Positions 1-64,000 of a stretch of 64,000 nucleotides of DNA are shown piece after piece (within the stretch, counting starts at the first letter, position 1; each line of letters opens with the position of its first letter). Both the position numbers and the translations under genes were made by a program. The notes below the pieces were generated by a model. That model ran no database searches, was not told the origin of the DNA, and saw only the letters and a list, made by a program, of their open reading frames with translations. The DNA is from Klebsiella pneumoniae. Its GTDB lineage: Bacteria; Myxococcota_A; UBA796; SXON01. The stretch covers positions 118,608 through 182,607 of the forward strand of contig CAMAWH010000003.1 in assembly GCA_945861635.1 (NCBI GenBank), given 5' to 3'.

Positions 1-156
1 CCCGACCGTGCCGAAAATGGGATGCACCGTCGAGAGCGCCGCCAGAACCAGGAGCGATGGTGCCGCATGCCACGGCAGCGGCGTCGTAAGGACGCCCGCG
101 GCTGTCACGACGACAAGCGCCAGGGTTCGCCGCTTCTCTCGCTCTTCGTCGGTCAC
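1..156 (-). CDS. N-terminal part of a membrane protein (cut by window edge)
   Basis: A GTG codon at 156 overlaps the guaA stop as GTGA and opens a 52-codon frame that runs off the window edge. The peptide begins [21 protein letters not shown] and continues into a second hydrophobic stretch ([17 protein letters not shown]), so it looks like a small charged N-terminus followed by two membrane helices. It is absent from the ORF track because it has neither an ATG nor an end. The overlap suggests translational coupling to guaA. No family can be named from 52 residues. Confidence 0.55.
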
Positions 157-1679
157 TCCCACTCGATGGTTGCCGGCGGTTTGGTGGAGATGTCGTACAC
201 CACGCGGTTGATCCCGCGCACCTCATTCGCAATCCGAGACGACATTCTGGCCAGGAGCGGCCAGGGGAGTTCCGCGACGTGGGCCGTCATCCCGTCCGTG
301 GAATGAACCGCACGGATGGCGCACGTCTCCTCGTAGGTCCGATTGTCCCCCATCACGCCCACGGACCGGACCGGCAACAACACTGCAAACGACTGCCAGA
401 TCGACGCTGTCAGCCCCGCCGCTTCGATTTCTGTCGTGACGATGGCATCGGCGCGCCGGAGCACGTCCAGTCGTTCCCTGGAAAGCGCACCAAGGCAGCG
501 AACGGCAAGCCCGGGCCCTGGAAACGGCTGCCGGTTGATGCGATGCTCCGCGAGGCCCAGCTCCCTCCCCAGCGCGCGCACCTCGTCCTTGAACAGCTCA
601 CGCAAAGGCTCAATCAACGCCAAGTTCATATCCTTGGGGAGTCCGCCGACGTTGTGGTGCGACTTGATCGTTGCCGAGGGCCCGCGGAAGCTGACGGACT
701 CAATGACGTCGGGGTACAGCGTGCCCTGCGCGAGCCAGCCAGCAGACGGGTAACGTCGTGCTTCTTCCTCAAAAATGCGAATGAACGTCTCGCCGATGAT
801 CTTTCGCTTCCGCTCCGGCTCCGTCTCCCCAGCGAGGGCGTCGAGGAAGCGGTCGGCAGCATCGACCACGGTCAGGTCCAACTCCCGAAACTCGTCGCGA
901 ACACTCTCACGCTCGCCGGTGCGTAGGAGCCCATTATCGACGAAGATGCAATGGAGTCGGCGCCCCAGCGCGCGATGTAAAATCGCCGCCGTGACCGATG
1001 AATCAACGCCGCCCGAGAGCGCGCAGATCACCTCTCCCTGCCCAACGCGTTCGCCGATACGATGGATCTGCTCCTGAATGAAGCCCCGCATCGACCAATC
1101 GGCGGCCGCCCCGCAAATGTCGAAGACGAAATTCCGCAGGATGGTCACGCCATCCCGCGTGTGGGTGACCTCGGGGTGAAACTGGATGCCGAACTGCCTG
1201 CGTTCTTCATTGGCAATTCCAGCAATCGGACACGCGTCCGTAGACGCGAGCACGTCGAAGCCCGGCGGCGCACGCCCGACGCTATCTCCGTGGCTCATCC
1301 AAACCGGGAATTCCGCCGGGAGCCCGTGGAACAAACGGCTGTTTCCAACGCGTCGGACCTCCGCCGGTCCGTACTCCCGCCGGGCCGAACTCCGCACCTC
1401 ACCGCCGAGAAGATCGGTCAGAAGCTGCATTCCATAGCAAACGCCAAGCACCGGGACCGACGCGTCGAGCCACGTCCGATCGAACGGCGGGGCGTCCACG
1501 TCGTAAACGCTGGAGGGGCCGCCAGAAAGGACGATGCCGCGAAGATTCTCGAACGCGCGCGGCGCCAACGTACACGGGTGAATCTCGCAGTAGACACCCT
1601 GTTCCCGGACGCGACGTGCAATGAGCTGCGTGAACTGCGATCCGAAGTCGAGGATCAGGATGAGATCGTGGCCGGCCAT
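153..1679 (-). CDS. guaA: GMP synthase (glutamine-hydrolysing)
   Basis: Converts XMP to GMP with glutamine and ATP, the last step of guanine nucleotide synthesis in the cytosol. The 508-residue protein has the full two-part architecture. The N-terminal class I glutamine amidotransferase carries the nucleophile Cys81 in GVCYGMQ and His168/Glu170 in QFHPEV. The ATP-pyrophosphatase domain carries the PP-loop SGGVDSS at about 222-228. A dimerisation domain follows and the protein ends with the typical KPPATIEWE. Length matches the family (about 510-525). It lies 28 bp downstream of the small TolC-like gene, and its stop overlaps the next start. Confidence 0.98.
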
Positions 1680-1707
1680 CGGCGCCGTCTATCCTGCGGG
1701 CGTCCGG

Positions 1708-2286
1708 CTACTTCTTGAGGGAGCGGGAAAAGCGGCCCCCGGAATATGCGTCGATTTGCGCAGTAAGCTCGGCGAGTCGCAACTCATTCTTGATCTGTAC
1801 CTTGATGTCACCGGGGTTCATCAGCATTTCCACTTGGAGACGGCGCCGCTCAAAGTAGAGGCGCGTCACTTCCTCGAGGACCTTGTCGCGCAATTTCACG
1901 ATGTCCTGGGCTTCGTTGATGACCCGAATGCGCTCACTCGACATCACCAGCTCATCAAGATGCCAGGTTGCTTTTGCGGTAATGGCGTTTCCCTGGTCCA
2001 CACCCGTGGCCTTCAGGTGGGCGTCACCGGTCGGGTAGTCGTAGTCGTCGTCCTGCCCGTCGTCGTACTTGTAGGTCACGTCGAGCTGCGGCAGCCACGC
2101 CGCGTCCTTGCTGGCCGCCAACCACGCGTCCACGTACCGCGGGTCCGTCTTGGAGTAGTCCAAGGCCATTTGTTGCACGTCGAGGACCGCGGGCTCCCCC
2201 TTGAACGTGGCGAGCACCTCGTCGGCGGACTTGAACTCGCGTTCACCCGCGACAGCAGTAAGGGAAAGTGCGAGGAGGACGATCAT
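1708..2286 (-). CDS. Secreted protein with TolC-like helical tail
   Basis: A 192-residue protein with a short hydrophobic signal sequence (MIVLLALSLTAVAG). The middle contains LPQLDVTYKYDD, a beta-strand-like motif also found in the product of the upstream gene. The second half is predicted helical and charged and ends in AELTAQIDAYSGGRFSRSL. Both the helical hairpin and the closing motif align with the tail of the 619-residue neighbour, whose stop overlaps this start by ATGA. The pattern recalls outer-membrane efflux (TolC) repeats, but only about one repeat is present, so a full efflux channel is not supported. Probably periplasmic or outer-membrane associated. Confidence 0.75.
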   Translation of the reverse strand: MIVLLALSLTAVAGEREFKSADEVLATFKGEPAVLDVQQMALDYSKTDPRYVDAWLAASKDAAWLPQLDVTYKYDDGQDDDYDYPTGDAHLKATGVDQGNAITAKATWHLDELVMSSERIRVINEAQDIVKLRDKVLEEVTRLYFERRRLQVEMLMNPGDIKVQIKNELRLAELTAQIDAYSGGRFSRSLKK

Positions 2287-4142
2287 GGGTGGTCTCCGGG
2301 AAAAGGGGTCGTAGAACCTGTCGTAGTAGCAACGTTGGACGCGAGCGCGCGTCCGAAGGCGCCGTCGGTGTAGACATCGAGGCGGGCCTCGATTTCCATC
2401 ACCTTCAGTTCGTGGTCAACCATTTCCGACACGCCGGCGTCCGCCGGCGGGCTCGCGTTCAAAATGCGCTGTCGAGAAATGTAGGTATCCGCTACCGTTT
2501 CGGCGAGCCGGAGGCGGTACGCCTGAATGCTGCTCGCGACGTTTGCGGCCGCAAGGATGGGCTGGGAGCTGCTGATGATCTGACCGTCCATCACGAACAG
2601 GTCGTCGCCCCCGCTCGCCTCGTCGAACGATGTCCCTTCGTCGAAAGCGCCTTCCGCGACTTCAGCTGCGTCCGAGCTCTCTCCGGCCACGATGGTGGCA
2701 CCGCAACTGCCGAAGCACATATTTCCCGTCACCGACCAGCCGCTATCAATGCCGTCCTCTGTCTTTTCATCGACCCAATCGTTGTCACGCGTGAGGTTGT
2801 CATCCCAGCTGAACGTCACCTCGAATTGCGGGAGAAAGCGCGCCAACGCCGCTTTGCGAGCGAGGGAGAGCATGTCGGGATCGATACCGGCGCGGTTCGA
2901 CGCCGTTGCTACGACCTCGTACAAAGGCGGCGCGCCGAACCTGTCTCCGCCGGGTCGGAGGCCGAGACCACCAACCCCCACGGCACCGCCGCGGACCAGA
3001 CGCCAGACGCCCGAGGGGGAGGCCGCGAGCGGCGTCCGCTCCGCCATGGTGAATGCAACCAGCGTCGGGTCACGAAGTCCGCGATTCACCGGTTGCCAGG
3101 ACACGCCCCCGTCCATCGTCTCCCACGCACCATCAAGCCCCCAAGCGAGCAAGTGACCCACGTCAAACTGCACCATTCCACGCGTACCGCGCATCGGCTG
3201 TCCGCTCGTCAAATAAAAATTCCGACCGCCGTCATCCGAGCGGAAAACGCCTCGATCCGTCGCAACCCACAGGCCGCCCGCCCAGGCATGATCCACCAGT
3301 ATGGCCGCCACCGCGCCGCCTTCAAGCGGCGCGCGCGACCAGCGTAAACCGTCCTCCGACCTGTACAGTCCACCGGCACCCCCGGCGTACAGAGCGCCCT
3401 CCGCGCCGGCGAGAGCCCGCACGGCACGCCCGTCGAACGCGTCCGACACGTCGATCCACGTGACGCCACCGTCGGGGGAAAGGAGGAGACCACCTTCCAT
3501 GCCCGCAGCAACTGTCTTTCCAAGCGCGGCAAACACTTGTGCGGATTGGGCATCGGAGACGTTTTCCCAAGCCCGGCCGCCGTTGTCGGACCGCCAGATT
3601 CCGTCCCGCCGCCCGGCCAGGGCAACGCCCGCCTGCGCAAAAACGACCACGGGCGCCTCGACGCCGCTGTCCGCCGCCTCCTTCAGTGTGTTGTCAAGGT
3701 CGGACGGTTGCACGGTGGGGTCGTTCGCCTCATTTCGTTCTGCTTCCCCCAGGCTCTCCGCGTCGAGCAGAAGCTGTTCGTCGTCGGGAATTTCTGGCGC
3801 GTCGACAAGCGGACGAAGCACGATCGACCAGGTGGCGCCATCATCTTCGGACCGCCAAATCGCACCGTTGCTGTCTCCGAGGAGGAGCGCGCCGTCGATC
3901 GCCGCCAGCCCAGAAAGTGCCAAAGAATCGGGCGTGTGCATCGGGAGCCAGCGGCCACGAAGGGCGTATCCGGGCTGGGGAAGGGCGCGGATCGTCGGCG
4001 CCACGTCGGCTGCGGGCGGGTCATTCGGTTGATCCGAAGGCGCCGGCGCATCGGCAGCCGGTGGCGTCGACGCGGGCGTGGTCGGCCGTCCGACCTGCGG
4101 ATCGGCGTACGCGAGCGCGGCCAGCAGAACCGGGACGAACAT
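2283..4142 (-). CDS. BNR/Vps10-like beta-propeller protein with TolC-like C-terminus
   Basis: A 619-residue exported protein: signal MFVPVLLAALAYA, a Pro/Ala-rich linker, then six recognisable Asp-box repeats of the sialidase/Vps10 type (WRSEDDGATW, WRSDNGGRAW, SPDGGVTW, YRSEDGLRW, FRSDDGGRNF, WETMDGGVSW) spread over roughly residues 90-370. Such repeats form beta-propellers. From about residue 425 the protein changes to LPQFEVTFSWDD plus long helices and the closing motif EARLDVYTDGAFGRAL, matching the 192-residue protein encoded immediately downstream. The two genes overlap by ATGA and are surely co-translated. Substrate unknown. The fusion of an Asp-box propeller to an efflux-like tail is unusual. 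Confidence 0.8.
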   Translation of the reverse strand: MFVPVLLAALAYADPQVGRPTTPASTPPAADAPAPSDQPNDPPAADVAPTIRALPQPGYALRGRWLPMHTPDSLALSGLAAIDGALLLGDSNGAIWRSEDDGATWSIVLRPLVDAPEIPDDEQLLLDAESLGEAERNEANDPTVQPSDLDNTLKEAADSGVEAPVVVFAQAGVALAGRRDGIWRSDNGGRAWENVSDAQSAQVFAALGKTVAAGMEGGLLLSPDGGVTWIDVSDAFDGRAVRALAGAEGALYAGGAGGLYRSEDGLRWSRAPLEGGAVAAILVDHAWAGGLWVATDRGVFRSDDGGRNFYLTSGQPMRGTRGMVQFDVGHLLAWGLDGAWETMDGGVSWQPVNRGLRDPTLVAFTMAERTPLAASPSGVWRLVRGGAVGVGGLGLRPGGDRFGAPPLYEVVATASNRAGIDPDMLSLARKAALARFLPQFEVTFSWDDNLTRDNDWVDEKTEDGIDSGWSVTGNMCFGSCGATIVAGESSDAAEVAEGAFDEGTSFDEASGGDDLFVMDGQIISSSQPILAAANVASSIQAYRLRLAETVADTYISRQRILNASPPADAGVSEMVDHELKVMEIEARLDVYTDGAFGRALASNVATTTGSTTPFPGDHP

Positions 4143-4212
4143 CGGCTCGCATCCTACGCGGCGAAGGGGAGACGGTCAACGCGGCGACCCGAACCGGATA
4201 AGCCGCGCGCGC

Positions 4213-5505
4213 ATGGTCTATCCCCTCGTGTTCCGCGGCGGCCGTGTTGTCGCGTGTGACGACAACGGCACGGTCTGCACGGCCGACCTGGCGGTCGTGG
4301 ACGGCCTGATCGCCGCGATCGGACCCGACCTGGAAGGAACGGTCGAGGTGGATTGTCGGGATCGTTGGCTTCTACCTGGATTTGTTCAAACCCACGTCCA
4401 TCTTGTCCAGACGATTTTCCGCGACCTGGCCGACGACCTTGAACTGCTCGACTGGCTCCGGAAACGGACGTGGCCGTTCGAGCGCGCGCACGATCCATCG
4501 ACAACGCGCGATTCGGCGCGTCTGGGTATCGCCGAGCTTCTCGCCTCGGGCACCACCAGCGTCCTTGACATGGCGACGGTGCACCACACCGACGAGGTGT
4601 TTCGAGCGGCGGAGGAGGCGGGGATTCGGCTGACGTGTGGCAAGGCGCAGATGGACCGGGACAACGAGGCCGGGCTCGGTGAAAGCACCGAGGCTTCACT
4701 ACGAACCGCCTGCGACCTTGCCGATCGGTGGCATGGGCGCGGAAAGCTACGCTACGCCTTCGCGCCGCGCTTCGTGCCGTCCTGCACGGACACGCTTTTA
4801 CGGGAGAGCGCCGTCGAAGCACGGCGACGTGGCTGCATGATTCACACCCACGCAAGCGAAAACCGCGCCGAAGTCGAGCTGGTCCGAGCGCTGACGGGAA
4901 GGGACAACGTCGAGCACCTCGACTCCCTCGGCGTCAGCGGACCGGACGTTGCGCTGGCGCATTGCATCCACCTCACCGAGTCCGAGGAGGACTTGCTCGC
5001 CCGAACACGTACGCGGGTGGTTCACTGCCCGTCGTCGAACTTCAAACTCGCCAGCGGGATCGCGCGGATTCCGGAGCTGCTTGCCAAGGGGGTGCATGTT
5101 TCCCTCGGCGCGGATGGAGCGCCGTGCAACAACCGACTCGACATGTTCGCCGAAATGCGGCTGGCCGCGTTGATGCAGAAGCCGCGCCTCGGCGCAACCG
5201 CCCTTCCCGCCACTGGGGTGCTCCGCATGGCCACGGCGCTGGGTGCCGAGGCCCTCAATCTGAACGCCGGCGAACTTGAGGTGGGAAAGGTCGCCGACAT
5301 CCAGATCATCCGTCCGACCCCGTGGAGCGGCGGGGAAGCCCACGCCGCCATGGTCTACACTTTTGACGCGCGCGCAGTCGAATCCGTGTGGGTCGGCGGC
5401 GTCAAGGTCGCGGCCCACGGTCGCTGTCTTGCGTGGGACGACGGCGAACTGCGCGCTTCGTGCACCCGATCTCTCGCGCGTCTACGCGCTCGGACGGGGA
5501 TTTGA
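4213..5505 (+). CDS. Amidohydrolase, 5'-deoxyadenosine / S-adenosylhomocysteine deaminase type
   Basis: A 430-residue TIM-barrel amidohydrolase of the TrzN/SsnA/MtaD group. Metal and catalytic residues are in place: HVH at about 61-63, His213 in HTHASE, His250 in LAHCIHL, and Asp301 in SLGADGAPCNN. The GADGAPCNN and LADDLELLDWL signatures resemble sequences annotated as 5'-deoxyadenosine deaminase, so purine-nucleoside salvage is the best guess; triazine hydrolase and guanine deaminase remain possible. The ORF track extends upstream to 4078, but the ATG at 4213 begins the conserved MVYPLVFRGGRVV strand and avoids overlap with the divergent gene. Its stop overlaps the TTG start of the XdhC-like gene, consistent with shared purine metabolism. 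Confidence 0.88.
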   Translation: MVYPLVFRGGRVVACDDNGTVCTADLAVVDGLIAAIGPDLEGTVEVDCRDRWLLPGFVQTHVHLVQTIFRDLADDLELLDWLRKRTWPFERAHDPSTTRDSARLGIAELLASGTTSVLDMATVHHTDEVFRAAEEAGIRLTCGKAQMDRDNEAGLGESTEASLRTACDLADRWHGRGKLRYAFAPRFVPSCTDTLLRESAVEARRRGCMIHTHASENRAEVELVRALTGRDNVEHLDSLGVSGPDVALAHCIHLTESEEDLLARTRTRVVHCPSSNFKLASGIARIPELLAKGVHVSLGADGAPCNNRLDMFAEMRLAALMQKPRLGATALPATGVLRMATALGAEALNLNAGELEVGKVADIQIIRPTPWSGGEAHAAMVYTFDARAVESVWVGGVKVAAHGRCLAWDDGELRASCTRSLARLRARTGI

Positions 5506-6296
5506 ACTGGGCGCGGCTTACGACGATTCGCGAGCCCGTCGCGCTTGCCACGGTGATCGGAGTGGACGGCTCGGCCCCCCGCCAGGCGGGCGCGCGCATG
5601 CTCGTGTACGCGGATGGTCGAATCGAGGGCACGGTTGGCGGCGGCAATTTTGAGTATCGGGTAATCGCCGCGGCAAAGGCGGTGCTCGCTGACCGGAAGC
5701 CGCGCCGCTTTGCCGTTCATCTCACCCGCGACCTCGGCATGTGCTGCGGGGGCGCCATGGAGGTCTATATCGAACCCATTCTTCCAACGCCGTTGCTCGT
5801 CGTCTACGGCGCCGGCCACGTCGCCCAGCCGACGGCGGCGTTGGCGGTGTCCATCGGCTTCAGCGTCACAGTCGTAGACGAACGCGAGGAATTTGCCGCG
5901 CCCGAACGATTCCCAGGTTGCGACATCGTTTGCGGCGATGGGCGGCGGCACGCACGAGCGCAGGAATGCGACGAACGGACGCATATTCTCATCGTGACGC
6001 ACGATCATGCGCTCGATCAGGATCTGCTTGAAATCCTGTTGGCGAAACCATGGGGGTGGTGCGGGCTCATCGGCAGTCGGGCAAAGATTGCCAAGTTCTA
6101 CCTTCGGTTACGGGCGGCTGGCGCGGACGACGCGCTCTTTCCCCGGGTGAGCGCACCCGTCGGGCTGGACGTCGGCGCCGAAACCCCGGAAGAAATCGCG
6201 ATCAGCATCGCCGCCGAGTTGGTCGCCTGTCGGCGTGGCCGAACCGGCGTGATCGCCAGAATGAGCGCGGGCGGGCTTACGACGCGAAAGGCGTGA
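5502..6296 (+). CDS. XdhC/CoxI-family protein
   Basis: XdhC-like proteins deliver or mature the molybdenum cofactor for xanthine dehydrogenase-type enzymes. The 264-residue product has the N-terminal XdhC/CoxI domain (ATVIGVDGSAPRQAGARM, TVGGGNFEYRV, MCCGGAMEVYIEP) and a C-terminal Rossmann domain (VVYGAGHVAQP, CGLIGSRAKIAKF, APVGLDVGAETPEEIAISI). I place the start at the TTG at 5502, which overlaps the deaminase stop (TTGA) behind a GGACGGGGA ribosome-binding region. The 302-residue track ORF merely reads back into the upstream gene. No xanthine dehydrogenase subunits are in the window, so the client enzyme lies elsewhere. Confidence 0.88.
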   Translation: MNWARLTTIREPVALATVIGVDGSAPRQAGARMLVYADGRIEGTVGGGNFEYRVIAAAKAVLADRKPRRFAVHLTRDLGMCCGGAMEVYIEPILPTPLLVVYGAGHVAQPTAALAVSIGFSVTVVDEREEFAAPERFPGCDIVCGDGRRHARAQECDERTHILIVTHDHALDQDLLEILLAKPWGWCGLIGSRAKIAKFYLRLRAAGADDALFPRVSAPVGLDVGAETPEEIAISIAAELVACRRGRTGVIARMSAGGLTTRKA

Positions 6297-6298
6297 AC

Positions 6299-6314
6299 CG
6301 GCCGCAGCAGGCCG
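6299..6314. terminator. Weak hairpin between convergent genes
   Basis: CGGCC-GCAGCA-GGCCG forms a 5-bp GC stem in the 25-bp gap between the convergent xdhC-like and response-regulator stops. There is only a short T-rich stretch (GTTTACTTT) on the plus side. It could serve as a bidirectional terminator, but the stem is short. Confidence 0.3.
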
Positions 6315-6321
6315 CCGGCGT

Positions 6322-6930
6322 TTACTTTGCCCGTTCCGCCATCGCGGCGTCGATGACTTCCAGCAGCCGGTCGAGCTTGAGCGGCTTTTCCATATAGGCA
6401 ACGAAGCCTTCCTTGTGCACCCGCTCCTCGATCTGCGGATCGCGGTACGCCGTGCACGCAATCACCGGAATCGCCCGCATCTCCACATCTTCCCGCATCA
6501 TGCGCAGCACCTCGAACCCGTCCATATCGGGCATGAGGATGTCCATCAGTACGACGGCCGGGCGGAACCGCGCGACGGTCAGCCCAGCCGCGAAACCACT
6601 TTCCGCGACCTCCACCTCGTACCCGCCCTTGAGCACCAGGTATTCGCGCACGACGCCTGAAAAATCGGTTTCATCGTCTACAATCAGCACCCTTCGCGAC
6701 TCGGGAGCCTGCTCGTCGATGTCTTCGGGGAGCGGGTAGTTATTCTGGCGGGCGAAAAGAATGAGATCGTCCCCCCGAATTCGCCGATGGCCGCCGGGAG
6801 TCTTGTGCGCGACGAGCATGCCGCTGTTGACCCAATTCACGACGGTGGGCGGGGAAACGCCAAGGAATTTCGCCACCTGAAAGGTCGTGAAGTAGGTTGG
6901 ACCCGTCGTTTCCGATTTCTTGCGAGCCAT
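6322..6930 (-). CDS. Response regulator with N-terminal MerR/excisionase-like HTH
   Basis: A 202-residue regulator with the DNA-binding part first. Residues about 14-65 form a helix-turn-helix of the excisionase/MerR type (TFQVAKFLGVSPPTVVNWV with the PGGHRRIR wing). A CheY-like receiver follows at about 80-200 with phospho-acceptor Asp130 (LMDILMPDMDG) and conserved Lys182 (MEKPLK). The order HTH-then-receiver is the reverse of usual response regulators. Its ATG overlaps the kinase stop by one base (TGATG), so it is co-translated with the hybrid kinase and is the likely output of that kinase. Confidence 0.9.
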   Translation of the reverse strand: MARKKSETTGPTYFTTFQVAKFLGVSPPTVVNWVNSGMLVAHKTPGGHRRIRGDDLILFARQNNYPLPEDIDEQAPESRRVLIVDDETDFSGVVREYLVLKGGYEVEVAESGFAAGLTVARFRPAVVLMDILMPDMDGFEVLRMMREDVEMRAIPVIACTAYRDPQIEERVHKEGFVAYMEKPLKLDRLLEVIDAAMAERAK

Positions 6931-9275
6931 CAGATTTCCTTCGCGCGAAAGGGCGCCGTCAAGGCGTCCGGTGGAAGCGTGGTGACATCCACCGCACGCG
7001 CGGTAACCTGTACCGATACGCGGGACACCCCCAATCGTGGCTTCGCCTGGCCAATCGCATCCTCAATCTCGACCGCAATTGCCTCGGCTTCGTCCGATGT
7101 TCTCCCCGGCATGACCAGCAGAAACGCGTCGTCCTCCACTCGTCCGACCAGATCGCCCGGCCGCGCCCGGTCTCGGACGACCCCGGCAACCCAGAGCAGC
7201 AGTTGATCTCCCACAACCCAACCGTACGCACGATTGATATGTTTGAGATCCACGATGTCCACGTGCACGGCAGGCAGCGGCCGACCCGCCAGCCGACACT
7301 CCTCCACGAGTTCGGGCAGGCGCGCTCCGACGTACATGGCCGTTTCAAGTCCCGTCAACGTATCGGGTGCGCGCCCCGCGACTCCCGCCATCGCCGCCGC
7401 AACCAGCCGAACCGCTCGCCGTATGTGCCCAAGGAGCATCTCGACGTCGAGCGGGCGCGGCAGAACGGTCAGGGCGCCGAGTGTGTGGGCGCGTTCTATC
7501 CACGCCGGCGCTCCCGCAGGTGCGAGCATGATCACCGGTACCGCCGCGAGGTCCGGATCCTTCTTCATCGTCTTCAGCAGCTCGAGCGCATCTCCAACGC
7601 CGCGTACGGACGAGTCGAGGACCAGAACGGAGGGCACCCCCGCGCGCATCCGGGTCACAGCGTCGTCCCCCTCCGTACCGGTGACAGTTTCCCAGTGACG
7701 TCCGACGACCTCCGTGAGTTGCTCAATTCGGTCCACGTCTCCGCACAGGATCCAGACCGCGGCGCGCGTTGTCCGGGGCAGTGCCAGCGGCAGCGTGAAC
7801 GTCGCCTGCGCCCCCCCTCCGGGCAGCGAGGCCGCCCGCAACGTGCCGCCCGCCTCCGCGACGATGCGAGCACATGCCTTCAAACCAAGCCCAAGGCCGC
7901 TGCCGCCCATCTCGGCCGCCGCACCAAAACCCGGCCCCTCATCCCGAACGGCAACTTCGATCATTTCCGACCCGGCCGTCACCGACAGCGTGATGGTCGA
8001 CTTTTCAGGCGAGTGACGGAGCGCATTCTCCAGCAGGTTGGCGAATACCTCTCGAATCTCGCCCATGTTCGCATCGACGGGCGCGACATCAACAACGTCC
8101 AGAGCGAGAATCTGCTTCCGACGCGCAGCAACCGGCTCAAACGTTGCGGCCATCTCCCGGGCCACCCGCGCGATGTCCCCGCTTTCACGCGGTGCCGTCG
8201 TCGATTCGCCGTGCCGGTACCGGTCGAGAAGGTCTTCCACCATCCGCGACATCCGCTCCGTCTGCCGCTGAATGGTGGCGATGGCTTTGGGCAACTGCGT
8301 TGTGGTAACGAGCCCTTCTTCGATGAGCTGACAATGTCCGAGGACGACGGAAATCGGACTGCGCAGGTCGTGCGACAAGAGCGCAAGGAAGCTGTCCCGC
8401 GCGTCGGAGAGCCGCTCCAGACGCGCGGTGAGGCGGGCAAGCTGGCGATGACGCTCCACGTAGCCGCGCTCGAGGCGTGCTTGCCGTTCCTTCAGGGTTT
8501 CAAACAATCGCGCCGCGCTGATTGCGCTTGCCACGATTCCGGACAGCGTGTCGAGCACGTCCGGGTCAATGGCTGCGGCGCCGTTCATCCGGAGCAGGAG
8601 CCGCCCCATCGGGCCGTGACCAAGGGGCAGCACCTCGACACGATCGTCACCAACCATCGCGACGGAACGGAGTTCCGTGGAGTCATCCATGGGGATGGCC
8701 TCGCCAACCTCCAGCACGGTGAAGGTCGCGGCGCCCTCCTTCGGCGAGAGTTCGAGACGGACACCCGTCACGCCCGGCAACCCCACGAGCAGCGGTTGCA
8801 TGGCCGGAAGCAGCGCGGCAAGGTCGTGGTACGGCGAGATCGCCCGCGCGAGCGTGACAACCTGACCCAGCATGCGCTCTCGCTGCCGCACAGAGCGCAG
8901 GTTCATGTGCTGCTCGAGGCGCGCGGCGACACGTCGGCCGAGCTCCTCCAGATCGTTGCCTTTGACGAAGAAATCGTCGGCAACGGGTCCGAACGCATCC
9001 GAGAGCGCGAAGCCCTCGGGGCGCGCCGTCATCAATAAAACGGAGGCATCCGGGGTCGATTCGCGCAGCGCGCGGCACACCGCGAGCCCGTCATCAGGTC
9101 CGAGGTACATGTCAACCAGCGCAACGGCGACGTCGCAACGCGCCGCCACCTCGTAGGCGCTCGCTGCATCGAGGGCTGACGTGACCGCCAGCCCTCGATC
9201 ACGCAGAAAGTCGCACACAATCGTCGTGAAAAGCGGATCGTCGTCGACGACGAGGATCCGCGGCGCGCCCGTCAC
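6930..9275 (-). CDS. Hybrid sensor histidine kinase (REC-GAF-HisKA-HATPase-REC-GGDEF-like)
   Basis: A 781-residue soluble kinase without membrane helices. Order: receiver 1 (Asp55 in LVDMYLGP, Lys105), GAF-like region about 140-260, coiled coil, HisKA with His302 in LLSHDLRSPIS, HATPase (VFANLLENALRHSP, RDEGPGFG, GSGLGLGL), a second receiver-like domain at about 530-650 in which the conserved Lys is Arg (LPRPLD), and a C-terminal GGDEF-like fold. The GGDEF signature is RVEDDAF, so diguanylate cyclase activity is not expected. It is coupled to the FHA gene upstream (ATGA) and the HTH-REC gene downstream. It probably integrates two inputs and phosphorylates the co-encoded regulator. Confidence 0.9.
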   Translation of the reverse strand: MTGAPRILVVDDDPLFTTIVCDFLRDRGLAVTSALDAASAYEVAARCDVAVALVDMYLGPDDGLAVCRALRESTPDASVLLMTARPEGFALSDAFGPVADDFFVKGNDLEELGRRVAARLEQHMNLRSVRQRERMLGQVVTLARAISPYHDLAALLPAMQPLLVGLPGVTGVRLELSPKEGAATFTVLEVGEAIPMDDSTELRSVAMVGDDRVEVLPLGHGPMGRLLLRMNGAAAIDPDVLDTLSGIVASAISAARLFETLKERQARLERGYVERHRQLARLTARLERLSDARDSFLALLSHDLRSPISVVLGHCQLIEEGLVTTTQLPKAIATIQRQTERMSRMVEDLLDRYRHGESTTAPRESGDIARVAREMAATFEPVAARRKQILALDVVDVAPVDANMGEIREVFANLLENALRHSPEKSTITLSVTAGSEMIEVAVRDEGPGFGAAAEMGGSGLGLGLKACARIVAEAGGTLRAASLPGGGAQATFTLPLALPRTTRAAVWILCGDVDRIEQLTEVVGRHWETVTGTEGDDAVTRMRAGVPSVLVLDSSVRGVGDALELLKTMKKDPDLAAVPVIMLAPAGAPAWIERAHTLGALTVLPRPLDVEMLLGHIRRAVRLVAAAMAGVAGRAPDTLTGLETAMYVGARLPELVEECRLAGRPLPAVHVDIVDLKHINRAYGWVVGDQLLLWVAGVVRDRARPGDLVGRVEDDAFLLVMPGRTSDEAEAIAVEIEDAIGQAKPRLGVSRVSVQVTARAVDVTTLPPDALTAPFRAKEI

Positions 9276-10399
9276 TCCATGATGCGGAAGCGAAAGAACG
9301 TCTCTCCCACGATGATCTCTTCTCCGCCAAAGAGACGTCGATCCGTGATCAATTCGCCGTTCACCAGCGTACCGTTCGAGGACTTGATGTCTTCGATGTA
9401 GAAGTTGTTCCCCCGACGGAACAGCTTGCAGTGGTACCGGGAGACCTTCGAGTCGTTCTTGATTTGAATGTCATTTTCACGGCCGCGCCCGATCGTGAGC
9501 TGATCGGCGGTGAACGGGTATATCTGCTCCTCGGCGGTACCTTCCTGATACAAAAGGAGCGCACGCCGCGCCGCGCCATCCCCTTCACCTTTTGCGCCAT
9601 CCTCCGAGGCAACCACCGACACCGCGGCATCACCACCGAGATCAATCTCCACCTCTCCTGCAATTTCGCCGGCGACAATCTCCACATCACCGCCGGCGTC
9701 CTCAAAACCGAATTGGACGTCCGCCGAAGGGCCGTCGGCCGCATCTTCCGCCACATCTCCTGCTTCAATCGCAATCTCATCTTCTGCGTTGCCACCGACC
9801 CGCACCTGCGCGACGTGGGATTCGGCCTGCGCAAACACGGACGAAACGTCTTCCTTGATGTCGGTATGTGCGCTGTGTTCGCCGATCAGCTCGTCCGAGA
9901 TTTCCTCGACCGCGACCTGCGCCGGCGCGACGACCGGCGCGGTGTAGTGGCCGGCAGGCTCTGCAAGTTTCACCCAGGCATCTCGCGCGGCGCAAAGTTC
10001 TGCGAGGTCCGTCTCGATCTTGCCGATCCGGAGGTTGTCACCGGCAACCTTCGACCGAAGGCCCTTGACCTCCTTCTCGAATTCCTTATCGGTCATTTCA
10101 CCGATGGCCGCCCGGAGCTCCAACTCCTGAATCTGCTCATCGACGCCAGACTTGAGCTCACTGATCGACGCCTTTTCACCCTCCAATGCCGACACGAGAC
10201 TGTCGAGCGTCGGAAGGAGCGGGATTACTTGATCAGCAACCTCACTCGATTTGATTTCGTGGTCGAGGATGACCTTCTCGATCACCGCACCAGAAAATTT
10301 TCCCTGCTGGCTCTTGGCCTTCCCGATGTAGTTGCGATGCTGTTCATACTTCGCAACTAGACCGTTCAGGCTGCCCAGAAGTTCTGCCTTCTCCATCAT
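9272..10399 (-). CDS. Coiled-coil protein with C-terminal FHA domain
   Basis: A 375-residue protein that opens the FHA-kinase-regulator operon. Residues about 1-150 are charged and helical, likely coiled coil. An acidic Ala/Val-rich linker follows. The last ~95 residues are an FHA domain with the phosphothreonine-binding elements IGRGRENDIQI, SRYHCK and SSNGTLVNG, so it probably docks a Thr-phosphorylated partner. There is a second Met one codon in; the GGAGAT element upstream supports either. The stop overlaps the histidine kinase start by ATGA, tying Ser/Thr phosphorylation to the two-component system. The partner is unknown; the large Ser/Thr kinase near 50 kb is not obviously linked. Confidence 0.88.
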   Translation of the reverse strand: MMEKAELLGSLNGLVAKYEQHRNYIGKAKSQQGKFSGAVIEKVILDHEIKSSEVADQVIPLLPTLDSLVSALEGEKASISELKSGVDEQIQELELRAAIGEMTDKEFEKEVKGLRSKVAGDNLRIGKIETDLAELCAARDAWVKLAEPAGHYTAPVVAPAQVAVEEISDELIGEHSAHTDIKEDVSSVFAQAESHVAQVRVGGNAEDEIAIEAGDVAEDAADGPSADVQFGFEDAGGDVEIVAGEIAGEVEIDLGGDAAVSVVASEDGAKGEGDGAARRALLLYQEGTAEEQIYPFTADQLTIGRGRENDIQIKNDSKVSRYHCKLFRRGNNFYIEDIKSSNGTLVNGELITDRRLFGGEEIIVGETFFRFRIME

Positions 10400-10424
10400 G
10401 TCCCATCTCCAGCGAACCGCGTTG

Positions 10425-10451
10425 ATAGTAAAGCCAAGGGCATGCTGTCAA
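10425..10451 (-). promoter_or_regulatory. Sigma70-like promoter of the FHA-kinase-regulator operon
   Basis: On the minus strand TTGACA (10451-10446, a perfect -35) is followed after 15 bp by TACTAT (10430-10425) as a -10, about 25 bp upstream of the FHA start and just after the dnaB stop. The spacing is slightly short. It suggests the signalling operon is transcribed separately from the dnaB housekeeping operon. Confidence 0.5.
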
Positions 10452-10480
10452 GCCCCCGTCACAGGGAAACGCGCATGCCC
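10438..10480. repeat. Perfect 8-bp inverted repeat overlapping the promoter
   Basis: GGGCATGC (10438-10445) and GCATGCCC (10473-10480) are perfect inverted arms 27 bp apart that flank the -35 box. One arm lies in the spacer between -35 and -10, the other directly abuts the dnaB stop codon. This fits an operator for a dimeric regulator, or a dnaB 3' hairpin; there is no T-tract to make it a standard terminator. Confidence 0.45.
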
Positions 10481-10481
10481 G

Positions 10482-11813
10482 CTAGACGTAACCCGAGTCC
10501 GTCGGGCCGGCGTAGTTTCGGAAGAGTGTCCATCGACCGTCGAACGTCAACGTGACATCGCCAATCGCGCCGGAGCGATTTTTGGCAACAATAACTTCAG
10601 CAAGCCCCTTTTTCGGGCTGTCCTCGTGGTAGACTTCGTCCCGATAGATGAACAGGATGATGTCGGCGTCTTGCTCGATGGATCCGGATTCACGCAGGTC
10701 CGACGGCTGGGGCCGCTTGTTGGGTCGGTTTTCCAGAGTGCGGTTGAGCTGTGACAGCGCGACGATGGGAATATCAAGTTCCTTCGCGAGTAGTTTGAGA
10801 CCGCGTGAAATACCGCTCACTGCGTTTTCACGCGATTCCTTCGCCCCGCCCTGACCCTCCATCAGCTGCAGGTAGTCGATGATGAGCAGGCCAAGTTCGG
10901 GACGCTTGGCCTTCAGGCGGCGCGCCTTGCTCCGAAGTGAGGAAATGGTCAATCCACCCGCGTCGTCGATTTCGATGGGAAGATCCGAAAGTTTTTCCGC
11001 TGCGCGACTCAACTTCCGCCAGTCATCGACGGGATCGAGGTGCCCGGTGCGCACTTTGGACGCGTCCACCATCGCCTCGGCGCAGAGCATGCGTGTGGCC
11101 AGCTGCTGGCGCGACATTTCGAGCGTAAATATACCAACGGCAACGCCGCTTTTATCCGCGGCAGCCACCGCCATGTTGAGCGCCAGCGCCGTCTTTCCCA
11201 TCGCCGGGCGGGCGGCGAGAATAATGAGATCACTCCGGTTGAACCCGGCGAGTTTTTTATCCAGGTCGACAAAGCCGGTGGTGATGCCGGTCACGTCTCC
11301 GGGATTCCTCGAGCGCTCCTGAATGACCATGAATTGTTTGTCAATCACCTCCGAAAGCGCGTGCCACTCACTCTTCCCGGAAAGCTGGGACAGCGCGAAC
11401 ACCTCACGTTGCGCATCGTCGAGCAGCGTGGGCAGGTCCTTTTCTCCCGCACGAACGCTGCCGATGATCGCCTCCGCAACGACCACGAGATTCCGGCGGG
11501 TTGCGTGCTCCCGGACGCGCGCAGCGTAGGACTCGATGTTCTCGACGCTCGGACACGCGTTCGGCAGGCCGCTGATGTACGCCGCGCCGCCGTAGTCTTC
11601 GAACGCATCACGACGCCCGACTTCATCCATGACCGAGATAACGTCGCAATTGCCCGTCCGCTCGACCACCTCGATCAGCAAGGTGAACAGCGCGCCGTGG
11701 CGGGGATTATGGAAATCCTCCGCCCGCACGGCCTCGCGGACCTCCGCGAGTTGGCTGGCGTCGAGCATCAGCCCGCCGAGCAGGGACCGCTCGACCTCCC
11801 AGTTGTACTTCAC
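10482..11813 (-). CDS. dnaB: Replicative DNA helicase DnaB
   Basis: The hexameric helicase that unwinds DNA at the replication fork. The 443-residue protein has the N-terminal helical domain (ERSLLGGLMLD, HRHGALF-like region) and a RecA-type C-terminal domain with Walker A ARPAMGKTA at about 201, Walker B LLIIDYLQLM, the SQLNR motif and the arginine-finger region DLRESGSIEQDADIILF. Length is normal and no intein is present. It follows rplI by 3 bp, the order rpsF-rplI-dnaB being widespread in bacteria. Confidence 0.97.
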   Translation of the reverse strand: MKYNWEVERSLLGGLMLDASQLAEVREAVRAEDFHNPRHGALFTLLIEVVERTGNCDVISVMDEVGRRDAFEDYGGAAYISGLPNACPSVENIESYAARVREHATRRNLVVVAEAIIGSVRAGEKDLPTLLDDAQREVFALSQLSGKSEWHALSEVIDKQFMVIQERSRNPGDVTGITTGFVDLDKKLAGFNRSDLIILAARPAMGKTALALNMAVAAADKSGVAVGIFTLEMSRQQLATRMLCAEAMVDASKVRTGHLDPVDDWRKLSRAAEKLSDLPIEIDDAGGLTISSLRSKARRLKAKRPELGLLIIDYLQLMEGQGGAKESRENAVSGISRGLKLLAKELDIPIVALSQLNRTLENRPNKRPQPSDLRESGSIEQDADIILFIYRDEVYHEDSPKKGLAEVIVAKNRSGAIGDVTLTFDGRWTLFRNYAGPTDSGYV

Positions 11814-11816
11814 ACC

Positions 11817-12260
11817 CTACCCGCGGATGACGTACACCTTAACCTGCGCCTCGACGTCCTTGAGGATCTTCACCGGCACCTGGAAGACACCGATGTTGCG
11901 GATCGGGTCCTTGAGGATGATGTGTCGGCGATCGACCGTCACGCCCTGAATTGCGAGCGCCTCGGCAATATCCGCGTTGGTGACGGAACCGAAGATCTTG
12001 TCTTCGGCCGCCGCCTGACGCTTGATCGACACGGCTGTGTTGCCCAGCGTCACCGCCAGTTCACGCGCGGAAGCCACTGCCTTGGCCTGCCGGGAGGCTG
12101 CGACCCGCTTCTGGTGCTCGACGCGGCGGGTCGAGCCGGCAACTGCGAGGACCGCGAGCTTCCGCGGAATCAGGTAGTTGCGCCCGTATCCGTCCGCGAC
12201 ATCCAGCACGTCCCCGGTGGAGCCGAGGTTGGCGACATCGTCCTGTAAAATAACCTTCAT
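11817..12260 (-). CDS. rplI: 50S ribosomal protein L9
   Basis: 147 residues starting MKVILQDDVANLG, with the L9 N-domain (GDVLDVADGYGRNYLIPRKLA), the long connecting helix and the RNA-binding C-domain. The track start (MGVP) is 4 codons too early. The ATG at 12260 has GGGAG about 5 bp upstream and begins the conserved sequence. It is followed directly by dnaB. Confidence 0.96.
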   Translation of the reverse strand: MKVILQDDVANLGSTGDVLDVADGYGRNYLIPRKLAVLAVAGSTRRVEHQKRVAASRQAKAVASARELAVTLGNTAVSIKRQAAAEDKIFGSVTNADIAEALAIQGVTVDRRHIILKDPIRNIGVFQVPVKILKDVEAQVKVYVIRG

Positions 12261-12289
12261 GGGAACTCCCAAACAGTGAAACGGTGAAA

Positions 12290-12730
12290 CTATTCGTCGT
12301 CCGCGACGACGCCTTCTTCTTCTTCAGCTTCGGCACGATAGCGAGCCTCCGCCTCTTCTTCCGCCTTGATGGCGGCCATCCGCTCGATGCGGAGGCGGCG
12401 ACGCTCTTCGGCAAGCGCGCGGCGCTCCTCGATGATGACGTCGGCCTCGATCTTGATGGTAAGGAATCGAAGGAGGTCGTCTTCAATTCCGAGGTTGCGC
12501 TCGATCTCGGCAACGACGTCCGCCGGACCGACGTAGTTCAGGTACACGTAGTGGCCGCGCTGGTGCCGGGCGATCGGGTACGCGAGCTTGCGCTTGCCCC
12601 AATCCTCCGTGACGAGGATCGTGCCCGCGCGAGCGGAAATGATGCCCTCTAGCTTGGTGGTGATGCGGGTCATGGCATCTTCGGTCAGGTCCGGCCGGGC
12701 GACAAACGTGGTCTCGTACTCGTTAATCAT
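12290..12730 (-). CDS. rpsF: 30S ribosomal protein S6
   Basis: 146 residues from MINEYETTFVARPDL, with the S6 ferredoxin-like core (WGKRKLAYPIARHQRGHYVYL, ERNLGIEDDLLRFLTIKIE) and an extended acidic C-terminal tail rich in Glu/Ala. The ATG at 12730 follows GAGGGAG by about 7 bp; the track start five codons upstream is less likely. In most bacteria rpsR (S18, the direct partner of S6) follows; here rplI comes after 29 bp. Confidence 0.95.
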   Translation of the reverse strand: MINEYETTFVARPDLTEDAMTRITTKLEGIISARAGTILVTEDWGKRKLAYPIARHQRGHYVYLNYVGPADVVAEIERNLGIEDDLLRFLTIKIEADVIIEERRALAEERRRLRIERMAAIKAEEEAEARYRAEAEEEEGVVADDE

Positions 12731-12741
12731 CGATAACTCCC

Positions 12742-13320
12742 TCAAACAACGCCCGGAACGGGCGCCGCGTTGAAACGATTCATGGTCGGGGTGAGGCCGT
12801 CACGGACGACCGATTCGACCGCTTCCGCGGCAAAATCGACGACCGCGTCCAGATGCGGTGCTTCTGCTGCAGACCACGTCGAAAGAACGTAGTCCGCCGC
12901 ATCAATATTTTCCGGAGGACGACCGACGCCTACCCGGACACGAACGAATTCTTGACCGGCAACGCGTTGCACATCCCGCACGCCGTTATGACCGCCGTGC
13001 CCGCCGCCCACGCGCACACGCAGGCGGCCAAACGGTAGGTCGAGGTCGTCATGGACGACGATCATGTCCGCCGCCGGAACCTTGTAGAAGCCCAGCAGCG
13101 AAGCCGTTGCCTGGCCGGACAGGTTCATGAATTGCTGCGGCATCGACAGAACAACGTTCTGCCCGGCGATCGACACGTCACCCACGAGCGCGCCGAACAG
13201 TTTTCGATCGGCGGAAGCCGCCGCACGCCCGGCCACGCGTTCCACGACGAGGAAGCCGACATTATGTCGGGTCCGCGCGTATCGCGATCCGGGATTGCCG
13301 AGGCCGACCACGAGGTGCAC
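12742..13320 (-). CDS. pth: Peptidyl-tRNA hydrolase
   Basis: Releases tRNA from peptidyl-tRNA dropped by ribosomes. 192 residues from a GTG at 13320: VHLVVGLGNPGSRYARTRHNVGF contains the substrate Asn and the catalytic His. MPQQFMNLSG, HDDLDLPFGRLRVR and GGGHGGHNGVRD complete the active site. The track ORF begins 31 codons upstream with low-complexity Arg/Pro sequence that is rplY read out of frame. The GTG lies one base after the rplY stop, so the two are coupled. Confidence 0.96.
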   Translation of the reverse strand: MHLVVGLGNPGSRYARTRHNVGFLVVERVAGRAAASADRKLFGALVGDVSIAGQNVVLSMPQQFMNLSGQATASLLGFYKVPAADMIVVHDDLDLPFGRLRVRVGGGHGGHNGVRDVQRVAGQEFVRVRVGVGRPPENIDAADYVLSTWSAAEAPHLDAVVDFAAEAVESVVRDGLTPTMNRFNAAPVPGVV

Positions 13321-13321
13321 G

Positions 13322-14008
13322 CTACTTCTTCGCCGCCGGCTTGGCCGCGGCCGCAGGTGCCTTGCCTGCGGCGGCTGCGGGCGCCTTTCCTGCCGCTGCC
13401 GCAGCGGGCGCACCGGCAGTTGCAGCGGCCGCGGCGGCGGGTGCCGCCTCCGGAGCCAGCTTGCCTTCCACCGTGAACAAGTTGAAGTCCTGCGCGTACA
13501 GGATGCTCACGCCGCCCGGCAGCGGGACCTGTGAAGCCTTCACGAACTGCCCGACTTCAAGCGGGGTTACGTCCACGTCAAGCGTGGCCGGAATCGCGTA
13601 CGGGTCACATTTGACGGTCAAGAACCGTGCAAGGTTGCGGAGAGTCCCACCGGCGCGGGTTCCCGCGGCGCGGCCAACCGCGAGGACGGGCACGATGACC
13701 GTCACCAGTTCACCCTTGGCGACCTCATAGAAATCGACGTGCTCAACGGCCCGCGACACCGGGTGGCGCTGAATCTCACGCACGATGCACGTGCGCGAAG
13801 CACCGGCAACGTTGACACGCAACAGCGTATTCGCGTTGTTCGTCTTCCGGAAAATAGATGCAAGCGCCTTTCCGTCGAAACGGATCGGCGTCGCCGCGGC
13901 ACCCGCGCGGTACATCACCCCCGGCGTTCCGCCGGCCTTCCGCACCTTGTGGCTGTCGTTCTTACTGCCACCCGCGCGGGGTTCGGCGTCCAGGCTGAAA
14001 CTTTCCAT
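13322..14008 (-). CDS. rplY: 50S ribosomal protein L25 (CTC family)
   Basis: 228 residues, starting MESFSLDAEPRAG at 14008 behind GGAGGATTCG. It has the 5S-rRNA-binding L25 domain (AGGTPGVMYRAG, VREIQRHPVSRAVEHVDF) and the TL5/CTC beta domain (VPVLAVGRAAGTRAGGTL, IPATLDVDVTPLEVGQ). The C-terminus is a ~50-residue Ala/Lys/Pro tail built of GKAPAAAA units, common in the long L25 forms but variable between strains. The track start 17 codons upstream is not supported. Confidence 0.95.
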   Translation of the reverse strand: MESFSLDAEPRAGGSKNDSHKVRKAGGTPGVMYRAGAAATPIRFDGKALASIFRKTNNANTLLRVNVAGASRTCIVREIQRHPVSRAVEHVDFYEVAKGELVTVIVPVLAVGRAAGTRAGGTLRNLARFLTVKCDPYAIPATLDVDVTPLEVGQFVKASQVPLPGGVSILYAQDFNLFTVEGKLAPEAAPAAAAAATAGAPAAAAAGKAPAAAAGKAPAAAAKPAAKK

Positions 14009-14260
14009 CGAATCCTCCGGGGGGGGGCTCCGCCGCGGGGGCGAAGTGCGCTGTGTCAACGCCAGCGTGCGTCGTCCACTGGCCCCGGGAAACTCCCAGC
14101 TCAGACTGCATCACGGACGAAGGGTTCCGGATGGAACCGATGCAGCGGCGCCGAACGGGGGTTCCCTGTCGGCGGGGCGCTGCTATCGGATCGCTACTCG
14201 CGCGTCAAGGCTCCAGCACGCGTCGGGCGGGTCCGCCGCGCCGATCCGTCATGCGCGCGA
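14009..14260. other. Intergenic region upstream of rplY with a small inverted repeat
   Basis: 252 bp with no convincing gene. GGTTCC-GGAT-GGAACC (14123-14138) is a perfect 6-bp inverted repeat. The region probably carries the rplY promoter, since rplY is separated from prs here by a lipoprotein gene. No tRNA cloverleaf or ribosomal leader could be recognised. Confidence 0.4.
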
Positions 14261-15346
14261 TCATTCCGGCCTCGGTTCGCCCGTGTAGAGGAGATCGCGC
14301 GTGACGTACATGTACCAGGCGCCGTCGGCCTCCGCGACCACCGGATCGGCCGAAAACGGGTCTGGCGTAGCGACTTCCGACCACGTCTCGAAATCGGACG
14401 TGCATCCTCGATGAACCCAAGGATCCTTCGTCCCCCACATCGCGTACATACAATCTGTGTTTCCGACGTATTGGACACTTCCGAGCGCATGGAACTCGGT
14501 AAGGGGGGAACTGCGAAGTTCCTGCGTCGTCCAAGTGGACGGATCATTCGGGTCAGGTACCGCCACAATCCACTCCATGTTGTCGATGTACCCCCCGATC
14601 ATGCCGAGCGAACTCGATGCCCACACCCGGATGACCCCCGCGGAGTCCGGATCGCTTCGATCGTCCGGCACCCAGACGCCCAGCGGGTCCGTGAGCGCCT
14701 CGAGGTGATCGGGATCACACCAGAGCAGGTGCGGCTGGTACGCAAACACGCCCGCGCCCATCGTTCCCTCGTCCATCGCAACGGCAATGCCCGCACACGC
14801 GTACGGCTGACCCACCGGCCAGATCGTGTTCATGAGGACGATTCGGTTGCCAACGACCGTGATGTCGGGGTCGGACACGGGGTGCGGGTACCCGTGCGTG
14901 AGCAGCGTCAACTCGGGCGCGTCCCGGATGTGCGTCTTGCGAACGTCCGTCGCCTCACCCGTTGCCGGGTTGATTGGCGAGAAAACCAGCTGATCGCAGC
15001 GATCCGAACGATCCTCAAAGTCCATCCACAGCATCCATGGTGTGCCCCCGTCAATTCGGCTATCGACGAGCACTTCCGGCACACTGGCGAGGCCACGGAC
15101 GAACAGCGGCGGCTCCCAGGCAATGCCATCCGCCGACGCGTGGACGTAAAGGTCCATGAAATTCGGCGTTGGCACGTCGCAAGGCTCCTCTACCCACGGA
15201 ATGCCCGCGGTGTCGATGAGCTCGGCGGTATCCCCCGTGTCCCCGGTATCGGTGACCGCGTCCGAGTCCGCCGGGGCCTTCGAATCCGCCGCGGGCGGGG
15301 AGGCACAGGCAACGAGCGAGAAAAACACAAGCGTGGGCTGGCGCAT
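14261..15346 (-). CDS. Lipoprotein with beta-propeller-like repeats
   Basis: 361 residues. The N-terminus MRQPTLVFFSLVACAS is a lipoprotein signal with Cys at about 14, followed by a DTGDTGDT linker typical of surface lipoproteins in this window. The rest has alternating phrases such as SADGIAWEPP, DSRIDGGTPWMLWMDF, SDPDITVVGNRIVLM, SDFETWSEVATPDPFSADPVV and ADGAWYMYV. These resemble GH43-like five-bladed propellers that probe strand by strand, but no glycosidase active site can be assigned. It sits between prs and rplY, an odd interruption of a usually tight pair. Function unknown. Confidence 0.75.
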   Translation of the reverse strand: MRQPTLVFFSLVACASPPAADSKAPADSDAVTDTGDTGDTAELIDTAGIPWVEEPCDVPTPNFMDLYVHASADGIAWEPPLFVRGLASVPEVLVDSRIDGGTPWMLWMDFEDRSDRCDQLVFSPINPATGEATDVRKTHIRDAPELTLLTHGYPHPVSDPDITVVGNRIVLMNTIWPVGQPYACAGIAVAMDEGTMGAGVFAYQPHLLWCDPDHLEALTDPLGVWVPDDRSDPDSAGVIRVWASSSLGMIGGYIDNMEWIVAVPDPNDPSTWTTQELRSSPLTEFHALGSVQYVGNTDCMYAMWGTKDPWVHRGCTSDFETWSEVATPDPFSADPVVAEADGAWYMYVTRDLLYTGEPRPE

Positions 15347-15398
15347 TCCGGAAGTATACGTGGTTGGCGGCGAATGGGAAGGGATTCGCGCCGCTCAG

Positions 15399-16343
15399 CT
15401 ACCGAAACAGCCTCGTCACGGAATCGTTCGAATGAATGGAGCGGATCGCCTCTCCCAGAAGCTGCGCAACTGGCACCTGCTCGATCTTTCCGCATGCGCG
15501 AGCCGCATCTGACAACGCGATGGTGTCGGTCACCATGACTTTTTCTAAAACGCTTGCTTTAATGCGCTCAATGGCCGGACCCGAAAACACGGCGTGGGTT
15601 GCGACGGCAAAAACCCGCTTCGCCCCCCCCTCTCGCACCGCCTGCGCCGCATTTTTGAGGGTTCCTGCGGTATCGATCATGTCGTCGACAATAATCGCGT
15701 CCTTGCCCTCGACTTCGCCGACGATGTGGAGCACTTCGCTCTTGTTCGGCCCGCTGCGGCGCTTGTCGATAATGGCGATGCCGCAGCCGATGCGCTTTGC
15801 AAAGCCGCGCGCGCGCTCCACGCCGCCCGCGTCCGGTGACACGATCACCGCATTCTGGACCGGGAACGTGCTGGCGCAGGTGGACGAGAGCGTCGGCCCG
15901 GCGTACAAATTGTCCACGGGGATGTCGAAGAACCCTTGAATCTGACCGGCGTGCAGGTCGATGGTGAGCACCCGTTCAACCCCCGCCGTCGTCAGGAGAT
16001 CAGCAACGAGCTTGGCAGTGATGGGCGCGCGCGGAGCGACCTTCCGGTCCTGGCGAGAGTACCCATAGTACGGGATTACCGCCGTGATTCGGCCAGCGGA
16101 GGCGCGCTTGCATGCATCCGCCATGATGAGCAGCTCCATCAGGTGGTCGTTGGCCGGCTGCGAGGTCGGCTGGATCAGGAAAACATCCCGCCCGCGCACG
16201 TTGTCGTCGATTTCTACCTGAGTCTCGTCGTCGGAGAAGCGCGTCACTCGCGCGTTTCCTAAGGGAAGGCCAAGGCTTTCAGCTATTCCGCGCGCGAGTG
16301 CGGGGTTGGCGTTGCCGGCAAACAAGCGGACTTCCATGTACAC
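15399..16343 (-). CDS. prs: Ribose-phosphate pyrophosphokinase (PRPP synthase)
   Basis: Makes PRPP from ribose-5-phosphate and ATP for nucleotide, His and Trp synthesis. 312-314 residues with RFSDDETQVEIDDNVRGRDVF (divalent metal and ATP region), YYGYSRQDRK (ATP loop), TIDLHAGQIQGFF, VSPDAGGVERA and the PRPP loop AIIVDDMIDTAGT. A GTG at 16343 has a well-spaced CGGAG; the ATG at 16337 (MEVRLFAGN) fits the family start. Both are possible. Confidence 0.96.
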   Translation of the reverse strand: MYMEVRLFAGNANPALARGIAESLGLPLGNARVTRFSDDETQVEIDDNVRGRDVFLIQPTSQPANDHLMELLIMADACKRASAGRITAVIPYYGYSRQDRKVAPRAPITAKLVADLLTTAGVERVLTIDLHAGQIQGFFDIPVDNLYAGPTLSSTCASTFPVQNAVIVSPDAGGVERARGFAKRIGCGIAIIDKRRSGPNKSEVLHIVGEVEGKDAIIVDDMIDTAGTLKNAAQAVREGGAKRVFAVATHAVFSGPAIERIKASVLEKVMVTDTIALSDAARACGKIEQVPVAQLLGEAIRSIHSNDSVTRLFR

Positions 16344-16391
16344 GGCGACTCCGGGGAGCGCGCGCTCCTAACCGGAAGCGCGCCGTTGTCA

Positions 16392-16414
16392 GCGTTTCGA
16401 CACGCGTCGAACGC
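16392..16414. terminator. Hairpin downstream of the polyprenol-kinase-like gene
   Basis: GCGTTTCGACACGCGTCGAACGC folds into a 9-bp stem with one bulged base and a 4-nt loop. It starts at the base after the stop codon of the minus-strand gene at 16415. No T-run follows, so it may be a factor-dependent terminator or an mRNA-stabilising hairpin before the prs promoter region. Confidence 0.45.
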
Positions 16415-17038
16415 TCAGAGCAGGGCGGCGACGACGGTGGCGGCGGCGGCCGCGGCAAGCGGAATCACGAAGTTATCGTCGAGACGCCGGGCAAATAGCT
16501 CAGCAATCCCGCCAGCTGCCGCCGCCACCAAAGCCACCGCGAGCGCGGCGGGCAGCGCGACCTCCGGGTAGAACAAGCGCAGCATCCCGAATGTCGCGGC
16601 GCCCGCACACACGACGAATGCCAACGTGCCTTCCAGGGAGCGCCCCGTCGCAAGGCGGATCGATCCGAATCGTCGTCCGACCACGCCTGCAGCGGGGTCT
16701 CCAACGCCAAGTACAGTAACAGCAACCGCGCACGCCATCGGCGAGGCCGTGAGCGAAAGGCCGAACAGCGCCGTCGTGTACCAGGTCGCGGAATTCACTT
16801 TCCCGACCTCATGCGGATGCGCCACGGGCCCGAACACCATCATGATGAAGCGGTTGAAGGCGGCGCTGCGTCGGCGCGTGATTTCCATCGACCACGCGGC
16901 AACGGTAAAGCTGGCCGCGACCAGAACCATCGTCTCCGGGGTGAGCACCAGCTGTATCAATGCCAGAACGGACAGCCCGGAAAGGACGTGCAGTGCGCTC
17001 CGACGGAGGTTTGGGGGTCGAAGGGATGCGTCGTGCAA
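16415..17038 (-). CDS. Polyprenol/phytol kinase-like (CTP-dependent, SEC59/VTE5 type) membrane protein
   Basis: 207 residues with about six membrane helices. The signature LGVGDPAAGVVGRRFG followed by SLEGTLAFV and, near the C-terminus, LDDNFVIPLAAA is the nucleotide-binding pattern of the dolichol kinase / phytol kinase / CTP:diacylglycerol kinase superfamily. The reaction would phosphorylate a membrane lipid alcohol with CTP; which lipid cannot be told. It is transcribed away from the DUF2079 gene, with a 155-bp divergent intergenic region. Confidence 0.75.
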   Translation of the reverse strand: MHDASLRPPNLRRSALHVLSGLSVLALIQLVLTPETMVLVAASFTVAAWSMEITRRRSAAFNRFIMMVFGPVAHPHEVGKVNSATWYTTALFGLSLTASPMACAVAVTVLGVGDPAAGVVGRRFGSIRLATGRSLEGTLAFVVCAGAATFGMLRLFYPEVALPAALAVALVAAAAGGIAELFARRLDDNFVIPLAAAAAATVVAALL

Positions 17039-17193
17039 GCCGTGCCTCCTGTGCGGTGCAAGCCTAGTCTCCGCGTGTCACCATTCCGTCACAGTGGGCC
17101 TGAAGACCGCGCTCACCGCGCACGCGCCGGTCTCGGCGGTTCCCGTCCACGGCAACGATAGCGGGGTAGGCTGCGGACGCACGCGCCCGAACG

Positions 17194-18645
17194 ATGTCTG
17201 AGCCCGCCCGCTCCCGCCTCCTCCCGCAGCTGTGGTGGCTCCTGCCGCTTGCGGGTGCGTGGGCCTGGTATGCCACGGTCATCACGAGTTTTATCGCACG
17301 AATTCGCGCGCTGGATTGCGTCGAAAACTACGGATTCGCCGTGTTCGACCAGATTATCTACAACGCGGCGACGACGGGGCACTTCCAGCAAACGATCCAC
17401 TTCGGGTACGTGGATGACTGGCTTTGGTCCGGGCATCGTTGCCTGTACCAGTTTGTGATTCCGTGGCTGTATTCCCACGATCCCGGCCCGGAATTTCTCG
17501 CCCGCCTCCAGGTCGGCGTCGTTGCGCTCGGCGCTCTGCCGGCGTTTGGGTTGGGCCGGCGGGCCATTGCCCAGGGTGATCGCGGCCTCGCCGGAGCGTT
17601 GGCCGGGGTGCTGGGCATGCTCGTCTATCTCTGCTTCCCGGCGTTGATGGCGCTCGCGCGGGCGGATTACCAGGACTTGCTGCTCGGCGTCCCGTTCATG
17701 CTGGCGGCCATCCACCAATCGCGGCGTGAAAGCAGCGTCGGCTTCCTGCTCGCGGGGTTCGCCGCCTGCGCCGCGCGGGAAGAATGGGCGATGATGTTGC
17801 CATTGGTCGGCCTCAGCTTTCCGGGGCGCCTCAAGCAACGCGCCGGCTGGTGTCTGCGGGGACTCGGAGTCTCCCTCGTCTACGCAGCATTTGTGGCGTA
17901 TCTTGGGCGGAATCACCAAGGCTACGACAACCAGACCGCCAGCCACCTCGGCGGCGTTTTTCTGGAGGGCGTTCGCTTCACGCGCTCGTGGACAGATGTG
18001 GAACGATTTTACTTGGGCTTCCTGCAGCCTGTCCAGGGGCTCGCCGTGCTCGCCCCGCTCACGACGATTCCCGCCGCGGGCGCGCTATTTTTCCACCTGA
18101 CCGCGCCGTCGCAAGGCGGCATCGACACGCAGTGGAGCGGACACATCCACCATATGGCGCCGGTGGCGACGTTCTTGATCGCCGGCTGCATCGACGCCAT
18201 GGGCGTTTTGGAGGCGGGCATCCGGAGGCTGCCTCGCTTCCGCGGAGCCGTCCGCGTCGTCCTGCTGGGCCTCGCAGGTGGGTGGGTGGTCCGCAAGATG
18301 ACGCTGTGGCTCGCCTTTCTCCACATCACGCCAACACTGACCACACCTACCGAGTTGAACCCACCACGGGCCCCAGAATGGGCCCTGGCCGCGCAGGTTC
18401 CCGCCGGCGCCACCGTCGCAACCGATACGCACGCTTCCCTCACGCTCTCCAGCCGCACGGGGAGCTACACGTATTCGGAAAGTCTCGCCGACAAGACCCG
18501 CGGACGCGGGTTGGACGTTGTCGAATACGCGATGATTCGAAACACCGATTCCTCCTGGGTCGGTGGAGCCGTGAACGCCGGGGCCACGGTCGTGGGCAGC
18601 ACCGCGACCTACACCCTGTACAAAATGCCGTGGGCGCTGCATTGA
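17194..18645 (+). CDS. DUF2079-type multi-pass membrane protein
   Basis: 483 residues with many hydrophobic helices (for example LPLAGAWAWYATVI, ALAGVLGMLVYLCFPALMAL). The phrase AVFDQIIYNAATTGHF near residue 50 and the AAREEWAMMLPLVGL and HYHH-like periplasmic stretch are characteristic of the DUF2079 family of predicted glycosyltransferase-like (GT-C) membrane proteins. A C-terminal soluble part (VATDTHASLTLSSRT) follows. The family has no assigned reaction. The ATG follows the divergent promoter region shared with the lipid-kinase-like gene; the VIT1-like gene starts 19 bp downstream, so they are probably co-transcribed. Confidence 0.8.
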   Translation: MSEPARSRLLPQLWWLLPLAGAWAWYATVITSFIARIRALDCVENYGFAVFDQIIYNAATTGHFQQTIHFGYVDDWLWSGHRCLYQFVIPWLYSHDPGPEFLARLQVGVVALGALPAFGLGRRAIAQGDRGLAGALAGVLGMLVYLCFPALMALARADYQDLLLGVPFMLAAIHQSRRESSVGFLLAGFAACAAREEWAMMLPLVGLSFPGRLKQRAGWCLRGLGVSLVYAAFVAYLGRNHQGYDNQTASHLGGVFLEGVRFTRSWTDVERFYLGFLQPVQGLAVLAPLTTIPAAGALFFHLTAPSQGGIDTQWSGHIHHMAPVATFLIAGCIDAMGVLEAGIRRLPRFRGAVRVVLLGLAGGWVVRKMTLWLAFLHITPTLTTPTELNPPRAPEWALAAQVPAGATVATDTHASLTLSSRTGSYTYSESLADKTRGRGLDVVEYAMIRNTDSSWVGGAVNAGATVVGSTATYTLYKMPWALH

Positions 18646-18664
18646 CCGCCCGTGGGAGGCCGGC

Positions 18665-19693
18665 GTGAGTGATCTGCGCGATCGTTGGCAGGAAGAAGCG
18701 CAGTCCGCTTGGTTGTATGCACGTTTGGCGGCGGCAGAAACGGACGCCCGGCGCCGCGAGTTGTTCAAGGCCCTCGGCGCCACTGCGGTCGTGCAGGCCG
18801 GATTGATCGCGACAGAAGCGGCGGAAAACGGCGTGATCTTCGCGCCGCTCGTGGCGTCACCCCGCGCGCGATTCGTCGCAACCCTGGCGGACACCTTTGG
18901 AACGGGCGTCGTCAAGCCGATGCTTGCATCCCTGAAAATTCGCGGGCTGAGCGCGTGGGATGCGCCGGGTCACGGCACACCGAAGACCTTGAGTGACATC
19001 GGCACGCGACATCGCTCGCGGGGCGCCGGCGGAACGTTGCGAGCTGCCGTTTTTGGGATCAACGACGGGCTCGTCTCGAACACCTCGCTCATCCTAGGGA
19101 TGGCGGGTGCGGCGGCCGACCCACACACTGTGGTGATCGCGGGATTCGCGGGGCTTTTGGCCGGCGCATTTTCGATGGCGGCGGGCGAGTTTGTCTCCAT
19201 GGCCTCGCAGCGGGAGCTGTTCGAACACCAGATGGCCGAGGAGAAGGACGAATTGGCGAGGTACCCGGACGAGGAGGCGGAGGAACTCGCCGTCATCTAT
19301 GCCGCGCGCGGGGTGCCCATCGAGGAAGCGCGTCGTATTGCGCATCACCTCGTGCGTGACCCGGAGCGCGCGTTGGACACACTCGCAAGAGAGGAGTTGG
19401 GCATCAATCCCCAGGACCTCGGCTCACCGTGGGGGGCCGCCGCGAGCTCGTTTGTGGCATTTGCGGCCGGCGCCGGGCTGCCGCTGATGGTTCTGGTGTC
19501 GTCTGCGGCGGCGAATGCCGTCTTCCTTACGACGATCTCGTCCGGGTTGGCGCTCTTTCTCGTCGGCGCCGCACTCTCGCTTTATTCAGGCAGGAACTCG
19601 CTGGTGGGCGGGGCGCGCATGTTGGGCGTCGGCGCGCTTGCGGGGGGCGCAACGTTCGCCGCGGGCGCGCTGTTTGGAGTGGCGACGGGGTAG
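18665..19693 (+). CDS. VIT1/CCC1-family iron/manganese transporter with ferritin-like N-terminus (MbfA-like)
   Basis: 342 residues from a GTG. Residues about 1-120 are an alpha-helical erythrin/rubrerythrin-like segment (WQEEAQSAWLYARLAAAE), but the usual EExxH iron ligands of the second half are missing (ALGATAVVQAGL). The C-terminal part is a clear VIT1/CCC1 domain: GINDGLVSNTSLILGMAG, AGEFVSMASQRELFE, the Glu-rich cytosolic helices (EEKDELARYPDEEAEEL) and five membrane helices. Such membrane ferritin-like proteins export iron. The neighbouring DUF2079 gene gives no extra clue. Confidence 0.85.
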   Translation: MSDLRDRWQEEAQSAWLYARLAAAETDARRRELFKALGATAVVQAGLIATEAAENGVIFAPLVASPRARFVATLADTFGTGVVKPMLASLKIRGLSAWDAPGHGTPKTLSDIGTRHRSRGAGGTLRAAVFGINDGLVSNTSLILGMAGAAADPHTVVIAGFAGLLAGAFSMAAGEFVSMASQRELFEHQMAEEKDELARYPDEEAEELAVIYAARGVPIEEARRIAHHLVRDPERALDTLAREELGINPQDLGSPWGAAASSFVAFAAGAGLPLMVLVSSAAANAVFLTTISSGLALFLVGAALSLYSGRNSLVGGARMLGVGALAGGATFAAGALFGVATG

Positions 19694-19699
19694 TCTCGC

Positions 19700-21184
19700 G
19701 TGGTAAGCAGTGGGATGTTCGGACTCCTGGCCTGCGCGTCGTCACTCACCGTGGAGCCGGGCAAACACGGCGGCGGTACCGACGCGCCCGGCGTGGCCAT
19801 TGGCGCCCCTGGGGTGTTCGACCCGCTGCTCGGCGGCCCCGCGTCCATCACGATCACAGGCGCGCCCGGTACCGTTACTGTGTCCCTGACCGCTCCCGAT
19901 GGCGGCACCACCAGCGCGGCGTGGGCGGGCCCCCTGCCCCTCACCTTCCAGTGGGATGGGCACGCGCCGGATGCGCCGGACGGGTGGCTTCGCGCCGGGC
20001 CGTACCGTCTCACCGCCACCCGAGACGACGATGGCACCGCCGCCTCCACCCCCGTACGCCTCGTCCGGGCCGGGTTCGTGGCCGTGCACGCCGAAGATGA
20101 CGACGGCCTGACCGCCATTCGGGAGCCGGTGTATTGGCACGGAGCGGACGTGCTGCAGGACGTGGCCGCTCCCTTCGCCACGCTCGACGGGCTGGAGGAC
20201 GCCGATGGCAACCCCCGAGACTTCCCCCTGGTAGGCGACGCGCTCGACGCTCCCGCCGCGTCGCAGCCCGTCGCCTACTCCGCCGCCTCGCGCCCCCTCC
20301 TTTCCCTCACACCTGGGGAGAGCGATCTGTTCGATGGCAGCGGGCTCGCGGGCGCAAACGTCCGGCTCCGCGTGGTGGGGTGGACGGTGATCTCCGGGCT
20401 GCCGATCGCGGACGGCGTTTCCGTCGTGATTCAGAAAGACACGGCAGTCGCAGATTCGCTCGGGGTCTATGACGACACCCTGGCGCTGACATTCACGTCG
20501 GAAGGCGCCGATATCGGTACCCAGCGCCTCCCCCTCCGGACCTACGCCCTCCTTGGACCCACAACCTTCGATCACGACGACGAGAAATACCACCCCTGGG
20601 TGGACGCCATCGACCCCCTCCTGCGCGACATCGCAGGGACAGCGCCCGAGCACGACGCCGTCGTCAACGCGACGCGGGATTGGATCTACGACGCGGCCAA
20701 CCTCTCGTATGACACGGAATACGGTGCAAGCGCGTACACGAACTACGGACGAGAGAACTGGACGGCCGCGCACTTCAACATGAACGCATTCCTTGCCCGA
20801 AAATATGGCAGCGTCATCAACTGTACCGATTGCGCCAGCATTCTCCTGACCTATAGCAACATGCTTGGCGCCGACCTCCACTACGCCATCGTGCTGGAGA
20901 ATTTTGACCTGAATCAAATCCTTGCGATTGGCGGTGATCAGTTCTCGAACTGTCCCTTTGGAGGAGACACATGCGGCTTCAGCTACCACGCCATCACCAC
21001 GGATGACGACGACGCAACCTCGATCTGGGACGCCACGCTCTCGCTTGACGGCGATGACGACCCAGGGTCCCTACCCGGCCGCGAGTTGTCGGTGCACGCG
21101 ATTCCGGGAGGCGAGTACCTCGAGCGCTTGGTGAAATCCGGCCGTGCCGCGTATCGGTACCACTCCCAGGGGACGCTGCAATGA
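19700..21184 (+). CDS. Lipoprotein with transglutaminase-like catalytic domain
   Basis: About 490 residues. A lipobox LLAC follows a GTG (19700) or ATG (19715) start. The first ~280 residues are beta-rich with an Ig-like block (PGTVTVSLTAPDGG). The C-terminal ~200 residues match the transglutaminase/protease fold: HDAVVNATRDWIYD, INCTDCASILLTYSNMLG (Cys about 373 as candidate nucleophile), CGFSYHAITT (His about 425) and SIWDATLSL (Asp about 439). The triad order Cys-His-Asp fits, so peptide crosslinking or hydrolysis at the cell surface is plausible. Its stop overlaps the start of the next small secreted protein. Confidence 0.75.
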   Translation: MVSSGMFGLLACASSLTVEPGKHGGGTDAPGVAIGAPGVFDPLLGGPASITITGAPGTVTVSLTAPDGGTTSAAWAGPLPLTFQWDGHAPDAPDGWLRAGPYRLTATRDDDGTAASTPVRLVRAGFVAVHAEDDDGLTAIREPVYWHGADVLQDVAAPFATLDGLEDADGNPRDFPLVGDALDAPAASQPVAYSAASRPLLSLTPGESDLFDGSGLAGANVRLRVVGWTVISGLPIADGVSVVIQKDTAVADSLGVYDDTLALTFTSEGADIGTQRLPLRTYALLGPTTFDHDDEKYHPWVDAIDPLLRDIAGTAPEHDAVVNATRDWIYDAANLSYDTEYGASAYTNYGRENWTAAHFNMNAFLARKYGSVINCTDCASILLTYSNMLGADLHYAIVLENFDLNQILAIGGDQFSNCPFGGDTCGFSYHAITTDDDDATSIWDATLSLDGDDDPGSLPGRELSVHAIPGGEYLERLVKSGRAAYRYHSQGTLQ

Positions 21185-21633
21185 TCGGCATCCTACTCTC
21201 GCTCCTCCTGACCGGCGCACACGCGGAGGAGCCGACGATTCCAGGCCGCGACGGGAGGCTTGCAGGCATCCCAACGGCCACGCTCGCGTCACTCGGCATC
21301 ACACATATTGAACCCAGCACCGAGGCCCCCGGTTGGCAGGCCGCCGTCGCTGGAGGGTGGGTCCGCATGGCGTGGCATCCCGATTCAGCCAGCGCGCATA
21401 CCGCGTTCCTTTTTCAGCGGATCGCGGCGTCCACCCGCCACCTGCCCGACATCGCGGCAGCCGGCGCCGACGAGGCAGCGGGTGACCCAGCAGGCTTTCT
21501 CGTGGTCCGACGCGGCAACTTGATCTTCACAATTCGTGCGGCGGGCGCCGAAATCCTTATGAGACGCCTGCTTGCGAAGGTTGTGCGGGGGCCGGAACCG
21601 CAACCGCACGACGTGTATTCCCGCGCGCCCTGA
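21181..21633 (+). CDS. Small secreted protein of unknown function
   Basis: 150 residues with signal peptide MIGILLSLLLTGAHA. No recognised domain. It overlaps the transglutaminase-like lipoprotein gene by ATGA, so the two are likely made together and may act together in the periplasm. Contains WVRMAWHPDS and FLVVRRGNLIFTIR, suggesting a small beta-rich fold. Confidence 0.65.
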   Translation: MIGILLSLLLTGAHAEEPTIPGRDGRLAGIPTATLASLGITHIEPSTEAPGWQAAVAGGWVRMAWHPDSASAHTAFLFQRIAASTRHLPDIAAAGADEAAGDPAGFLVVRRGNLIFTIRAAGAEILMRRLLAKVVRGPEPQPHDVYSRAP

Positions 21634-21661
21634 TTCGCGGCACTACGGCGCAGGCGCAGCG

Positions 21662-22591
21662 CTACGGCGGCGACGGAAGCGCCGCCAGCATGCTGCGCAC
21701 TTCTTCGGTGCGGTCACCCGCTGCATCGGAGAGGAACTCCACGGCAAACCGCCGCGCATCCCCGTTGCGGCCCAGCTCAACCAGCGCGCGGATGCGCCGA
21801 ACACGCAATTCGTCACGGGCGTAGCCAGATTCTGCAAGGGCGAGGCCCAGCTCAACCACCTCCAGCACCTCTCTGGCGCTGGCACCTTCTTCCTGCAATG
21901 CGTCGGCCCGCCCGATCAAACCCATTGCTGTTCGGGGAAGACACTCCCGACGATCGCCGGGATTCAGGAGGGACGCGGCTCCATTTTCACATGTCACCTC
22001 CACCCTGCCGTGTTGTACTTCGACGGATGTGCCCATGCGGTCACGGTTGACGGTGAAGCCGGTGCCGATCACGCTCACCTCGGCCTCCCGCGTCGCCACC
22101 GCGAAGTGAATCCCAAGGTTGGGAACGACCTCGACATGCAACGTTCCCCGCTCCCATTTCACCGAAGGCTCGGCCACCGTACCCTGGACCGATCCCTGGC
22201 CTGAAAACGCGAGCAGTACGCCCGGACGCGGCTCAAGCGTGGCGAACACGTCGGACGATGAATCAAGCTGGGCCGAAAGCAGCGCGGGCGGCGCAGGCGG
22301 GCGAATCGCGAAAAGCGCGGCCGCAGCCACGGCAAACGTGATGACCCCAATGGCCGGAGCGCGGCGCCTGACGCGGCCAAACCACGTCGCGTCGCGCGCT
22401 CGACTGGCCTCCACCGCCCGGCGAACGCGCGCCTCCGCACCGTGGGGGATGGGCGGGAGCTGGCACAGCAGGCGGGCCGCGACGGCATCCTCGACCACAT
22501 GGGTCCGAGAAAGCATCGACGGAGTCTCCTGCATCACATTCCCGCGCGAACCTGCGCGCAGCTCCCGCATCCAAGCGATAAAACGTGTCAT
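21662..22591 (-). CDS. FecR-like anti-sigma / membrane sensor
   Basis: 309 residues. A cytosolic N-terminus of ~78 residues is followed by one membrane helix (IGVITFAVAAAALFAI) and a periplasmic FecR-type beta domain (GVLLAFSGQGSVQGTV, WERGTLHVEV, VSVIGTGFTVN, VEVQHGRVEVTCE). A helical C-terminal ~90 residues resembles TPR. It is translated with the ECF sigma gene upstream (ATGA overlap at 22588-22591), the standard sigma/anti-sigma arrangement. It presumably holds the sigma factor until a surface signal arrives. Confidence 0.85.
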   Translation of the reverse strand: MTRFIAWMRELRAGSRGNVMQETPSMLSRTHVVEDAVAARLLCQLPPIPHGAEARVRRAVEASRARDATWFGRVRRRAPAIGVITFAVAAAALFAIRPPAPPALLSAQLDSSSDVFATLEPRPGVLLAFSGQGSVQGTVAEPSVKWERGTLHVEVVPNLGIHFAVATREAEVSVIGTGFTVNRDRMGTSVEVQHGRVEVTCENGAASLLNPGDRRECLPRTAMGLIGRADALQEEGASAREVLEVVELGLALAESGYARDELRVRRIRALVELGRNGDARRFAVEFLSDAAGDRTEEVRSMLAALPSPP

Positions 22592-23217
22592 TGCGCCACT
22601 CCTTCGGCGAGCCCACGGGCCCGCGCAGTGCGCATGAAATTTTCTCGTGCACGACGTAGGCGGCTCTTCACCGTTCCCGCCGGAATCCCCAAGAGCGACG
22701 CTGCTTCCGTGTCACTGCGTTCTTCAAGTAGGCAGAGCATGAGCACCTCTCGTTCAATCGCCGGCAGCGTTTCCATGATCTCGTGCACCATTTTTCCCGT
22801 TTCCGACACTTCGTACAGCCTCGCTGGGCCACCATTCGGGTCGGCGCGCTCGATGGATGCCCCCGGCACCCAGCGCCGGTACCAGGCCCTTAGGCGCATC
22901 CGCGCAACCGTCCGCCGCGTGATGCCAAACAGCCACGCCGGAAATCGCTCCGCGTCGTAGACGCGATCAATTCTCCGAATGGCCGTCAGCAAGACGTCAT
23001 GCGCCGCTTCCTCGGAATCCACCCGCGGCCCGCCCAACCGATCACACCAACGCAAAACCGTTGGCAGCCACACGCTGACCATGCGATCTTCCGCACCTGG
23101 CGCCCCAGACTGAAGTGCCTTCATGAGTTCCGTGTCGACCAATGCGTGGGCCATCCGCTCCTTGTATGCCCGGACGCGGGCGAACGGATCACCGAAAATC
23201 ACCCCATTGCGCACCAA
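22588..23217 (-). CDS. ECF-family RNA polymerase sigma factor
   Basis: About 190-209 residues with sigma region 2 (VDSEEAAHDVLLTAIRRIDR, FPAWLFGITRRTVARMR) and region 4 (LPAIEREVLMLCLLEERSDTEAASLLGIPAGTVKSRLRRARENF). The start is uncertain: TTG/GTG codons at 23217-23202 overlap the upstream gene by up to 29 bp, and MAHALVD at 23154 is an alternative. Partner of the FecR-like protein. The upstream barrel-like gene may be in the same transcript. Its regulon cannot be read from the window. Confidence 0.88.
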   Translation of the reverse strand: MVRNGVIFGDPFARVRAYKERMAHALVDTELMKALQSGAPGAEDRMVSVWLPTVLRWCDRLGGPRVDSEEAAHDVLLTAIRRIDRVYDAERFPAWLFGITRRTVARMRLRAWYRRWVPGASIERADPNGGPARLYEVSETGKMVHEIMETLPAIEREVLMLCLLEERSDTEAASLLGIPAGTVKSRLRRARENFMRTARARGLAEGVAQ

Positions 23218-24163
23218 AACTCAGGCGTGCAGACCACGAGGCGAGCGTGGTGTGATCGCCGGACGGTGCCTTGATGTCCGTGGAGCGCAGGTCGCCCGCC
23301 AGTCGCAGGGTCGGCGATACCGACCAGCCCGGCGCTATCGCATGATTCGTGCCGACGGTGACCGCAGCCCAGGGGTACACGGCCGTGGAGAGCACGTCCG
23401 CTCCCTGCGAGAATCGCCCCCACCGCGCACCGCCTTCGAGGCCGGTCGTGACGACGAGCAAGCCCTCCGACGCGTACGCCAGCCCAGCGCCGACGGAGAC
23501 GCCGGCCACGCTTGTTCCGCGGCCGACGACGGTCACGCGCGCCGGACCAACAACGTCAGCGACCAAGCCGACGAACAGTCCGGGCCTGACGATGGCGCCG
23601 GCCGCAACGCCCGCGGCCGCGGTTGGATCGACGCCCGGACGCCATTCCGCACCGACGTTCAGCCGTGCGGAAGGATGGACGCGGACCGTTGGCGGCGAAG
23701 CGACTGCCGCCGGAACGGGCTCGACGGGCGGCGAAACCACGGGCGGCGGCGGTGGCACCACGGCGGGCTTCGGGGCCGGTTTCGGCCGCGGGGGAATGGG
23801 AAGCGGGGCGGGAAGCGGGGCGGTGGCCACTGCTGAAGGCGCGTCTACAATCGGACGGGCACCGATGGGGCGGAGCAAACTCGCCATCAACAAGGCCGCG
23901 TCCTCGCGCTGGGCGTTCGTCCCGGGTGTGGCAATGGTTGCCGTTCGGGTTGACCCGGCGGCGTCACGCACGACCAGTTGCCAGCCCTGTCCGGTGACGA
24001 CAACGTCCACTGACCCGCCGCCCCCCGACCCGCCGGTCTGTAGCCCCGCCAATGCGAAGGCATCCCGCCACGCCTCGGGATTTTCATCCGCCGGAAGGCG
24101 CACGGGAACGCCCGCCCACGCGAGCGAAGGGACCCACAACGCGAAGAACGAAATCCACCGCAC
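23189..24163 (-). CDS. Exported Pro-rich protein with outer-membrane-barrel-like C-terminus
   Basis: About 324 residues from a GTG at 24163 that gives a clean signal peptide (RWISFFALWVPSLAWAG). Then a ~90-residue globular domain (ENPEAWRDAFALAGLQ, GWQLVVRDAAGSTRTATI), a Pro-rich linker (PIPPRPKPAPKPAVVPPPPP) that may span peptidoglycan, and ~190 residues with alternating Gly/aromatic strands (LNVGAEWRPGVD, GAGLAYASEGLLVVTTGLEGGARWGRF) ending in LSFGAQWGDFR. The last residue is not the usual Phe, so a beta-barrel is a guess. It overlaps the ECF sigma gene start and may be co-expressed with it. Confidence 0.65.
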   Translation of the reverse strand: MRWISFFALWVPSLAWAGVPVRLPADENPEAWRDAFALAGLQTGGSGGGGSVDVVVTGQGWQLVVRDAAGSTRTATIATPGTNAQREDAALLMASLLRPIGARPIVDAPSAVATAPLPAPLPIPPRPKPAPKPAVVPPPPPVVSPPVEPVPAAVASPPTVRVHPSARLNVGAEWRPGVDPTAAAGVAAGAIVRPGLFVGLVADVVGPARVTVVGRGTSVAGVSVGAGLAYASEGLLVVTTGLEGGARWGRFSQGADVLSTAVYPWAAVTVGTNHAIAPGWSVSPTLRLAGDLRSTDIKAPSGDHTTLASWSARLSFGAQWGDFR

Positions 24164-24327
24164 CGCGGCTACAATCACCCGGGCACGGAAATCGGTGTGG
24201 CGCTTTGCAGGATCTTTACGGGAGGCGTCGTGTCTGCGCGAACGCTCGCCCGGGGCCGACCGAGGCCGCGCGCGTCCACCGGCGGCCACGCCGTCCGAGC
24301 CGGACGCCCAAGCGGGCTGCGCGCGGA

Positions 24328-26694
24328 CTACCGCCGCTCCTTCTGCGCGGCCTCCAACTCCGTCAAACGCTTCTCCAACGCCTCGACTTTGGCCGCCAGC
24401 TCGTTGGGCGTGGCGGATGGCGTCTGTTTGGCGCGAATGTGCTGGATCGCGGTTAGCGCGGCGGACGCGAGTTCCGCGATTGTTTCCTCGCGCCGAAATG
24501 ACTCCAAAACCGGGATACTCCGGTCATCACCGGCGGCACTCAACACGCCCACGGCACCCTCCCTCCCCCGTTGGTCAAGGTCCGTCAGCAGGGGTTCGGC
24601 GGCGCGCGCAACCCGTGACTTCGCCGCGTCCCGCGCGCTGCCGACGTCCATCCGGCCTGCAATTCGACTCGCGGCGCGAACGCGGGCAAGTCGGAGCCGC
24701 CCGGGACCGTTCAGGGTCAGGAGCACGGTCAGGTCGGCGAGCGTGCCGTGATCCCCGAGGGCGTCCGCTGCGCGCGCCGCGAGCCAGTCGTCCCCCAGCG
24801 AACCGGGCACCAACCGGCTGCGGGCGGCAAGAACGGCCTGCGCGGGGGCGAGGCGCGCCATGGCGCCCAACGCGGCCGCGCGGACATCGATGTTGGGGTC
24901 GCGCGAAAATCTCTCCTGAATCGTCGGCATCGCTGCCGTGCTCACACCCTCTCCGAGGGCGGTAATGGCAGCTTCTCGGACACGCGCATCGGGATCGGCG
25001 GCGAGCAAGACCAACGTCGCGGGCACGCGTTGTTTACCGAGTGCCCGGATGACGGCCAACCGCAGATCGATGGGCCCGGCCAGCGCGAGCGGGAGCAGCG
25101 CGGCAGAATGGTCCGTCTCCGCCAGCGCATCGATGGCCGCGAGCACGGCAAACGGTTGCTCGGAACGAAGTTGCGCCTCCCACATCGCCGGATCCTGCTC
25201 GTGAACCACCGAGGCGAGCACGCCGGAGCGCGGATCGAACGCGACGTACGTTGCGATGCCCTCGACGGATACCTCCACATCCTCTCCTTCCAACCACGCG
25301 GTTACCGTCCGCGGACCCATCTCTGTTCCGACTTCGACCTCGACCGGCAGGGCATACGGCGGGTGGGAATCATCCAGGGTCTGGCGCACGGTAACCGTGG
25401 TCCACCCGTCCTTTACGCGCGACGTCACCGTGAGCGCCGGGACGGTCGGCAATTCCACCCATTGCTGGAAGAACCAGCCCAACTCCCGCCCGCTCACCAC
25501 CTCCATCGCGCTGCGCAGGTCATCGGTGTCCACCGTCTTATGGGCGTTGTCCGCGACGTACCGACGGATGCCGCGCCAAAATGTGTCCTCGCCGAGGAGG
25601 GTGCGCAGCATGTGCAACACGCTCGCACCCTTGGCGTAGACGTTGTGACTCGTCGCGGCGTCCGGCAGGAAATAGCGCGCGGCGAGCGATTCGGCCTCAA
25701 GTGAGCCTCGAAAGCGGCTTCGCATCCCATTGGCGTAGAACCAGGCGCCACGGTGCGTCGCGTGCCAATCGGCTTCCATGAACTCGGCGAAGCCCTCATT
25801 GAGCCAAAGCTCCCGCCAATCTCGACACGTCAACAGGTCCCCAAACCACTGATGCGCCAGCTCGTGAGATACAATGCGCTCAATCGCGATAGAGCGCGTC
25901 GCGTCAGGCCCGTAGAGCAGCCACTCGGCTTCTACCGTCGCGGAGGTGTTCTCCATGCCGGCGTAGAGGAACCGCTGGACGAATACCTGCCGATAGGTGC
26001 CCCATGGAAAAGGCACGCCCGTCCGCTCGGCAAAGTGAGCGAACATTGCCGGAAGATCGCGCGTCACACCGTCCGTCCGGCCACCGGGTGCCGCGTGAAC
26101 GATCGCACCGGGCGCCGGCGTCGCCTCATACGGGCCCGCCGCGACCATGACCAGGTAGTTCGCCAGATCTGTGCCGCTGTTGGTAATGACGGTCCAGCCC
26201 TCCGGGACGTGAAATGTGCCCGTGTACGCGAAGCGATCGTTGGGATGATCCCAGCCTGGGAACCAATACCGATTGTCGTTGGCTTCTCCTTGGGAAAACA
26301 CTTCCGCATACCGATCCATCGGGGGCGCGCGGAAGTGCAGCCCAGAGCGCGGTGTTGCCGAATAGTGCAGAATCACCGTCATCGATTGGTCACGCAGCCC
26401 GTCGGGGACGGGAATGTGAATCGCCGGGCCGGTGATTCGAAACGCCGCCGCAACGCCGTCGACCGTGACCGATGCAATCCGCAATGCGACGCCGTCGAGC
26501 ACAAGCTCCCCCGGACCCAGCCGGTTCACCGTCCATGTTGCCGTGCCGGCAATCGTCCTGGAGGTAGGATCGACCGTAAGATCGAGCGCGAGTGCCTGCA
26601 TGTCGAACACCCGATCCGGGGCAACGACGTTGCGACGATCCGGAGCAATTGCAGGGGTTCCGCCGGACAGCGCAGATGCAACGAGCAGCAGCAT
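24328..26694 (-). CDS. M1-family metallopeptidase with HEAT-like C-terminal domain
   Basis: 788 residues with a short signal (MLLLVASALSGG). The M1 aminopeptidase core has the exopeptidase-like GMENTSAT motif (about 246), the zinc site HELAHQW at 277-283 and third ligand Glu300 in WLNEGFAEF. The C-terminal half contains HEAT-type repeats (LAVIRALGKQRVPATLVLLAADPDARVREAAITALGEG) and a coiled-coil end (KVEALEKRLTELEAAQ). The segment between the N-terminal beta domain and the catalytic domain is shorter than in typical members. Periplasmic or secreted peptide hydrolysis is expected. Confidence 0.92.
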   Translation of the reverse strand: MLLLVASALSGGTPAIAPDRRNVVAPDRVFDMQALALDLTVDPTSRTIAGTATWTVNRLGPGELVLDGVALRIASVTVDGVAAAFRITGPAIHIPVPDGLRDQSMTVILHYSATPRSGLHFRAPPMDRYAEVFSQGEANDNRYWFPGWDHPNDRFAYTGTFHVPEGWTVITNSGTDLANYLVMVAAGPYEATPAPGAIVHAAPGGRTDGVTRDLPAMFAHFAERTGVPFPWGTYRQVFVQRFLYAGMENTSATVEAEWLLYGPDATRSIAIERIVSHELAHQWFGDLLTCRDWRELWLNEGFAEFMEADWHATHRGAWFYANGMRSRFRGSLEAESLAARYFLPDAATSHNVYAKGASVLHMLRTLLGEDTFWRGIRRYVADNAHKTVDTDDLRSAMEVVSGRELGWFFQQWVELPTVPALTVTSRVKDGWTTVTVRQTLDDSHPPYALPVEVEVGTEMGPRTVTAWLEGEDVEVSVEGIATYVAFDPRSGVLASVVHEQDPAMWEAQLRSEQPFAVLAAIDALAETDHSAALLPLALAGPIDLRLAVIRALGKQRVPATLVLLAADPDARVREAAITALGEGVSTAAMPTIQERFSRDPNIDVRAAALGAMARLAPAQAVLAARSRLVPGSLGDDWLAARAADALGDHGTLADLTVLLTLNGPGRLRLARVRAASRIAGRMDVGSARDAAKSRVARAAEPLLTDLDQRGREGAVGVLSAAGDDRSIPVLESFRREETIAELASAALTAIQHIRAKQTPSATPNELAAKVEALEKRLTELEAAQKERR

Positions 26695-26734
26695 CCCGCC
26701 TCACTATCCGCTATTCTAGGCCACGAGGACCGCC

Positions 26735-28654
26735 ATGCTTCGACTCCCGACCGCGCTCGCCCTGTTCCTGACCGGATGCAACGCCGGTGACAACAAGCTC
26801 TCCGTCTACAACGCAGCGCCCGTCGTCTCCATCACCAATCCCCCGAACGGCAGCGCCGCCAAGGAAGCGGAGTTGGTGACGCTTTCCGGCCTGGTGGACG
26901 ACAACGAGACACAGCCGAACGAATTGCTGATTCAATGGACGAGCACGCTCGACGGCGTCTTGCAGGAAAACGAACCGGCGAGCAATGACGGTATCACGAC
27001 GACTTCGACCGGAGCACTTACCGTCGGTAATCACACGATCACGTTGTCGGCGACAGATGAGAGCGGCCTGCGCACGGAGAGCGTGATTCAGCTCACCATT
27101 GAGGACGTGCCCGACAACCCGACCGTTCAGATCGTGCATCCCGTCAGCGGCGAGAGTGGAAGGGATGACGGGGAGTACGAGTTCGCCGTTCTGGTCGCGG
27201 ACGAGCAGGATGACGCGACGACGCTGGCCGTGGTCATGGCGTCGGACGTGGACGGTGAGATCTGCACGCCAACGCCGGATGCCGCCGGAGAGGCGCGGTG
27301 CTCAAAAACGCTGACACAAGGCGAGCATCACCTCACGTTCACCGTCACCGACAGCGATGCACTGACGGGGGTCGAGGAATTCCTCTTCACGGTCGCCAGT
27401 GGCAACGCCATCGACGACGACGAGGACGGTTGGACAGAGTTGCAGGGCGACTGTGACGACGCAAACGCAAACGCCAACCCGCGAATCACGGAGACGTACA
27501 ACGGCATCGATGACGACTGCAACAGCGTCATCGACGACCACACGTCGGCGTACGATGACGACGGCGACGGTCAGACCGAACTCGACGGGGATTGCGATGA
27601 CGACGACGATGAGGTCTACGCCGGCGCGGCTCAGGTTTGGGACGCGAAGGACAACGACTGCGACACGATCACCGACGAGGGCACGGATTACTACGATGAC
27701 GACGGAGATGGCTACCCGGAAATCGCCGGGGATTGTGACGATGGGAACATTGCGGCATTCCCCGGCGGCAGCGAAGTGGAAGATGGCGCGGACAACGACT
27801 GCGACACCCTCATCGATGAAGGAACCAACGCCTACGATGACGACGGCGATACCTACACCGAGAACGGCGGAGACTGTGATGACACCGACGACGACATCTA
27901 TCCCGGTGCCACCGAGGACATGCACAACTATGTCGATGAGGACTGCAACGGCGTCGCAGAGGAGGACTTTGACAGCGATGGCTACCTGACCCCTGCGACG
28001 GGCGGTGACGACTGCAACGACGGAGATGCCAGCACCCACCCGTACGCCTCAACAAACGAGAGCGATCCCGCAGATTGCACAACGGATGCAGACGGCGACG
28101 ACTACGGCGATTCATCGCCGGCGTCCGGCGCAGACGCGGGCACGGACTGTGACGACAGTGACGCCGATGTCAGCCCCGACGGCAACGAGGAATGTGACGG
28201 CGCGGACAACGATTGCGACGGCTCCACGGACGAGCAGAACGCGGACGGCTGCAGCGTCTATTACTACGATTACGACGGCGATGGATACGGCTCAGACAGC
28301 GTAACTGGGCGTTGCTACTGTGCAATCAGCGGGTACTACACCAGCGCATACGACACGGATTGTTACGACTACAACTCCAGCGCCAGTCCTGCCGCCACGA
28401 CATACTCCACGTCGCAACGTGGAGACGGCAGCTACGACTGGAACTGTGACGGTGTCCAGGATAAATATTGGAAGTCGTACGGCGGGGCATGTGGCGGCTG
28501 GCCGACGTGTGGCACAACCGTGGGTTGGACAGGAAGCTCCGCCCGATCCTGCAGCAGTTCGGGAACCTACTACCCCAGCGGCGCGTGCACGCTTCCCTTC
28601 CCGTACACGAGTTGCAGCGCGTCCACGTCAACGTATACGCAGAAGTGTTTGTAG
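26735..28654 (+). CDS. MopE-repeat (divided metal-binding motif) surface lipoprotein
   Basis: 639 residues. Lipoprotein signal MLRLPTALALFLTGC with Cys15, then two Ig/cadherin-like modules (PVVSITNPPNGS, PTVQIVHPVSGE). From about residue 225 there are around seven Asp-rich repeats of the form DDDGDGYxExxGDCDD...DNDCDxxIDEG, the 'putative metal-binding motif' of Methylococcus MopE. The last ~100 residues are a Cys/Tyr/Ser-rich cap (GGACGGWPTCGTTVGW). Likely a calcium- or copper-binding outer-surface protein. It is followed 198 bp later by a second MopE-repeat gene on the same strand. Confidence 0.85.
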   Translation: MLRLPTALALFLTGCNAGDNKLSVYNAAPVVSITNPPNGSAAKEAELVTLSGLVDDNETQPNELLIQWTSTLDGVLQENEPASNDGITTTSTGALTVGNHTITLSATDESGLRTESVIQLTIEDVPDNPTVQIVHPVSGESGRDDGEYEFAVLVADEQDDATTLAVVMASDVDGEICTPTPDAAGEARCSKTLTQGEHHLTFTVTDSDALTGVEEFLFTVASGNAIDDDEDGWTELQGDCDDANANANPRITETYNGIDDDCNSVIDDHTSAYDDDGDGQTELDGDCDDDDDEVYAGAAQVWDAKDNDCDTITDEGTDYYDDDGDGYPEIAGDCDDGNIAAFPGGSEVEDGADNDCDTLIDEGTNAYDDDGDTYTENGGDCDDTDDDIYPGATEDMHNYVDEDCNGVAEEDFDSDGYLTPATGGDDCNDGDASTHPYASTNESDPADCTTDADGDDYGDSSPASGADAGTDCDDSDADVSPDGNEECDGADNDCDGSTDEQNADGCSVYYYDYDGDGYGSDSVTGRCYCAISGYYTSAYDTDCYDYNSSASPAATTYSTSQRGDGSYDWNCDGVQDKYWKSYGGACGGWPTCGTTVGWTGSSARSCSSSGTYYPSGACTLPFPYTSCSASTSTYTQKCL

Positions 28655-28707
28655 CGGTCGCGCCGGCGGGCTTGGCGCGTTCGCCCCTTGCAGGTGCGGC
28701 GGGGGTC

Positions 28708-28719
28708 GTCGGTACCGAC
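28708..28719. repeat. 12-bp perfect palindrome between the two MopE-repeat genes
   Basis: GTCGGTACCGAC lies in the 198-bp gap and a near copy (GTCGGGTACCGTCG) is found about 125 bp further, just before the start of the next gene. It could be a regulator site; the role is not shown. Confidence 0.3.
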
Positions 28720-28852
28720 CGCCACGCGGACGCGTAGCGGCCCCAAACAACGCCCGTTACGACTCCCTGATTCTCGTAGTCGCACGCACGCCCGGTGCAG
28801 ACCGGTGTCGCGGAGGTAGCCACGGCGCCCGCGGTCGGGTACCGTCGCCGGC

Positions 28853-30994
28853 ATGTTGCTGTTCGCTGCCGCCGCCCTCGCCGCTGACGTGGAGGTGTTT
28901 TCGGACAACTTCAACTCCTCAGACACAACGTCGTTTTCGGGAACCACCGGGTGGTACACGGGCTACGCATCCGACACGTGGTCCACGAAAACGTACGGAG
29001 GCGTCTATGCAAAGACGGACGACTCGACGGGCACCTGGGGCTCGGGCGGCGCGGTGGACAACCACCTTGTCTACACCGGGGACAGTTGGGGAGAAACCAT
29101 CTTCGATGTGAGCATGTACCTCGGCGACAATGACGCCAGCGGCCTCGTTTTCCGCTATCAGGACGCTTCGAACTTCTACATCTTCATCACCGGATCCGAG
29201 TACGCGCCGGGCACCGGCACGGGTGCCTCCACGACGCGGGTCGGTTCGGCCCTCATGAGGGTGAGTGCCGGGAGCGCAACCGTGCTCGCAAGCCTGGCGA
29301 CGACATACACCCAGTATCGCAGCTACGACGTGGAGGTCGTGGCGAATGGATCGAGCCTGGAAATATGGTTCGACGACGACCGAAATGGCATCTTCGAGGC
29401 GGCCGACCTGATCCTTTCGGCCACGGACGCAACGTTCTCTACGGGAGAAATCGGGCTGTACTGCTTCAATAGCGGGGAATCGATCGCCGGTTGCTACTTC
29501 GACGAGGTGTACGTTTACCAGACCGACACCGATTCCGACGGTATTTCCGACGAAGATGACAACTGTGACGCGGTGGCGAACCCCACCCAGATCGACACCG
29601 ACGAGGATGACGTTGGGGACAGCTGCGATAGCGACTCCGACGGAGATGGATACGCAGCGGGGAGCACCGCCGCGGACGACTGCGACGACACCGACGACAC
29701 CGTAAACCCGGGCGCGACAGAAACTTGCGCGACCACCGTCGACGACGACTGCGATGGCTCGACCAACGACACCGGCGCAACCGGCTGCACCACCCGATAT
29801 TATGACTTGGACGCCGACACCTACGGCACGTCGACATCCCTGTGTACCTGCACCGCGTCCGGGTACTACACCGCCTCGCTCAAAACCGATTGTGACGACA
29901 CGGACGCGTCGGTTCACCCCGGTGCGTCGGAGACCTGCGACCTCGACGATGAAGACTGCGATGGCAGCATCGACGAGAGCGCCATCGACCGAACCACGTT
30001 CTATGACGACGCAGACGACGACGGCTACGGAGATTCGGCAACGGGCGCCCTGGCCTGCACCGCCGGCGTAGGCGAGGTAGCGGACAACACGGATTGTGCC
30101 GACGGCGACGCTGACATCTACCCTGGCGCCGTGGAACACTGTGACCTCGTGGACGAGGACTGTGACGAGGCGATCGACAACGACGCCATCGATCAGGTCA
30201 CCTACTACCTCGATAGTGACGGCGATTTGTTTGGCGACCCGACGACCGGCGTGGACGCATGCGCAGGCGAAACCGGCCAGGTCATCGACGACACCGACTG
30301 CGACGACACACGTGACACCGTTTACCCCGGCGCCATCGAGACGTGCAATCTGCTGGACGATGACTGTGATGGCACTGTCGACGCCCCCGACGCGATCGAC
30401 GCCATCACGGTCTACGCGGACGTGGACGGTGACGGCTTCGGCGATCCCGACGCACCGATGGACGTGTGTGACCCCCCGGAGGACACCACCGCGGACAACA
30501 GTGATTGTGACGATACGAACGCCGATGTGCATGCCGACGCCTCAGAGGTTGCCAACCGCGTGGACGACGACTGTGACGGCCGGCCGGACGACGGCTTGGA
30601 CACGGATGGAGATGGTCTGAGTGACGACGTGGAATTGCTCGACACCCTCACCGACCCCTACCTCCTCGACACGGATGGAGACACCCACAACGACGGTGAC
30701 GAAGTGACCGCGGGCACCGACCCGCTCGACCCCTTCGATCCGGGCTCCGATACCGGCGATACCGGAGCGGACACCGGCGACACAGGCACGGACACCGGGG
30801 CCGATTCCGGCACGGAGGACACGGCCGACACCAACGACTCCGCCCCGGGCGATACCGACGACGTTCCAAGCCTTCGCCGGGGTGGCTTCTACGGCGGCGC
30901 TTGCAACACGAGCGGTCACCCCGCAGGTCCGCCGAGGTGGGCAGTGCTCCCACTCGCGGCGTTGATGCTCCTGCTTCGACGGCGGCGCGCATGA
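28853..30994 (+). CDS. MopE-repeat / thrombospondin-3 protein with MYXO-CTERM-like tail
   Basis: 713 residues. A short signal (MLLFAAAALAADV) is followed by a ~190-residue lectin/LamG-like sandwich (SGLVFRYQDASNFYIF, YDVEVVANGSSLEIWFDD), a thrombospondin type 3 segment (DTDSDGISDEDDNCDAVANP), five MopE-type repeats, another TSP3-like segment, an Asp-Thr-Gly linker (DTGDTGADTGDTG) and a terminal GGACNTSG...ALMLLLRRRRA. That tail (Gly-Cys motif, helix, Arg cluster) is the MYXO-CTERM sorting signal, so the protein is likely processed and displayed on the cell surface. The stop overlaps the OmpA-family gene by ATGA. Confidence 0.85.
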   Translation: MLLFAAAALAADVEVFSDNFNSSDTTSFSGTTGWYTGYASDTWSTKTYGGVYAKTDDSTGTWGSGGAVDNHLVYTGDSWGETIFDVSMYLGDNDASGLVFRYQDASNFYIFITGSEYAPGTGTGASTTRVGSALMRVSAGSATVLASLATTYTQYRSYDVEVVANGSSLEIWFDDDRNGIFEAADLILSATDATFSTGEIGLYCFNSGESIAGCYFDEVYVYQTDTDSDGISDEDDNCDAVANPTQIDTDEDDVGDSCDSDSDGDGYAAGSTAADDCDDTDDTVNPGATETCATTVDDDCDGSTNDTGATGCTTRYYDLDADTYGTSTSLCTCTASGYYTASLKTDCDDTDASVHPGASETCDLDDEDCDGSIDESAIDRTTFYDDADDDGYGDSATGALACTAGVGEVADNTDCADGDADIYPGAVEHCDLVDEDCDEAIDNDAIDQVTYYLDSDGDLFGDPTTGVDACAGETGQVIDDTDCDDTRDTVYPGAIETCNLLDDDCDGTVDAPDAIDAITVYADVDGDGFGDPDAPMDVCDPPEDTTADNSDCDDTNADVHADASEVANRVDDDCDGRPDDGLDTDGDGLSDDVELLDTLTDPYLLDTDGDTHNDGDEVTAGTDPLDPFDPGSDTGDTGADTGDTGTDTGADSGTEDTADTNDSAPGDTDDVPSLRRGGFYGGACNTSGHPAGPPRWAVLPLAALMLLLRRRRA

Positions 30995-32580
30995 TGCTCT
31001 TCTGGGTTGGAGTGGCGGCGGCGGGCGGGATACCGGACGCGACGCTGAACGCGCAGGCATGGCGGCTGCCGGTCGACGCGAGTCGAACGCTGTGGGCCGA
31101 CGACGCCGGCGGTGCGCCCGGCTTTTCCACGCGGCTTGGACTTGGGTACATGAAAGACCCCTTCGTGTGGCAATGGCAGGACTCGGGTGAAACGGTTCCG
31201 ATCGTCGGAGATGTGCTCGGCATCAATGCGATAGCGGCCTACCGCATCTGGCGGCTCCGCGCGGGTGTGGACCTGCCGCTCTACCCGATAGCCAGTGGCG
31301 GCACCGCGAGCGGCGGCGGGATTGGCGACCTTGCACTCGACCTGAAGGGGGTCGTTTTGGACCCGACAACGGCGCCCATCGGCTTGGGTGTCACCGGGCG
31401 TTTCGCGTTTCCCACCGCGACGACCGACGTCCCGCTCGGCGGAGACGGCGTAGGATGGGAAACGGCGCTGGTGGCCGATAAAACACTCGGTCCGGTGTTG
31501 CTCGCGGCGAACGTCGGCGCACGCGGAATGCCCGGAGCAGCACTTGGGAACGTGACGACGACCCAACAATTCACCTTTCGGCTCGGCGGCGGGTTCGCGG
31601 CGTCGGACGCCGCCGGAATCTCCCTCGATCTGGCCGGTGCCCTTTCGCTGGACGACCCTGCGAACGCCGCCGGCTCGCCGGTCGAGGCCATGGTGGGCGG
31701 ATGGTACCATCTGAGTGCGCCGTTGACGCTGCGTGCCGGGGTGGGCCGGGGGTTGACCCGTGGAATCGGCGCACCGGCGTTCAGAGGTGTGCTGGCGCTC
31801 AGTTGGGAGCCGGGGAGCGCACCGCCGGCGACCAGCAAAGTGACCACAACGACGACGACGACACCAACCAAGACGCCAACCAAGACGCCGGCCAAGCCGG
31901 CGGTCAAAACAGCGCCCGACACGCCGCCACCACCTCGCGGCATCATCGTCATTGACGGCACCTCCAAAGAGCCGCCAGGGACGGTGCGAATCGACGTGCG
32001 AGATGAAAACGGTGCTGCCATCGATGCCACCGCGACGTTTGACCAGCATCCGGCGGCACCGATTGGCGGCGGTCGCGCGAATGCCCGCGTCGCCACCGGG
32101 ACGTGGACGGTCGTGTTTCAGGCCGCCGGGCACATCCCACAGGCGAAAACGATCACGGTAGAAAGCGGGAAGTCGGTCGATGTCAAAATCAGCCTCAAGG
32201 TCGCGAGGGTCACCATCACCTCAGACCGCCTGCAACTTGCCGGGAAGATCGCGTTCGAGGGGAGCAAGATTCGCACGGAGTCGGTTGCACTGATGGACGA
32301 GGTATTGGCGACGATCCAGGCTCACCCCGAGATCACGGGCATTCGCATTGAGTCGCACACCGACAGTCGCGCTTCCGTAGAGTATGCGCTGACGCTCTCC
32401 GGCGCTCGAGCAGCCGCGATTCAGGCGTACCTTGTACAGCGCGGACTCTCGCCCGACCGCTTCGTTGCGGCCGGGTATGGCGGCAGCCGACCGCTGATCA
32501 AGACCGACAACGAAGCCGCGTGGGAGCGCAACGATCGCATCGAGTTCGTCATCACGGAGCGGATCGGCACGGGCGGATAG
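30991..32580 (+). CDS. OmpA-family outer-membrane protein
   Basis: 529 residues starting MMLFWVGVAAAGG at 30991 (the track start at 30901 reads back into the previous gene). An N-terminal ~250-residue region has alternating barrel-like strands (FSTRLGLGYMKDPF, GLGVTGRFAFPTATTD, FRLGGGFAASD). A Thr/Lys/Pro linker (TTTTTTPTKTPTKTPAKP) and a PEGA-like beta domain (GTVRIDVRDENGAAID, GTWTVVFQAAGH) precede the OmpA peptidoglycan-binding domain (KIAFEGSKIRTESVALMDEV, IRIESHTDSRASVEYAL, LSGARAAAIQAYL, GGSRPL, RNDRIEFVI). It is co-translated with the MYXO-CTERM protein and may anchor or export it. Confidence 0.9.
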   Translation: MMLFWVGVAAAGGIPDATLNAQAWRLPVDASRTLWADDAGGAPGFSTRLGLGYMKDPFVWQWQDSGETVPIVGDVLGINAIAAYRIWRLRAGVDLPLYPIASGGTASGGGIGDLALDLKGVVLDPTTAPIGLGVTGRFAFPTATTDVPLGGDGVGWETALVADKTLGPVLLAANVGARGMPGAALGNVTTTQQFTFRLGGGFAASDAAGISLDLAGALSLDDPANAAGSPVEAMVGGWYHLSAPLTLRAGVGRGLTRGIGAPAFRGVLALSWEPGSAPPATSKVTTTTTTTPTKTPTKTPAKPAVKTAPDTPPPPRGIIVIDGTSKEPPGTVRIDVRDENGAAIDATATFDQHPAAPIGGGRANARVATGTWTVVFQAAGHIPQAKTITVESGKSVDVKISLKVARVTITSDRLQLAGKIAFEGSKIRTESVALMDEVLATIQAHPEITGIRIESHTDSRASVEYALTLSGARAAAIQAYLVQRGLSPDRFVAAGYGGSRPLIKTDNEAAWERNDRIEFVITERIGTGG

Positions 32581-32632
32581 GCGATCGCGGATGCGACGGC
32601 GGCCGAGTGCGTCCGTTATTTTGGACGGCGGC
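32581..32632. repeat. Dispersed ~50-bp repeat, copy A
   Basis: GCGATCGCGGATGCGACGGC continuing to TTATTTTGGACGGCGGC starts at the base after the OmpA-family stop and fills most of the 56-bp gap to the convergent monooxygenase stop. A near-identical copy is at 56319. CGTCC-GTTATTTT-GGACG within it can fold into a 5-bp hairpin, so it may act as a 3' processing or termination element. Confidence 0.65.
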
Positions 32633-32636
32633 TTTC

Positions 32637-33605
32637 CTATGGGCGGCGACTGATTTCGACGTTGCCGCCGAAACAGGTCACCGGCGCTTCGAGCGGGTAG
32701 GCCACTCCAACGGTCGTGCACATCTCGTCGGGATACCCAAGCGTGTCGTCCGTCTCGTTGTGCCACGCACACGTCGTCGTAAACACGTCATGCGCCGCCG
32801 CGGGGAAGGCGTCCGCCGCATAATTTTCGATGATGGGTGTGTCGCGATATTCGGGCTTCCACGGGTTCACGTCGTAGACCGTGCTGACGTTGGAGCCCAC
32901 CGTCAGATCGACGCGATAGCTGGACCCAAGCCCGTGCATGTGCCCCATCAGGGAGAGGACGTGGACATCGGTGCCAAACTCACAGCCAAACGTCGTGGTG
33001 TAGTCTGCTCCTGGGGGGATGGCGAGGCCGCCAGCGTCGAACTGGTAGGCACTTGCCCACTGCTCGACCTCATCCACCGCTACGAAGCCGAGCGAGATGG
33101 CGCTGCGCGCCCAAAGCGTCTCCTTTCCGGAGTTTACGAAATGCGTATCCACGACCCAACGTTGGCCCGACGACAACCGCATCGCAATGCCTTCGGGCAA
33201 TTCCAGCCAGTCCTTGTCCACGGTTTCGGGCGTCACGCCCACCCCCTCGAACAGTGGCGTGTAGTTGCTTTGCATCCCCCCCGCGCCCTCGGGGCACGGA
33301 ATCATCGTCCCATCTGGGTATTCATCGTCCGACACGGCCTTCAGTTGATTGTGGTGGCTGAATTCGGGCGCGTTCGTCTCCGGGTACATGTACACGACGC
33401 CCACATCCGGGCCGGAATAGGTGCCGTAATAGCACTCAAGTACCGTGGAATACGGCGGCACCTCGATGAGCGGCGTCAGCATGGCGGCACCCGGGTCGGG
33501 AGCGGGCGTCGGCGTCCATGCCTCCGCTTCCGTGCGCGCGTCCGCGGCCTCGCCGGTATCGGCGGCCCGCATCGAGCTGGCACAAGCGAGGATGAGAAGG
33601 GTCAT
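32637..33605 (-). CDS. Copper type II (PHM/DBH-like) monooxygenase lipoprotein
   Basis: 322 residues with lipobox LILAC (Cys8). All six copper ligands of peptidylglycine alpha-hydroxylating monooxygenase are recognisable in order: His84-His85 (SHHNQL) and His155 (VDTHF) for CuH, His222 and His224 (GHMHG) and Met295 (PDEMC) for CuM. The DEMC motif matches the animal enzymes closely. Six further Cys residues could form disulfides. Family members hydroxylate C-H bonds using ascorbate and O2; the substrate here is unknown. It is convergent with the OmpA-family gene and near MopE-repeat proteins. Confidence 0.82.
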   Translation of the reverse strand: MTLLILACASSMRAADTGEAADARTEAEAWTPTPAPDPGAAMLTPLIEVPPYSTVLECYYGTYSGPDVGVVYMYPETNAPEFSHHNQLKAVSDDEYPDGTMIPCPEGAGGMQSNYTPLFEGVGVTPETVDKDWLELPEGIAMRLSSGQRWVVDTHFVNSGKETLWARSAISLGFVAVDEVEQWASAYQFDAGGLAIPPGADYTTTFGCEFGTDVHVLSLMGHMHGLGSSYRVDLTVGSNVSTVYDVNPWKPEYRDTPIIENYAADAFPAAAHDVFTTTCAWHNETDDTLGYPDEMCTTVGVAYPLEAPVTCFGGNVEISRRP

Positions 33606-33670
33606 GAGCGTTCCATTCTACCGTACGAGCGAATAGACGGCGCGGCCCAAACGTTGGTAAGTAGATCCCC

Positions 33671-34621
33671 ATGGCCCGCGTCCGCCAGCCCCTGACCTCG
33701 CGCCACCATGCGCCGGGGTTTGTCGCGAGCTTCGGTCTGCACGTCGTCGGGCTGTTGATCGTGCTTCTCGGCCGCGCTGCCGCTGAGCCTGCACCCCCCT
33801 CCGCTGAAGGAGATGCCGGCCTCGCGGAAACGGACGCCCCCGGCGGGGAGATGGTTGCCGTCGCTTCGTCGGACGAGCCAACCATCAATATTCGCAGCAT
33901 CGGGATCATCGACGACACCGTCCCGGCGGCCGCGGCGCCGCCCTCAGAGACGCCACCAACGCCGCAGGCGCCGACGGAGGACGTTCCCCTTCCTGCGGTG
34001 GCGGAGGTTGCGCCCATCGCCGACCCGCCCCCGCCGACCCCGGAGCCAGCGCCCTCTCCTGCCACGCCGCCGGCCGAGGTCTCGCCTCCCCCCGCCGACA
34101 CCACGGGCAACGCCGACGTGCCACCGCCTCAGGACGACGTAACGGAGTTGGCGGAAAAGACGAAGCAACCCCGCGGTCGGAAGGGCCATCGGCCTCCTCG
34201 CGCCGGCACAGGGGATGACAAGTGTCCGCCGCCGGTGAACACCATCGAAGCCCTGGATGAATCACACTTCCTCATCGAGCGGCCCTTCGTCGAATACTAC
34301 GCGCGCCACATTCCCGAGTTGATGAAGCTTGGCAGCGTTTGGGCACACAAGGGCAAGGACGGCAAGCCCGACGGCTTCCGGGTTGGGCTTGCCAAGTGCA
34401 GCGTCCTGCGGCAGGGCGGGCTGCGCAGCGGCGACATCGTGCACGACATCAATGGCATCCAGATCGATAGCCTGCTGGAGGCCGTCGGCGCGTATTTCAA
34501 GCTGCACAAAGAGGAGCACATCGAGGTGCGTCTGGCCCGTCGCGGGAAGCCGGTCGTGCTGTCGTTTGAGATTCAGCAGAAGTTGGCGAAGAAAGGAAAG
34601 GGGAAGACCAAGGGGAAGTAG
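33671..34621 (+). CDS. Inner-membrane protein with PDZ / GspC-like domain
   Basis: 316 residues. One N-terminal membrane helix (FVASFGLHVVGLLIVLLG), then ~120 residues of low-complexity Pro/Ala/Glu (PPPPTPEPAPSPATPP) that could cross the periplasm, then a C-terminal domain with ALDESHFLIERPFVEYYARH and a PDZ segment (VLRQGGLRSGDIVHDINGIQI, EHIEVRLARRGKPVVLSFEI) resembling the type II secretion protein GspC or a TonB-like periplasmic linker. The end is a Lys-rich tail. No other T2SS gene is nearby. Confidence 0.7.
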   Translation: MARVRQPLTSRHHAPGFVASFGLHVVGLLIVLLGRAAAEPAPPSAEGDAGLAETDAPGGEMVAVASSDEPTINIRSIGIIDDTVPAAAAPPSETPPTPQAPTEDVPLPAVAEVAPIADPPPPTPEPAPSPATPPAEVSPPPADTTGNADVPPPQDDVTELAEKTKQPRGRKGHRPPRAGTGDDKCPPPVNTIEALDESHFLIERPFVEYYARHIPELMKLGSVWAHKGKDGKPDGFRVGLAKCSVLRQGGLRSGDIVHDINGIQIDSLLEAVGAYFKLHKEEHIEVRLARRGKPVVLSFEIQQKLAKKGKGKTKGK

Positions 34622-34957
34622 TTTCGGGGGGGGTCACTTCGGCGAAGCGTCGCGTTTTTTTGGGGCCGACCTGAAGGTCGTCCGCTTCGAACGCCGACTC
34701 GACACGACGCTCTGCGGAGTGGATGTAGAGCAGGCGGCCGTGGAATTGCGAGTCGCTGTCGCCGGGTTGTCGCGAATCCCTCGAGAGTGGCGTGACGGCG
34801 CGGATTTACGCGGCGCCGCGCGCAAACCTAGCATGGAGACCCGCTCCGTGCGACGAGTGCGCCCCAACGCTGGATTTTTCGACGTTCAACGATGATGTGT
34901 CGCGACACCCGACGATGATTGGGCACTCCATCCTGGGCGAGCGCACTCAGGGTCGCG
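34622..34957. other. 336-bp convergent intergenic region
   Basis: Lies between the PDZ protein stop (+) and the FGE-lipoprotein stop (-). It contains a T-run (GCGTTTTTTTGGGG, about 34651) behind a very short stem (CTTC-GGC-GAAG), a plausible terminator for the plus-strand gene, and a perfect 12-bp palindrome GTGTCGCGACAC at 34897-34908. The short ORFs here have no protein-like pattern and I see no gene. Confidence 0.5.
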
Positions 34958-37342
34958 TCAAGGGCTCGACCTCGCAATGCGGAAGCCGAGGAAATTAATG
35001 GTGCCGCTCGGAGTGTAGTAGCTGCGGGAGGACACGGACGCGAGGTGCGCTTCGCTGGACCAGGCGCCACCGCGAAGAACATGGCCGGCGGTCGATGCCG
35101 GCCCCGGTGGATTCTCGGCGGGCGACACGCTGTAGTAGCCGCTGTCGTACCAGTCGTTCGTCCACTCGTGCACATTCCCGCTCATGTCATAGAGCCCCGA
35201 TGCGTTCGGCGCCAGCGTCGCCACCCTGTGGGCGTAGGTGACCAACGAGTAGGCCGTCTCAAGGGTCCAAGCGACATCGGCCGCCGTGTTCGACCCCGAG
35301 TACGTCGTGTCCTGGTCCGCCCGCGCCGCAAACTCCCACTCGGCCTCCGTCGGCAGCCGGTAGCCGGGGCAGGCGTAGGGGTCTGCGAGGTAGGCCGCCG
35401 CGAGGTCCGTGCCGTCCGAAAGGTAGCAGTTGGCCAGCCCCTCCACCGTCGAGAGCGCGTTGGCGTACTGCGCCGCGTCGTACCACGAGACGCTGTCCAC
35501 AGGGCAGTCCGCGGTCGTCGTCGAGGTCGTACACGGGTAGCTCGGCAGGCTTGTGTACGTCCACCCCACTCCCCCGCTCCACGACTCCCACTGCCCCCGC
35601 GTGATCTCCGTCTCCCCGATCCAGAAGTCGTGGGTGAGGGTCACGTCGTGGTCGGTGTAGGCACTGGTCGGGTCTCCCGCGCCACCGCCCATCGTGAATG
35701 TCCCGGCTGGAATCCCGATCATCCGCGAACCATACGTCGTTGTGTAGTCCTCCGGGCAGGGGGTGTCCACGCCATCGCAGTCGTCATCCACACCGTCGTC
35801 GCACACCTCGACGGCTCCCGGGAACGCCGCACCCTCCGTATCGTCACAGTCCTCGTCGTTGGTGACGTAGTCGCTGGGCGAATCGCAGAACACCGCCGCA
35901 CCGGCAGCATCGCCATAGCCGTCGGCGTCACTGTCGAGCCAGACGGTGGTGCCTCCCGTCGCGGCGGTGTCGTCGTCATCGGCCAGTCCGTTGCAATCCT
36001 CGTCGATGTCGGCGCCATCGCACGTTTCGGTCCCCGCGGGACTCACATCGTCACGGGTGTCATCGCAGTCCGTGTCATCCGCGACGTAGCCGATGGGCAC
36101 GTCGCAAGCCGACGCACCGCTCGCCGCGTCCCCGTAGAGGTCTCCATCCGCGTCGGCGTACCAGACGTCCGCGTCCACGCTGTCGGCGTCTCGCGTTTCG
36201 CCGTCGCAGTCGGTGTCTGCGGTGTCGCACGCTTCCGCCGCGCCCGGATGGACGCCGCCATCGGCGTCATCGCACTCGATGCACGCCGCGTACCCATCGC
36301 CGTCCCCATCGACATACGCGACCGCTCCATCGCAATCCGCGTCCACGTTCACGTCGCACGCCTCCGCCGCACCGGGGTGGACGGTGGCATCGGCGTCATT
36401 GCAGTCGTCCGGTTCCGCACCGTAGTCGTCGGGTTGGTCACACGCGATCTTGTCCGTAGAACCGGTGATTCCGTAGCCATCCCCGTCGAGATCGAGGTAC
36501 CAGGTCGCCGCGTCCACGGCATCGTCGTCGATGCCACCATTGCAGTCGTCATCCCCCCCGTTGCACGACTCGATCGCGCCGGGAAACACGGTCGAATCGC
36601 TGTCGTCACAGTCGTCGGGGTACGGGCCGTAGCCTGCGGGCGCGTCACAGGCCGTCTTGTCCGTCGTGCCGCTCACGCCGTAGCTATCGCCGTCATCATC
36701 GACATACCAGGTGGGCTCACCCACCGCGTCTTCGTCCGCCTCCCCCGAGCAATCGTCATCCAGCCCGTTGCATGTCTCGTCGGCGTTCGGATGGATCGTC
36801 GCAACCGCGTCGTCACAATCGCCGCTGGCCACGGCGGCGCCCGCAGGGATGCTACAGGCCTGCACCGACGCGTCTGAGTTGCCGTAGCCGTCCAGATCGC
36901 CGTCCGTGTAGAAGGTCGATCCGTTGACGGGATCGTTATCGAGGGTGTCATCGCAATCCTCATCGACGCCGTCACAATGCTCGTCGGCCCCGGGATGGAT
37001 GTCCGCACTGCCGTCGTCGCAATCCGTCGCGTCTGCCACGAACCCGGCCGGCGCATCGCAAGCGGATTGTGCGCTTCCCGCATCGCCGAACGAGTCGCCA
37101 TCGGCATCCGCGTACCAGGAGGTCGGCCCAATGACAGCGGCGTCCGCGTCGTCACAATCGTCGGCCGTTTCGACGTACCCGCCGGGAGCCTCGCATTGCT
37201 CGACGGTGGTCGTAGCGACACCCGCGCCGTCTCCATCGTCATCGAAGTAGAACGTCTTGACCGTGCAGGGCTTCGACCCCTCCGGCGGCACCGCGGAAAT
37301 GCAAGCCGAAGCAAGAAGAAGGAGCAGCGACGGTCGGAGCAT
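34958..37342 (-). CDS. MopE-repeat lipoprotein with C-terminal formylglycine-generating-enzyme (SUMF1) domain
   Basis: 794 residues from MLRPSLLLLLASACIS (lipobox, Cys14); the track start 60 codons upstream is not supported. Residues about 35-530 hold roughly eight MopE-type Asp-rich repeats (WYADADGDSFGD...DCDDGSADIHPG). The last ~230 residues are an FGE/sulfatase-modifying-factor fold: MIGIPAGTFTMGG, WIGETEITRGQWE, PVDSVSWYDAAQYANAL, GYRLPTEAEWEFAARA, MSGNVHEWTNDWY, VLRGGAWSS, GFRIA. The Cys pair needed for formylglycine formation is not visible near the RGG motif, so it may be a non-catalytic binding version. No sulfatase is near. Confidence 0.88.
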   Translation of the reverse strand: MLRPSLLLLLASACISAVPPEGSKPCTVKTFYFDDDGDGAGVATTTVEQCEAPGGYVETADDCDDADAAVIGPTSWYADADGDSFGDAGSAQSACDAPAGFVADATDCDDGSADIHPGADEHCDGVDEDCDDTLDNDPVNGSTFYTDGDLDGYGNSDASVQACSIPAGAAVASGDCDDAVATIHPNADETCNGLDDDCSGEADEDAVGEPTWYVDDDGDSYGVSGTTDKTACDAPAGYGPYPDDCDDSDSTVFPGAIESCNGGDDDCNGGIDDDAVDAATWYLDLDGDGYGITGSTDKIACDQPDDYGAEPDDCNDADATVHPGAAEACDVNVDADCDGAVAYVDGDGDGYAACIECDDADGGVHPGAAEACDTADTDCDGETRDADSVDADVWYADADGDLYGDAASGASACDVPIGYVADDTDCDDTRDDVSPAGTETCDGADIDEDCNGLADDDDTAATGGTTVWLDSDADGYGDAAGAAVFCDSPSDYVTNDEDCDDTEGAAFPGAVEVCDDGVDDDCDGVDTPCPEDYTTTYGSRMIGIPAGTFTMGGGAGDPTSAYTDHDVTLTHDFWIGETEITRGQWESWSGGVGWTYTSLPSYPCTTSTTTADCPVDSVSWYDAAQYANALSTVEGLANCYLSDGTDLAAAYLADPYACPGYRLPTEAEWEFAARADQDTTYSGSNTAADVAWTLETAYSLVTYAHRVATLAPNASGLYDMSGNVHEWTNDWYDSGYYSVSPAENPPGPASTAGHVLRGGAWSSEAHLASVSSRSYYTPSGTINFLGFRIARSSP

Positions 37343-37518
37343 TTCACATCGTAGCGCGTCGGCAAGCGGCGTGGCAAGCGGGCGCGTGACTGGAACTACG
37401 CAGGCGACCGCGCCCCGCGGCTCCCAGGGGGCCGGCGGCCGGGAGCTGCTCTGCTGGAATCCGGGGTCGGAGGCGCTGGGACGCACACCTCGGCTGCGCT
37501 TCCGGGCGCGCGAATGGG

Positions 37519-38112
37519 TCAAGATCCGCGGGCCCGCCCTCCGATCGCCGCCATCCGCGCCGCGACCTGGGCCTCGGGCAGCTCCAGTTCCAAAAGATCG
37601 ACCTCGGGATCAACGAGCGCGGCGTCGAACAGGTCTCCGAGGCGGCGGACGACGGTCGCAGCATCATCGAGGTCTCGGTCCCGCGTCGAGAGCGCTTTCA
37701 TGAGCACGAAGTCCTCCGCCGTGACGATGCGAATGCTTGCTCCCCGCAGCGGTGCCTGAACGGATCGATCCATCACCCCTCGGGCGAATCGGGCGCTTCG
37801 CGGTCGAACGAGGTCGATGGTGTTGAGGCCCGTCGTCTCCGCGCCTCCAAGCACCGTGATTCGGCTCAGGGAGAGTCCGCCGAACACAACATCCACGAAC
37901 GCGACGTGCGTTGTAGCACCGGCGTGTTCGAGTGCGACCCTGGCAACATCGACGACGTCCCCGACGACCGCGAGATCGGCATCACGGGTCTCGCGCGCCT
38001 CCCCATAGGCAGCGAGGAGGAGCCCGCCGTACAGCGCATACTCAACCCCAGCCTCTTCAAAGGCCTTCGCCGCGAGGATCGCGAGCGCTGTCGGATCGGT
38101 CAGATCGATCAC
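37519..38112 (-). CDS. Nucleotidyltransferase-fold protein
   Basis: 197 residues from a GTG at 38112 (VIDLTDPTALAILAAKAFEEAGVEYALYGG). The Gly-Gly and DADLAV motif (REtrDADLAVVG) is the pattern of DNA polymerase beta-like nucleotidyltransferases of the AbiEii/DUF6036 kind. EDFVLMKALSTRDRDLDDAATVVRR follows as in that family. The residues before 38112 in the track belong to another frame. It may be part of a toxin-antitoxin or defence pair, but the partner is uncertain. Confidence 0.7.
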   Translation of the reverse strand: MIDLTDPTALAILAAKAFEEAGVEYALYGGLLLAAYGEARETRDADLAVVGDVVDVARVALEHAGATTHVAFVDVVFGGLSLSRITVLGGAETTGLNTIDLVRPRSARFARGVMDRSVQAPLRGASIRIVTAEDFVLMKALSTRDRDLDDAATVVRRLGDLFDAALVDPEVDLLELELPEAQVAARMAAIGGRARGS

Positions 38113-38236
38113 GGCGACGCGCGCCCAGCACAGCCCGGCCCATGGCCTGCAGCTCGAGCGTGGATGTCCGAAGGATCCGCCGAACGCGGTCGGCCTCGGC
38201 GAGACGTTCGGCAAGATCCGCAGGCGTGATGTGCAT
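38057..38236 (-). CDS. Small ORF overlapping the nucleotidyltransferase start
   Basis: 59 codons, MHITPADLAERLAEADRVRRILRTSTLELQAMG, with a protein-like helical first half and a low-complexity Arg/Asp end where it overlaps the next gene by 56 bp. No ribosome-binding site is visible. It could be the small partner of the nucleotidyltransferase, an upstream fragment separated by a frameshift, or chance. Confidence 0.3.
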   Translation of the reverse strand: MHITPADLAERLAEADRVRRILRTSTLELQAMGRAVLGARRRDRSDRSDSARDPRGEGL

Positions 38237-38275
38237 CAAGGCGGAGCATACCCGACTGGCGGGGGGTTGGGTCGA

Positions 38276-38416
38276 TCACGGCCGGACCGGGTGGCCCACG
38301 GGTGGGTCGGAGAGGGTGAGGAGGGCGGTGTTGGATGCATCGCGATCGTAGGCGCCGGGCTCCACCACGGCGCTGCACCCGTGAACCAGCGATAACGCAA
38401 GCATGGTAGCGACCAT
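38276..38416 (-). CDS. Very small putative lipoprotein
   Basis: 46 codons from an internal ATG: MVATMLALSLVHGCSAVVEPGAYD, a good lipoprotein signal with Cys14 and about 33 residues after it. The track ORF begins 38 codons upstream in unsupported sequence. Small lipoproteins are easily over-predicted, so confidence is limited; it may also be a remnant of a larger lipoprotein gene. Confidence 0.4.
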   Translation of the reverse strand: MVATMLALSLVHGCSAVVEPGAYDRDASNTALLTLSDPPVGHPVRP

Positions 38417-38629
38417 CGACACACCATATCCACTCCGAAGACAGGCGGAAGCTGAGCGCGCAGCGGCTACCCGTTCAACCTCCCAATCGTCCGTGCCTTC
38501 CATCGTTTGGCATTCGACCCGGCGGGACATTCCTCGTCGGCGCGAGCGAGATGGCTTCTTCCTTCGCGCGGAAAGTTTCTACAATGTCGCCTCGCCTCCT
38601 CGACGACGATGAATGACGGAACCTGACGC

Positions 38630-39736
38630 CTACCGCGCCGGCCTCTCCGCCACCAACTCAAGATCAAACCCGAGGTCGCTCGACGCGACGCTGGCCTGAT
38701 GGACCTCCACCGCGATCGTGTTCGCGCCCTCGACAAGCGTGGCAGGATCGATGTCGTAGCGCCAATACGCCTCCTCGTTGACGCCGCTGGTACTGACCGA
38801 CGCGAGCGTCGTATCCGTGACATCCCCCGGCGCCATGTTCACGCGCACCAACTCGGCACCGTTCACGTACACAACGGCGCCGTCATCGCGAAGGAGATTT
38901 ACGTACGCCTCCGTCACGGCAGCCACCGCGCGCAGCTCAACGGCGGCCCGATAATAGGACGTCAGGAATTTGTTGTTCTCGTCGGGCCCGAAGCCAAGCG
39001 CCGTGACCTGATAAGCGTCGCCATACCCAAGTGGCCCCGGACCCGCGGCCCACAGGCTATCGTCAAAGCCCGCTGCATTCCAGCCCGCCGGCGCAGCGCC
39101 CTGGTCGTAGTACCGCCAAGTGCTACCCCGTGGAATCGCCACCTCCACATCCTCCGGTAACGCGACGTTGGACGCCCCCGGTGTCCCGCGAAAGGACGTA
39201 GAAAAGCACCCCTCGCCCACACAGCAATCGGGCACCCGGGCGACAGAGAAGTCCGGAGGCACGGCACCATACGTCACCTCGCTGCCCCGCCCATCCGGCG
39301 CGTAGAGGGTGACCGTCCCCCCGGCGCTCGCCAGAGTGGCGGCCACGTGCGCGCCCAGGAGGTCGACCAAGCCATCCGCCCACAGCAGGAGGTACCCGCC
39401 CGCGGGCACCGCCAACCCATCCGATACCTTCGTCTTCGGTCGGTCCTGCGCCTTGTCACCCACAGCCCAACCGTCGAGCGACACCGCCGTGTCGCCCGGA
39501 TTGTGCAGCTCCACCCAGTCGGCGTATGCGCCAGTCTCATCGGCGACCACCGCCTCATTGTCCGCCATGAATTCGTTGATGCAGAGCTCCAACGGAGGCG
39601 GCGGAGGCGTATCGGTATCCGTCGAGCCACTATCGCGGACCCCGGAGTTCGCCGTGCGGTCGGCCGCGCGCTCCACGCCATCGGCGGCCACGTGAAACTG
39701 GCCCGAAGCGCACGCCATCATTGCGAGAACCAGCAT
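38630..39736 (-). CDS. Lamin-tail-domain (LTD) surface lipoprotein
   Basis: 368 residues from MLVLAMMACASG (lipobox MMAC). Residues about 50-190 are a lamin tail domain (LCINEFMADNEAVVADETGAY, ADWVELHNPGDTAVSLDGW, GGYLLLWADG, TLASAGGTVTLYAPDG, RGTPGASN). A second beta-sandwich with a galactose-binding-like look follows (WRYYDQGAAPAGWNAAGFDD, VNLLRDDGAVVYVNGAEL, LVEGANTIAVEVHQ). In many bacteria LTD modules are fused to CotH kinases; here a separate CotH gene lies 4 bp upstream, so they probably work together at the surface. Confidence 0.88.
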   Translation of the reverse strand: MLVLAMMACASGQFHVAADGVERAADRTANSGVRDSGSTDTDTPPPPPLELCINEFMADNEAVVADETGAYADWVELHNPGDTAVSLDGWAVGDKAQDRPKTKVSDGLAVPAGGYLLLWADGLVDLLGAHVAATLASAGGTVTLYAPDGRGSEVTYGAVPPDFSVARVPDCCVGEGCFSTSFRGTPGASNVALPEDVEVAIPRGSTWRYYDQGAAPAGWNAAGFDDSLWAAGPGPLGYGDAYQVTALGFGPDENNKFLTSYYRAAVELRAVAAVTEAYVNLLRDDGAVVYVNGAELVRVNMAPGDVTDTTLASVSTSGVNEEAYWRYDIDPATLVEGANTIAVEVHQASVASSDLGFDLELVAERPAR

Positions 39737-39740
39737 TCCG

Positions 39741-41036
39741 CTACAGGCCCCACCACGAGCGCATCGTGTCGTTTCGCGTGGCCACCCAACTGCGCATGTA
39801 CTCCTGCCATCCGGGAATGTCCGCGGCCGCACACTCCCGGCGCGGATCGGCGACGGCCAGATCGTTCGCCAGAACGATGTACGCCTCCAGCTTCCCGGGC
39901 AGATCGAGGGCCTCCACCGCGGGAATCAGCTCCGCCATCGCCGCCTTCTGAGCCTCCAAACACGCCGCATCTCGCCAACACGCTGCCGCCACCGACCCGC
40001 GCGGCGTCGCCCAATTCATGCCCCAGTCGTAGTCGTTGAGAAAACCATAGTCCAGATCCCAAGGGAGAATCTCGGCGCGGCCATCCTCCGGATCAAAGTA
40101 GACGCGGTAGTTGTTGGTGTTCAGCGCGTAGCCGTCATTGTGCCCAACCCACTGCTCCGCGGCAAGTTCGCGATGCACCTCGGTCCAATCGATCACGGCA
40201 TCACTCACCGGCGCCCACTGATCGGTGCCGGCAGCCGTCAGCACCGCATTCGACACACCCGCGATGTCGGCGTGCGCAACGTCCGTCCCTTCTTCCAACT
40301 GGTACAGCTCATCCACGCCGAGCCCGAAATCCAACAGCGTGTAATTGTATCCCCCGTACCAAACGTATTTTCCATCATACAGGTTGCCATCGGGCAGCGT
40401 ATAGTGCCGCTTGAGAAAGCGATCGTCCGGCGTTTCCAGTACAACGTAGAGTCCGTAGGCGACACTGTTCACCGTGACGGCAGCGTACGCGGTACGCAGC
40501 GACGGCACGCCGACCGCGGCAAACACCTGATACCCCAGCATCTCCTTCAGGTAGGAACAATCCACCACCGCGTTGTTGAGCGAGAGCTCCTCGAGCCCGT
40601 AGAAGCGTTGGTCGGGCGTGAATTCATTGAAGCTGATCTTGAACTTGGGTTTTGCCGTGACTACCCGAAAGGAGCCAATCTTTCCGCGCAGGCGCACACC
40701 GATGTTCGGCATTTCCACCCCGTCGTACTGTAGATCGGCCAGGGCAAACGTGTACGGGCTGGCCTCCAGGGCGGCGAGCGAATCCGGCGGGATGCGGATG
40801 TCAACCTGATGAACAACCGTATCGTCAAAAACCCAGTCGTCGAGCCCCTCGTCCGACAATCCGGGAGCTTCCTCCTCGGTGACTGGCATCTCTACCGCCT
40901 CCGAGTCCCGCCCGCCAACCTCCTCGGCCGTGTCCTCACTTCCGTCCGTTGCGAGTCGGGGACTCGGGCCGTCCGCGCCCACGCTCGTGACCGTCTCTGA
41001 GCAGGCCACCACCAGACTCAGTGCAAAGCCGCCCAC
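39741..41036 (-). CDS. CotH-like kinase lipoprotein 1
   Basis: 431 residues, lipobox LVVAC then an acidic linker. CotH spore-coat kinase features: GVRLRGKIGSF, the Lys in PKFKISFNEF, LEELSLNNAVVDCSYLKEMLGYQVF, YGLYVVLETPDDRFLKRHY, NNYRVYFDPEDGRAEILPWDLDYGF with the metal-binding Asp. CotH proteins are atypical protein kinases that phosphorylate surface proteins. It overlaps the next CotH gene upstream by about 19 bp and precedes the LTD gene by 4 bp. Confidence 0.9.
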   Translation of the reverse strand: MGGFALSLVVACSETVTSVGADGPSPRLATDGSEDTAEEVGGRDSEAVEMPVTEEEAPGLSDEGLDDWVFDDTVVHQVDIRIPPDSLAALEASPYTFALADLQYDGVEMPNIGVRLRGKIGSFRVVTAKPKFKISFNEFTPDQRFYGLEELSLNNAVVDCSYLKEMLGYQVFAAVGVPSLRTAYAAVTVNSVAYGLYVVLETPDDRFLKRHYTLPDGNLYDGKYVWYGGYNYTLLDFGLGVDELYQLEEGTDVAHADIAGVSNAVLTAAGTDQWAPVSDAVIDWTEVHRELAAEQWVGHNDGYALNTNNYRVYFDPEDGRAEILPWDLDYGFLNDYDWGMNWATPRGSVAAACWRDAACLEAQKAAMAELIPAVEALDLPGKLEAYIVLANDLAVADPRRECAAADIPGWQEYMRSWVATRNDTMRSWWGL

Positions 41037-42313
41037 GCGCGCACCTCCGCTGGGCGCGTCGCCAGCAGGTTTTCGACGCAGGCGGCGTGCTCCTCGAAGT
41101 CCGCAAGCGAATAATGGCTGCGAGGATCGCTCGCGACATACGGTTGGATCAAGTCATGGATTTCCTGCAAGCGACCGACAGCATCCAGGGTTTCAAACCA
41201 GTCCGCGCGCGCCGCGACATAGGTCGCCAATTCGCGGACACAACTGGCACTCTGGTGACACCGAGCCGCTACCAAGCCTTCGATGTAGGTATCTGGATCC
41301 ACGGCATACTGATTGCAATGGGGATAGGACCACGGTCGGTACGAAAATCCAAGATCGGCCGACCACGGAATGAACGCCCAGTTGTCCGCAATTGGCTGGT
41401 GGTACAGGCGATAGTTGGACCGGTCATAGCTGTAACTATCCCAATGTCCCAACAGGATCTCCATCGCCAGAAAGTCGAAGAATCGCGCATGATCCATGTG
41501 AGGCAGAAAGGCGTCATCCCACCTCTCCCCCCGCGTCACCGCGTCCGCACACAGCGCTTCGAGGGCGTCATCATTCCCCTCGTCGTCCTGCTCCTTCTCG
41601 AAGCAGGATGGCGCGTCAAAGTCACAATCCTGATAGTCATTTTCGTACATGTTCCCGTTGGGTTCGTCGAACCAGATCGCCAGGAACTCTCGGGTCGGCG
41701 GTTCGACCACCGTGTAGAGTCCATAGTCGGTCGTATTGATGGTCAGGTGCGCATAGGAGAGCCGCGCGGCGGGCAATCCCGCATCCCGCCAGAATCCGTA
41801 GGTGAGCGCCTCGGACATCATCATCGGGTCGAGGATTTGGTTGTGCAGGTTGAACTTGGAGTGGCCGAGCACCTCCGCACCGTCCACCAGGAATTCGGCG
41901 TCTACCTTGAACGACGGCTTGTCGTTCAGTTCCGTCCACGTGCTGGACCCCTTGATGTGGATGCCGACGGTGAATTGCTCTCCATCAATATCGACTCCCG
42001 CTTCCGTGTAGCGCTCAGGATTGCGCCGGAGATCGTCGAGTCCGTCACCCGAGAGCGTCAAGGTGATCTCGTGGACGAACCCTTCTACGTACAATCTCTC
42101 CTCCCCCTCGTCGGGCGGATCCGTATCTCCCGTGTCGCCGCTATCCTTCCCGCCCGAGGTGTCCCCCGGGATCGATTCCGCACTATCGGCGTCTCCCGGG
42201 AGGTCCTGCGACCGGTCGGCGCCGCCTCCAGACGAAAGCACGACGGGGCTGGCAGTACAAGCGAGGGCGAAGAGCACGGCCCCACTGTACCCGAGCGGAT
42301 GCGAACCCGTCAT
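41018..42313 (-). CDS. CotH-like kinase lipoprotein 2
   Basis: 431 residues from MTGSHPLGYSGAVLFALACTAS; lipobox LACT and a SGDTGDTDPPDEGE linker. CotH elements: GIHIKGSSTW, the Lys in KPSFKVDAEF, LNLHNQ-like HSKFNLHNQILDPMMMSEALTYGFW, YGLYTVVEPPTREFL, SNYRLYHQPIADNWAFIPWSADLGF. In the DxD-type motif the first Asp is Ser (PWSAD) while the second is kept. The ATGA overlap with the beta-helix gene upstream places it in one transcript with that gene and CotH 1. Confidence 0.9.
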   Translation of the reverse strand: MTGSHPLGYSGAVLFALACTASPVVLSSGGGADRSQDLPGDADSAESIPGDTSGGKDSGDTGDTDPPDEGEERLYVEGFVHEITLTLSGDGLDDLRRNPERYTEAGVDIDGEQFTVGIHIKGSSTWTELNDKPSFKVDAEFLVDGAEVLGHSKFNLHNQILDPMMMSEALTYGFWRDAGLPAARLSYAHLTINTTDYGLYTVVEPPTREFLAIWFDEPNGNMYENDYQDCDFDAPSCFEKEQDDEGNDDALEALCADAVTRGERWDDAFLPHMDHARFFDFLAMEILLGHWDSYSYDRSNYRLYHQPIADNWAFIPWSADLGFSYRPWSYPHCNQYAVDPDTYIEGLVAARCHQSASCVRELATYVAARADWFETLDAVGRLQEIHDLIQPYVASDPRSHYSLADFEEHAACVENLLATRPAEVRAWAALH

Positions 42314-43578
42314 AAGCCCGAGGTCCACCCTGCGGCCCAGTCTTCGGTGCCGAACGCTCCAACATGATTGGAGACGCTGGCGTCCGCGTTGGCGGGGTCC
42401 AGAGCCGGCGAACCAGTGGCCGGCATGTACCCCGACAACATCGGATCCGCCGAGGTGATCATCGCCCCGTACATTGTTGCACTTACGCTGTCACACGTCG
42501 CATCCCCGCCATGCACCATCAGGTGGGAGAGCGTTGCGGTCACCGTGGCGTCGGCGTTCACACCGCAATCCACGCCGGCCAACAGCACGTTGGCGAATAC
42601 CCCGCCGCTGCCGTCCTTCAGGGCGAGCCCGGCCGCCGTGGCGCCGTGGATGGTCACATTCGTCACCCGTGGCGCGGAGCGAGGTTCCGAATCCACGCTG
42701 GCAACGTCGGGATCGCGATTTCGCCCGTCGATGCCGTTTCCACCACTCGTCCGAGCATACAACTCGGAGATGGCACCGGCAAAGCCATCCTGCCACTGCA
42801 CCGCCTCATCCGGCGCATCGAGCGCAATGATGCGATTGAGCGAAACGGTGCCGCCCGAAAGGTGGATGGCATCGTCCGCCACATCGCTGATCTGCACGTG
42901 GTCGATCGAGGTGCCAAGCCCAACATCGGTCAATTGCAGGCCATCCACCTGGTACGTGAGCGACGAGTCGTGGACATGCTCGATCCGCACGTACTGGACC
43001 ACGCCGCTGGAGTCGTTGGAATCCCCGCCCACGTTGTCCGCGCCCGGCGCAAGCCCAACCACGCGAAGTCCGCCCCATCCCTCCCCGTCCTTGGTTCCTG
43101 CGAGTGAGGTGAAAACAATCGGCGCGCCCGCCGTGCCTACGGCGTTTATCCACGCACCGGCCCGGACGTTGAGCGAGCCGGCATCCTTGCCATCGGCGGG
43201 AGGCATGCCGATCACGGTTGTACCTGGGAAGATCGTCAACGTGACGCCCCGCTCCACGCCAATCCACCCCAAAAGGCGAACGCTGTCCTGCGGGCACCAA
43301 GTCACGTCTTCATAGAGTGCGCGGGTCAGCTCAAACGACCGCGCGGCGCCGGAGCAATCCGTGGGCTCGGCGCTATCGCCGGAGTCGGCGTCCGCGTCGG
43401 CGTCAGCGTCCGCGTCGGCGTCCGCGTCGGCGTCCGCGTCGGCGTCGGCATCGGCGTCGGCGTCGGCATCTGCGCTCGTATCCGCATCATTTTGGTCGCG
43501 ATGGCCGTCGTCGTCGTCATCGTCGTCGCGGGGGCCTTCCGGGGAGTTTGCGCAGGAAAACGCGAGGAGGAGGATCAT
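42310..43578 (-). CDS. Right-handed beta-helix lipoprotein with (Asp-Ala)n linker
   Basis: 422 residues from MILLLAFSCANS (lipobox FSC). After the lipid anchor come PEGPRDDDDDDDGH, then about 15 consecutive Asp-Ala pairs, then SGDSAEPTDC. From about residue 75 the repeats GVTLTIFPGTTVIGM, AGAPIVFTSLAGTKDGEGWGG, VVQYVRIEHVHDS, TSIDHVQISDVADDAIHLSGG and VTNVTIHGATAAGLALKDGSGG form a parallel beta-helix of the pectate-lyase-like/polysaccharide-adhesion kind. It is the first gene of the minus-strand CotH operon (beta-helix, CotH 2, CotH 1, LTD) and starts 34 bp from the divergent CotH 3 gene. Confidence 0.87.
   Translation of the reverse strand: MILLLAFSCANSPEGPRDDDDDDDGHRDQNDADTSADADADADADADADADADADADADADADADSGDSAEPTDCSGAARSFELTRALYEDVTWCPQDSVRLLGWIGVERGVTLTIFPGTTVIGMPPADGKDAGSLNVRAGAWINAVGTAGAPIVFTSLAGTKDGEGWGGLRVVGLAPGADNVGGDSNDSSGVVQYVRIEHVHDSSLTYQVDGLQLTDVGLGTSIDHVQISDVADDAIHLSGGTVSLNRIIALDAPDEAVQWQDGFAGAISELYARTSGGNGIDGRNRDPDVASVDSEPRSAPRVTNVTIHGATAAGLALKDGSGGVFANVLLAGVDCGVNADATVTATLSHLMVHGGDATCDSVSATMYGAMITSADPMLSGYMPATGSPALDPANADASVSNHVGAFGTEDWAAGWTSGL
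43386..43470. repeat. Hexamer-based tandem repeat encoding (Asp-Ala)n
   Basis: About 85 bp of GCGTCG/GCGTCC/GCATCG units on the plus strand encode the Asp-Ala linker of the minus-strand beta-helix lipoprotein. The unit is a multiple of 3, so copy-number change would alter linker length without a frameshift. Confidence 0.8.
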
Positions 43579-43612
43579 GGCGCAATTGTACACCATAGGA
43601 CATGATGGCGAA

Positions 43613-44752
43613 ATGCTGTTGCTGCTGCTCGCCGCCTGCGGAAGCGAACTCGCGCCGTCCGACACCGACCCGCCGCTCAACTGTGCGGCCGTTGCCGACG
43701 CCGGAAACTATACGACGTTCTTCGCGCCGGCCGCGGTGCGCGAAATTCGCATGACGATGAGTGAATCTGCGCTGAACGGACTGAAATCCGACCTCCGCAC
43801 GTACGCGCTTGGCGATGTTGAGATCGACGGCACGTTGTATCCTGACGTGGGCATCCGCCTGAAAGGGAACTCCAGCTTCGACGACTTCTCCGGCAAGCCT
43901 GCCTTTAAAATCAAGCTGAGCGAGTATTGCCCGGGCCAGAAGCACGCCGACCTGAAGCGCCTGACGCTCAACAACATGACGACCGACGCCAGCCAGTCCC
44001 AAGAACTGGTCAACTATCAGGTCTGGATGGCCGCCGGATTGATGGCTTCGCAGGCGAACTATGCACGTGTCTACTTCAACGAGGAGTTCTTCGGCCTCTA
44101 TACCAACGTCGAGAGCATGGACAAGCAGTGGTTGAAACACCGGTACGACGATGCCACTGGCGACCTCTGGGAGGCCGGTGACTCCGCAGACTTCGATGCC
44201 GAGCACATCAACGGATGGTCGCTGACGACAGGGGATGGAGACACGGACGTGATCGCGAACGTTGCCGCGGCCCTCCAGCAGGATGGCAGCGTGTACGACA
44301 ACGTCGGCGCCTTTGTGAACATGGACCAATTCCTCGCGTACTGGGCATGGAAGTCGATCGTTGGGGACGACGACGGGTACCCGTGGAACCTCAACGACGT
44401 GTTCCTCTACGGCAACCCCAGCAATGCGAACCGACTCGAATTTTCGCCGTGGGGATTCGACGAGGGATGGAAGGACTATGTGCGCTGGGACAACGCATCC
44501 AGCGCGCTCTCCGATGCCTGCAAGGCCGACGCGGGCTGCGCGACTCGGCTGAAGGAAACGCTGGCGACGGCGCTCGACGCGTTTGACCGTATCGACGTCC
44601 TGGCGTTTGCGCGGGCCGCTTGGGGCGTATCGGATGCGTACCTGCCGGACGACGGACGCCGTCCCTTCACCCCGGCCGAGGTGGAGGCCGCGCGCGTCGC
44701 GTTGGAGGCCAGCATCCTGGGCCGGTCCGAAGTCGTTCGCGGTCGGCTGTAG
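43613..44752 (+). CDS. CotH-like kinase lipoprotein 3
   Basis: 379 residues from MLLLLLAACGSELAPSD (lipobox AAC); the ATG at 43577 is 12 codons earlier but overlaps the divergent start, so 43613 is preferred. CotH elements: GIRLKGNSSF, the Lys in GKPAFKIKLSEY, LKRLTLNNMTTDASQSQELVNYQVW, FFGLYTNVESMDKQWLKHRY, NANRLEFSPWGFDEGW. It leads a two-gene plus-strand operon with CotH 4 and is divergent from the beta-helix/CotH operon. Confidence 0.88.
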   Translation: MLLLLLAACGSELAPSDTDPPLNCAAVADAGNYTTFFAPAAVREIRMTMSESALNGLKSDLRTYALGDVEIDGTLYPDVGIRLKGNSSFDDFSGKPAFKIKLSEYCPGQKHADLKRLTLNNMTTDASQSQELVNYQVWMAAGLMASQANYARVYFNEEFFGLYTNVESMDKQWLKHRYDDATGDLWEAGDSADFDAEHINGWSLTTGDGDTDVIANVAAALQQDGSVYDNVGAFVNMDQFLAYWAWKSIVGDDDGYPWNLNDVFLYGNPSNANRLEFSPWGFDEGWKDYVRWDNASSALSDACKADAGCATRLKETLATALDAFDRIDVLAFARAAWGVSDAYLPDDGRRPFTPAEVEAARVALEASILGRSEVVRGRL

Positions 44753-44770
44753 ACGGAGATAGACGCTACC

Positions 44771-45984
44771 GTGCTCCCCCTCCTCTCGCTGCTCGCCTGC
44801 GCTGGCCCTGCGGACCCCGCCAACGTCGATGGTGACGCGATCGAGAAGGGCGCCGACGACCCCGTGTGGGACCCTCGGACACTGCCAATCTACTGGCTTA
44901 CGTTGCCCGACGATTGGAAGGCTCAGTTGACCGCCGCAATCCCAAGCGAGGATGAATATTGCCTGGACCGTACGACCATCCTTGGCCGGTTGGACTATGA
45001 CAATCCCCAGTCGGGGGGTACCGATCACTTCAACGACGTGGCCGTCCGCTTTCGGGGTCACTCCACCCTCCAGGGGAGTGAGCGCCTCGGGTTCAAGCTG
45101 CTGTTCGACACCCTCGACCCCGACGCCCGCTTCTACAACGAGAAGCACATCAATTTGCTTGGAGTCGATGGCGATGAATCCCTGCTGAGTGAGCGGCTTG
45201 CCCTCGGCCTCATGGACGCGCAGGGCGTGCCGGCCGGCCGCGTGATCCACTCCCGCGTATTCGTCAATGATGAGTTCCTCGGCATCTTTCCGGTCAGTCA
45301 GGAACCGGACGATCAGCCCTTCGTGGACGATCACTTCGTGAAGGAAAGCGGCCATTTGTACAAGGTCGAAGGGTACTGTGGGGGCACGGCGGACTTTGCG
45401 TACGAGGGAGAGGATTACGACGAGTACGACAAGAAATACGTGGCCAAAGCCGGCACGTTGGCAACCGACGTGACGACGGACCTCGTTCCGCTCCTGAACT
45501 GCGTCGCGGGCAACGACGCCGCCCTGCAAACCTGTTTGCCGACACACATCCAATTGGAGGAGTGGCTCGCCGAAATGGCCGTGGACGCCGTGCTTCCCGA
45601 CATCGACGGGCTGGCGGGGGCCGGGCAGAACTTTCTGATGTACAACGACCCGGTGACGGGCACGTTCGTCGCGTATTCGTACGACAAGGACCAGGCGTTC
45701 AACACTGACACTCTGGAATCCGACTCCATCTTCGACTTCCATCCGGAGTGGGCAAGCCCGCCCGAACTGACGACGCGAATGCGGGCGATCTGGAAGTCCG
45801 AATATTGCGCTCAGGTGACGAGCGTGATCGACGACTACGCCAAAATACCCGCTCAGATCGATGATCTTGTCGATTTTCTATCTCCGTACATGGCCACCGA
45901 CCCGATCCTTACCGTGGACGCGTGGACCGGCGAAGCGGGCCAGATCCAAACCACGATCACCAACCGTGTTTCCGGCCTCCGCGA

Positions 45985-46009
<25 letters not shown>
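44771..46009 (+). CDS. CotH-like kinase lipoprotein 4
   Basis: 412 residues from a GTG 18 bp after CotH 3; lipobox SLLAC. It is the most divergent of the four: VAVRFRGHSTL, the Lys in RLGFKLLFDTL, INLLGVDGDESLLSERLALGLM, NDEFLGIFPVSQEPDDQ, NFLMYNDPVTGTFVAYSYDKDQAF. The key Lys and the metal Asp remain. The last 25 bp overlap the convergent aminopeptidase P gene. Confidence 0.85.
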
Positions 46010-47421
<1,412 letters not shown>

Positions 47422-47446
47422 CTGGCGAATGTACTACGATCCGCGA

Positions 47447-48187
47447 ATGATCCGCACCGAACGAAACGGACCCGTGTGGACCATTGTGATGGACCGCCCC
47501 GAACGGAAGAACGCCGTCGATCGCGCGCACGCGGATGCGCTAGCGGAGGCCTTTCGCACCTTTGAGGCCGATCCTGCCGCGAACGTCGCGGTGTTGTGGG
47601 GCGCCGGTGGCACTTTCTGTGCGGGTGCGGACCTGCAGGCCATCGCAACGGGAGAACCAAACCGTTTGGCGGAGGAAGGGGACGGGCCAATGGGCCCTTC
47701 CCGCATGCGGTTGACGAAGCCCGTGATCGCGGCCGTGGAAGGGTATGCCGTGGCCGGGGGGCTGGAACTGGCGTGCTGGTGCGACCTGCGGGTGGTGGCC
47801 GACGACGCCACGATGGGCGTCTATTGCCGACGATGGGGAGTGCCGCTGATCGACGGCGGCACCGTTCGCCTGCCCCGCATCATCGGACTTGGCCGGGCGC
47901 TAGACCTTGTCCTGACGGGGCGGCCCGTCCTCGCAGCGGAAGCGCTCGCGATCGGACTCGCCAACCGTGTGGCCCCGCGCGGGAAGGCGCGTGAGGCCGC
48001 GGAGGCACTTGCTGCCGAGTTGTCCGGCCTGCCGCAAGCATGCATGCGTGCCGACCGCGCCAGTGTGCTGGAGGCGATCGCCCCCGCCGAGGGCGACGCG
48101 CTGTCCGCGGAATTCCGGCGCGGAGTCGAGGCGCTGGCGCGCGGGGGCGCGGCAGGGGCGGCGGCGTTTACAAAACGACAGCGGTAA
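47447..48187 (+). CDS. Crotonase / enoyl-CoA hydratase family protein
   Basis: 246 residues from MIRTERNGPVWTIVMDRPERKNAVD. Oxyanion-hole motifs GAGGTFCAGADLQAI and AVEGYAVAGGLELA are present. The stretch CRRWGVPLIDGGTVRLPRIIG lacks the first catalytic Glu of hydratases and the second is Asp (GRALDLVLTG), as in a large group of uncharacterised crotonases, so hydration of enoyl-CoA is not assured. The track ORF starts 49 codons too early. An ATG at 47429 is a less likely start. Confidence 0.88.
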   Translation: MIRTERNGPVWTIVMDRPERKNAVDRAHADALAEAFRTFEADPAANVAVLWGAGGTFCAGADLQAIATGEPNRLAEEGDGPMGPSRMRLTKPVIAAVEGYAVAGGLELACWCDLRVVADDATMGVYCRRWGVPLIDGGTVRLPRIIGLGRALDLVLTGRPVLAAEALAIGLANRVAPRGKAREAAEALAAELSGLPQACMRADRASVLEAIAPAEGDALSAEFRRGVEALARGGAAGAAAFTKRQR

Positions 48188-48191
48188 CGGC

Positions 48192-49886
48192 CTACTTGTC
48201 CGTCAAGCGCGTCACGGTGTCGAAGGGAGTGCCGGGCCCGCGCACCAGCATGCCGTGGCAGCGCTCGACAAAGATCTCGGCGCCGCGATCTTCCGGACAC
48301 GCCGCGAGACAGCGCGAGAAACACTCCAGCGCTTCCGGAAAGCGCGCCGCCCACCAATGTTCCAGACCCGACGCAAAAACCGTGCGCGTCGCTTTCTTCG
48401 TTTCGCGTCGCGAGTCCGGCTCGCCGTCCAGCACCTCGTAGATCGTCAGCGGCTCAGAGCGACCCACCGGCACCACACGATCCACCGCGCGCAGGGCGAA
48501 GCGACCGGAATCCGCCAAGCGGGACACGGTTTCACTGCTCGCGAGCAGGGAAGCCCCATACGCTTTCGTCATGCCTTCGATCCGCGCCGCGACGTTGGTG
48601 CCATCGCCAATGACCCCGCGATCCATCCGATCATGCCCGCCGATGACGCCGACCATGAGCGATGCCGTGTTGACGCCGATGCCGATGCGGATGGGCAAAT
48701 CGCCCTCGGCGGCCCGCTCTCGGTTGTACTCGTCGACGGCCGCGAGCATGGCAAGTGCGCCGCGCAACGCGTCGTCGGCGGCACCCGGAAACAGCGCCAT
48801 GATCCCATCACCCAGGAACTGGTTGACGTACCCGCCGTGTCCGTGGATCGCTGGTTCCATCCAGCGCAAATAACGGTTGACGAAGGCGAAGGACCGTGCC
48901 GGCCCCATCTGCTCGCACATCGTCGTAAACCCACGAATGTCGGCGAACAACACGCTGGTTTCGCGTTGCACCTGATCGCCAAGTCCGACGCTGAGGATGT
49001 CCGGTTTTCCCAGTTGTTCGAGGAATTGCTTCGGCAAGAACCGCTCGTACGCCCGCGTGAGTCGCGTCTGCGTTTCCAGAGAGGCGCGCAGACTCTCATA
49101 CAACCGCGCGTTTTCGATGGAAATCGCCGCTTGCGAGGCCAGCATGTTGACAACCCCCGTCCGCGCCGCGGTGAACGCGCCCGTCGCGAGAGTATTTTCG
49201 AGGTACATCACCCCCACGAGGCGAGCCCCGTTGATGAGCGGCAGCGCCATGGCCGAGCGCGGGGACGACGCGTTTCGAAAGAAACGAACATCCTTGGAAA
49301 CATCGTCGAGCACCACGGGCTCGCGGGTACGCGCGACGTAGTTCATCAGGGGACCGGCATGCGGCATCGCGTCGGCGGCGGCCAGTCCGCCCACGCTCTC
49401 GATCGTGACGCCTCCGTCAAGCGCTTTCGCCATGCCCGTCAGTTTCCCGGACTCGTCGAGTGCGAGCAGGCCACCGTCGGCGCCGGCGTTTTCCACGACG
49501 ATCGACACCAACCGACGCAGCAGTTCCTTCAGGTCCAACTCACTGGAGATGACCCGCGCGGTCTTTGCGACGCTCTCGAGATCCAGCGCCCCGCCGTCCA
49601 CAACGGTGGTCACCTCCGTGGCAAGCGGCGCCGGCGCCGGCAACAACCTCGGGTCGAAGCCGCGGAGTTCCTCGGCAAGGCGCTCGAGCCCGGGCAACCG
49701 CGCCCCCGCTCCCCACTCGATCCAGCTTCGGCGCGCCTCGGTGAAGTACGCGATGGCGCTGCGTTGCTGGCCCCGGGCCAGAAAGTGCCGCGACGCAAGC
49801 TCAAGCGCGAGCGCATGATCGGCGCGTAGCCCTTTGATCGTGCGCGTGCCGAATCGCGTCGTCGTACGCCCGCACCGCGCGTCCAT
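48192..49886 (-). pseudogene. C-terminal half (TPR-GAF-class III cyclase) of a split kinase-cyclase
   Basis: Reads TPR end (KGLRADHALALELASRHF, IAYFTEARRSWIEWG), a GAF domain (ISSELDLKELLRRLVSIVVE to LASQAAISIENARLY) and a class III nucleotidyl cyclase: FADIRGF metal Asp, FLGDGIMALF second Asp, GTNVAARIEG transition-state Asn/Arg. The Lys expected before GDG in adenylate cyclases is Gln (YVNQFLGDG). The first ~18 residues of this ORF are out-of-frame kinase sequence. In relatives this is the end of one protein with the kinase ORF upstream. A +1 shift at 49830-49836 separates them, so the ORF has no independent start and may be a broken gene or an assembly error. Confidence 0.85.
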
Positions 49887-52800
49887 CGGCCCCGTCCAGC
49901 GAGGCCAGCTCCGCGTCGAGCAGATGCACCTTGGCTCGATAGTTCGCCTCGCACTGCTGGGCGCGCTTCCGCATGCGCGTCAACACCTTCTTGACCTTGG
50001 ACCGCGGAAGTTTCCGACCGGCACGGGCGAGAGCGACGTCGTTCAGCGCGCCGAACCAATGAAAGATCTCCAGTTCGGCCGCGCCGGGAATGTTCGCCGT
50101 GTAGGACGCCGCGCGCACGAAGGACGCTCCCGCCTCGTCATGCCGACCAAACCAGTAGGCGAGCATACCCTCGTATACGTGCGCGCACGCGAGTCCGCTT
50201 CGATCCTGCGAAGTCTCCAACTCGCGCACATACGCGGTGCGCGAAATGATCGCTCCGTCGAGCACCCACGGAAGGGGCGCCTCTCCCCGCAAGTTTGCCG
50301 CAACCTGAGCGATCAGCTGGACCGCCCGCATCGGGCGGATCTGGCCGATCTTTCGACAGAGGTCGATCTCGTGCAGGCAGCGTTCCTCAAGATTTGGCAA
50401 CAGCCAGCCCGCGTGCAGCGCATACGAGGCAATGCCCAGGGAGCACAGCCCTGCCCGCTCGGCGTCTCCCGCAGCGAGGCAGCCGCGCTGCGCCTTTTCG
50501 TACAGCGGCGACAGCTCCGCGTACGGATGCGTGCGCGCGAAGACGAAGGCGAGCCACAGGACCTCGACGGTGGCGTACTCCGACACCGCGTCGAACCGCT
50601 CGACGACATCGTGCGAGAATTTTCCGACGAGCTCCGCGCCCGGAATATCATCGACTACCGCCGACAACAGCAATGCATACCCGGCAAAGCCGTACGCACA
50701 CTTGGCATGCACTCCGCGTTTGACGGCCAAGCGTACCAGACGACAAAACAGGATGCCCATGAGTTCGGCGGACGCATAGTAGGCCGGCGCTCCGGCGAAC
50801 GCGATCAGGCGGAAGATCGCAATCGTCTCGGCATCGCGCACCTCTGGTAATGCCCTCAGATCCGCCAACGTCATGCCACGCATCGCCATTTTCGTCCGCA
50901 CGAATTCCAGCAGCACCTGCGCGGAATTGGGCCGAATCGGAAGGGCTACGCCGAGCCACTTCAACGCCTCCAATGCGAGGCGCAGCGCCTCGGGATTTTC
51001 GTTGCGCGTCAGGTGATCGCGCACCCGAATCTCGTGCAGCGCAACCCGATCCATCACCGTCTTTGCGCGTGGGCAGGCAGCATCGAGAAATACCGTTGGA
51101 AGCGTGCGCCCAGGGGCCAGCAGGGCGGCTTCCGCCGCGTCCAGGGTGAGGCCGAATGCCAGGGCGTAGTCACGCTCCCACGCGTCCGGCGCGAGAAGGG
51201 AGATACCCGCTTCGAGATAGGTAAGCGCAGCGTCAAAGGCTGCTGATGCGCGCGCGCGCCGACCCGCCGAATGGTTCAGCCGGGCGACCCGGCCGCGCTC
51301 CACCGGGTCGGTCAGGAACTCCAGCCCCAGATTGAGTTGGGCGACAATCGCGAACACCCGGTCTCCCGGGTCGTCCGCGCCCTCTTCTGCGAGAAGCAAC
51401 CGCCCGACGCCGACGTGGGTGCGCCGCCTCTCCCCCTCTGGAAGTTGTTCATAGGCGGCCTGCTGAATCCGCCCGTGCGCGAACTGGAACCGGGCGCGGC
51501 CTTCCTTCCGCTGCAGTTCGTTCCACGCGCCCCCCACCGGGTCCAGGAGCCCGGCTTCCACGGCCGGGCGCAGCGCGACGGCAGCCGAAGCGACCGTTTC
51601 ATCTCCGGCAACGGCCAACGTGAGCAGATCGAAACCGTTGCCGATGCACGCTGCGAGCGAGAGGATGCGACGAGTCTCCGGCTCCAGCACCCCAAGTCTG
51701 CCAGCGAGCAAATCGACGACATTGTCACTCACCGGCACGGCGTCGATTGCGTCGAGTTGCCACACCCACGAGCGACTGCGCGGATCGAAACGGATCTGAC
51801 CGGTGTCCCACAGCGAGCGCAGGAAAGCCCGCACAAAAAACGGGTTTCCACCTGTCTTCCGGACCACCCGGCCCGCAAGCGCAACGGCATCCTCCGCATC
51901 ACACGCGAGCGTGTCGCGAATCAGGTGCGCAACCTCCACGGCGGTGAGTGGGCCGAGCGTCACCTTGCGCAACACCGCAGCCGGCAGGCGGCCCAGCATC
52001 TGATGGAGCGGATGCGTGGCATCCACGTCCTCGCTCCGCCACGCCAACGTGACGATGGGCGGCGTGCCCTCCCAATCCGTCAACAGACTCTCGATGAGCC
52101 CCAACGAGGCGAGGTCGGCCCAATGGGTGTCGTCCAGGAACAGCACGAGAGGGTGGTCCGGCGCGTGGAACGCGCGGAGAAACGCGCGCACGACGACGTG
52201 CTGCCGAAGGCGGGCTTCGGCCGGAGGGAGCGACTGCACGGGTGCCGGCGTGCCGAGCAGGAGCACCACGTCAGGCACGAGCTCTGCGACCAGGCCCGAA
52301 TTGGCCCCAACGGCGGCGTCAAGCCGCGCACGCCACGAGGCGACGTCCGCGTCTCCGTGAGCGAGCACGCGCCGAACCAATTCGGTCATGACGTCCGCGA
52401 TCGCCTGATAGGGCTGCGCGCGGCGAAGGCGGTCAAACTTCGCGCTGACCAGCCAGCCGCCCGCCTCCGCGAGATGGCGATCCAGTTCACCCACCACGGC
52501 CGACTTTCCGATGCCGGCAGGCCCGACCACCGCGAGCGCCACCGCCTCCCCCCGCTTCGCCCGCGCGAGGCTGTCCACCAGCGCCTGCACGGCAGCATCG
52601 CGACCGTACATCCGCTCGGGAAGCGAGAAGCGCGCGGATCGGTCCGCGTCTCCGAGGGCGAACAACGGCACCGCACCACGCGCCCCCCAAAGATGCGCGA
52701 CGCGGTCGAGGTCCTCGGCCAGGCCATCGGCGGACTGATATCGATCATCCGCCATTTTTTCAAGCAGCCGCATCACGATCTGCGCGAGGACGGGCGGGAT

Positions 52801-53514
52801 GTCGGGGCGAAGTGCGGCCAGAGGCGTTGGTGTTCGCGCGATGGTGGCGTGTACCAACTCGAGCGGATCACGCGCCAGGAACGGCAACCGACCCGCGAGG
52901 ATTCGATAGTAGGTCGCGCCGAGCGCGTAGAGGTCGCTGCGGCGATCGAGCGGTCGGTTCATTCGCCCGGTCTGCTCGGGCGCCAGATACCCCGGCGTTC
53001 CCTCCAGACGCGCGATCGGAACGGCGTCCGCGGACTGCCGAGTGAGGCGGGTCGCGAGGTCGAAATCGATGAGCGTGGCCGTACCGGTGCCCGGGTCAAC
53101 CACGAAGTTCGACGGATTGACGTCGCGGTGGACGACGCCAGCCTCATGCAGCCCCGCGAGTGATCGGGCCAGACGAGGAGCGAGCGTCATGAACGCGCCG
53201 AGACCCATCGCCGCCCGACAATGCTCCGCAAGCGAGACGGGACCCGCGTCGTCCAGTTCGAGGATCGGACCCAGTGCCGTTTCGTGCATCGCGATGGCGC
53301 GCACGACGCCGGGCGCGTTCAGGCCGCGAAGCATCCGAAATTCCTGTTCAAGTCGTCCGACCGCGCGTGGATCCGGCCGACCTGTTGCCAGTCCCTTCAG
53401 CACGACGCTCGCCCCGTCCGACACGCGCACGCCCCGGTGTACGTGCGTCCGCGCGCTCCGGTAGATCGATTCGACCTGACGGAAACCGGCAAGTTCGACC
53501 GTCGGGTCTGGCAT
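49801..53514 (-). CDS. Ser/Thr kinase-AAA ATPase-TPR protein, N-terminal half of the split gene
   Basis: 1237 residues. Eukaryotic-like kinase at about 10-280: VVLKGL, HRDVNPSNF, IDFDLATR (DFD for DFG, usual in this family), GTPGYLAPEQTGR. ATPase of the PknK/AAA16 type at about 300-700: Walker A VGPAGIGKSAVV, Walker B LVLFLDDTHWAD. Then a long TPR array to YDDAIRHAHDQ, after which the frame degenerates (RATRRSCARA) and stops. Removing one A from CAAAGGG continues straight into the cyclase ORF downstream, giving a ~1770-residue sensor kinase. Cytosolic. It would couple protein phosphorylation to cyclic nucleotide output. Confidence 0.9.
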   Translation of the reverse strand: MPDPTVELAGFRQVESIYRSARTHVHRGVRVSDGASVVLKGLATGRPDPRAVGRLEQEFRMLRGLNAPGVVRAIAMHETALGPILELDDAGPVSLAEHCRAAMGLGAFMTLAPRLARSLAGLHEAGVVHRDVNPSNFVVDPGTGTATLIDFDLATRLTRQSADAVPIARLEGTPGYLAPEQTGRMNRPLDRRSDLYALGATYYRILAGRLPFLARDPLELVHATIARTPTPLAALRPDIPPVLAQIVMRLLEKMADDRYQSADGLAEDLDRVAHLWGARGAVPLFALGDADRSARFSLPERMYGRDAAVQALVDSLARAKRGEAVALAVVGPAGIGKSAVVGELDRHLAEAGGWLVSAKFDRLRRAQPYQAIADVMTELVRRVLAHGDADVASWRARLDAAVGANSGLVAELVPDVVLLLGTPAPVQSLPPAEARLRQHVVVRAFLRAFHAPDHPLVLFLDDTHWADLASLGLIESLLTDWEGTPPIVTLAWRSEDVDATHPLHQMLGRLPAAVLRKVTLGPLTAVEVAHLIRDTLACDAEDAVALAGRVVRKTGGNPFFVRAFLRSLWDTGQIRFDPRSRSWVWQLDAIDAVPVSDNVVDLLAGRLGVLEPETRRILSLAACIGNGFDLLTLAVAGDETVASAAVALRPAVEAGLLDPVGGAWNELQRKEGRARFQFAHGRIQQAAYEQLPEGERRRTHVGVGRLLLAEEGADDPGDRVFAIVAQLNLGLEFLTDPVERGRVARLNHSAGRRARASAAFDAALTYLEAGISLLAPDAWERDYALAFGLTLDAAEAALLAPGRTLPTVFLDAACPRAKTVMDRVALHEIRVRDHLTRNENPEALRLALEALKWLGVALPIRPNSAQVLLEFVRTKMAMRGMTLADLRALPEVRDAETIAIFRLIAFAGAPAYYASAELMGILFCRLVRLAVKRGVHAKCAYGFAGYALLLSAVVDDIPGAELVGKFSHDVVERFDAVSEYATVEVLWLAFVFARTHPYAELSPLYEKAQRGCLAAGDAERAGLCSLGIASYALHAGWLLPNLEERCLHEIDLCRKIGQIRPMRAVQLIAQVAANLRGEAPLPWVLDGAIISRTAYVRELETSQDRSGLACAHVYEGMLAYWFGRHDEAGASFVRAASYTANIPGAAELEIFHWFGALNDVALARAGRKLPRSKVKKVLTRMRKRAQQCEANYRAKVHLLDAELASLDGADGRAVRAYDDAIRHAHDQRATRRSCARA
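49830..49836 (-). other. Single-base frameshift site in the kinase-cyclase gene
   Basis: The minus strand reads CAAAGGG. The kinase frame reads CAA AGG GCT and soon stops. Skipping one base gives CAA GGG CTA CGC, i.e. AHDQGLRADHALALELA, exactly the TPR sequence expected in this protein family. AGG is a rare Arg codon in GC-rich genomes, so programmed +1 slippage is conceivable, but an indel or read error in the A/G run is the simpler reading. Confidence 0.75.
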
Positions 53515-53698
53515 CAGATGTGGGTGCTCGCGGGTGGTTTCATGCGGTCGGGGCTGCGTAAGGGAGCGTAGAGGGAAGGCTCCTCCCGCGCTGAGCGCGC
53601 ATAAGGTTTCCCAGCCGCCGGACGGTACCGGAGCGCGCGGCGCAGGTCAAACGCGCGAGGTGAGGCGACACGCGCTTCTGGCGCGCTACAGTGGGGGC

Positions 53699-54310
53699 AT
53701 GCAGTGCGATATCGAGGCGCTCGCGGTGCTTCCCTGGCCTGCCGCGGAGGTGAGGCCGGCGGTGTCCTCCATCGCAAAGGATGATCGAATCGGCGTTCGC
53801 GCGGTGCTGAACAGCAAGTTCACTCCCGACGATTGGTACGCGGTGCTGCGCTCACCGGAGTCCCAGGAGGATTGGCAGGCGCCCGCGTTTGGGGTCCGCC
53901 GTGTCGATCGGCTCGATCCTGACCACATCTACCAACAGATGGATCTGACGATGCTCTTCGGCGCGGTTCACATCCGTGAGCAGTTGGTGGTACGCATTGA
54001 ATGGATGGCTACGCGCGGCGCGATCGCGAATTGTTGGAACGCCGTGGACCCAGCGCCGTGGAAGGCCATCGTGCCGACATGGGATGCAAACTGGGAAACC
54101 GCCGTGAACGGCGGCTGGAACGTGGATTCGCTGCCTTCTGGCGGATCCCGTGTGTCCTATCAGGTCTGGGCGGATTCTCAGACCCTTCTGCCAGGGATCC
54201 AGAAGTGGGCGATGTCGCGGACGCTGCCGCAGCTGTTGGAGAGCTTCGAGGCTCATGTGGGCTCATTCACCGGCGGGGCGCACGCCGGAGTTGGGCCGCC
54301 GGGGCAGTGA
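53699..54310 (+). CDS. SRPBCC-like (START/polyketide cyclase) protein
   Basis: 203 residues from MQCDIEALAVLPWPAAEVR, 53 codons inside the track ORF; GGGGG precedes it. Alternating strands and a long C-terminal helix (WAMSRTLPQLLESFEAHVG) with the pattern VDRLDPDHIYQQMDLTMLFGAVHIREQLVVRIEW and NGGWNVDSLPSGGSRVSYQVWADS fit the SRPBCC ligand-binding fold. No ligand can be proposed. The MFS gene follows 21 bp downstream. Confidence 0.65.
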   Translation: MQCDIEALAVLPWPAAEVRPAVSSIAKDDRIGVRAVLNSKFTPDDWYAVLRSPESQEDWQAPAFGVRRVDRLDPDHIYQQMDLTMLFGAVHIREQLVVRIEWMATRGAIANCWNAVDPAPWKAIVPTWDANWETAVNGGWNVDSLPSGGSRVSYQVWADSQTLLPGIQKWAMSRTLPQLLESFEAHVGSFTGGAHAGVGPPGQ

Positions 54311-54331
54311 CGCCGGGCTACACCTCGCCCC

Positions 54332-55603
54332 GTGCCCGCTGCCTCGTATCGCGCGTTCCAACACCCGGCGTTCGTCCGGTACCAGGTGGGGCGCGTATGC
54401 GGCATCGTGGCCATGCAGGTGTTGTCGGTCGCCGTCGGCTGGCAGGTCTATTCGCTTACCGGAAAAGCGCTCGACCTCGGATGGGTAGGGTTGGTCCAAT
54501 TCCTTCCTCTGGCGTTGTTCTGGCCGATAACAGGGGTCATCGTCGATCGGAGCGATCGGCGCTTGGTGATCGTCGGCACCTACGTCTGGCAGGTTGCAAT
54601 GGCGCTGGTCCTCGCGGCAATCGCGTGGTGGCCGGGAGAGGACGGCGGCGGCATCGGTCCGATCCTCACCGTATTGTTCCTCATCGCAACCGGCCGCGCG
54701 TTGGCCGCGCCCGCGGCTAGCGCTCTCCTGCCGCAGTTGGTGCCGCGCGGCGACTTTGCCAATGCCGCAACGTGGAGTTCGACGCTGTCGTCCGTGGCGT
54801 CCATCGTCGGGCCCGCGCTCGGGGGTGCCGTGTACGCGTGGGCAGGCGGCGCGTCGGCCGCGTACATCGTCAGCGCTGTCCTGTTGGCCCTGGGTGGGAG
54901 CCAGCTCGCGCGGGTGCCGTTGACTGTCGAGCGCGGGAGCGCGGGGGCAATGTCGTGGGGGGCTGCCATCGCGGGTGTTCGGTTCATCTTCGCGACGCCG
55001 GTGCTTTTGGGCGCCATCACGCTCGACTTGTTTGCGGTGCTGCTGGGGGGGTCGGTTGCGTTGCTCCCGATCGTCGCGCGCGACATCCTGCACACCGGAC
55101 CGGACGGACTCGGACTGCTTCGGGCTGCGCCCGCCGTGGGGGCGGCACTCGTTGCGTTCTTCCTTGCGTTTCGTCCGGTGACGCGGCGAATCGGGATCGT
55201 ACTTTTCGCCGCCGTGACGGTGTTCGGACTCGCGACGATAACGTTCGGACTCGCGACGTCCTTCGGCGTTGCGCTGGCCGCGTTGATCGTGGTCGGCGCG
55301 AGTGATGAAGTCAGCGTTTTCATCCGTCAGAACGTCGTCACGCTCGCGACGCCAAACGCGCTGCGTGGCCGGGTGAGCGCCGCCGAATTCGTGTTCATCG
55401 GGGCGTCCAATGAGTTGGGCGAGATGGAATCGGGGATGGCGGCGGCGTGGCTCGGCGTCGTTACGGCGATTGTGTTCGGTGGGGTCGGAACGATAGGCGT
55501 AGTAGTGGTGACAGCGATATTCGCTCGGTCGTTGCGACGCATCGATCGGTTTGAGGAATTGACTCCGGACACCGAACACCCGGGGGGAAATCGGGCGCAC
55601 TGA
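54332..55603 (+). CDS. MFS transporter (EntS/DHA3-like)
   Basis: 423 residues from a GTG with about 10-12 membrane helices. It has the MFS motif between helices 2 and 3 (GVIVDRSDRRLVIVGTY), AAPAASALLPQLVPRGDFANAATWSST and the C-terminal FIRQNVVTLATPNALRGRVSAAEFVFIGASNELGEMESG typical of the EntS/macrolide-exporter DHA3 branch. Substrate unknown. It is convergent with the GST gene 10 bp away. Confidence 0.88.
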   Translation: MPAASYRAFQHPAFVRYQVGRVCGIVAMQVLSVAVGWQVYSLTGKALDLGWVGLVQFLPLALFWPITGVIVDRSDRRLVIVGTYVWQVAMALVLAAIAWWPGEDGGGIGPILTVLFLIATGRALAAPAASALLPQLVPRGDFANAATWSSTLSSVASIVGPALGGAVYAWAGGASAAYIVSAVLLALGGSQLARVPLTVERGSAGAMSWGAAIAGVRFIFATPVLLGAITLDLFAVLLGGSVALLPIVARDILHTGPDGLGLLRAAPAVGAALVAFFLAFRPVTRRIGIVLFAAVTVFGLATITFGLATSFGVALAALIVVGASDEVSVFIRQNVVTLATPNALRGRVSAAEFVFIGASNELGEMESGMAAAWLGVVTAIVFGGVGTIGVVVVTAIFARSLRRIDRFEELTPDTEHPGGNRAH

Positions 55604-55613
55604 CGCCGCGCGG

Positions 55614-56237
55614 CTACCCCAGTACGCGAAGCCAGCTCGGCCGGCTCCGCAAGCGCTCCCACCACGCGGCAACGTTGTGCCGCGCTTCCAGCACCGGCGC
55701 CGACCGCGCCTGACTCAGACCCTGCAAATAGGGCATGTAGGACAGGTCCGCGAGCGTGAAGTCACTCCCGACGAGATACGGCGCGTGTGCGAGTCGAGCA
55801 TCGACGACATCGAGCATGCGCCCGGCATGCTCGCGGTGCTCGATCATGTCGGCGTCGGGCGGCATCGGCTGACCGCGGCGCGGGCCAATGACCTCGGCGT
55901 AGATGAGCTTCATCAGGGCCGGCGCCACGTTGGATTGTTCGACGCTGATCCACTGGTTCATCGCCGCGCGCTCGTGCGGGGTCGCCGGGGTCAGCGACGG
56001 ACCGGGCAGCACCTCGTCGAGGTAGCGGCAGATGGCCCTCGACTCGTACATGCGAAAATCGCCATCGTCGAGGACAGGGATCTGGCCGAACGGCTGCCGC
56101 GCCATGTGCGCCAGCGTCTTCTGTTGACGGGCCGCGAGGTCGATGACAACGATCTCATCGGGCCACGCCCCCTTCTCAGCGAACGTTGCCAGAACCTTCC
56201 GAGTGCACGTCGATGTCGGGTTGCCGTACAGTCGCAT
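55614..56237 (-). CDS. Glutathione S-transferase-like protein
   Basis: 207 residues with an N-terminal thioredoxin fold (MRLYGNPTSTCTRKVLATF, FGQIPVLDDGDFRMYESRAICRYLDE) and an alpha-helical C-terminal domain (ISVEQSNVAPALMKLIYAEV, FTLADLSYMPYLQGL). The GSH-activating residue is probably the Ser/Cys in STCTR, and the family is phi-like. Cytosolic detoxification or reductive metabolism is likely. Confidence 0.88.
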   Translation of the reverse strand: MRLYGNPTSTCTRKVLATFAEKGAWPDEIVVIDLAARQQKTLAHMARQPFGQIPVLDDGDFRMYESRAICRYLDEVLPGPSLTPATPHERAAMNQWISVEQSNVAPALMKLIYAEVIGPRRGQPMPPDADMIEHREHAGRMLDVVDARLAHAPYLVGSDFTLADLSYMPYLQGLSQARSAPVLEARHNVAAWWERLRSRPSWLRVLG

Positions 56238-56318
56238 GGGATCCGTGAGTTCGCTGCACGCTAACCCCGAATTGGATTGGAGCGAGCATACGCCGGTATG
56301 TGAGCGATGAGCAACGCA

Positions 56319-56371
56319 GCGATCGTGGATGCGACGGCGGCCGAATGCGTCAGTTATTTTTGGACGGCGAC
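56319..56371. repeat. Dispersed ~50-bp repeat, copy B
   Basis: GCGATCGTGGATGCGACGGC continuing to TTATTTTTGGACGGCGACC in the 248-bp gap between the GST start and the desaturase stop. It differs from copy A (32581) by about five substitutions and one T insertion. The rest of the gap shows no gene. Confidence 0.65.
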
Positions 56372-56485
56372 CAAGGCCCCGCGATTTACAAAAGACCGCA
56401 CCGCGGCGGCCGGGTTCCCGCCCAGCCGAGCGTTACCGCAACGGCGTCGTGGTCGGAAAGCGGCACCCGATCAGGAAAGCGAGGA

Positions 56486-57538
56486 TCACGAGCGCTCCAC
56501 CGCGGCACCGCCATCCAACCTCGTGGCCAAAAACCCCAAAGTTCCCGCGATTCCCGTCGTAAGGAAAAGTTTGCACGTCACCCCAACCGAATCTGCTGCC
56601 ACCAGCAATCCGACCGTCCCGATCGCAACGAGAACCCAGGACACCAGTAGCCGTCGGTGCCAATGCGGCGCGTCGGCATCGTAGCGCGCTCGGGCAGTAA
56701 TCTCCGCGTCGCTGGGAAACGCGTACGCGGCGCCGCCGGGCAGCCAATCGGGCGGACGCCACCACACGGCTACCTTCTCGCGCGTCGTTGAAAGTCCCTT
56801 CATTTTCGCCCACAAATCGCGCCACGGGCGCAAATTCGCCGTCAGCGGATTCCAGCTTTCGAACGGCACTACCGTCCCAAAATCCGGCGCATCGACTTCC
56901 GGCGTGAACGTCCCGAACATCCGGTCAAACACGATGAAAATTCCGCCGTAGTTCTTGTCGATGTACCGGGTGTTGATGGCGTGGTGAACCCGATGGTGCG
57001 AAGGCGTGTTCATCACGAGTTCCACAGGACCAAGTTTATCAATCGCCCGCGTATGAATCCAGAACTGATAGAGCAGGTCAATGCTACGCGCGCCCAGCAT
57101 CATCGCCGGGGAAAGCCCGACCACCGCCAATGGCAGGTAAAACACCCAGCTATTGAGCTTGGCGAACATGTCCTGGCGCAGGCCAACGGCAAGGTTGTAC
57201 TCCACCGACTGGTGATGAACGCTGTGGATCGCCCACATCCACGCAACGCGATGGGAGAGGCGATGCCACCAGTAGTACGCAAAATCGACGAGGAGCACGG
57301 CAATAGCAAGCGCGAAGATCCCATCCGGTACACTTGCAACGCGATGGTCGTAGAGCCAGACGTACGGGAGGATGACGGCCATGCCCAACACCGCGCCCGA
57401 CACCTGATCGAGCACCCCCGCGCCGAGGTTGGCGTGCGTGTCATTCACCCGGTACCACGCCCGGTTTCTCCCGATCCACGCTTCGACACCGATGGCCGCG
57501 AAAAAGAACGGAATCGCCACAGCCACGGGGTTGATCAT
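56486..57538 (-). CDS. Sterol desaturase / fatty-acid hydroxylase-family membrane protein
   Basis: 350 residues from MINPVAVAIPFFF. Histidine clusters for the di-iron site are in the family order: WHRLSH, HSVHHQS, HHRVHHAINTRYIDKNYGG. There are several membrane helices, including a C-terminal pair (LLVSWVLVAIGTVGLLVAA). Homologues hydroxylate or desaturate sterols, carotenoids, hopanoid-like or alkylglycerol lipids; the substrate is unknown. ATGA overlap with the PHP lipoprotein gene upstream. Confidence 0.9.
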   Translation of the reverse strand: MINPVAVAIPFFFAAIGVEAWIGRNRAWYRVNDTHANLGAGVLDQVSGAVLGMAVILPYVWLYDHRVASVPDGIFALAIAVLLVDFAYYWWHRLSHRVAWMWAIHSVHHQSVEYNLAVGLRQDMFAKLNSWVFYLPLAVVGLSPAMMLGARSIDLLYQFWIHTRAIDKLGPVELVMNTPSHHRVHHAINTRYIDKNYGGIFIVFDRMFGTFTPEVDAPDFGTVVPFESWNPLTANLRPWRDLWAKMKGLSTTREKVAVWWRPPDWLPGGAAYAFPSDAEITARARYDADAPHWHRRLLVSWVLVAIGTVGLLVAADSVGVTCKLFLTTGIAGTLGFLATRLDGGAAVERS

Positions 57539-60171
57539 CCGCCCGCGCCGTAGGTGCACGTCTTGCCGCCAGGGGCGTCGAACTGCCCGTTTCCATCGAC
57601 ATCGACGTAGATGGCGTTCGTCGTGACGCGTGGAACGCCCGTCGGATCGTAGTCGGGAAGGCCGGCGGGCATCGGATCGACGCCAAATGCGAGCACGACG
57701 AGGTGAGCATCGCGGTCGAGGTGCAGCGCCACGACGTCATCGTACTTCACCACGTCGTGCGGCCCCGTGGCTTCCATTCGGGCTACCTCATCGCAGTTCG
57801 CCAACACGACAATGCTTACGATGTCGATCGCCGGCGGAGCCTCAATCTCGATGGCAAGTGACACGTCACCGCCCGTCGCCAGCCCGCCAATCTCCGCGGC
57901 ACCCGACGCCGTGATGGCCGTCACATGCGCGAATGCGCCCGCGCTCACGATGGCCGCACCCTTCAGAACACCGTCAATCAACTCGTCCTGGTCAAAGTCT
58001 GACGGCGAATCCGAGCCACTCGGAACGTAGGTCCGCGGCCAGGCGAGGTCCTCGGGGTCATGGCTGTCGGAAACGCCGAGCGCGGTCACTGGGTGGCCGA
58101 GGTTCAGGAACGCGAGCCAGTCGTCCAGAAAGCCGCTGCTCTCCGGCCGATCCGCGTGGAACAGCACATCCCGCGGGCCATTCATGTACTCCACCGCATC
58201 GAAATCCCATGAGAACAACGGTTCGTCCGCCGGCAGTCCCAGCGCCGCTGCGTCCTCCAGCGTGACCCTGCCCGTCAACCGATCCCACCCGATCAAACAC
58301 AGGAAATTGCAGCCAATCCGGGGATGGTTGAGGACAACGACCTCGGCACCCCGTGCTCGTTCGGCCGCAAAGATCTGCCCGAGCGAGAGCCCGTACCACT
58401 GTACGGGTCCGCCGCGCGGATCGGCCTCGTCTCTCACAAACGGCCACGCATTCGTGTGCTCGGGGCTCGTCGCCGTGATCTCCTGCGAAATGACGCTCGC
58501 GACGAAATCGCTCAATCCCGCTTCAGCGATGCCCGGTGCCATGTCGTGGACGACCTCGTGGTCGGTGTCCACGATGATCTCCAGGCCGACCGCAGCCGCC
58601 GAGCGTGCACGGTCCACCGACAGAACCGTGCTGTCTGCGCTGGCCTCGGTGTGAACGTGTCCGTCGAACGAGAGCCAACCCGTCGTGTCAACCACGTGGT
58701 CGAGCGTCGCGGAGAGCGTGGCAGAACCATCCTCCGGGATGAAGACCTCGGCCTGAATCGGCTCGTACTCGTAGCCGCGGGTGATGGAAACGGCGTAGGC
58801 ACCGGGCGGAACCAACGCGCTTCCCTCTCCTGGGGCCGCGTAGACGCGCCGAACGTCGTCACCGCGACGTAGTTCGATGAGCGCCGGAACACTGTTGCCA
58901 TCCGGGTCACGGATGTCGTACTCAAGCGTTCCGATTGCGCCGATAGCCAGGATCGCCTGGCCCGCAGCGGGCGCGGCAGCGCTCGCTTCCCGCCCTTCGG
59001 CGCTCGCAACCAGCCGAACCGGACCGATGGGGATGAGCGTAAATTCATAGCGGCCGTCTCGGTCCGTGCGCGTTCGGTCGAACGCCAACCATTCGCCCGC
59101 CGAATTCTCGGCGAGTGCGGACACAAGCACACCGCCAACGCCGTTTCCCTGCGAATCAACGACCTGCCCTCCCGCCGTTTCACGCACTTCGGAACACTTC
59201 ACCCTTGGCACCGGCTCCTCGTTCACGGCGCACAACGGCGCCACCGCGGCGTTGACGTCTCCTGCAGCTACCGAAATCGCGAACTTCCCGCTTGCGCTCT
59301 GGCCAGGCCCGACCTGGAGCGGGTCCGCCGCCTCCCCCAGATCGACCATCGCCGTGACGCCGGCAATCTTTGTCCGCGCTACTGCCGCTCCGGGCATCGC
59401 AATCGCGTACGCCGTCTCGCCATCACTCGCGCCAAACCACGGCACTTCCGTGTCGAGCGTCACGCCGCCCACGCTGATTCCGCCGCGCCCCATCGCAACC
59501 TGATCCGTTCGGTCGGATGGAAAAAGCACCGTCCCGATCAGGTATCCCTCGGGCTCACCCCCGGACAGGATGACCTCGATTTCGAGGACGGGCGAGTCGG
59601 GTTCGAGGGTGTAGCGCGTCACGATGTCGAGCCCCCACCCGTCATGCAAATACTTGGGCGTTCCGGCCGCCAACGAGCGCCGCATCAAGTCCAATTCAAT
59701 GAGCCAGAAACGGTCGTCCGTTCCCTGGATATCCACGACAGCCGCCCTTCCGTCGGATCCGTCGTTCACGATCTCGACGCTTTCGCCGCGGATCATACGG
59801 AGCTGGGAGGACGGAAAATCGGTCAGGGAGAGTTGCCCGATCACAAACCCCATCTCCCCGAATCGCTCCGGGCCCGACGGGGCACAATCGGACACGGGCA
59901 CCGCGTCGATGGGAACGCCCCCGTATTGGTAGTAGGTCTTCGGATTTGCCGGATCGGAGACGAGAAATGCGGCGACCGTATTCGCCAGCATCGTTTCACC
60001 GACACCGCCGAGCGCGTCGGGACCGTCAAGGTGCTCGGACGCGTCTGTCAGCCTGCGTGAAAGTGACTTTCCGGCAACGGGGCAGCCGCCAGTGAAGATG
60101 CCTGCACCGTTGAACGCACGCTGCGGCACCGGGGGTGGATCGCACGCCAGCAGGGACAGCAGGAACATCAT
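57535..60171 (-). CDS. Large lipoprotein with carboxypeptidase-regulatory and PHP (CehA/McbA-like) domains
   Basis: 878 residues from MMFLLSLLACDPPPVP (lipobox LLAC); the 1157-residue track ORF is an artefact that reads through the MFS gene. About 330 residues of beta-rich sequence, a carboxypeptidase-regulatory-like segment (GGQVVDSQGNGVGGVLVSAL, GRYEFTLIPIGPVRLVASAE) and, from about 500, a PHP metallohydrolase: FDGHVHTEASADS, VDTDHEVVHD, VVVLNHPRIGC, LGVSDSHDPEDL. PHP members cleave phosphoesters; CehA cleaves carbaryl-type esters. It is coupled to the desaturase downstream and lies 11 bp after the MFS gene. Confidence 0.85.
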   Translation of the reverse strand: MMFLLSLLACDPPPVPQRAFNGAGIFTGGCPVAGKSLSRRLTDASEHLDGPDALGGVGETMLANTVAAFLVSDPANPKTYYQYGGVPIDAVPVSDCAPSGPERFGEMGFVIGQLSLTDFPSSQLRMIRGESVEIVNDGSDGRAAVVDIQGTDDRFWLIELDLMRRSLAAGTPKYLHDGWGLDIVTRYTLEPDSPVLEIEVILSGGEPEGYLIGTVLFPSDRTDQVAMGRGGISVGGVTLDTEVPWFGASDGETAYAIAMPGAAVARTKIAGVTAMVDLGEAADPLQVGPGQSASGKFAISVAAGDVNAAVAPLCAVNEEPVPRVKCSEVRETAGGQVVDSQGNGVGGVLVSALAENSAGEWLAFDRTRTDRDGRYEFTLIPIGPVRLVASAEGREASAAAPAAGQAILAIGAIGTLEYDIRDPDGNSVPALIELRRGDDVRRVYAAPGEGSALVPPGAYAVSITRGYEYEPIQAEVFIPEDGSATLSATLDHVVDTTGWLSFDGHVHTEASADSTVLSVDRARSAAAVGLEIIVDTDHEVVHDMAPGIAEAGLSDFVASVISQEITATSPEHTNAWPFVRDEADPRGGPVQWYGLSLGQIFAAERARGAEVVVLNHPRIGCNFLCLIGWDRLTGRVTLEDAAALGLPADEPLFSWDFDAVEYMNGPRDVLFHADRPESSGFLDDWLAFLNLGHPVTALGVSDSHDPEDLAWPRTYVPSGSDSPSDFDQDELIDGVLKGAAIVSAGAFAHVTAITASGAAEIGGLATGGDVSLAIEIEAPPAIDIVSIVVLANCDEVARMEATGPHDVVKYDDVVALHLDRDAHLVVLAFGVDPMPAGLPDYDPTGVPRVTTNAIYVDVDGNGQFDAPGGKTCTYGAGG

Positions 60172-60182
60172 CTGCGGGCAGT

Positions 60183-61391
60183 CTATCGTGCGGCGAACCT
60201 GCGGCTGACAAACGCGAAGAGGAGCACGCCGAAGACGCCGAGCACGCCTTCTGCCGCCATCATCGCCGCAGCGCCGTGCATCTCCGCCGCTTGGCCGAGC
60301 AGCAAACCAAGCCACCAAAGCGGAAAGTTGGAGAGCGAGGCGAAAATGTTGTACTTGGTGGCGCCGGACCCCGTCCCGATGGCGTTGAGCACGAGCGCCG
60401 TGAAGGCAGCGTACGCAAGCCCTACGAGCAAGGAGTACACGATGTTCCAGAAGAGGTACATCGAAACGGTTGCCGGGCCGACGGCCATGCCGAGCGCGCA
60501 AGCGGCCATGGCCGCACCGATCCCCGCGTAGGCCAGGCGCGGGTGAAAGCGATCGCACAGCCATCCGCCGATGAAGCAACCGAATGCCGTGATGACGCCG
60601 GCGCCAAACCCCTGGATCATCGCGACGTCTTTCGCACCCGCGTGCCAGTAGGCGGCGACGCCTTCCTGTGCGAGCAGGCCCTGCGCTGCACCCGTACTGA
60701 TCGGGAGGAAGCACAATAATCCGGCAAGTCTGCCGCCAGGGGTCTGCATCATCTCCCTCAGTTGGACGACGACGCCACGGACGGCGTGCCCCAGCGACTC
60801 CGCGCGGTGGGCGGCACCGCCCCCCTTCACAAACGGGAGCGCCAGGCAACACGCCATGAACGTGGCGCCCATGACGACACCAGCGACTCGGGTGTCTGCA
60901 TACGTGGTCAACAGCAGGAGACCCAGCCCCCCGCCAAAGCCGTTTCCGCCCAGATTGCCCGCCTGGAACCAGGCGCCGACGCGACCCTGCTCGCTCTCCG
61001 GGGTGCACTCCGCCATCATGGCCTCGATCGACATTCCCACCATCGAATTAAAGAAGCTCGCCGTTGCGATGACCGCAAGGAAGACAGGCAGCGTCTCGAC
61101 GCTCAGCGGCATCACCGCCATCGCAAACACGCCGATGGCCGACGCCGACGTCGAAATCACGTACCAGCGCTTCGGCGTGAGCGTGACATCAACAGCCGGT
61201 GCCCACAGCCACTTCAGCCAGGAGATGAGCATCTGGGCGCCGTTCAACAGCGAGGCCTGCCCGATGTCCAGACCGTGCGACTTCGCCATGAACGTGAGTG
61301 CTACGCCGACAAAGCCGCCGAGCGCCCCGAACGGGAAGTAGAGGACGGTGTAGACGACGGGGTGAGGGGCCTTCCGAACGACGGCTTCCAC
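60183..61391 (-). CDS. AmpG/PAT-like MFS transporter
   Basis: 402 residues with 12 predicted helices. PVVYTVLYFPFGALGGFVGVALTFMA, AQMLISWLKWLWAPAVDVTLTPKRW and TKYNIFASLSNFPLW resemble the AmpG / acetyl-CoA transporter branch of the MFS (muropeptide import). The actual cargo is not shown. It is first in the minus-strand group MFS, PHP lipoprotein, hydroxylase. Confidence 0.82.
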   Translation of the reverse strand: MEAVVRKAPHPVVYTVLYFPFGALGGFVGVALTFMAKSHGLDIGQASLLNGAQMLISWLKWLWAPAVDVTLTPKRWYVISTSASAIGVFAMAVMPLSVETLPVFLAVIATASFFNSMVGMSIEAMMAECTPESEQGRVGAWFQAGNLGGNGFGGGLGLLLLTTYADTRVAGVVMGATFMACCLALPFVKGGGAAHRAESLGHAVRGVVVQLREMMQTPGGRLAGLLCFLPISTGAAQGLLAQEGVAAYWHAGAKDVAMIQGFGAGVITAFGCFIGGWLCDRFHPRLAYAGIGAAMAACALGMAVGPATVSMYLFWNIVYSLLVGLAYAAFTALVLNAIGTGSGATKYNIFASLSNFPLWWLGLLLGQAAEMHGAAAMMAAEGVLGVFGVLLFAFVSRRFAAR

Positions 61392-61463
61392 GCGGACTCC
61401 TGCGGCGCCCGCCCTGTAACCGGCCCGGCGGAAAGGACGTGGCGGTCCGAATCGCCCTGCCTG

Positions 61464-61982
61464 CTAGTCCGCGTCGGCCGAAATCGACGCTTCGAAGCTA
61501 CCGTAATCACCGTAATCCGCGTAAACGTCCAGCTCTGCGCCGTTCTCGTCGGCGGTGCCCGACACGTCCGCGACGACCTCGTACCCATAGATGGAGAAGG
61601 TCCAGATGCCGGTCACCTCGCCATTCGCAGCGGAGCCGGTCAGCGCGCCAGAGAAGTCGATCTGCCCCTGGTTGCAATTCGCGTCGCCGCTCAGGGTTCC
61701 ATCGGCGTCGATCGTGAATTCTGCCTCGCCCGAGCACTCGTATTCGTTACTCCGACGGTAGACGCCTTCCATCGTTCCGACGTAATCCACGGCGACGGGG
61801 TCGGCGTCGGCATCCGTGTCACTGTCGGCATCGGCGTCAGTGTCGGCATCGGCATCGGCATCGGCGTCAGCATCGGCATCCGTGTCTGCGTCAGACGCGT
61901 CACCTTTGTCATCGGAACCAGACACAATCACGGTCGAAGGCGCGCAAGCGCCGAGGAATACGAGTAGCGAGTAGGGAAGCAT
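61464..61982 (-). CDS. Small lipoprotein with (Asp-Ala)n linker
   Basis: 172 residues from MLPYSLLVFLGACAPS (lipobox GAC). A ~40-residue Asp/Ala/Thr repeat (DADADADADADTDADADSD) is followed by a ~110-residue beta-rich domain: VDYVGTMEGVYRRSNEYECSG, FTIDADGTLSGDANCNQGQIDFSGALTG, VTGIWTFSIYGYEVVADVSG. The C-domain repeats about three similar strands, like small lipocalin/adhesin-like folds. The same linker style occurs in the beta-helix lipoprotein at 43 kb. Function unknown. Confidence 0.75.
   Translation of the reverse strand: MLPYSLLVFLGACAPSTVIVSGSDDKGDASDADTDADADADADADADTDADADSDTDADADPVAVDYVGTMEGVYRRSNEYECSGEAEFTIDADGTLSGDANCNQGQIDFSGALTGSAANGEVTGIWTFSIYGYEVVADVSGTADENGAELDVYADYGDYGSFEASISADAD
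61800..61892. repeat. Hexamer-like tandem repeat encoding Asp-Ala linker
   Basis: About 90 bp of GCATCG/GCGTCA/GTGTCG units on the plus strand encode the Asp-rich linker of the minus-strand lipoprotein. Similar to the tract at 43386-43470 but more interrupted. Confidence 0.75.
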
Positions 61983-62065
61983 GGAGATCTCCGCGCACGC
62001 ACAATGCCTCAGAAATCCGAAAAGGATCGGCAATCTCACCAACACCGCATGCAATTCCGCGCTCG

Positions 62066-63343
62066 TCATCTACCGGACGCGCCCCATTGCCAATCCGGCT
62101 CGATCAGATCGTCGGCCGCGTGAAGTTCGTGGACGTCGTGCGCAAACCGCGCGGGGGCACCCGCATCCGCGCTGCCGATGAGTTCGGCGCCGGCCACAAG
62201 TCGCCGCCCACGCCGCATCGCAAGCCACGGTACAAACGCGGGGCCCATGGCTTGGCGCGTGCGCTCGAAAAAAATCGAGGACTTGACGTACACGGCAAAT
62301 TGGCGGGTTGCGATGTCGGGATACTCTCCGATCGGCAGGTCGCCTGGGACATCACCATTGGCGGCAGCAAACGCCGCGCGAACGTTGGCAACAACCGCGC
62401 CCGCCGTCCACGTGGGGTCGGTGGCGTGGAGCCACGAATAGTCCGCCCACATCGCGAGACCTTCGTCAATCCATGGCTCCGACATTTCATCCGAAGCGAG
62501 ATCGGCGCCGAACCATTGGTGCGCGACTTCGTGACCGACCGTGATCGCGTCACACGCGCCGCGGTCGAAGATGTACATGCCGTCGTACTCCGTCGCCCTG
62601 GCAAAAAGTCGTGGAACTTCCACTACAGTCAGCCCGGTAGAGTCACGCCGCCACAGTGTGTCCGAGTACCATCCGTAGGCGCTCTGAATGCGAGCTGCGA
62701 CCGCCTCGTCCGGGCAGCGCGGGTCCGGCGAGCGGAGCGCGAGTACACCGTTTCCTGCCCCAGGCAGCGCGACGGTGCGGTACCCAACGCCCGCCACTGC
62801 GCTCAAATCGCGGGCTACCGTGCGAAACTGCCAGTGACGACGCACCCCAACCTCGGTCGCCCGCGCCGACGAAGCGTTCGTAAACCACTGCAACTCTGCG
62901 GGAGCGTCGATGTGAACGCGCCAAACGCCACGCTCTGCCTGCATCACATCGCCCCGTGTGTACCCCGGCAGTCGCGACGGCGAGGCGATTTCGGCAGGCA
63001 AAAAATTGCCGAGCGTCAAAACGCCCTCCGCTGTCCCGTACCGACCCTCTCCGCAGGTTGCATCGCGGACGCCGAGGTCGTGATCCGTCGCGCAGACCGG
63101 CGGCAGCGTCCAGCGAAGCGTGAGATCCAACACCCTTCCCGCGCCGGACACGATGCAGAGCGAGCCATCACATACGACACTCCCCACCGCCGCGTGCATC
63201 GTGTTTCCGACAAACTTAGCCGGCAACCACCGCAGAGCAACGGCGCCGTTCGCATCACCATGTGCACGCTCCACGCGAATTCTCACGCGGCCCGACAGAT
63301 GAGTCGCGTCGTCAACGAGGACATCCGCCACCGTTTCGTTCAT
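62066..63343 (-). CDS. M1-like zinc metallopeptidase
   Basis: 425 residues from MNETVADVLVDDATHLSG. The zinc site HEVAHQW (about 271-277) with third ligand Glu294 in PWIDEGLAMWADY matches M1/gluzincin peptidases. The first 200 residues are beta-rich and replace the usual M1 N-domain, and there is no GAMEN-like motif. No signal peptide is seen with this start. The start overlaps the stop of the NTF2-like gene by ATGA; the track start 41 codons upstream lies inside that gene. Confidence 0.8.
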   Translation of the reverse strand: MNETVADVLVDDATHLSGRVRIRVERAHGDANGAVALRWLPAKFVGNTMHAAVGSVVCDGSLCIVSGAGRVLDLTLRWTLPPVCATDHDLGVRDATCGEGRYGTAEGVLTLGNFLPAEIASPSRLPGYTRGDVMQAERGVWRVHIDAPAELQWFTNASSARATEVGVRRHWQFRTVARDLSAVAGVGYRTVALPGAGNGVLALRSPDPRCPDEAVAARIQSAYGWYSDTLWRRDSTGLTVVEVPRLFARATEYDGMYIFDRGACDAITVGHEVAHQWFGADLASDEMSEPWIDEGLAMWADYSWLHATDPTWTAGAVVANVRAAFAAANGDVPGDLPIGEYPDIATRQFAVYVKSSIFFERTRQAMGPAFVPWLAMRRGRRLVAGAELIGSADAGAPARFAHDVHELHAADDLIEPDWQWGASGR

Positions 63344-63810
63344 GCCACCCGCGACCGTTCGATGAATTTGTCGAGTCCGGACACCGCCTGCTTGCGGACC
63401 GCGTTCCGAATGATCGGGGTCCATCCAAGCAGCGAACCGCTCCGCCCAAGCGCCTGGGAAGACCACTTCCAGAAGTCGAATTCATCCGTGTGCGTGTGGA
63501 TCAGCCCGTCCTGGAAGGTAAAGGACGCCTGGATGTCGTTGACGACCCGCCGACCCGTGGCTGTGAACGTGTACGTCGCAACCCAATGCGCGCGTCCGGA
63601 GACACCGTCACTCTCTACGCCGTCGAATTCGATCGTCAGATCCTTTGCGCCAGTGGTGAGCATCCGCCACATCATTCCCGCGCGTGCGCCTTGCAGGCGA
63701 GGAAATACGGGGTCGCTGAACGCGATGTCCGGGTGGTAGCACGCCGCCATCGCCGCGCCATCGCCGCGCTGGAAGGCAGAATAGAATGTGCGGATGAGCT
63801 CGGCGGACAT
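63340..63810 (-). CDS. NTF2/SnoaL-like protein
   Basis: 156 residues from MSAELIRTFYSAFQRGDGAAMA. The pattern ACYHPDIAFSDPVFPRLQG, VESDGVSGRAHWVATYTFTATGRRVVND and SFTFQDGLIHTHTDEFDFWKWSSQALG is the nuclear transport factor 2 / SnoaL-like alpha+beta barrel. Members are small-molecule binding proteins or isomerases; the substrate is unknown. Coupled to the M1-like peptidase. The track start 59 codons upstream is not supported. Confidence 0.85.
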   Translation of the reverse strand: MSAELIRTFYSAFQRGDGAAMAACYHPDIAFSDPVFPRLQGARAGMMWRMLTTGAKDLTIEFDGVESDGVSGRAHWVATYTFTATGRRVVNDIQASFTFQDGLIHTHTDEFDFWKWSSQALGRSGSLLGWTPIIRNAVRKQAVSGLDKFIERSRVA

Positions 63811-63921
63811 GCTGCGGATGTAACCCGCAACCGGCCCGCGACGCCGGCGACCATCGAGGTTGGGCAAAAATTGTGAGTGAAGGTGGGTTGTCAAGCGGCA
63901 CAAAACGTGTGATCTTGGCGT

Positions 63922-64000
63922 ATGAATACGGTAAACTCTCCCCGATTGCTCGTTCCGGACCGCACTCAGGGCGTCTTGTTCACGCACTCGTTCCTGGACG
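63922..64000 (+). CDS. Start of a plus-strand gene (cut by window edge)
   Basis: An ATG at 63922 opens MNTVNSPRLLVPDRTQGVLFTHSFLD and stays open to the window end, too short for the ORF track. The divergent position, 111 bp from the NTF2-like start, and a TTGTCA element at about 63889 fit a gene start, but no family can be recognised. Confidence 0.35.
   Translation, partial: MNTVNSPRLLVPDRTQGVLFTHSFLD

Follow-up and report, generated by a model that had tools for sequence, protein, structure and literature searches.

A predicted bacterial lipoprotein with the copper ligands of PHM and DBH points to a divergent branch of the dicopper monooxygenase superfamily

Results

The locus and its gene

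The window (the whole 64,000-nucleotide stretch of DNA that was analysed) carries on its minus strand an open reading frame, also picked by a codon-usage gene call, for a protein resembling two animal enzymes: peptidylglycine monooxygenase (PHM), involved in peptide amidation, and dopamine beta-hydroxylase (DBH), which forms noradrenaline. It lies between a convergent and a divergent neighbour, and the features considered in this work are as follows.

30991..32580, plus strand: convergent neighbour, OmpA-domain protein
32637..33605, minus strand: putative PHM/DBH-like dicopper lipoprotein, 322 aa (from ORF, family and fold)
32718..32729, minus strand: DEMC, with M295 as the putative CuM thioether ligand (PHM M314) and C296 (PHM C315)
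32769..32771, minus strand: C279, predicted disulfide with C296, equivalent to PHM C293-C315 (pairing taken from PHM)
32934..32942, minus strand: H222-M-H224, putative CuM ligands equivalent to PHM H242/H244 (site alignment)
32982..32984, minus strand: C208, predicted disulfide with C311 (32673-32675), equivalent to PHM C227-C334 and DBH C390-C503 (pairing by analogy)
33141..33143, minus strand: H155, putative third CuH ligand equivalent to PHM H172 (site alignment)
33147..33149, minus strand: D153, in the position of PHM Q170 (site alignment and clade comparison)
33294..33296 and 33432..33434, minus strand: C104 and C58, predicted disulfide equivalent to PHM C81-C126 (pairing taken from PHM)
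33351..33356, minus strand: H84-H85, putative CuH ligands equivalent to rat PHM H107/H108 (site alignment)
33582..33605, minus strand: signal MTLLILA and predicted lipidated C8, ultra-short (from C8 conservation and the upstream stop)
33671..34621, plus strand: divergent neighbour with a weak PDZ domain match

The codon positions given for DEMC and H84-H85 were checked against the sequence. All the residues that a preliminary description of this DNA had named as copper ligands (HH84-85, H155, H222/H224 and M295 in DEMC) were present at the stated residue numbers, and both the CuH set (H84, H85, H155) and the CuM set (H222, H224, M295) were complete.

Among the genes around the target, three carry PF11617 (Cu-binding_MopE) repeats (26735-30994 and 34958-37522, on either side of it), one of them fused to an FGE-sulfatase domain. 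A role for these genes in delivering copper was considered but not adopted, as they adjoin only some members of the family. Further along, two adjacent CotH-kinase-domain proteins (39741-42328) lie beside a lamin-tail-domain protein (38630-39832).

A predicted ultra-short lipoprotein signal

The claim of the preliminary description that the protein is a lipoprotein was supported at the N-terminus, where the lipobox cysteine C8 was invariant in all 34 sequences of the alignment described below, and lipidation of C8 is predicted. The nearest upstream in-frame stop lies at most 11 codons before C8, so that the signal has seven residues as read, and a normal long one is not possible. The target genome (G000) contains one LspA match and four Lgt matches (PF01790; G000:C31:7760, C1:224746, C4:44364 and C14:67667). 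Lipoprotein-like signals had a median length of 9 residues in this family of genomes versus 14 in others, and over all loci 84 N-termini had a lipobox within 12 residues, against 5 in shuffled N-termini. Ultra-short signals were also seen at loci L082-L121, many of them without lysine or arginine; in 11 cases an in-frame stop upstream leaves no room for a longer signal.

Homology through the relatives

Searched alone, the target protein gave no match in Pfam or NCBIfam, and its sole phmmer match in the PDB was a sortase-like protein at chance level (E 1.1). Since Pfam was empty for the target alone, its placement in the superfamily depends on its relatives, which were represented by two sequence sets: A1, an alignment of the target with 33 relatives (34 sequences), and A4, a profile of canonical PF01082/PF03712 proteins from the same genomes as the subfamily. 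The A1 homologues are about 28-47% identical to the target, a range at which the conservation of six ligands (H84, H85, H155, H222, H224 and M295, each in 34/34) is, judged from the alignment, far beyond chance. The cysteines C58, C104, C208, C279 and C311 were likewise invariant, and C296 was present in 33 of the 34. The comparison with the Pfam models PF01082/PF03712 proposed in the preliminary description therefore gave a divided answer, negative for the target alone and positive through the family, as 15 of the 34 sequences matched PF03712 (Cu2_monoox_C; best 8e-10). The best match of the A1 profile in the PDB was human DBH (4ZEL, E 0.004), in an alignment that pairs the HxH and EMC motifs of the two. 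The A4 HMM matched both rat PHM (2.8e-28) and the target itself (2.4e-18), and hhalign aligned A1 with A4 at a probability of 99.6 (E 1.1e-24). In-frame TGA codons in some homologues were considered as possible selenocysteine and rejected, the TGA read through in L024 and L027 being the ordinary stop codon directly after the end of the family's sequence.

Predicted fold

AlphaFold2 run on the single target sequence gave a pLDDT of 37, and with the A1 alignment it reached a pLDDT of 88.6 and a pTM of 0.84. When the latter model was searched against the PDB with Foldseek, ranks 1-31 were taken by DBH and PHM structures alone (E 3.6e-13 to 2.3e-9), with matches spanning about 300 columns, and the block-mean pLDDT exceeded 90 around the ligands. 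The structure-prediction check thus recovered the PHM/DBH fold, in support of a PHM/DBH-type double jelly roll, and the fold match together with the ligand-region pLDDT argues, at the level of a model, against the ligands lying far apart. The TMq to PHM and DBH was moderate (0.53-0.64).

Comparison with PHM and DBH

The double jelly roll is common to rat PHM (1PHM/1OPM) and the target (Foldseek E about 5e-12; about 16% identity), and all six copper ligands of PHM are kept in this bacterial, predicted lipid-anchored protein. Human DBH, with 17-18% identity in the fold alignment, was the best match by both profile and fold. The PHM cysteines C81, C126, C227, C293 and C315 align with C58, C104, C208, C279 and C296 of the target, and C503 of DBH aligns with the last one, C311. 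Three of the five PHM disulfides have their cysteines in the target; C47-C186 and C114-C131 are missing, and no equivalents of C114, C131 and C186 were found in the site alignment with rat PHM. The six cysteines therefore correspond to three core disulfides, given the pairings that we take from the known PHM/DBH structures, and the disulfide pattern that the preliminary description had regarded as the protein's own is a subset of the known one.

The substrate site differed. R240, N316 and Y318 of rat PHM, which we take to be the residues that bind the C-terminal carboxylate of the peptide, are replaced by M220, T297 and V299 in the target, at positions that vary across the family. Y79, replaced by L56, is lost in the whole subfamily of the target. 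Since the peptide-binding residues are replaced, the name PHM should refer to the chemistry of the target and not to its substrate: the alignments point to a copper chemistry that has probably been retained and to a substrate that is probably other than peptidylglycine, which speaks against the substrate suggested by the preliminary description. PHM Q170, placed by PMC6123673 in a network of waters that also involves Q272, H108 and the peptide, is replaced by an aspartate (D153).

The canonical PF01082/PF03712 proteins of the same genomes share the ligand set and the lipoprotein N-termini with the target. Most of them carry an N-terminal domain of the CxxCH haem c type, with CxxCH and an MP motif invariant, and keep Y79 and Q170; glutamine stands at the Q170/D153 position in most canonical relatives. 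The subfamily of the target lacks a haem domain, and Pfam does not detect the target itself, unlike its canonical paralogues.

Distribution

The preliminary description had regarded such enzymes as known mainly from animals, and a review of metalloproteomes from 2020 (PMC7435645) lists PHM and DBM for eukaryotes alone. A search of the open-access full-text literature found no paper on a bacterial PHM or DBH. In the genomes themselves the supposed rarity outside animals did not hold: PF03712 proteins were found in 52 of 58 related genomes, and relatives of the subfamily in 160 of 379 genomes from the phylum. A four-sequence profile search of the genome contigs returned 11 loci, and the target genome holds seven subfamily members (>340 bits), one intermediate form (on contig C20) and three canonical proteins with CxxCH. 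The intermediate class, comprising L012 (G000:C20:58909-59796) and L079, is PHM-like, lacks CxxCH and scores about 130 bits on the target-family profile. Canonical PF03712 proteins with an N-terminal CxxCH (L001, L002, L004 and L053-L081), a fusion of haem c and dicopper monooxygenase, are common in the order.

Operon partners in the sister genes and the clade of the target

A comparison of the surroundings of 45 family members at 41 loci showed a conserved gene order in a sister subfamily, with one or two PHM-like genes between an upstream partner, c0, and a downstream partner, c1. The c0 gene was found upstream of 26 and c1 downstream of 24 of the 45 members, with both at 22, and the gaps between genes went down to -4 or -8 nt. 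The c0 product, about 160 aa long, gave no match in Pfam and represents a new lipoprotein family (e.g., L084, L085, L090, L094, L095 and L099). Over 56 whole genomes, 29 of the 30 c0 matches adjoined a PHM-like gene; the thirtieth was a partial match on another contig, in a genome where c0 is cut off by the end of its contig, and is probably the other half of that same gene. The c1 product is likewise a lipoprotein, of about 130 aa, in which CX4CH is invariant and an MP follows further on. It is weakly similar to a Planctomycete cytochrome c, and its profile is weakly similar to the N-terminal CxxCH domain of the canonical paralogues. Since cytochromes resembling c1 are also encoded at other places in these genomes, its association is less exclusive than that of c0. 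The tandem pair at G000:C9:16775-18685 (L084) belongs to a c0-PHM-PHM-c1 operon. In many relatives, rnhB and nuoA/nuoB-like genes are found close to such an operon.

The operonic sisters, including the pair on C9, are about 33-35% identical to the target and have the same ligands and cysteines. They differ in being co-operonic with c0 and c1 and in having a glutamine before the third CuH ligand, whereas the target has neither partner and an aspartate at that position. In a maximum-likelihood tree, the target belonged to a nine-member clade (support 100/99). All nine members have Asp at 153, and none adjoins c0 or c1; outside the clade, the equivalent residue is Gln, with the exception of one His, and most members have partners. 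In a search for clade-specific columns, D153 was the only sharp one. No c0 or c1 gene was found around the target, and CxxCH was absent from the called genes of the window. With its closest orthologues, the target shared no synteny beyond the MopE-type repeats. The target is an orphan paralogue of its sub-branch, standing outside the operon.

Discussion

To judge from the alignments and the predicted model, the target genuinely belongs to the PHM/DBH superfamily of type II (uncoupled) dicopper monooxygenases, as one of its divergent members. The reading that we favour, and consider likely, is that of an exported, lipid-anchored PHM/DBH-type dicopper monooxygenase which acts on a substrate that is probably not a peptidylglycine and receives its electrons from a cytochrome c. 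In such an enzyme, O2 would be activated at CuM, a second electron would arrive through CuH, and hydroxylation of a C-H bond of the substrate would take place either in the periplasm or at the outer membrane. Because a haem c domain is fused to the enzyme in one branch and a cytochrome c gene shares its operon in another, haem c rather than ascorbate is suggested as the electron donor. The target, with neither a partner gene nor a fused domain, would use a cytochrome encoded elsewhere. The moderate TMq values, the loss of Y79 in the subfamily, the lack of Pfam and NCBIfam matches for the target itself, and the absence of a cytochrome next to it and of CxxCH among the called genes of the window weigh against this reading.

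Among the alternatives, the most serious is a lipoprotein that binds, stores or senses copper with both sites and has no monooxygenase activity. The loss of the PHM substrate-site residues, the nearby MopE-type repeat genes and the number of paralogues in one genome, which could suit binding proteins, would all fit such a role. We nevertheless regard it as unlikely, as the invariance of the M295 thioether and of both histidine sets is what selection on O2 chemistry would be expected to leave, and the association of the relatives with haem c domains points to a redox function. Assignment as an amine or phenethylamine hydroxylase of the DBH, TBH or MOXD1 kind draws on DBH being the best match in both sequence and fold, and appears improbable given that the DOMON domain of DBH is missing from the target, as is its dimerisation domain (no Pfam matches for the target). 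A peptidylglycine alpha-hydroxylating monooxygenase in the strict sense, serving the amidation of secreted peptides, would likewise have the PHM fold and all the copper ligands, as found here; with the carboxylate-binding residues and Y79 replaced, we give it marginally less credence still.

The favoured monooxygenase reading can be extended, tentatively and with somewhat less than even confidence, to the family as a whole. A bacterial branch of PHM/DBH would use haem c in place of ascorbate, with a surface-anchored monooxygenase working together with a CX4CH cytochrome c lipoprotein and c0. The target would then be a side branch in which the neighbourhood of CuH was rewired (Q to D), without dedicated partners and with a new substrate.

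If confirmed, a family that is common in one phylum and has haem c partners would provide models in bacteria for the uncoupled dicopper mechanism. Which electron donor serves these enzymes physiologically would become a directly testable question with such a haem c-associated bacterial family, and the finding would also bear on the origin of the animal neuropeptide and catecholamine enzymes.

Follow-up and report, generated by a model that had tools for sequence, protein, structure and literature searches.

A giant kinase-ATPase-GAF-cyclase gene apparently split by one surplus base, most likely a young and non-programmed lesion

Background

The frame change described here shares its direction and its size with the programmed +1 shift of prfB, which takes place at the motif YTT_TRA_C. 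Isolated frame changes have received a different reading: in the GeneTack survey, singleton frameshifted genes confirmed by homology were taken to be likely sequencing errors or indel mutations (PMC3711429). With regard to domain architecture, the best NCBIfam match of the upstream reading frame (ORF1) is the TOMM system kinase/cyclase fusion protein (TIGR03903, E 5.4e-40). The match has its best stretch over the ATPase part and reaches 137.2 bits against a cut-off of 705.75, so that ORF1 is not a member of that family. A literature search on the architecture returned no match.

An earlier sequence-only reading of the locus had proposed that removal of one A at a CAAAGGG heptamer joins two ORFs into a protein of about 1770 residues, with the expected TPR sequence running across the junction, and that the downstream half has no start of its own. 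It left three explanations standing: a fresh pseudogene, a sequence error, or a +1 shift at a rare AGG codon.

Results

Two reading frames with the domains of one signalling protein

The window, by which we mean the whole stretch of 64,000 nucleotides that was analysed, carries ORF1 on its minus strand, followed one frame over by a GAF-class III cyclase frame, ORF2. The lesion-bearing gene measures 5323 nt, and its features are as follows.

49801..53514, minus strand: ORF1, 1237 aa, with N-terminal protein kinase, AAA_16 ATPase and helical-repeat region
52729..53445, minus strand: protein kinase domain, ORF1 residues 24-262 (Pfam PF00069, E 4.3e-24)
52069..52611, minus strand: AAA_16 ATPase domain, ORF1 residues 302-482 (Pfam PF13191, E 8.9e-33)
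49830..49836, minus strand: CAAAGGG, the one-base frame change, located independently by homology and by codon usage
48192..49886, minus strand: ORF2, 564 aa from its first ATG, at 49886
49113..49538, minus strand: GAF domain, ORF2 residues 117-258 (Pfam PF13185, E 6.3e-16; PF01590, E 2e-15)
48462..48965, minus strand: adenylate/guanylate cyclase catalytic domain, ORF2 residues 308-475 (Pfam PF00211, E 2.3e-12)

The order kinase, AAA_16, GAF and output domain is thus present in one gene, but across two frames, and not in the single continuous reading frame expected of kinase-AAA_16-repeat-GAF-output proteins. The joined ORFs make up a protein of this known modular signalling type. Walker A and Walker B are both present in the AAA_16 domain. 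The cyclase domain has both metal-binding Asp residues and the Asn/Arg of GDGTNVAAR, and among solved chains it lies nearest to those of bacterial adenylate cyclases such as 6fht. In the alignment the kinase has HRD, with DFD in place of DFG. This DFD (window 53040-53075) is common to the two nearest homologues, and is therefore an inherited subfamily trait; we looked for decayed active sites and found none. The region between the ATPase and GAF domains is probably helical-repeat-like, and "TPR" describes its look, since no Pfam TPR model matched the window gene at E<=0.001.

A one-base frame change at CAAAGGG

ORF1 is homologous to related proteins through residue 1227, beyond which it reads 10 residues out of frame (RATRRSCARA) before it meets a stop. 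The homology of ORF2 begins at 49832 and runs downwards through the end of the helical repeats, the GAF domain and the class III nucleotidyl cyclase. Homology therefore follows the first frame to Q1227 and resumes one base on, at the G of GLRADHALALELA, with no residue lost. The joined protein has 1227 + 546 = 1773 aa, which bears out the earlier claim of a fusion of about 1770 residues by removal of one base. The accompanying claim about the junction stands as regards continuous homology across the join, but not as regards a TPR recognisable by Pfam. The split is not a chance juxtaposition, since ORF1 and ORF2 match different parts of one and the same set of homologous proteins. A Viterbi scan of codon usage, blind to homology, placed the switch at 49824-49834, and the downstream half retains its full coding signal. 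CAAAGGG occurs once within the 5323-nt gene, and the only homopolymers at the site are A3 and G3. The residue aligned directly after the join is G in 11 of 18 homologues and R in none, which makes A a likelier surplus base than G.

The junction is crossed in one frame by 18 homologous loci, and CAAAGGG is absent from all of them. When the junction region was searched against the order, 23 of 63 genomes gave matches, each of them one open frame except the window's own locus; the search revealed no homologue split at the same site. A single frame is likewise kept across the junction in loci from Nodosilinea, an anammox bacterium and others, and a scan of genome contigs returned distant relatives only. 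Among the closest matches, G012:C125 covers residues 5-1773 of the joined protein in one frame. ORF1 and ORF2 are 51% and 53% identical to G001:C112, which matches ORF2 over its first 252 homologous residues only, and its output domain consequently differs. The sequence-only reading had held that in-frame relatives, together with reads showing a homopolymer error, would speak against a programmed shift; the comparison with relatives supplies the first half of this, as every relative that covers the junction is in frame.

Tests of a programmed +1 frameshift

A programmed +1 shift at CAA_AGG_G would yield two products, a short kinase and a long kinase-cyclase. The offset is exactly one base, and the kinase and cyclase halves are otherwise intact, both of which would suit such a mechanism. 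So would the A-site codon AGG, although it is only moderately rare (534 of 267,197 codons, i.e., 2.0 per 1000). Against the mechanism, the genome codes for its exact cognate, tRNA-Arg(CCT), at L086:3803-3879. This qualifies the earlier description of AGG as rare, nor is the A site left vacant by a stop codon. Nine in-frame CAA_AGG pairs occur in 852 kb. One of them is the full heptamer CAA_AGG_G, in phase within an open frame that, from its sequence, we take to be queA, and this queA-like frame goes on normally past the heptamer. The 141-nt RNA fold around the site is ordinary (z = -0.82 relative to shuffled sequence), the Rfam search gave no match, and no Shine-Dalgarno-like stretch was visible by eye directly upstream of the site. 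Neither the position and direction of the frame change nor the slippery motif is conserved among the relatives described above, and the remaining breaks in the family lie elsewhere (see below). On conservation, the encoded tRNA, the queA-like control and the RNA fold, we reject a programmed shift as very improbable, and the corresponding claim of the sequence-only reading is left unsupported. A more elaborate version is just as hard to credit: a +1 slip confined to this lineage would give a short kinase-ATPase alongside a long kinase-cyclase in minor amount, and the paralogue on contig 36 would be turned on and off as its G8 run changes in length, making both outputs tunable. Were a programmed shift true, a chromosomal signalling gene would be recoded, which is a rare occurrence; nothing that we found favours such a shift.

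Tests of two separate genes

The locus could instead comprise two genes that overlap by 86 nt, with translation of the second beginning at ATG 49886 or depending on coupling. This ATG is in frame and opens ORF2, and the claim that the downstream half has no start of its own is therefore inexact. However, the bases upstream of it (CTCGCTGGACGGGGCCG) are weakly Shine-Dalgarno-like at best and form no clear ribosome-binding site. Neither the first 18 residues of ORF2 nor the last 10 of ORF1 have a counterpart in homologues, and the split falls within the repeat region and not between domains. We regard two genes as highly unlikely, and likewise consider an independent cyclase protein made from ORF2 possible but unlikely.

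Other family members broken at different places

The joined protein was compared with 26 further loci of the order, of which a fragment (L186) was left out, giving n = 25. Five of the 25 are broken, each at a different place, and they include the only full paralogue in this genome, on contig G000:C36. The position of its break is as follows.

G000:C36 near 24856-24863 (L047 around 9859): G8 run, frame change near residue 407

Mutation, error or a phase-variable tract could each account for this G8 break. G017:C20 (L050) has a nonsense TGA at a conserved Trp, residue 585; G040:C175 (L177) changes frame near residue 220; and G013:C14 (L187) has both a deletion and a frame change, located between residues 1458 and 1585. 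G049:C139 (L183) contains several frame changes and looks like an old, decayed pseudogene. The rpoB and rpoC genes of the order served as a control and showed one internal break in about 70 genes. The excess of family breaks over this control has p ~0.008, calculated with rough gene lengths and without the window locus, which was omitted since it had been chosen for being broken. Lesions so scattered, and more frequent than in essential genes, point to gene loss and not to a conserved switch. Judged from the sequences, the pattern would be pseudogenisation of dispensable genes.

The single control break is in G030, where rpoB (G030:C81:6915-11034) appears to be split into open frames of 887 and 632 aa. 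Since rpoB is essential, this split points to a sequence error in the G030 draft.

Frame changes in the source assembly

The source genome is a draft of 5.58 Mb in 128 contigs and is 88% complete. A scan of 1.64 Mb of it flagged four abnormal same-strand frame changes, of which the window locus alone was shown to have homology on both sides. In an earlier version, the scan picked up 115 of 200 one-base insertions that had been simulated (57% sensitivity). The scan also failed to flag the break in the paralogue, so the true count of changes is higher. Even so, four changes in 1.64 Mb indicate that the assembly is not rich in indels, and we rejected the idea that it is riddled with them, bearing in mind that about 43% of the simulated insertions were missed. 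G8/C8 runs number 38, of which 32 are coding. Three of the 38 are near a same-strand frame switch, and one of the coding runs near a switch is that of the paralogue; long runs are thus not broken as a rule.

Two coding segments, at G000:C1:164449 and G000:C4:56251 (L062 and L083), follow a same-strand neighbour and have no ATG, GTG or TTG close to where they begin. They begin like signal peptides, and unusual starts or small lesions are therefore possible. An abnormal same-strand frame change at G000:C6:90924-90960 (L137) falls in a low-complexity Arg/Asp/Gly-rich stretch and is probably a codon-usage artefact of the scan.

Discussion

We propose, with a probability of roughly 0.94, that the locus is an ancestral gene of about 1773 aa with a single surplus base at CAAAGGG and no rescue by a programmed mechanism. 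The ancestral product would have been kinase - AAA_16 ATPase - helical repeat - GAF - class III cyclase, its frame now being broken by the surplus base. What appears to be a gene pair would thus be a single signalling gene of a known kind that carries one lesion. The significance of this is mostly one of annotation, together with the observation that a family of giant genes breaks repeatedly and at scattered places.

Between them, the fresh pseudogene and the sequence error of the sequence-only reading take nearly all of the probability, and the census of broken relatives against rpoB/rpoC favours the pseudogene. A real, recent frameshift mutation is likely, and would leave either a young pseudogene or an allele reduced to its kinase-ATPase part. 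Such a mutation agrees with the excess and scatter of breaks in the family, with the family member that has several lesions, with the scarcity of frame breaks elsewhere in this assembly and with a site that has no long homopolymer. The downstream half, however, shows no decay, so the mutation, if real, must be very young. If the base is present in the cell, the gene would be a very young pseudogene or a loss-of-output allele, belonging to a frequently lost family. Its product would presumably be a kinase-ATPase ending 10 residues past the lesion, with little or none of the cyclase half.

An error confined to the consensus or assembly, with an intact gene and the full-length fusion made by the cell, is unlikely but deserves more weight than a programmed shift. 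It would fit the draft state of the genome and a 5.3-kb gene in which no second lesion was found, and the G030 rpoB break is taken as evidence that such drafts contain errors of this kind. Against it, abnormal frame changes are scarce in the 1.64 Mb scanned, the site has runs of A3 and G3 only, and long runs are not broken as a rule, one of the 32 coding G8/C8 runs near a frame switch being that of the paralogue. The few breaks in the assembly, the short runs at the site and the excess in the family together favour a genuine mutation. Our assessment is that the lesion is most likely non-programmed, real and young.

Among known genes, the closest counterparts are two in-frame fusions. G012:C125, an open frame of 1798 aa, and G001:C112, one of 1891 aa, have the same order of kinase, ATPase, repeats and GAF, and G012:C125 also ends in a cyclase. 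Identity to the window gene is 42-55% over both halves, but unlike it, their frames are uninterrupted. Unlike prfB, the window site has no stop codon, no conserved site and no visible Shine-Dalgarno-like stimulator (PMC3711429). A further parallel is with the GeneTack singletons, from which we note no difference (PMC3711429): like them, the window gene is broken once, in one genome only, and its homology is continuous.
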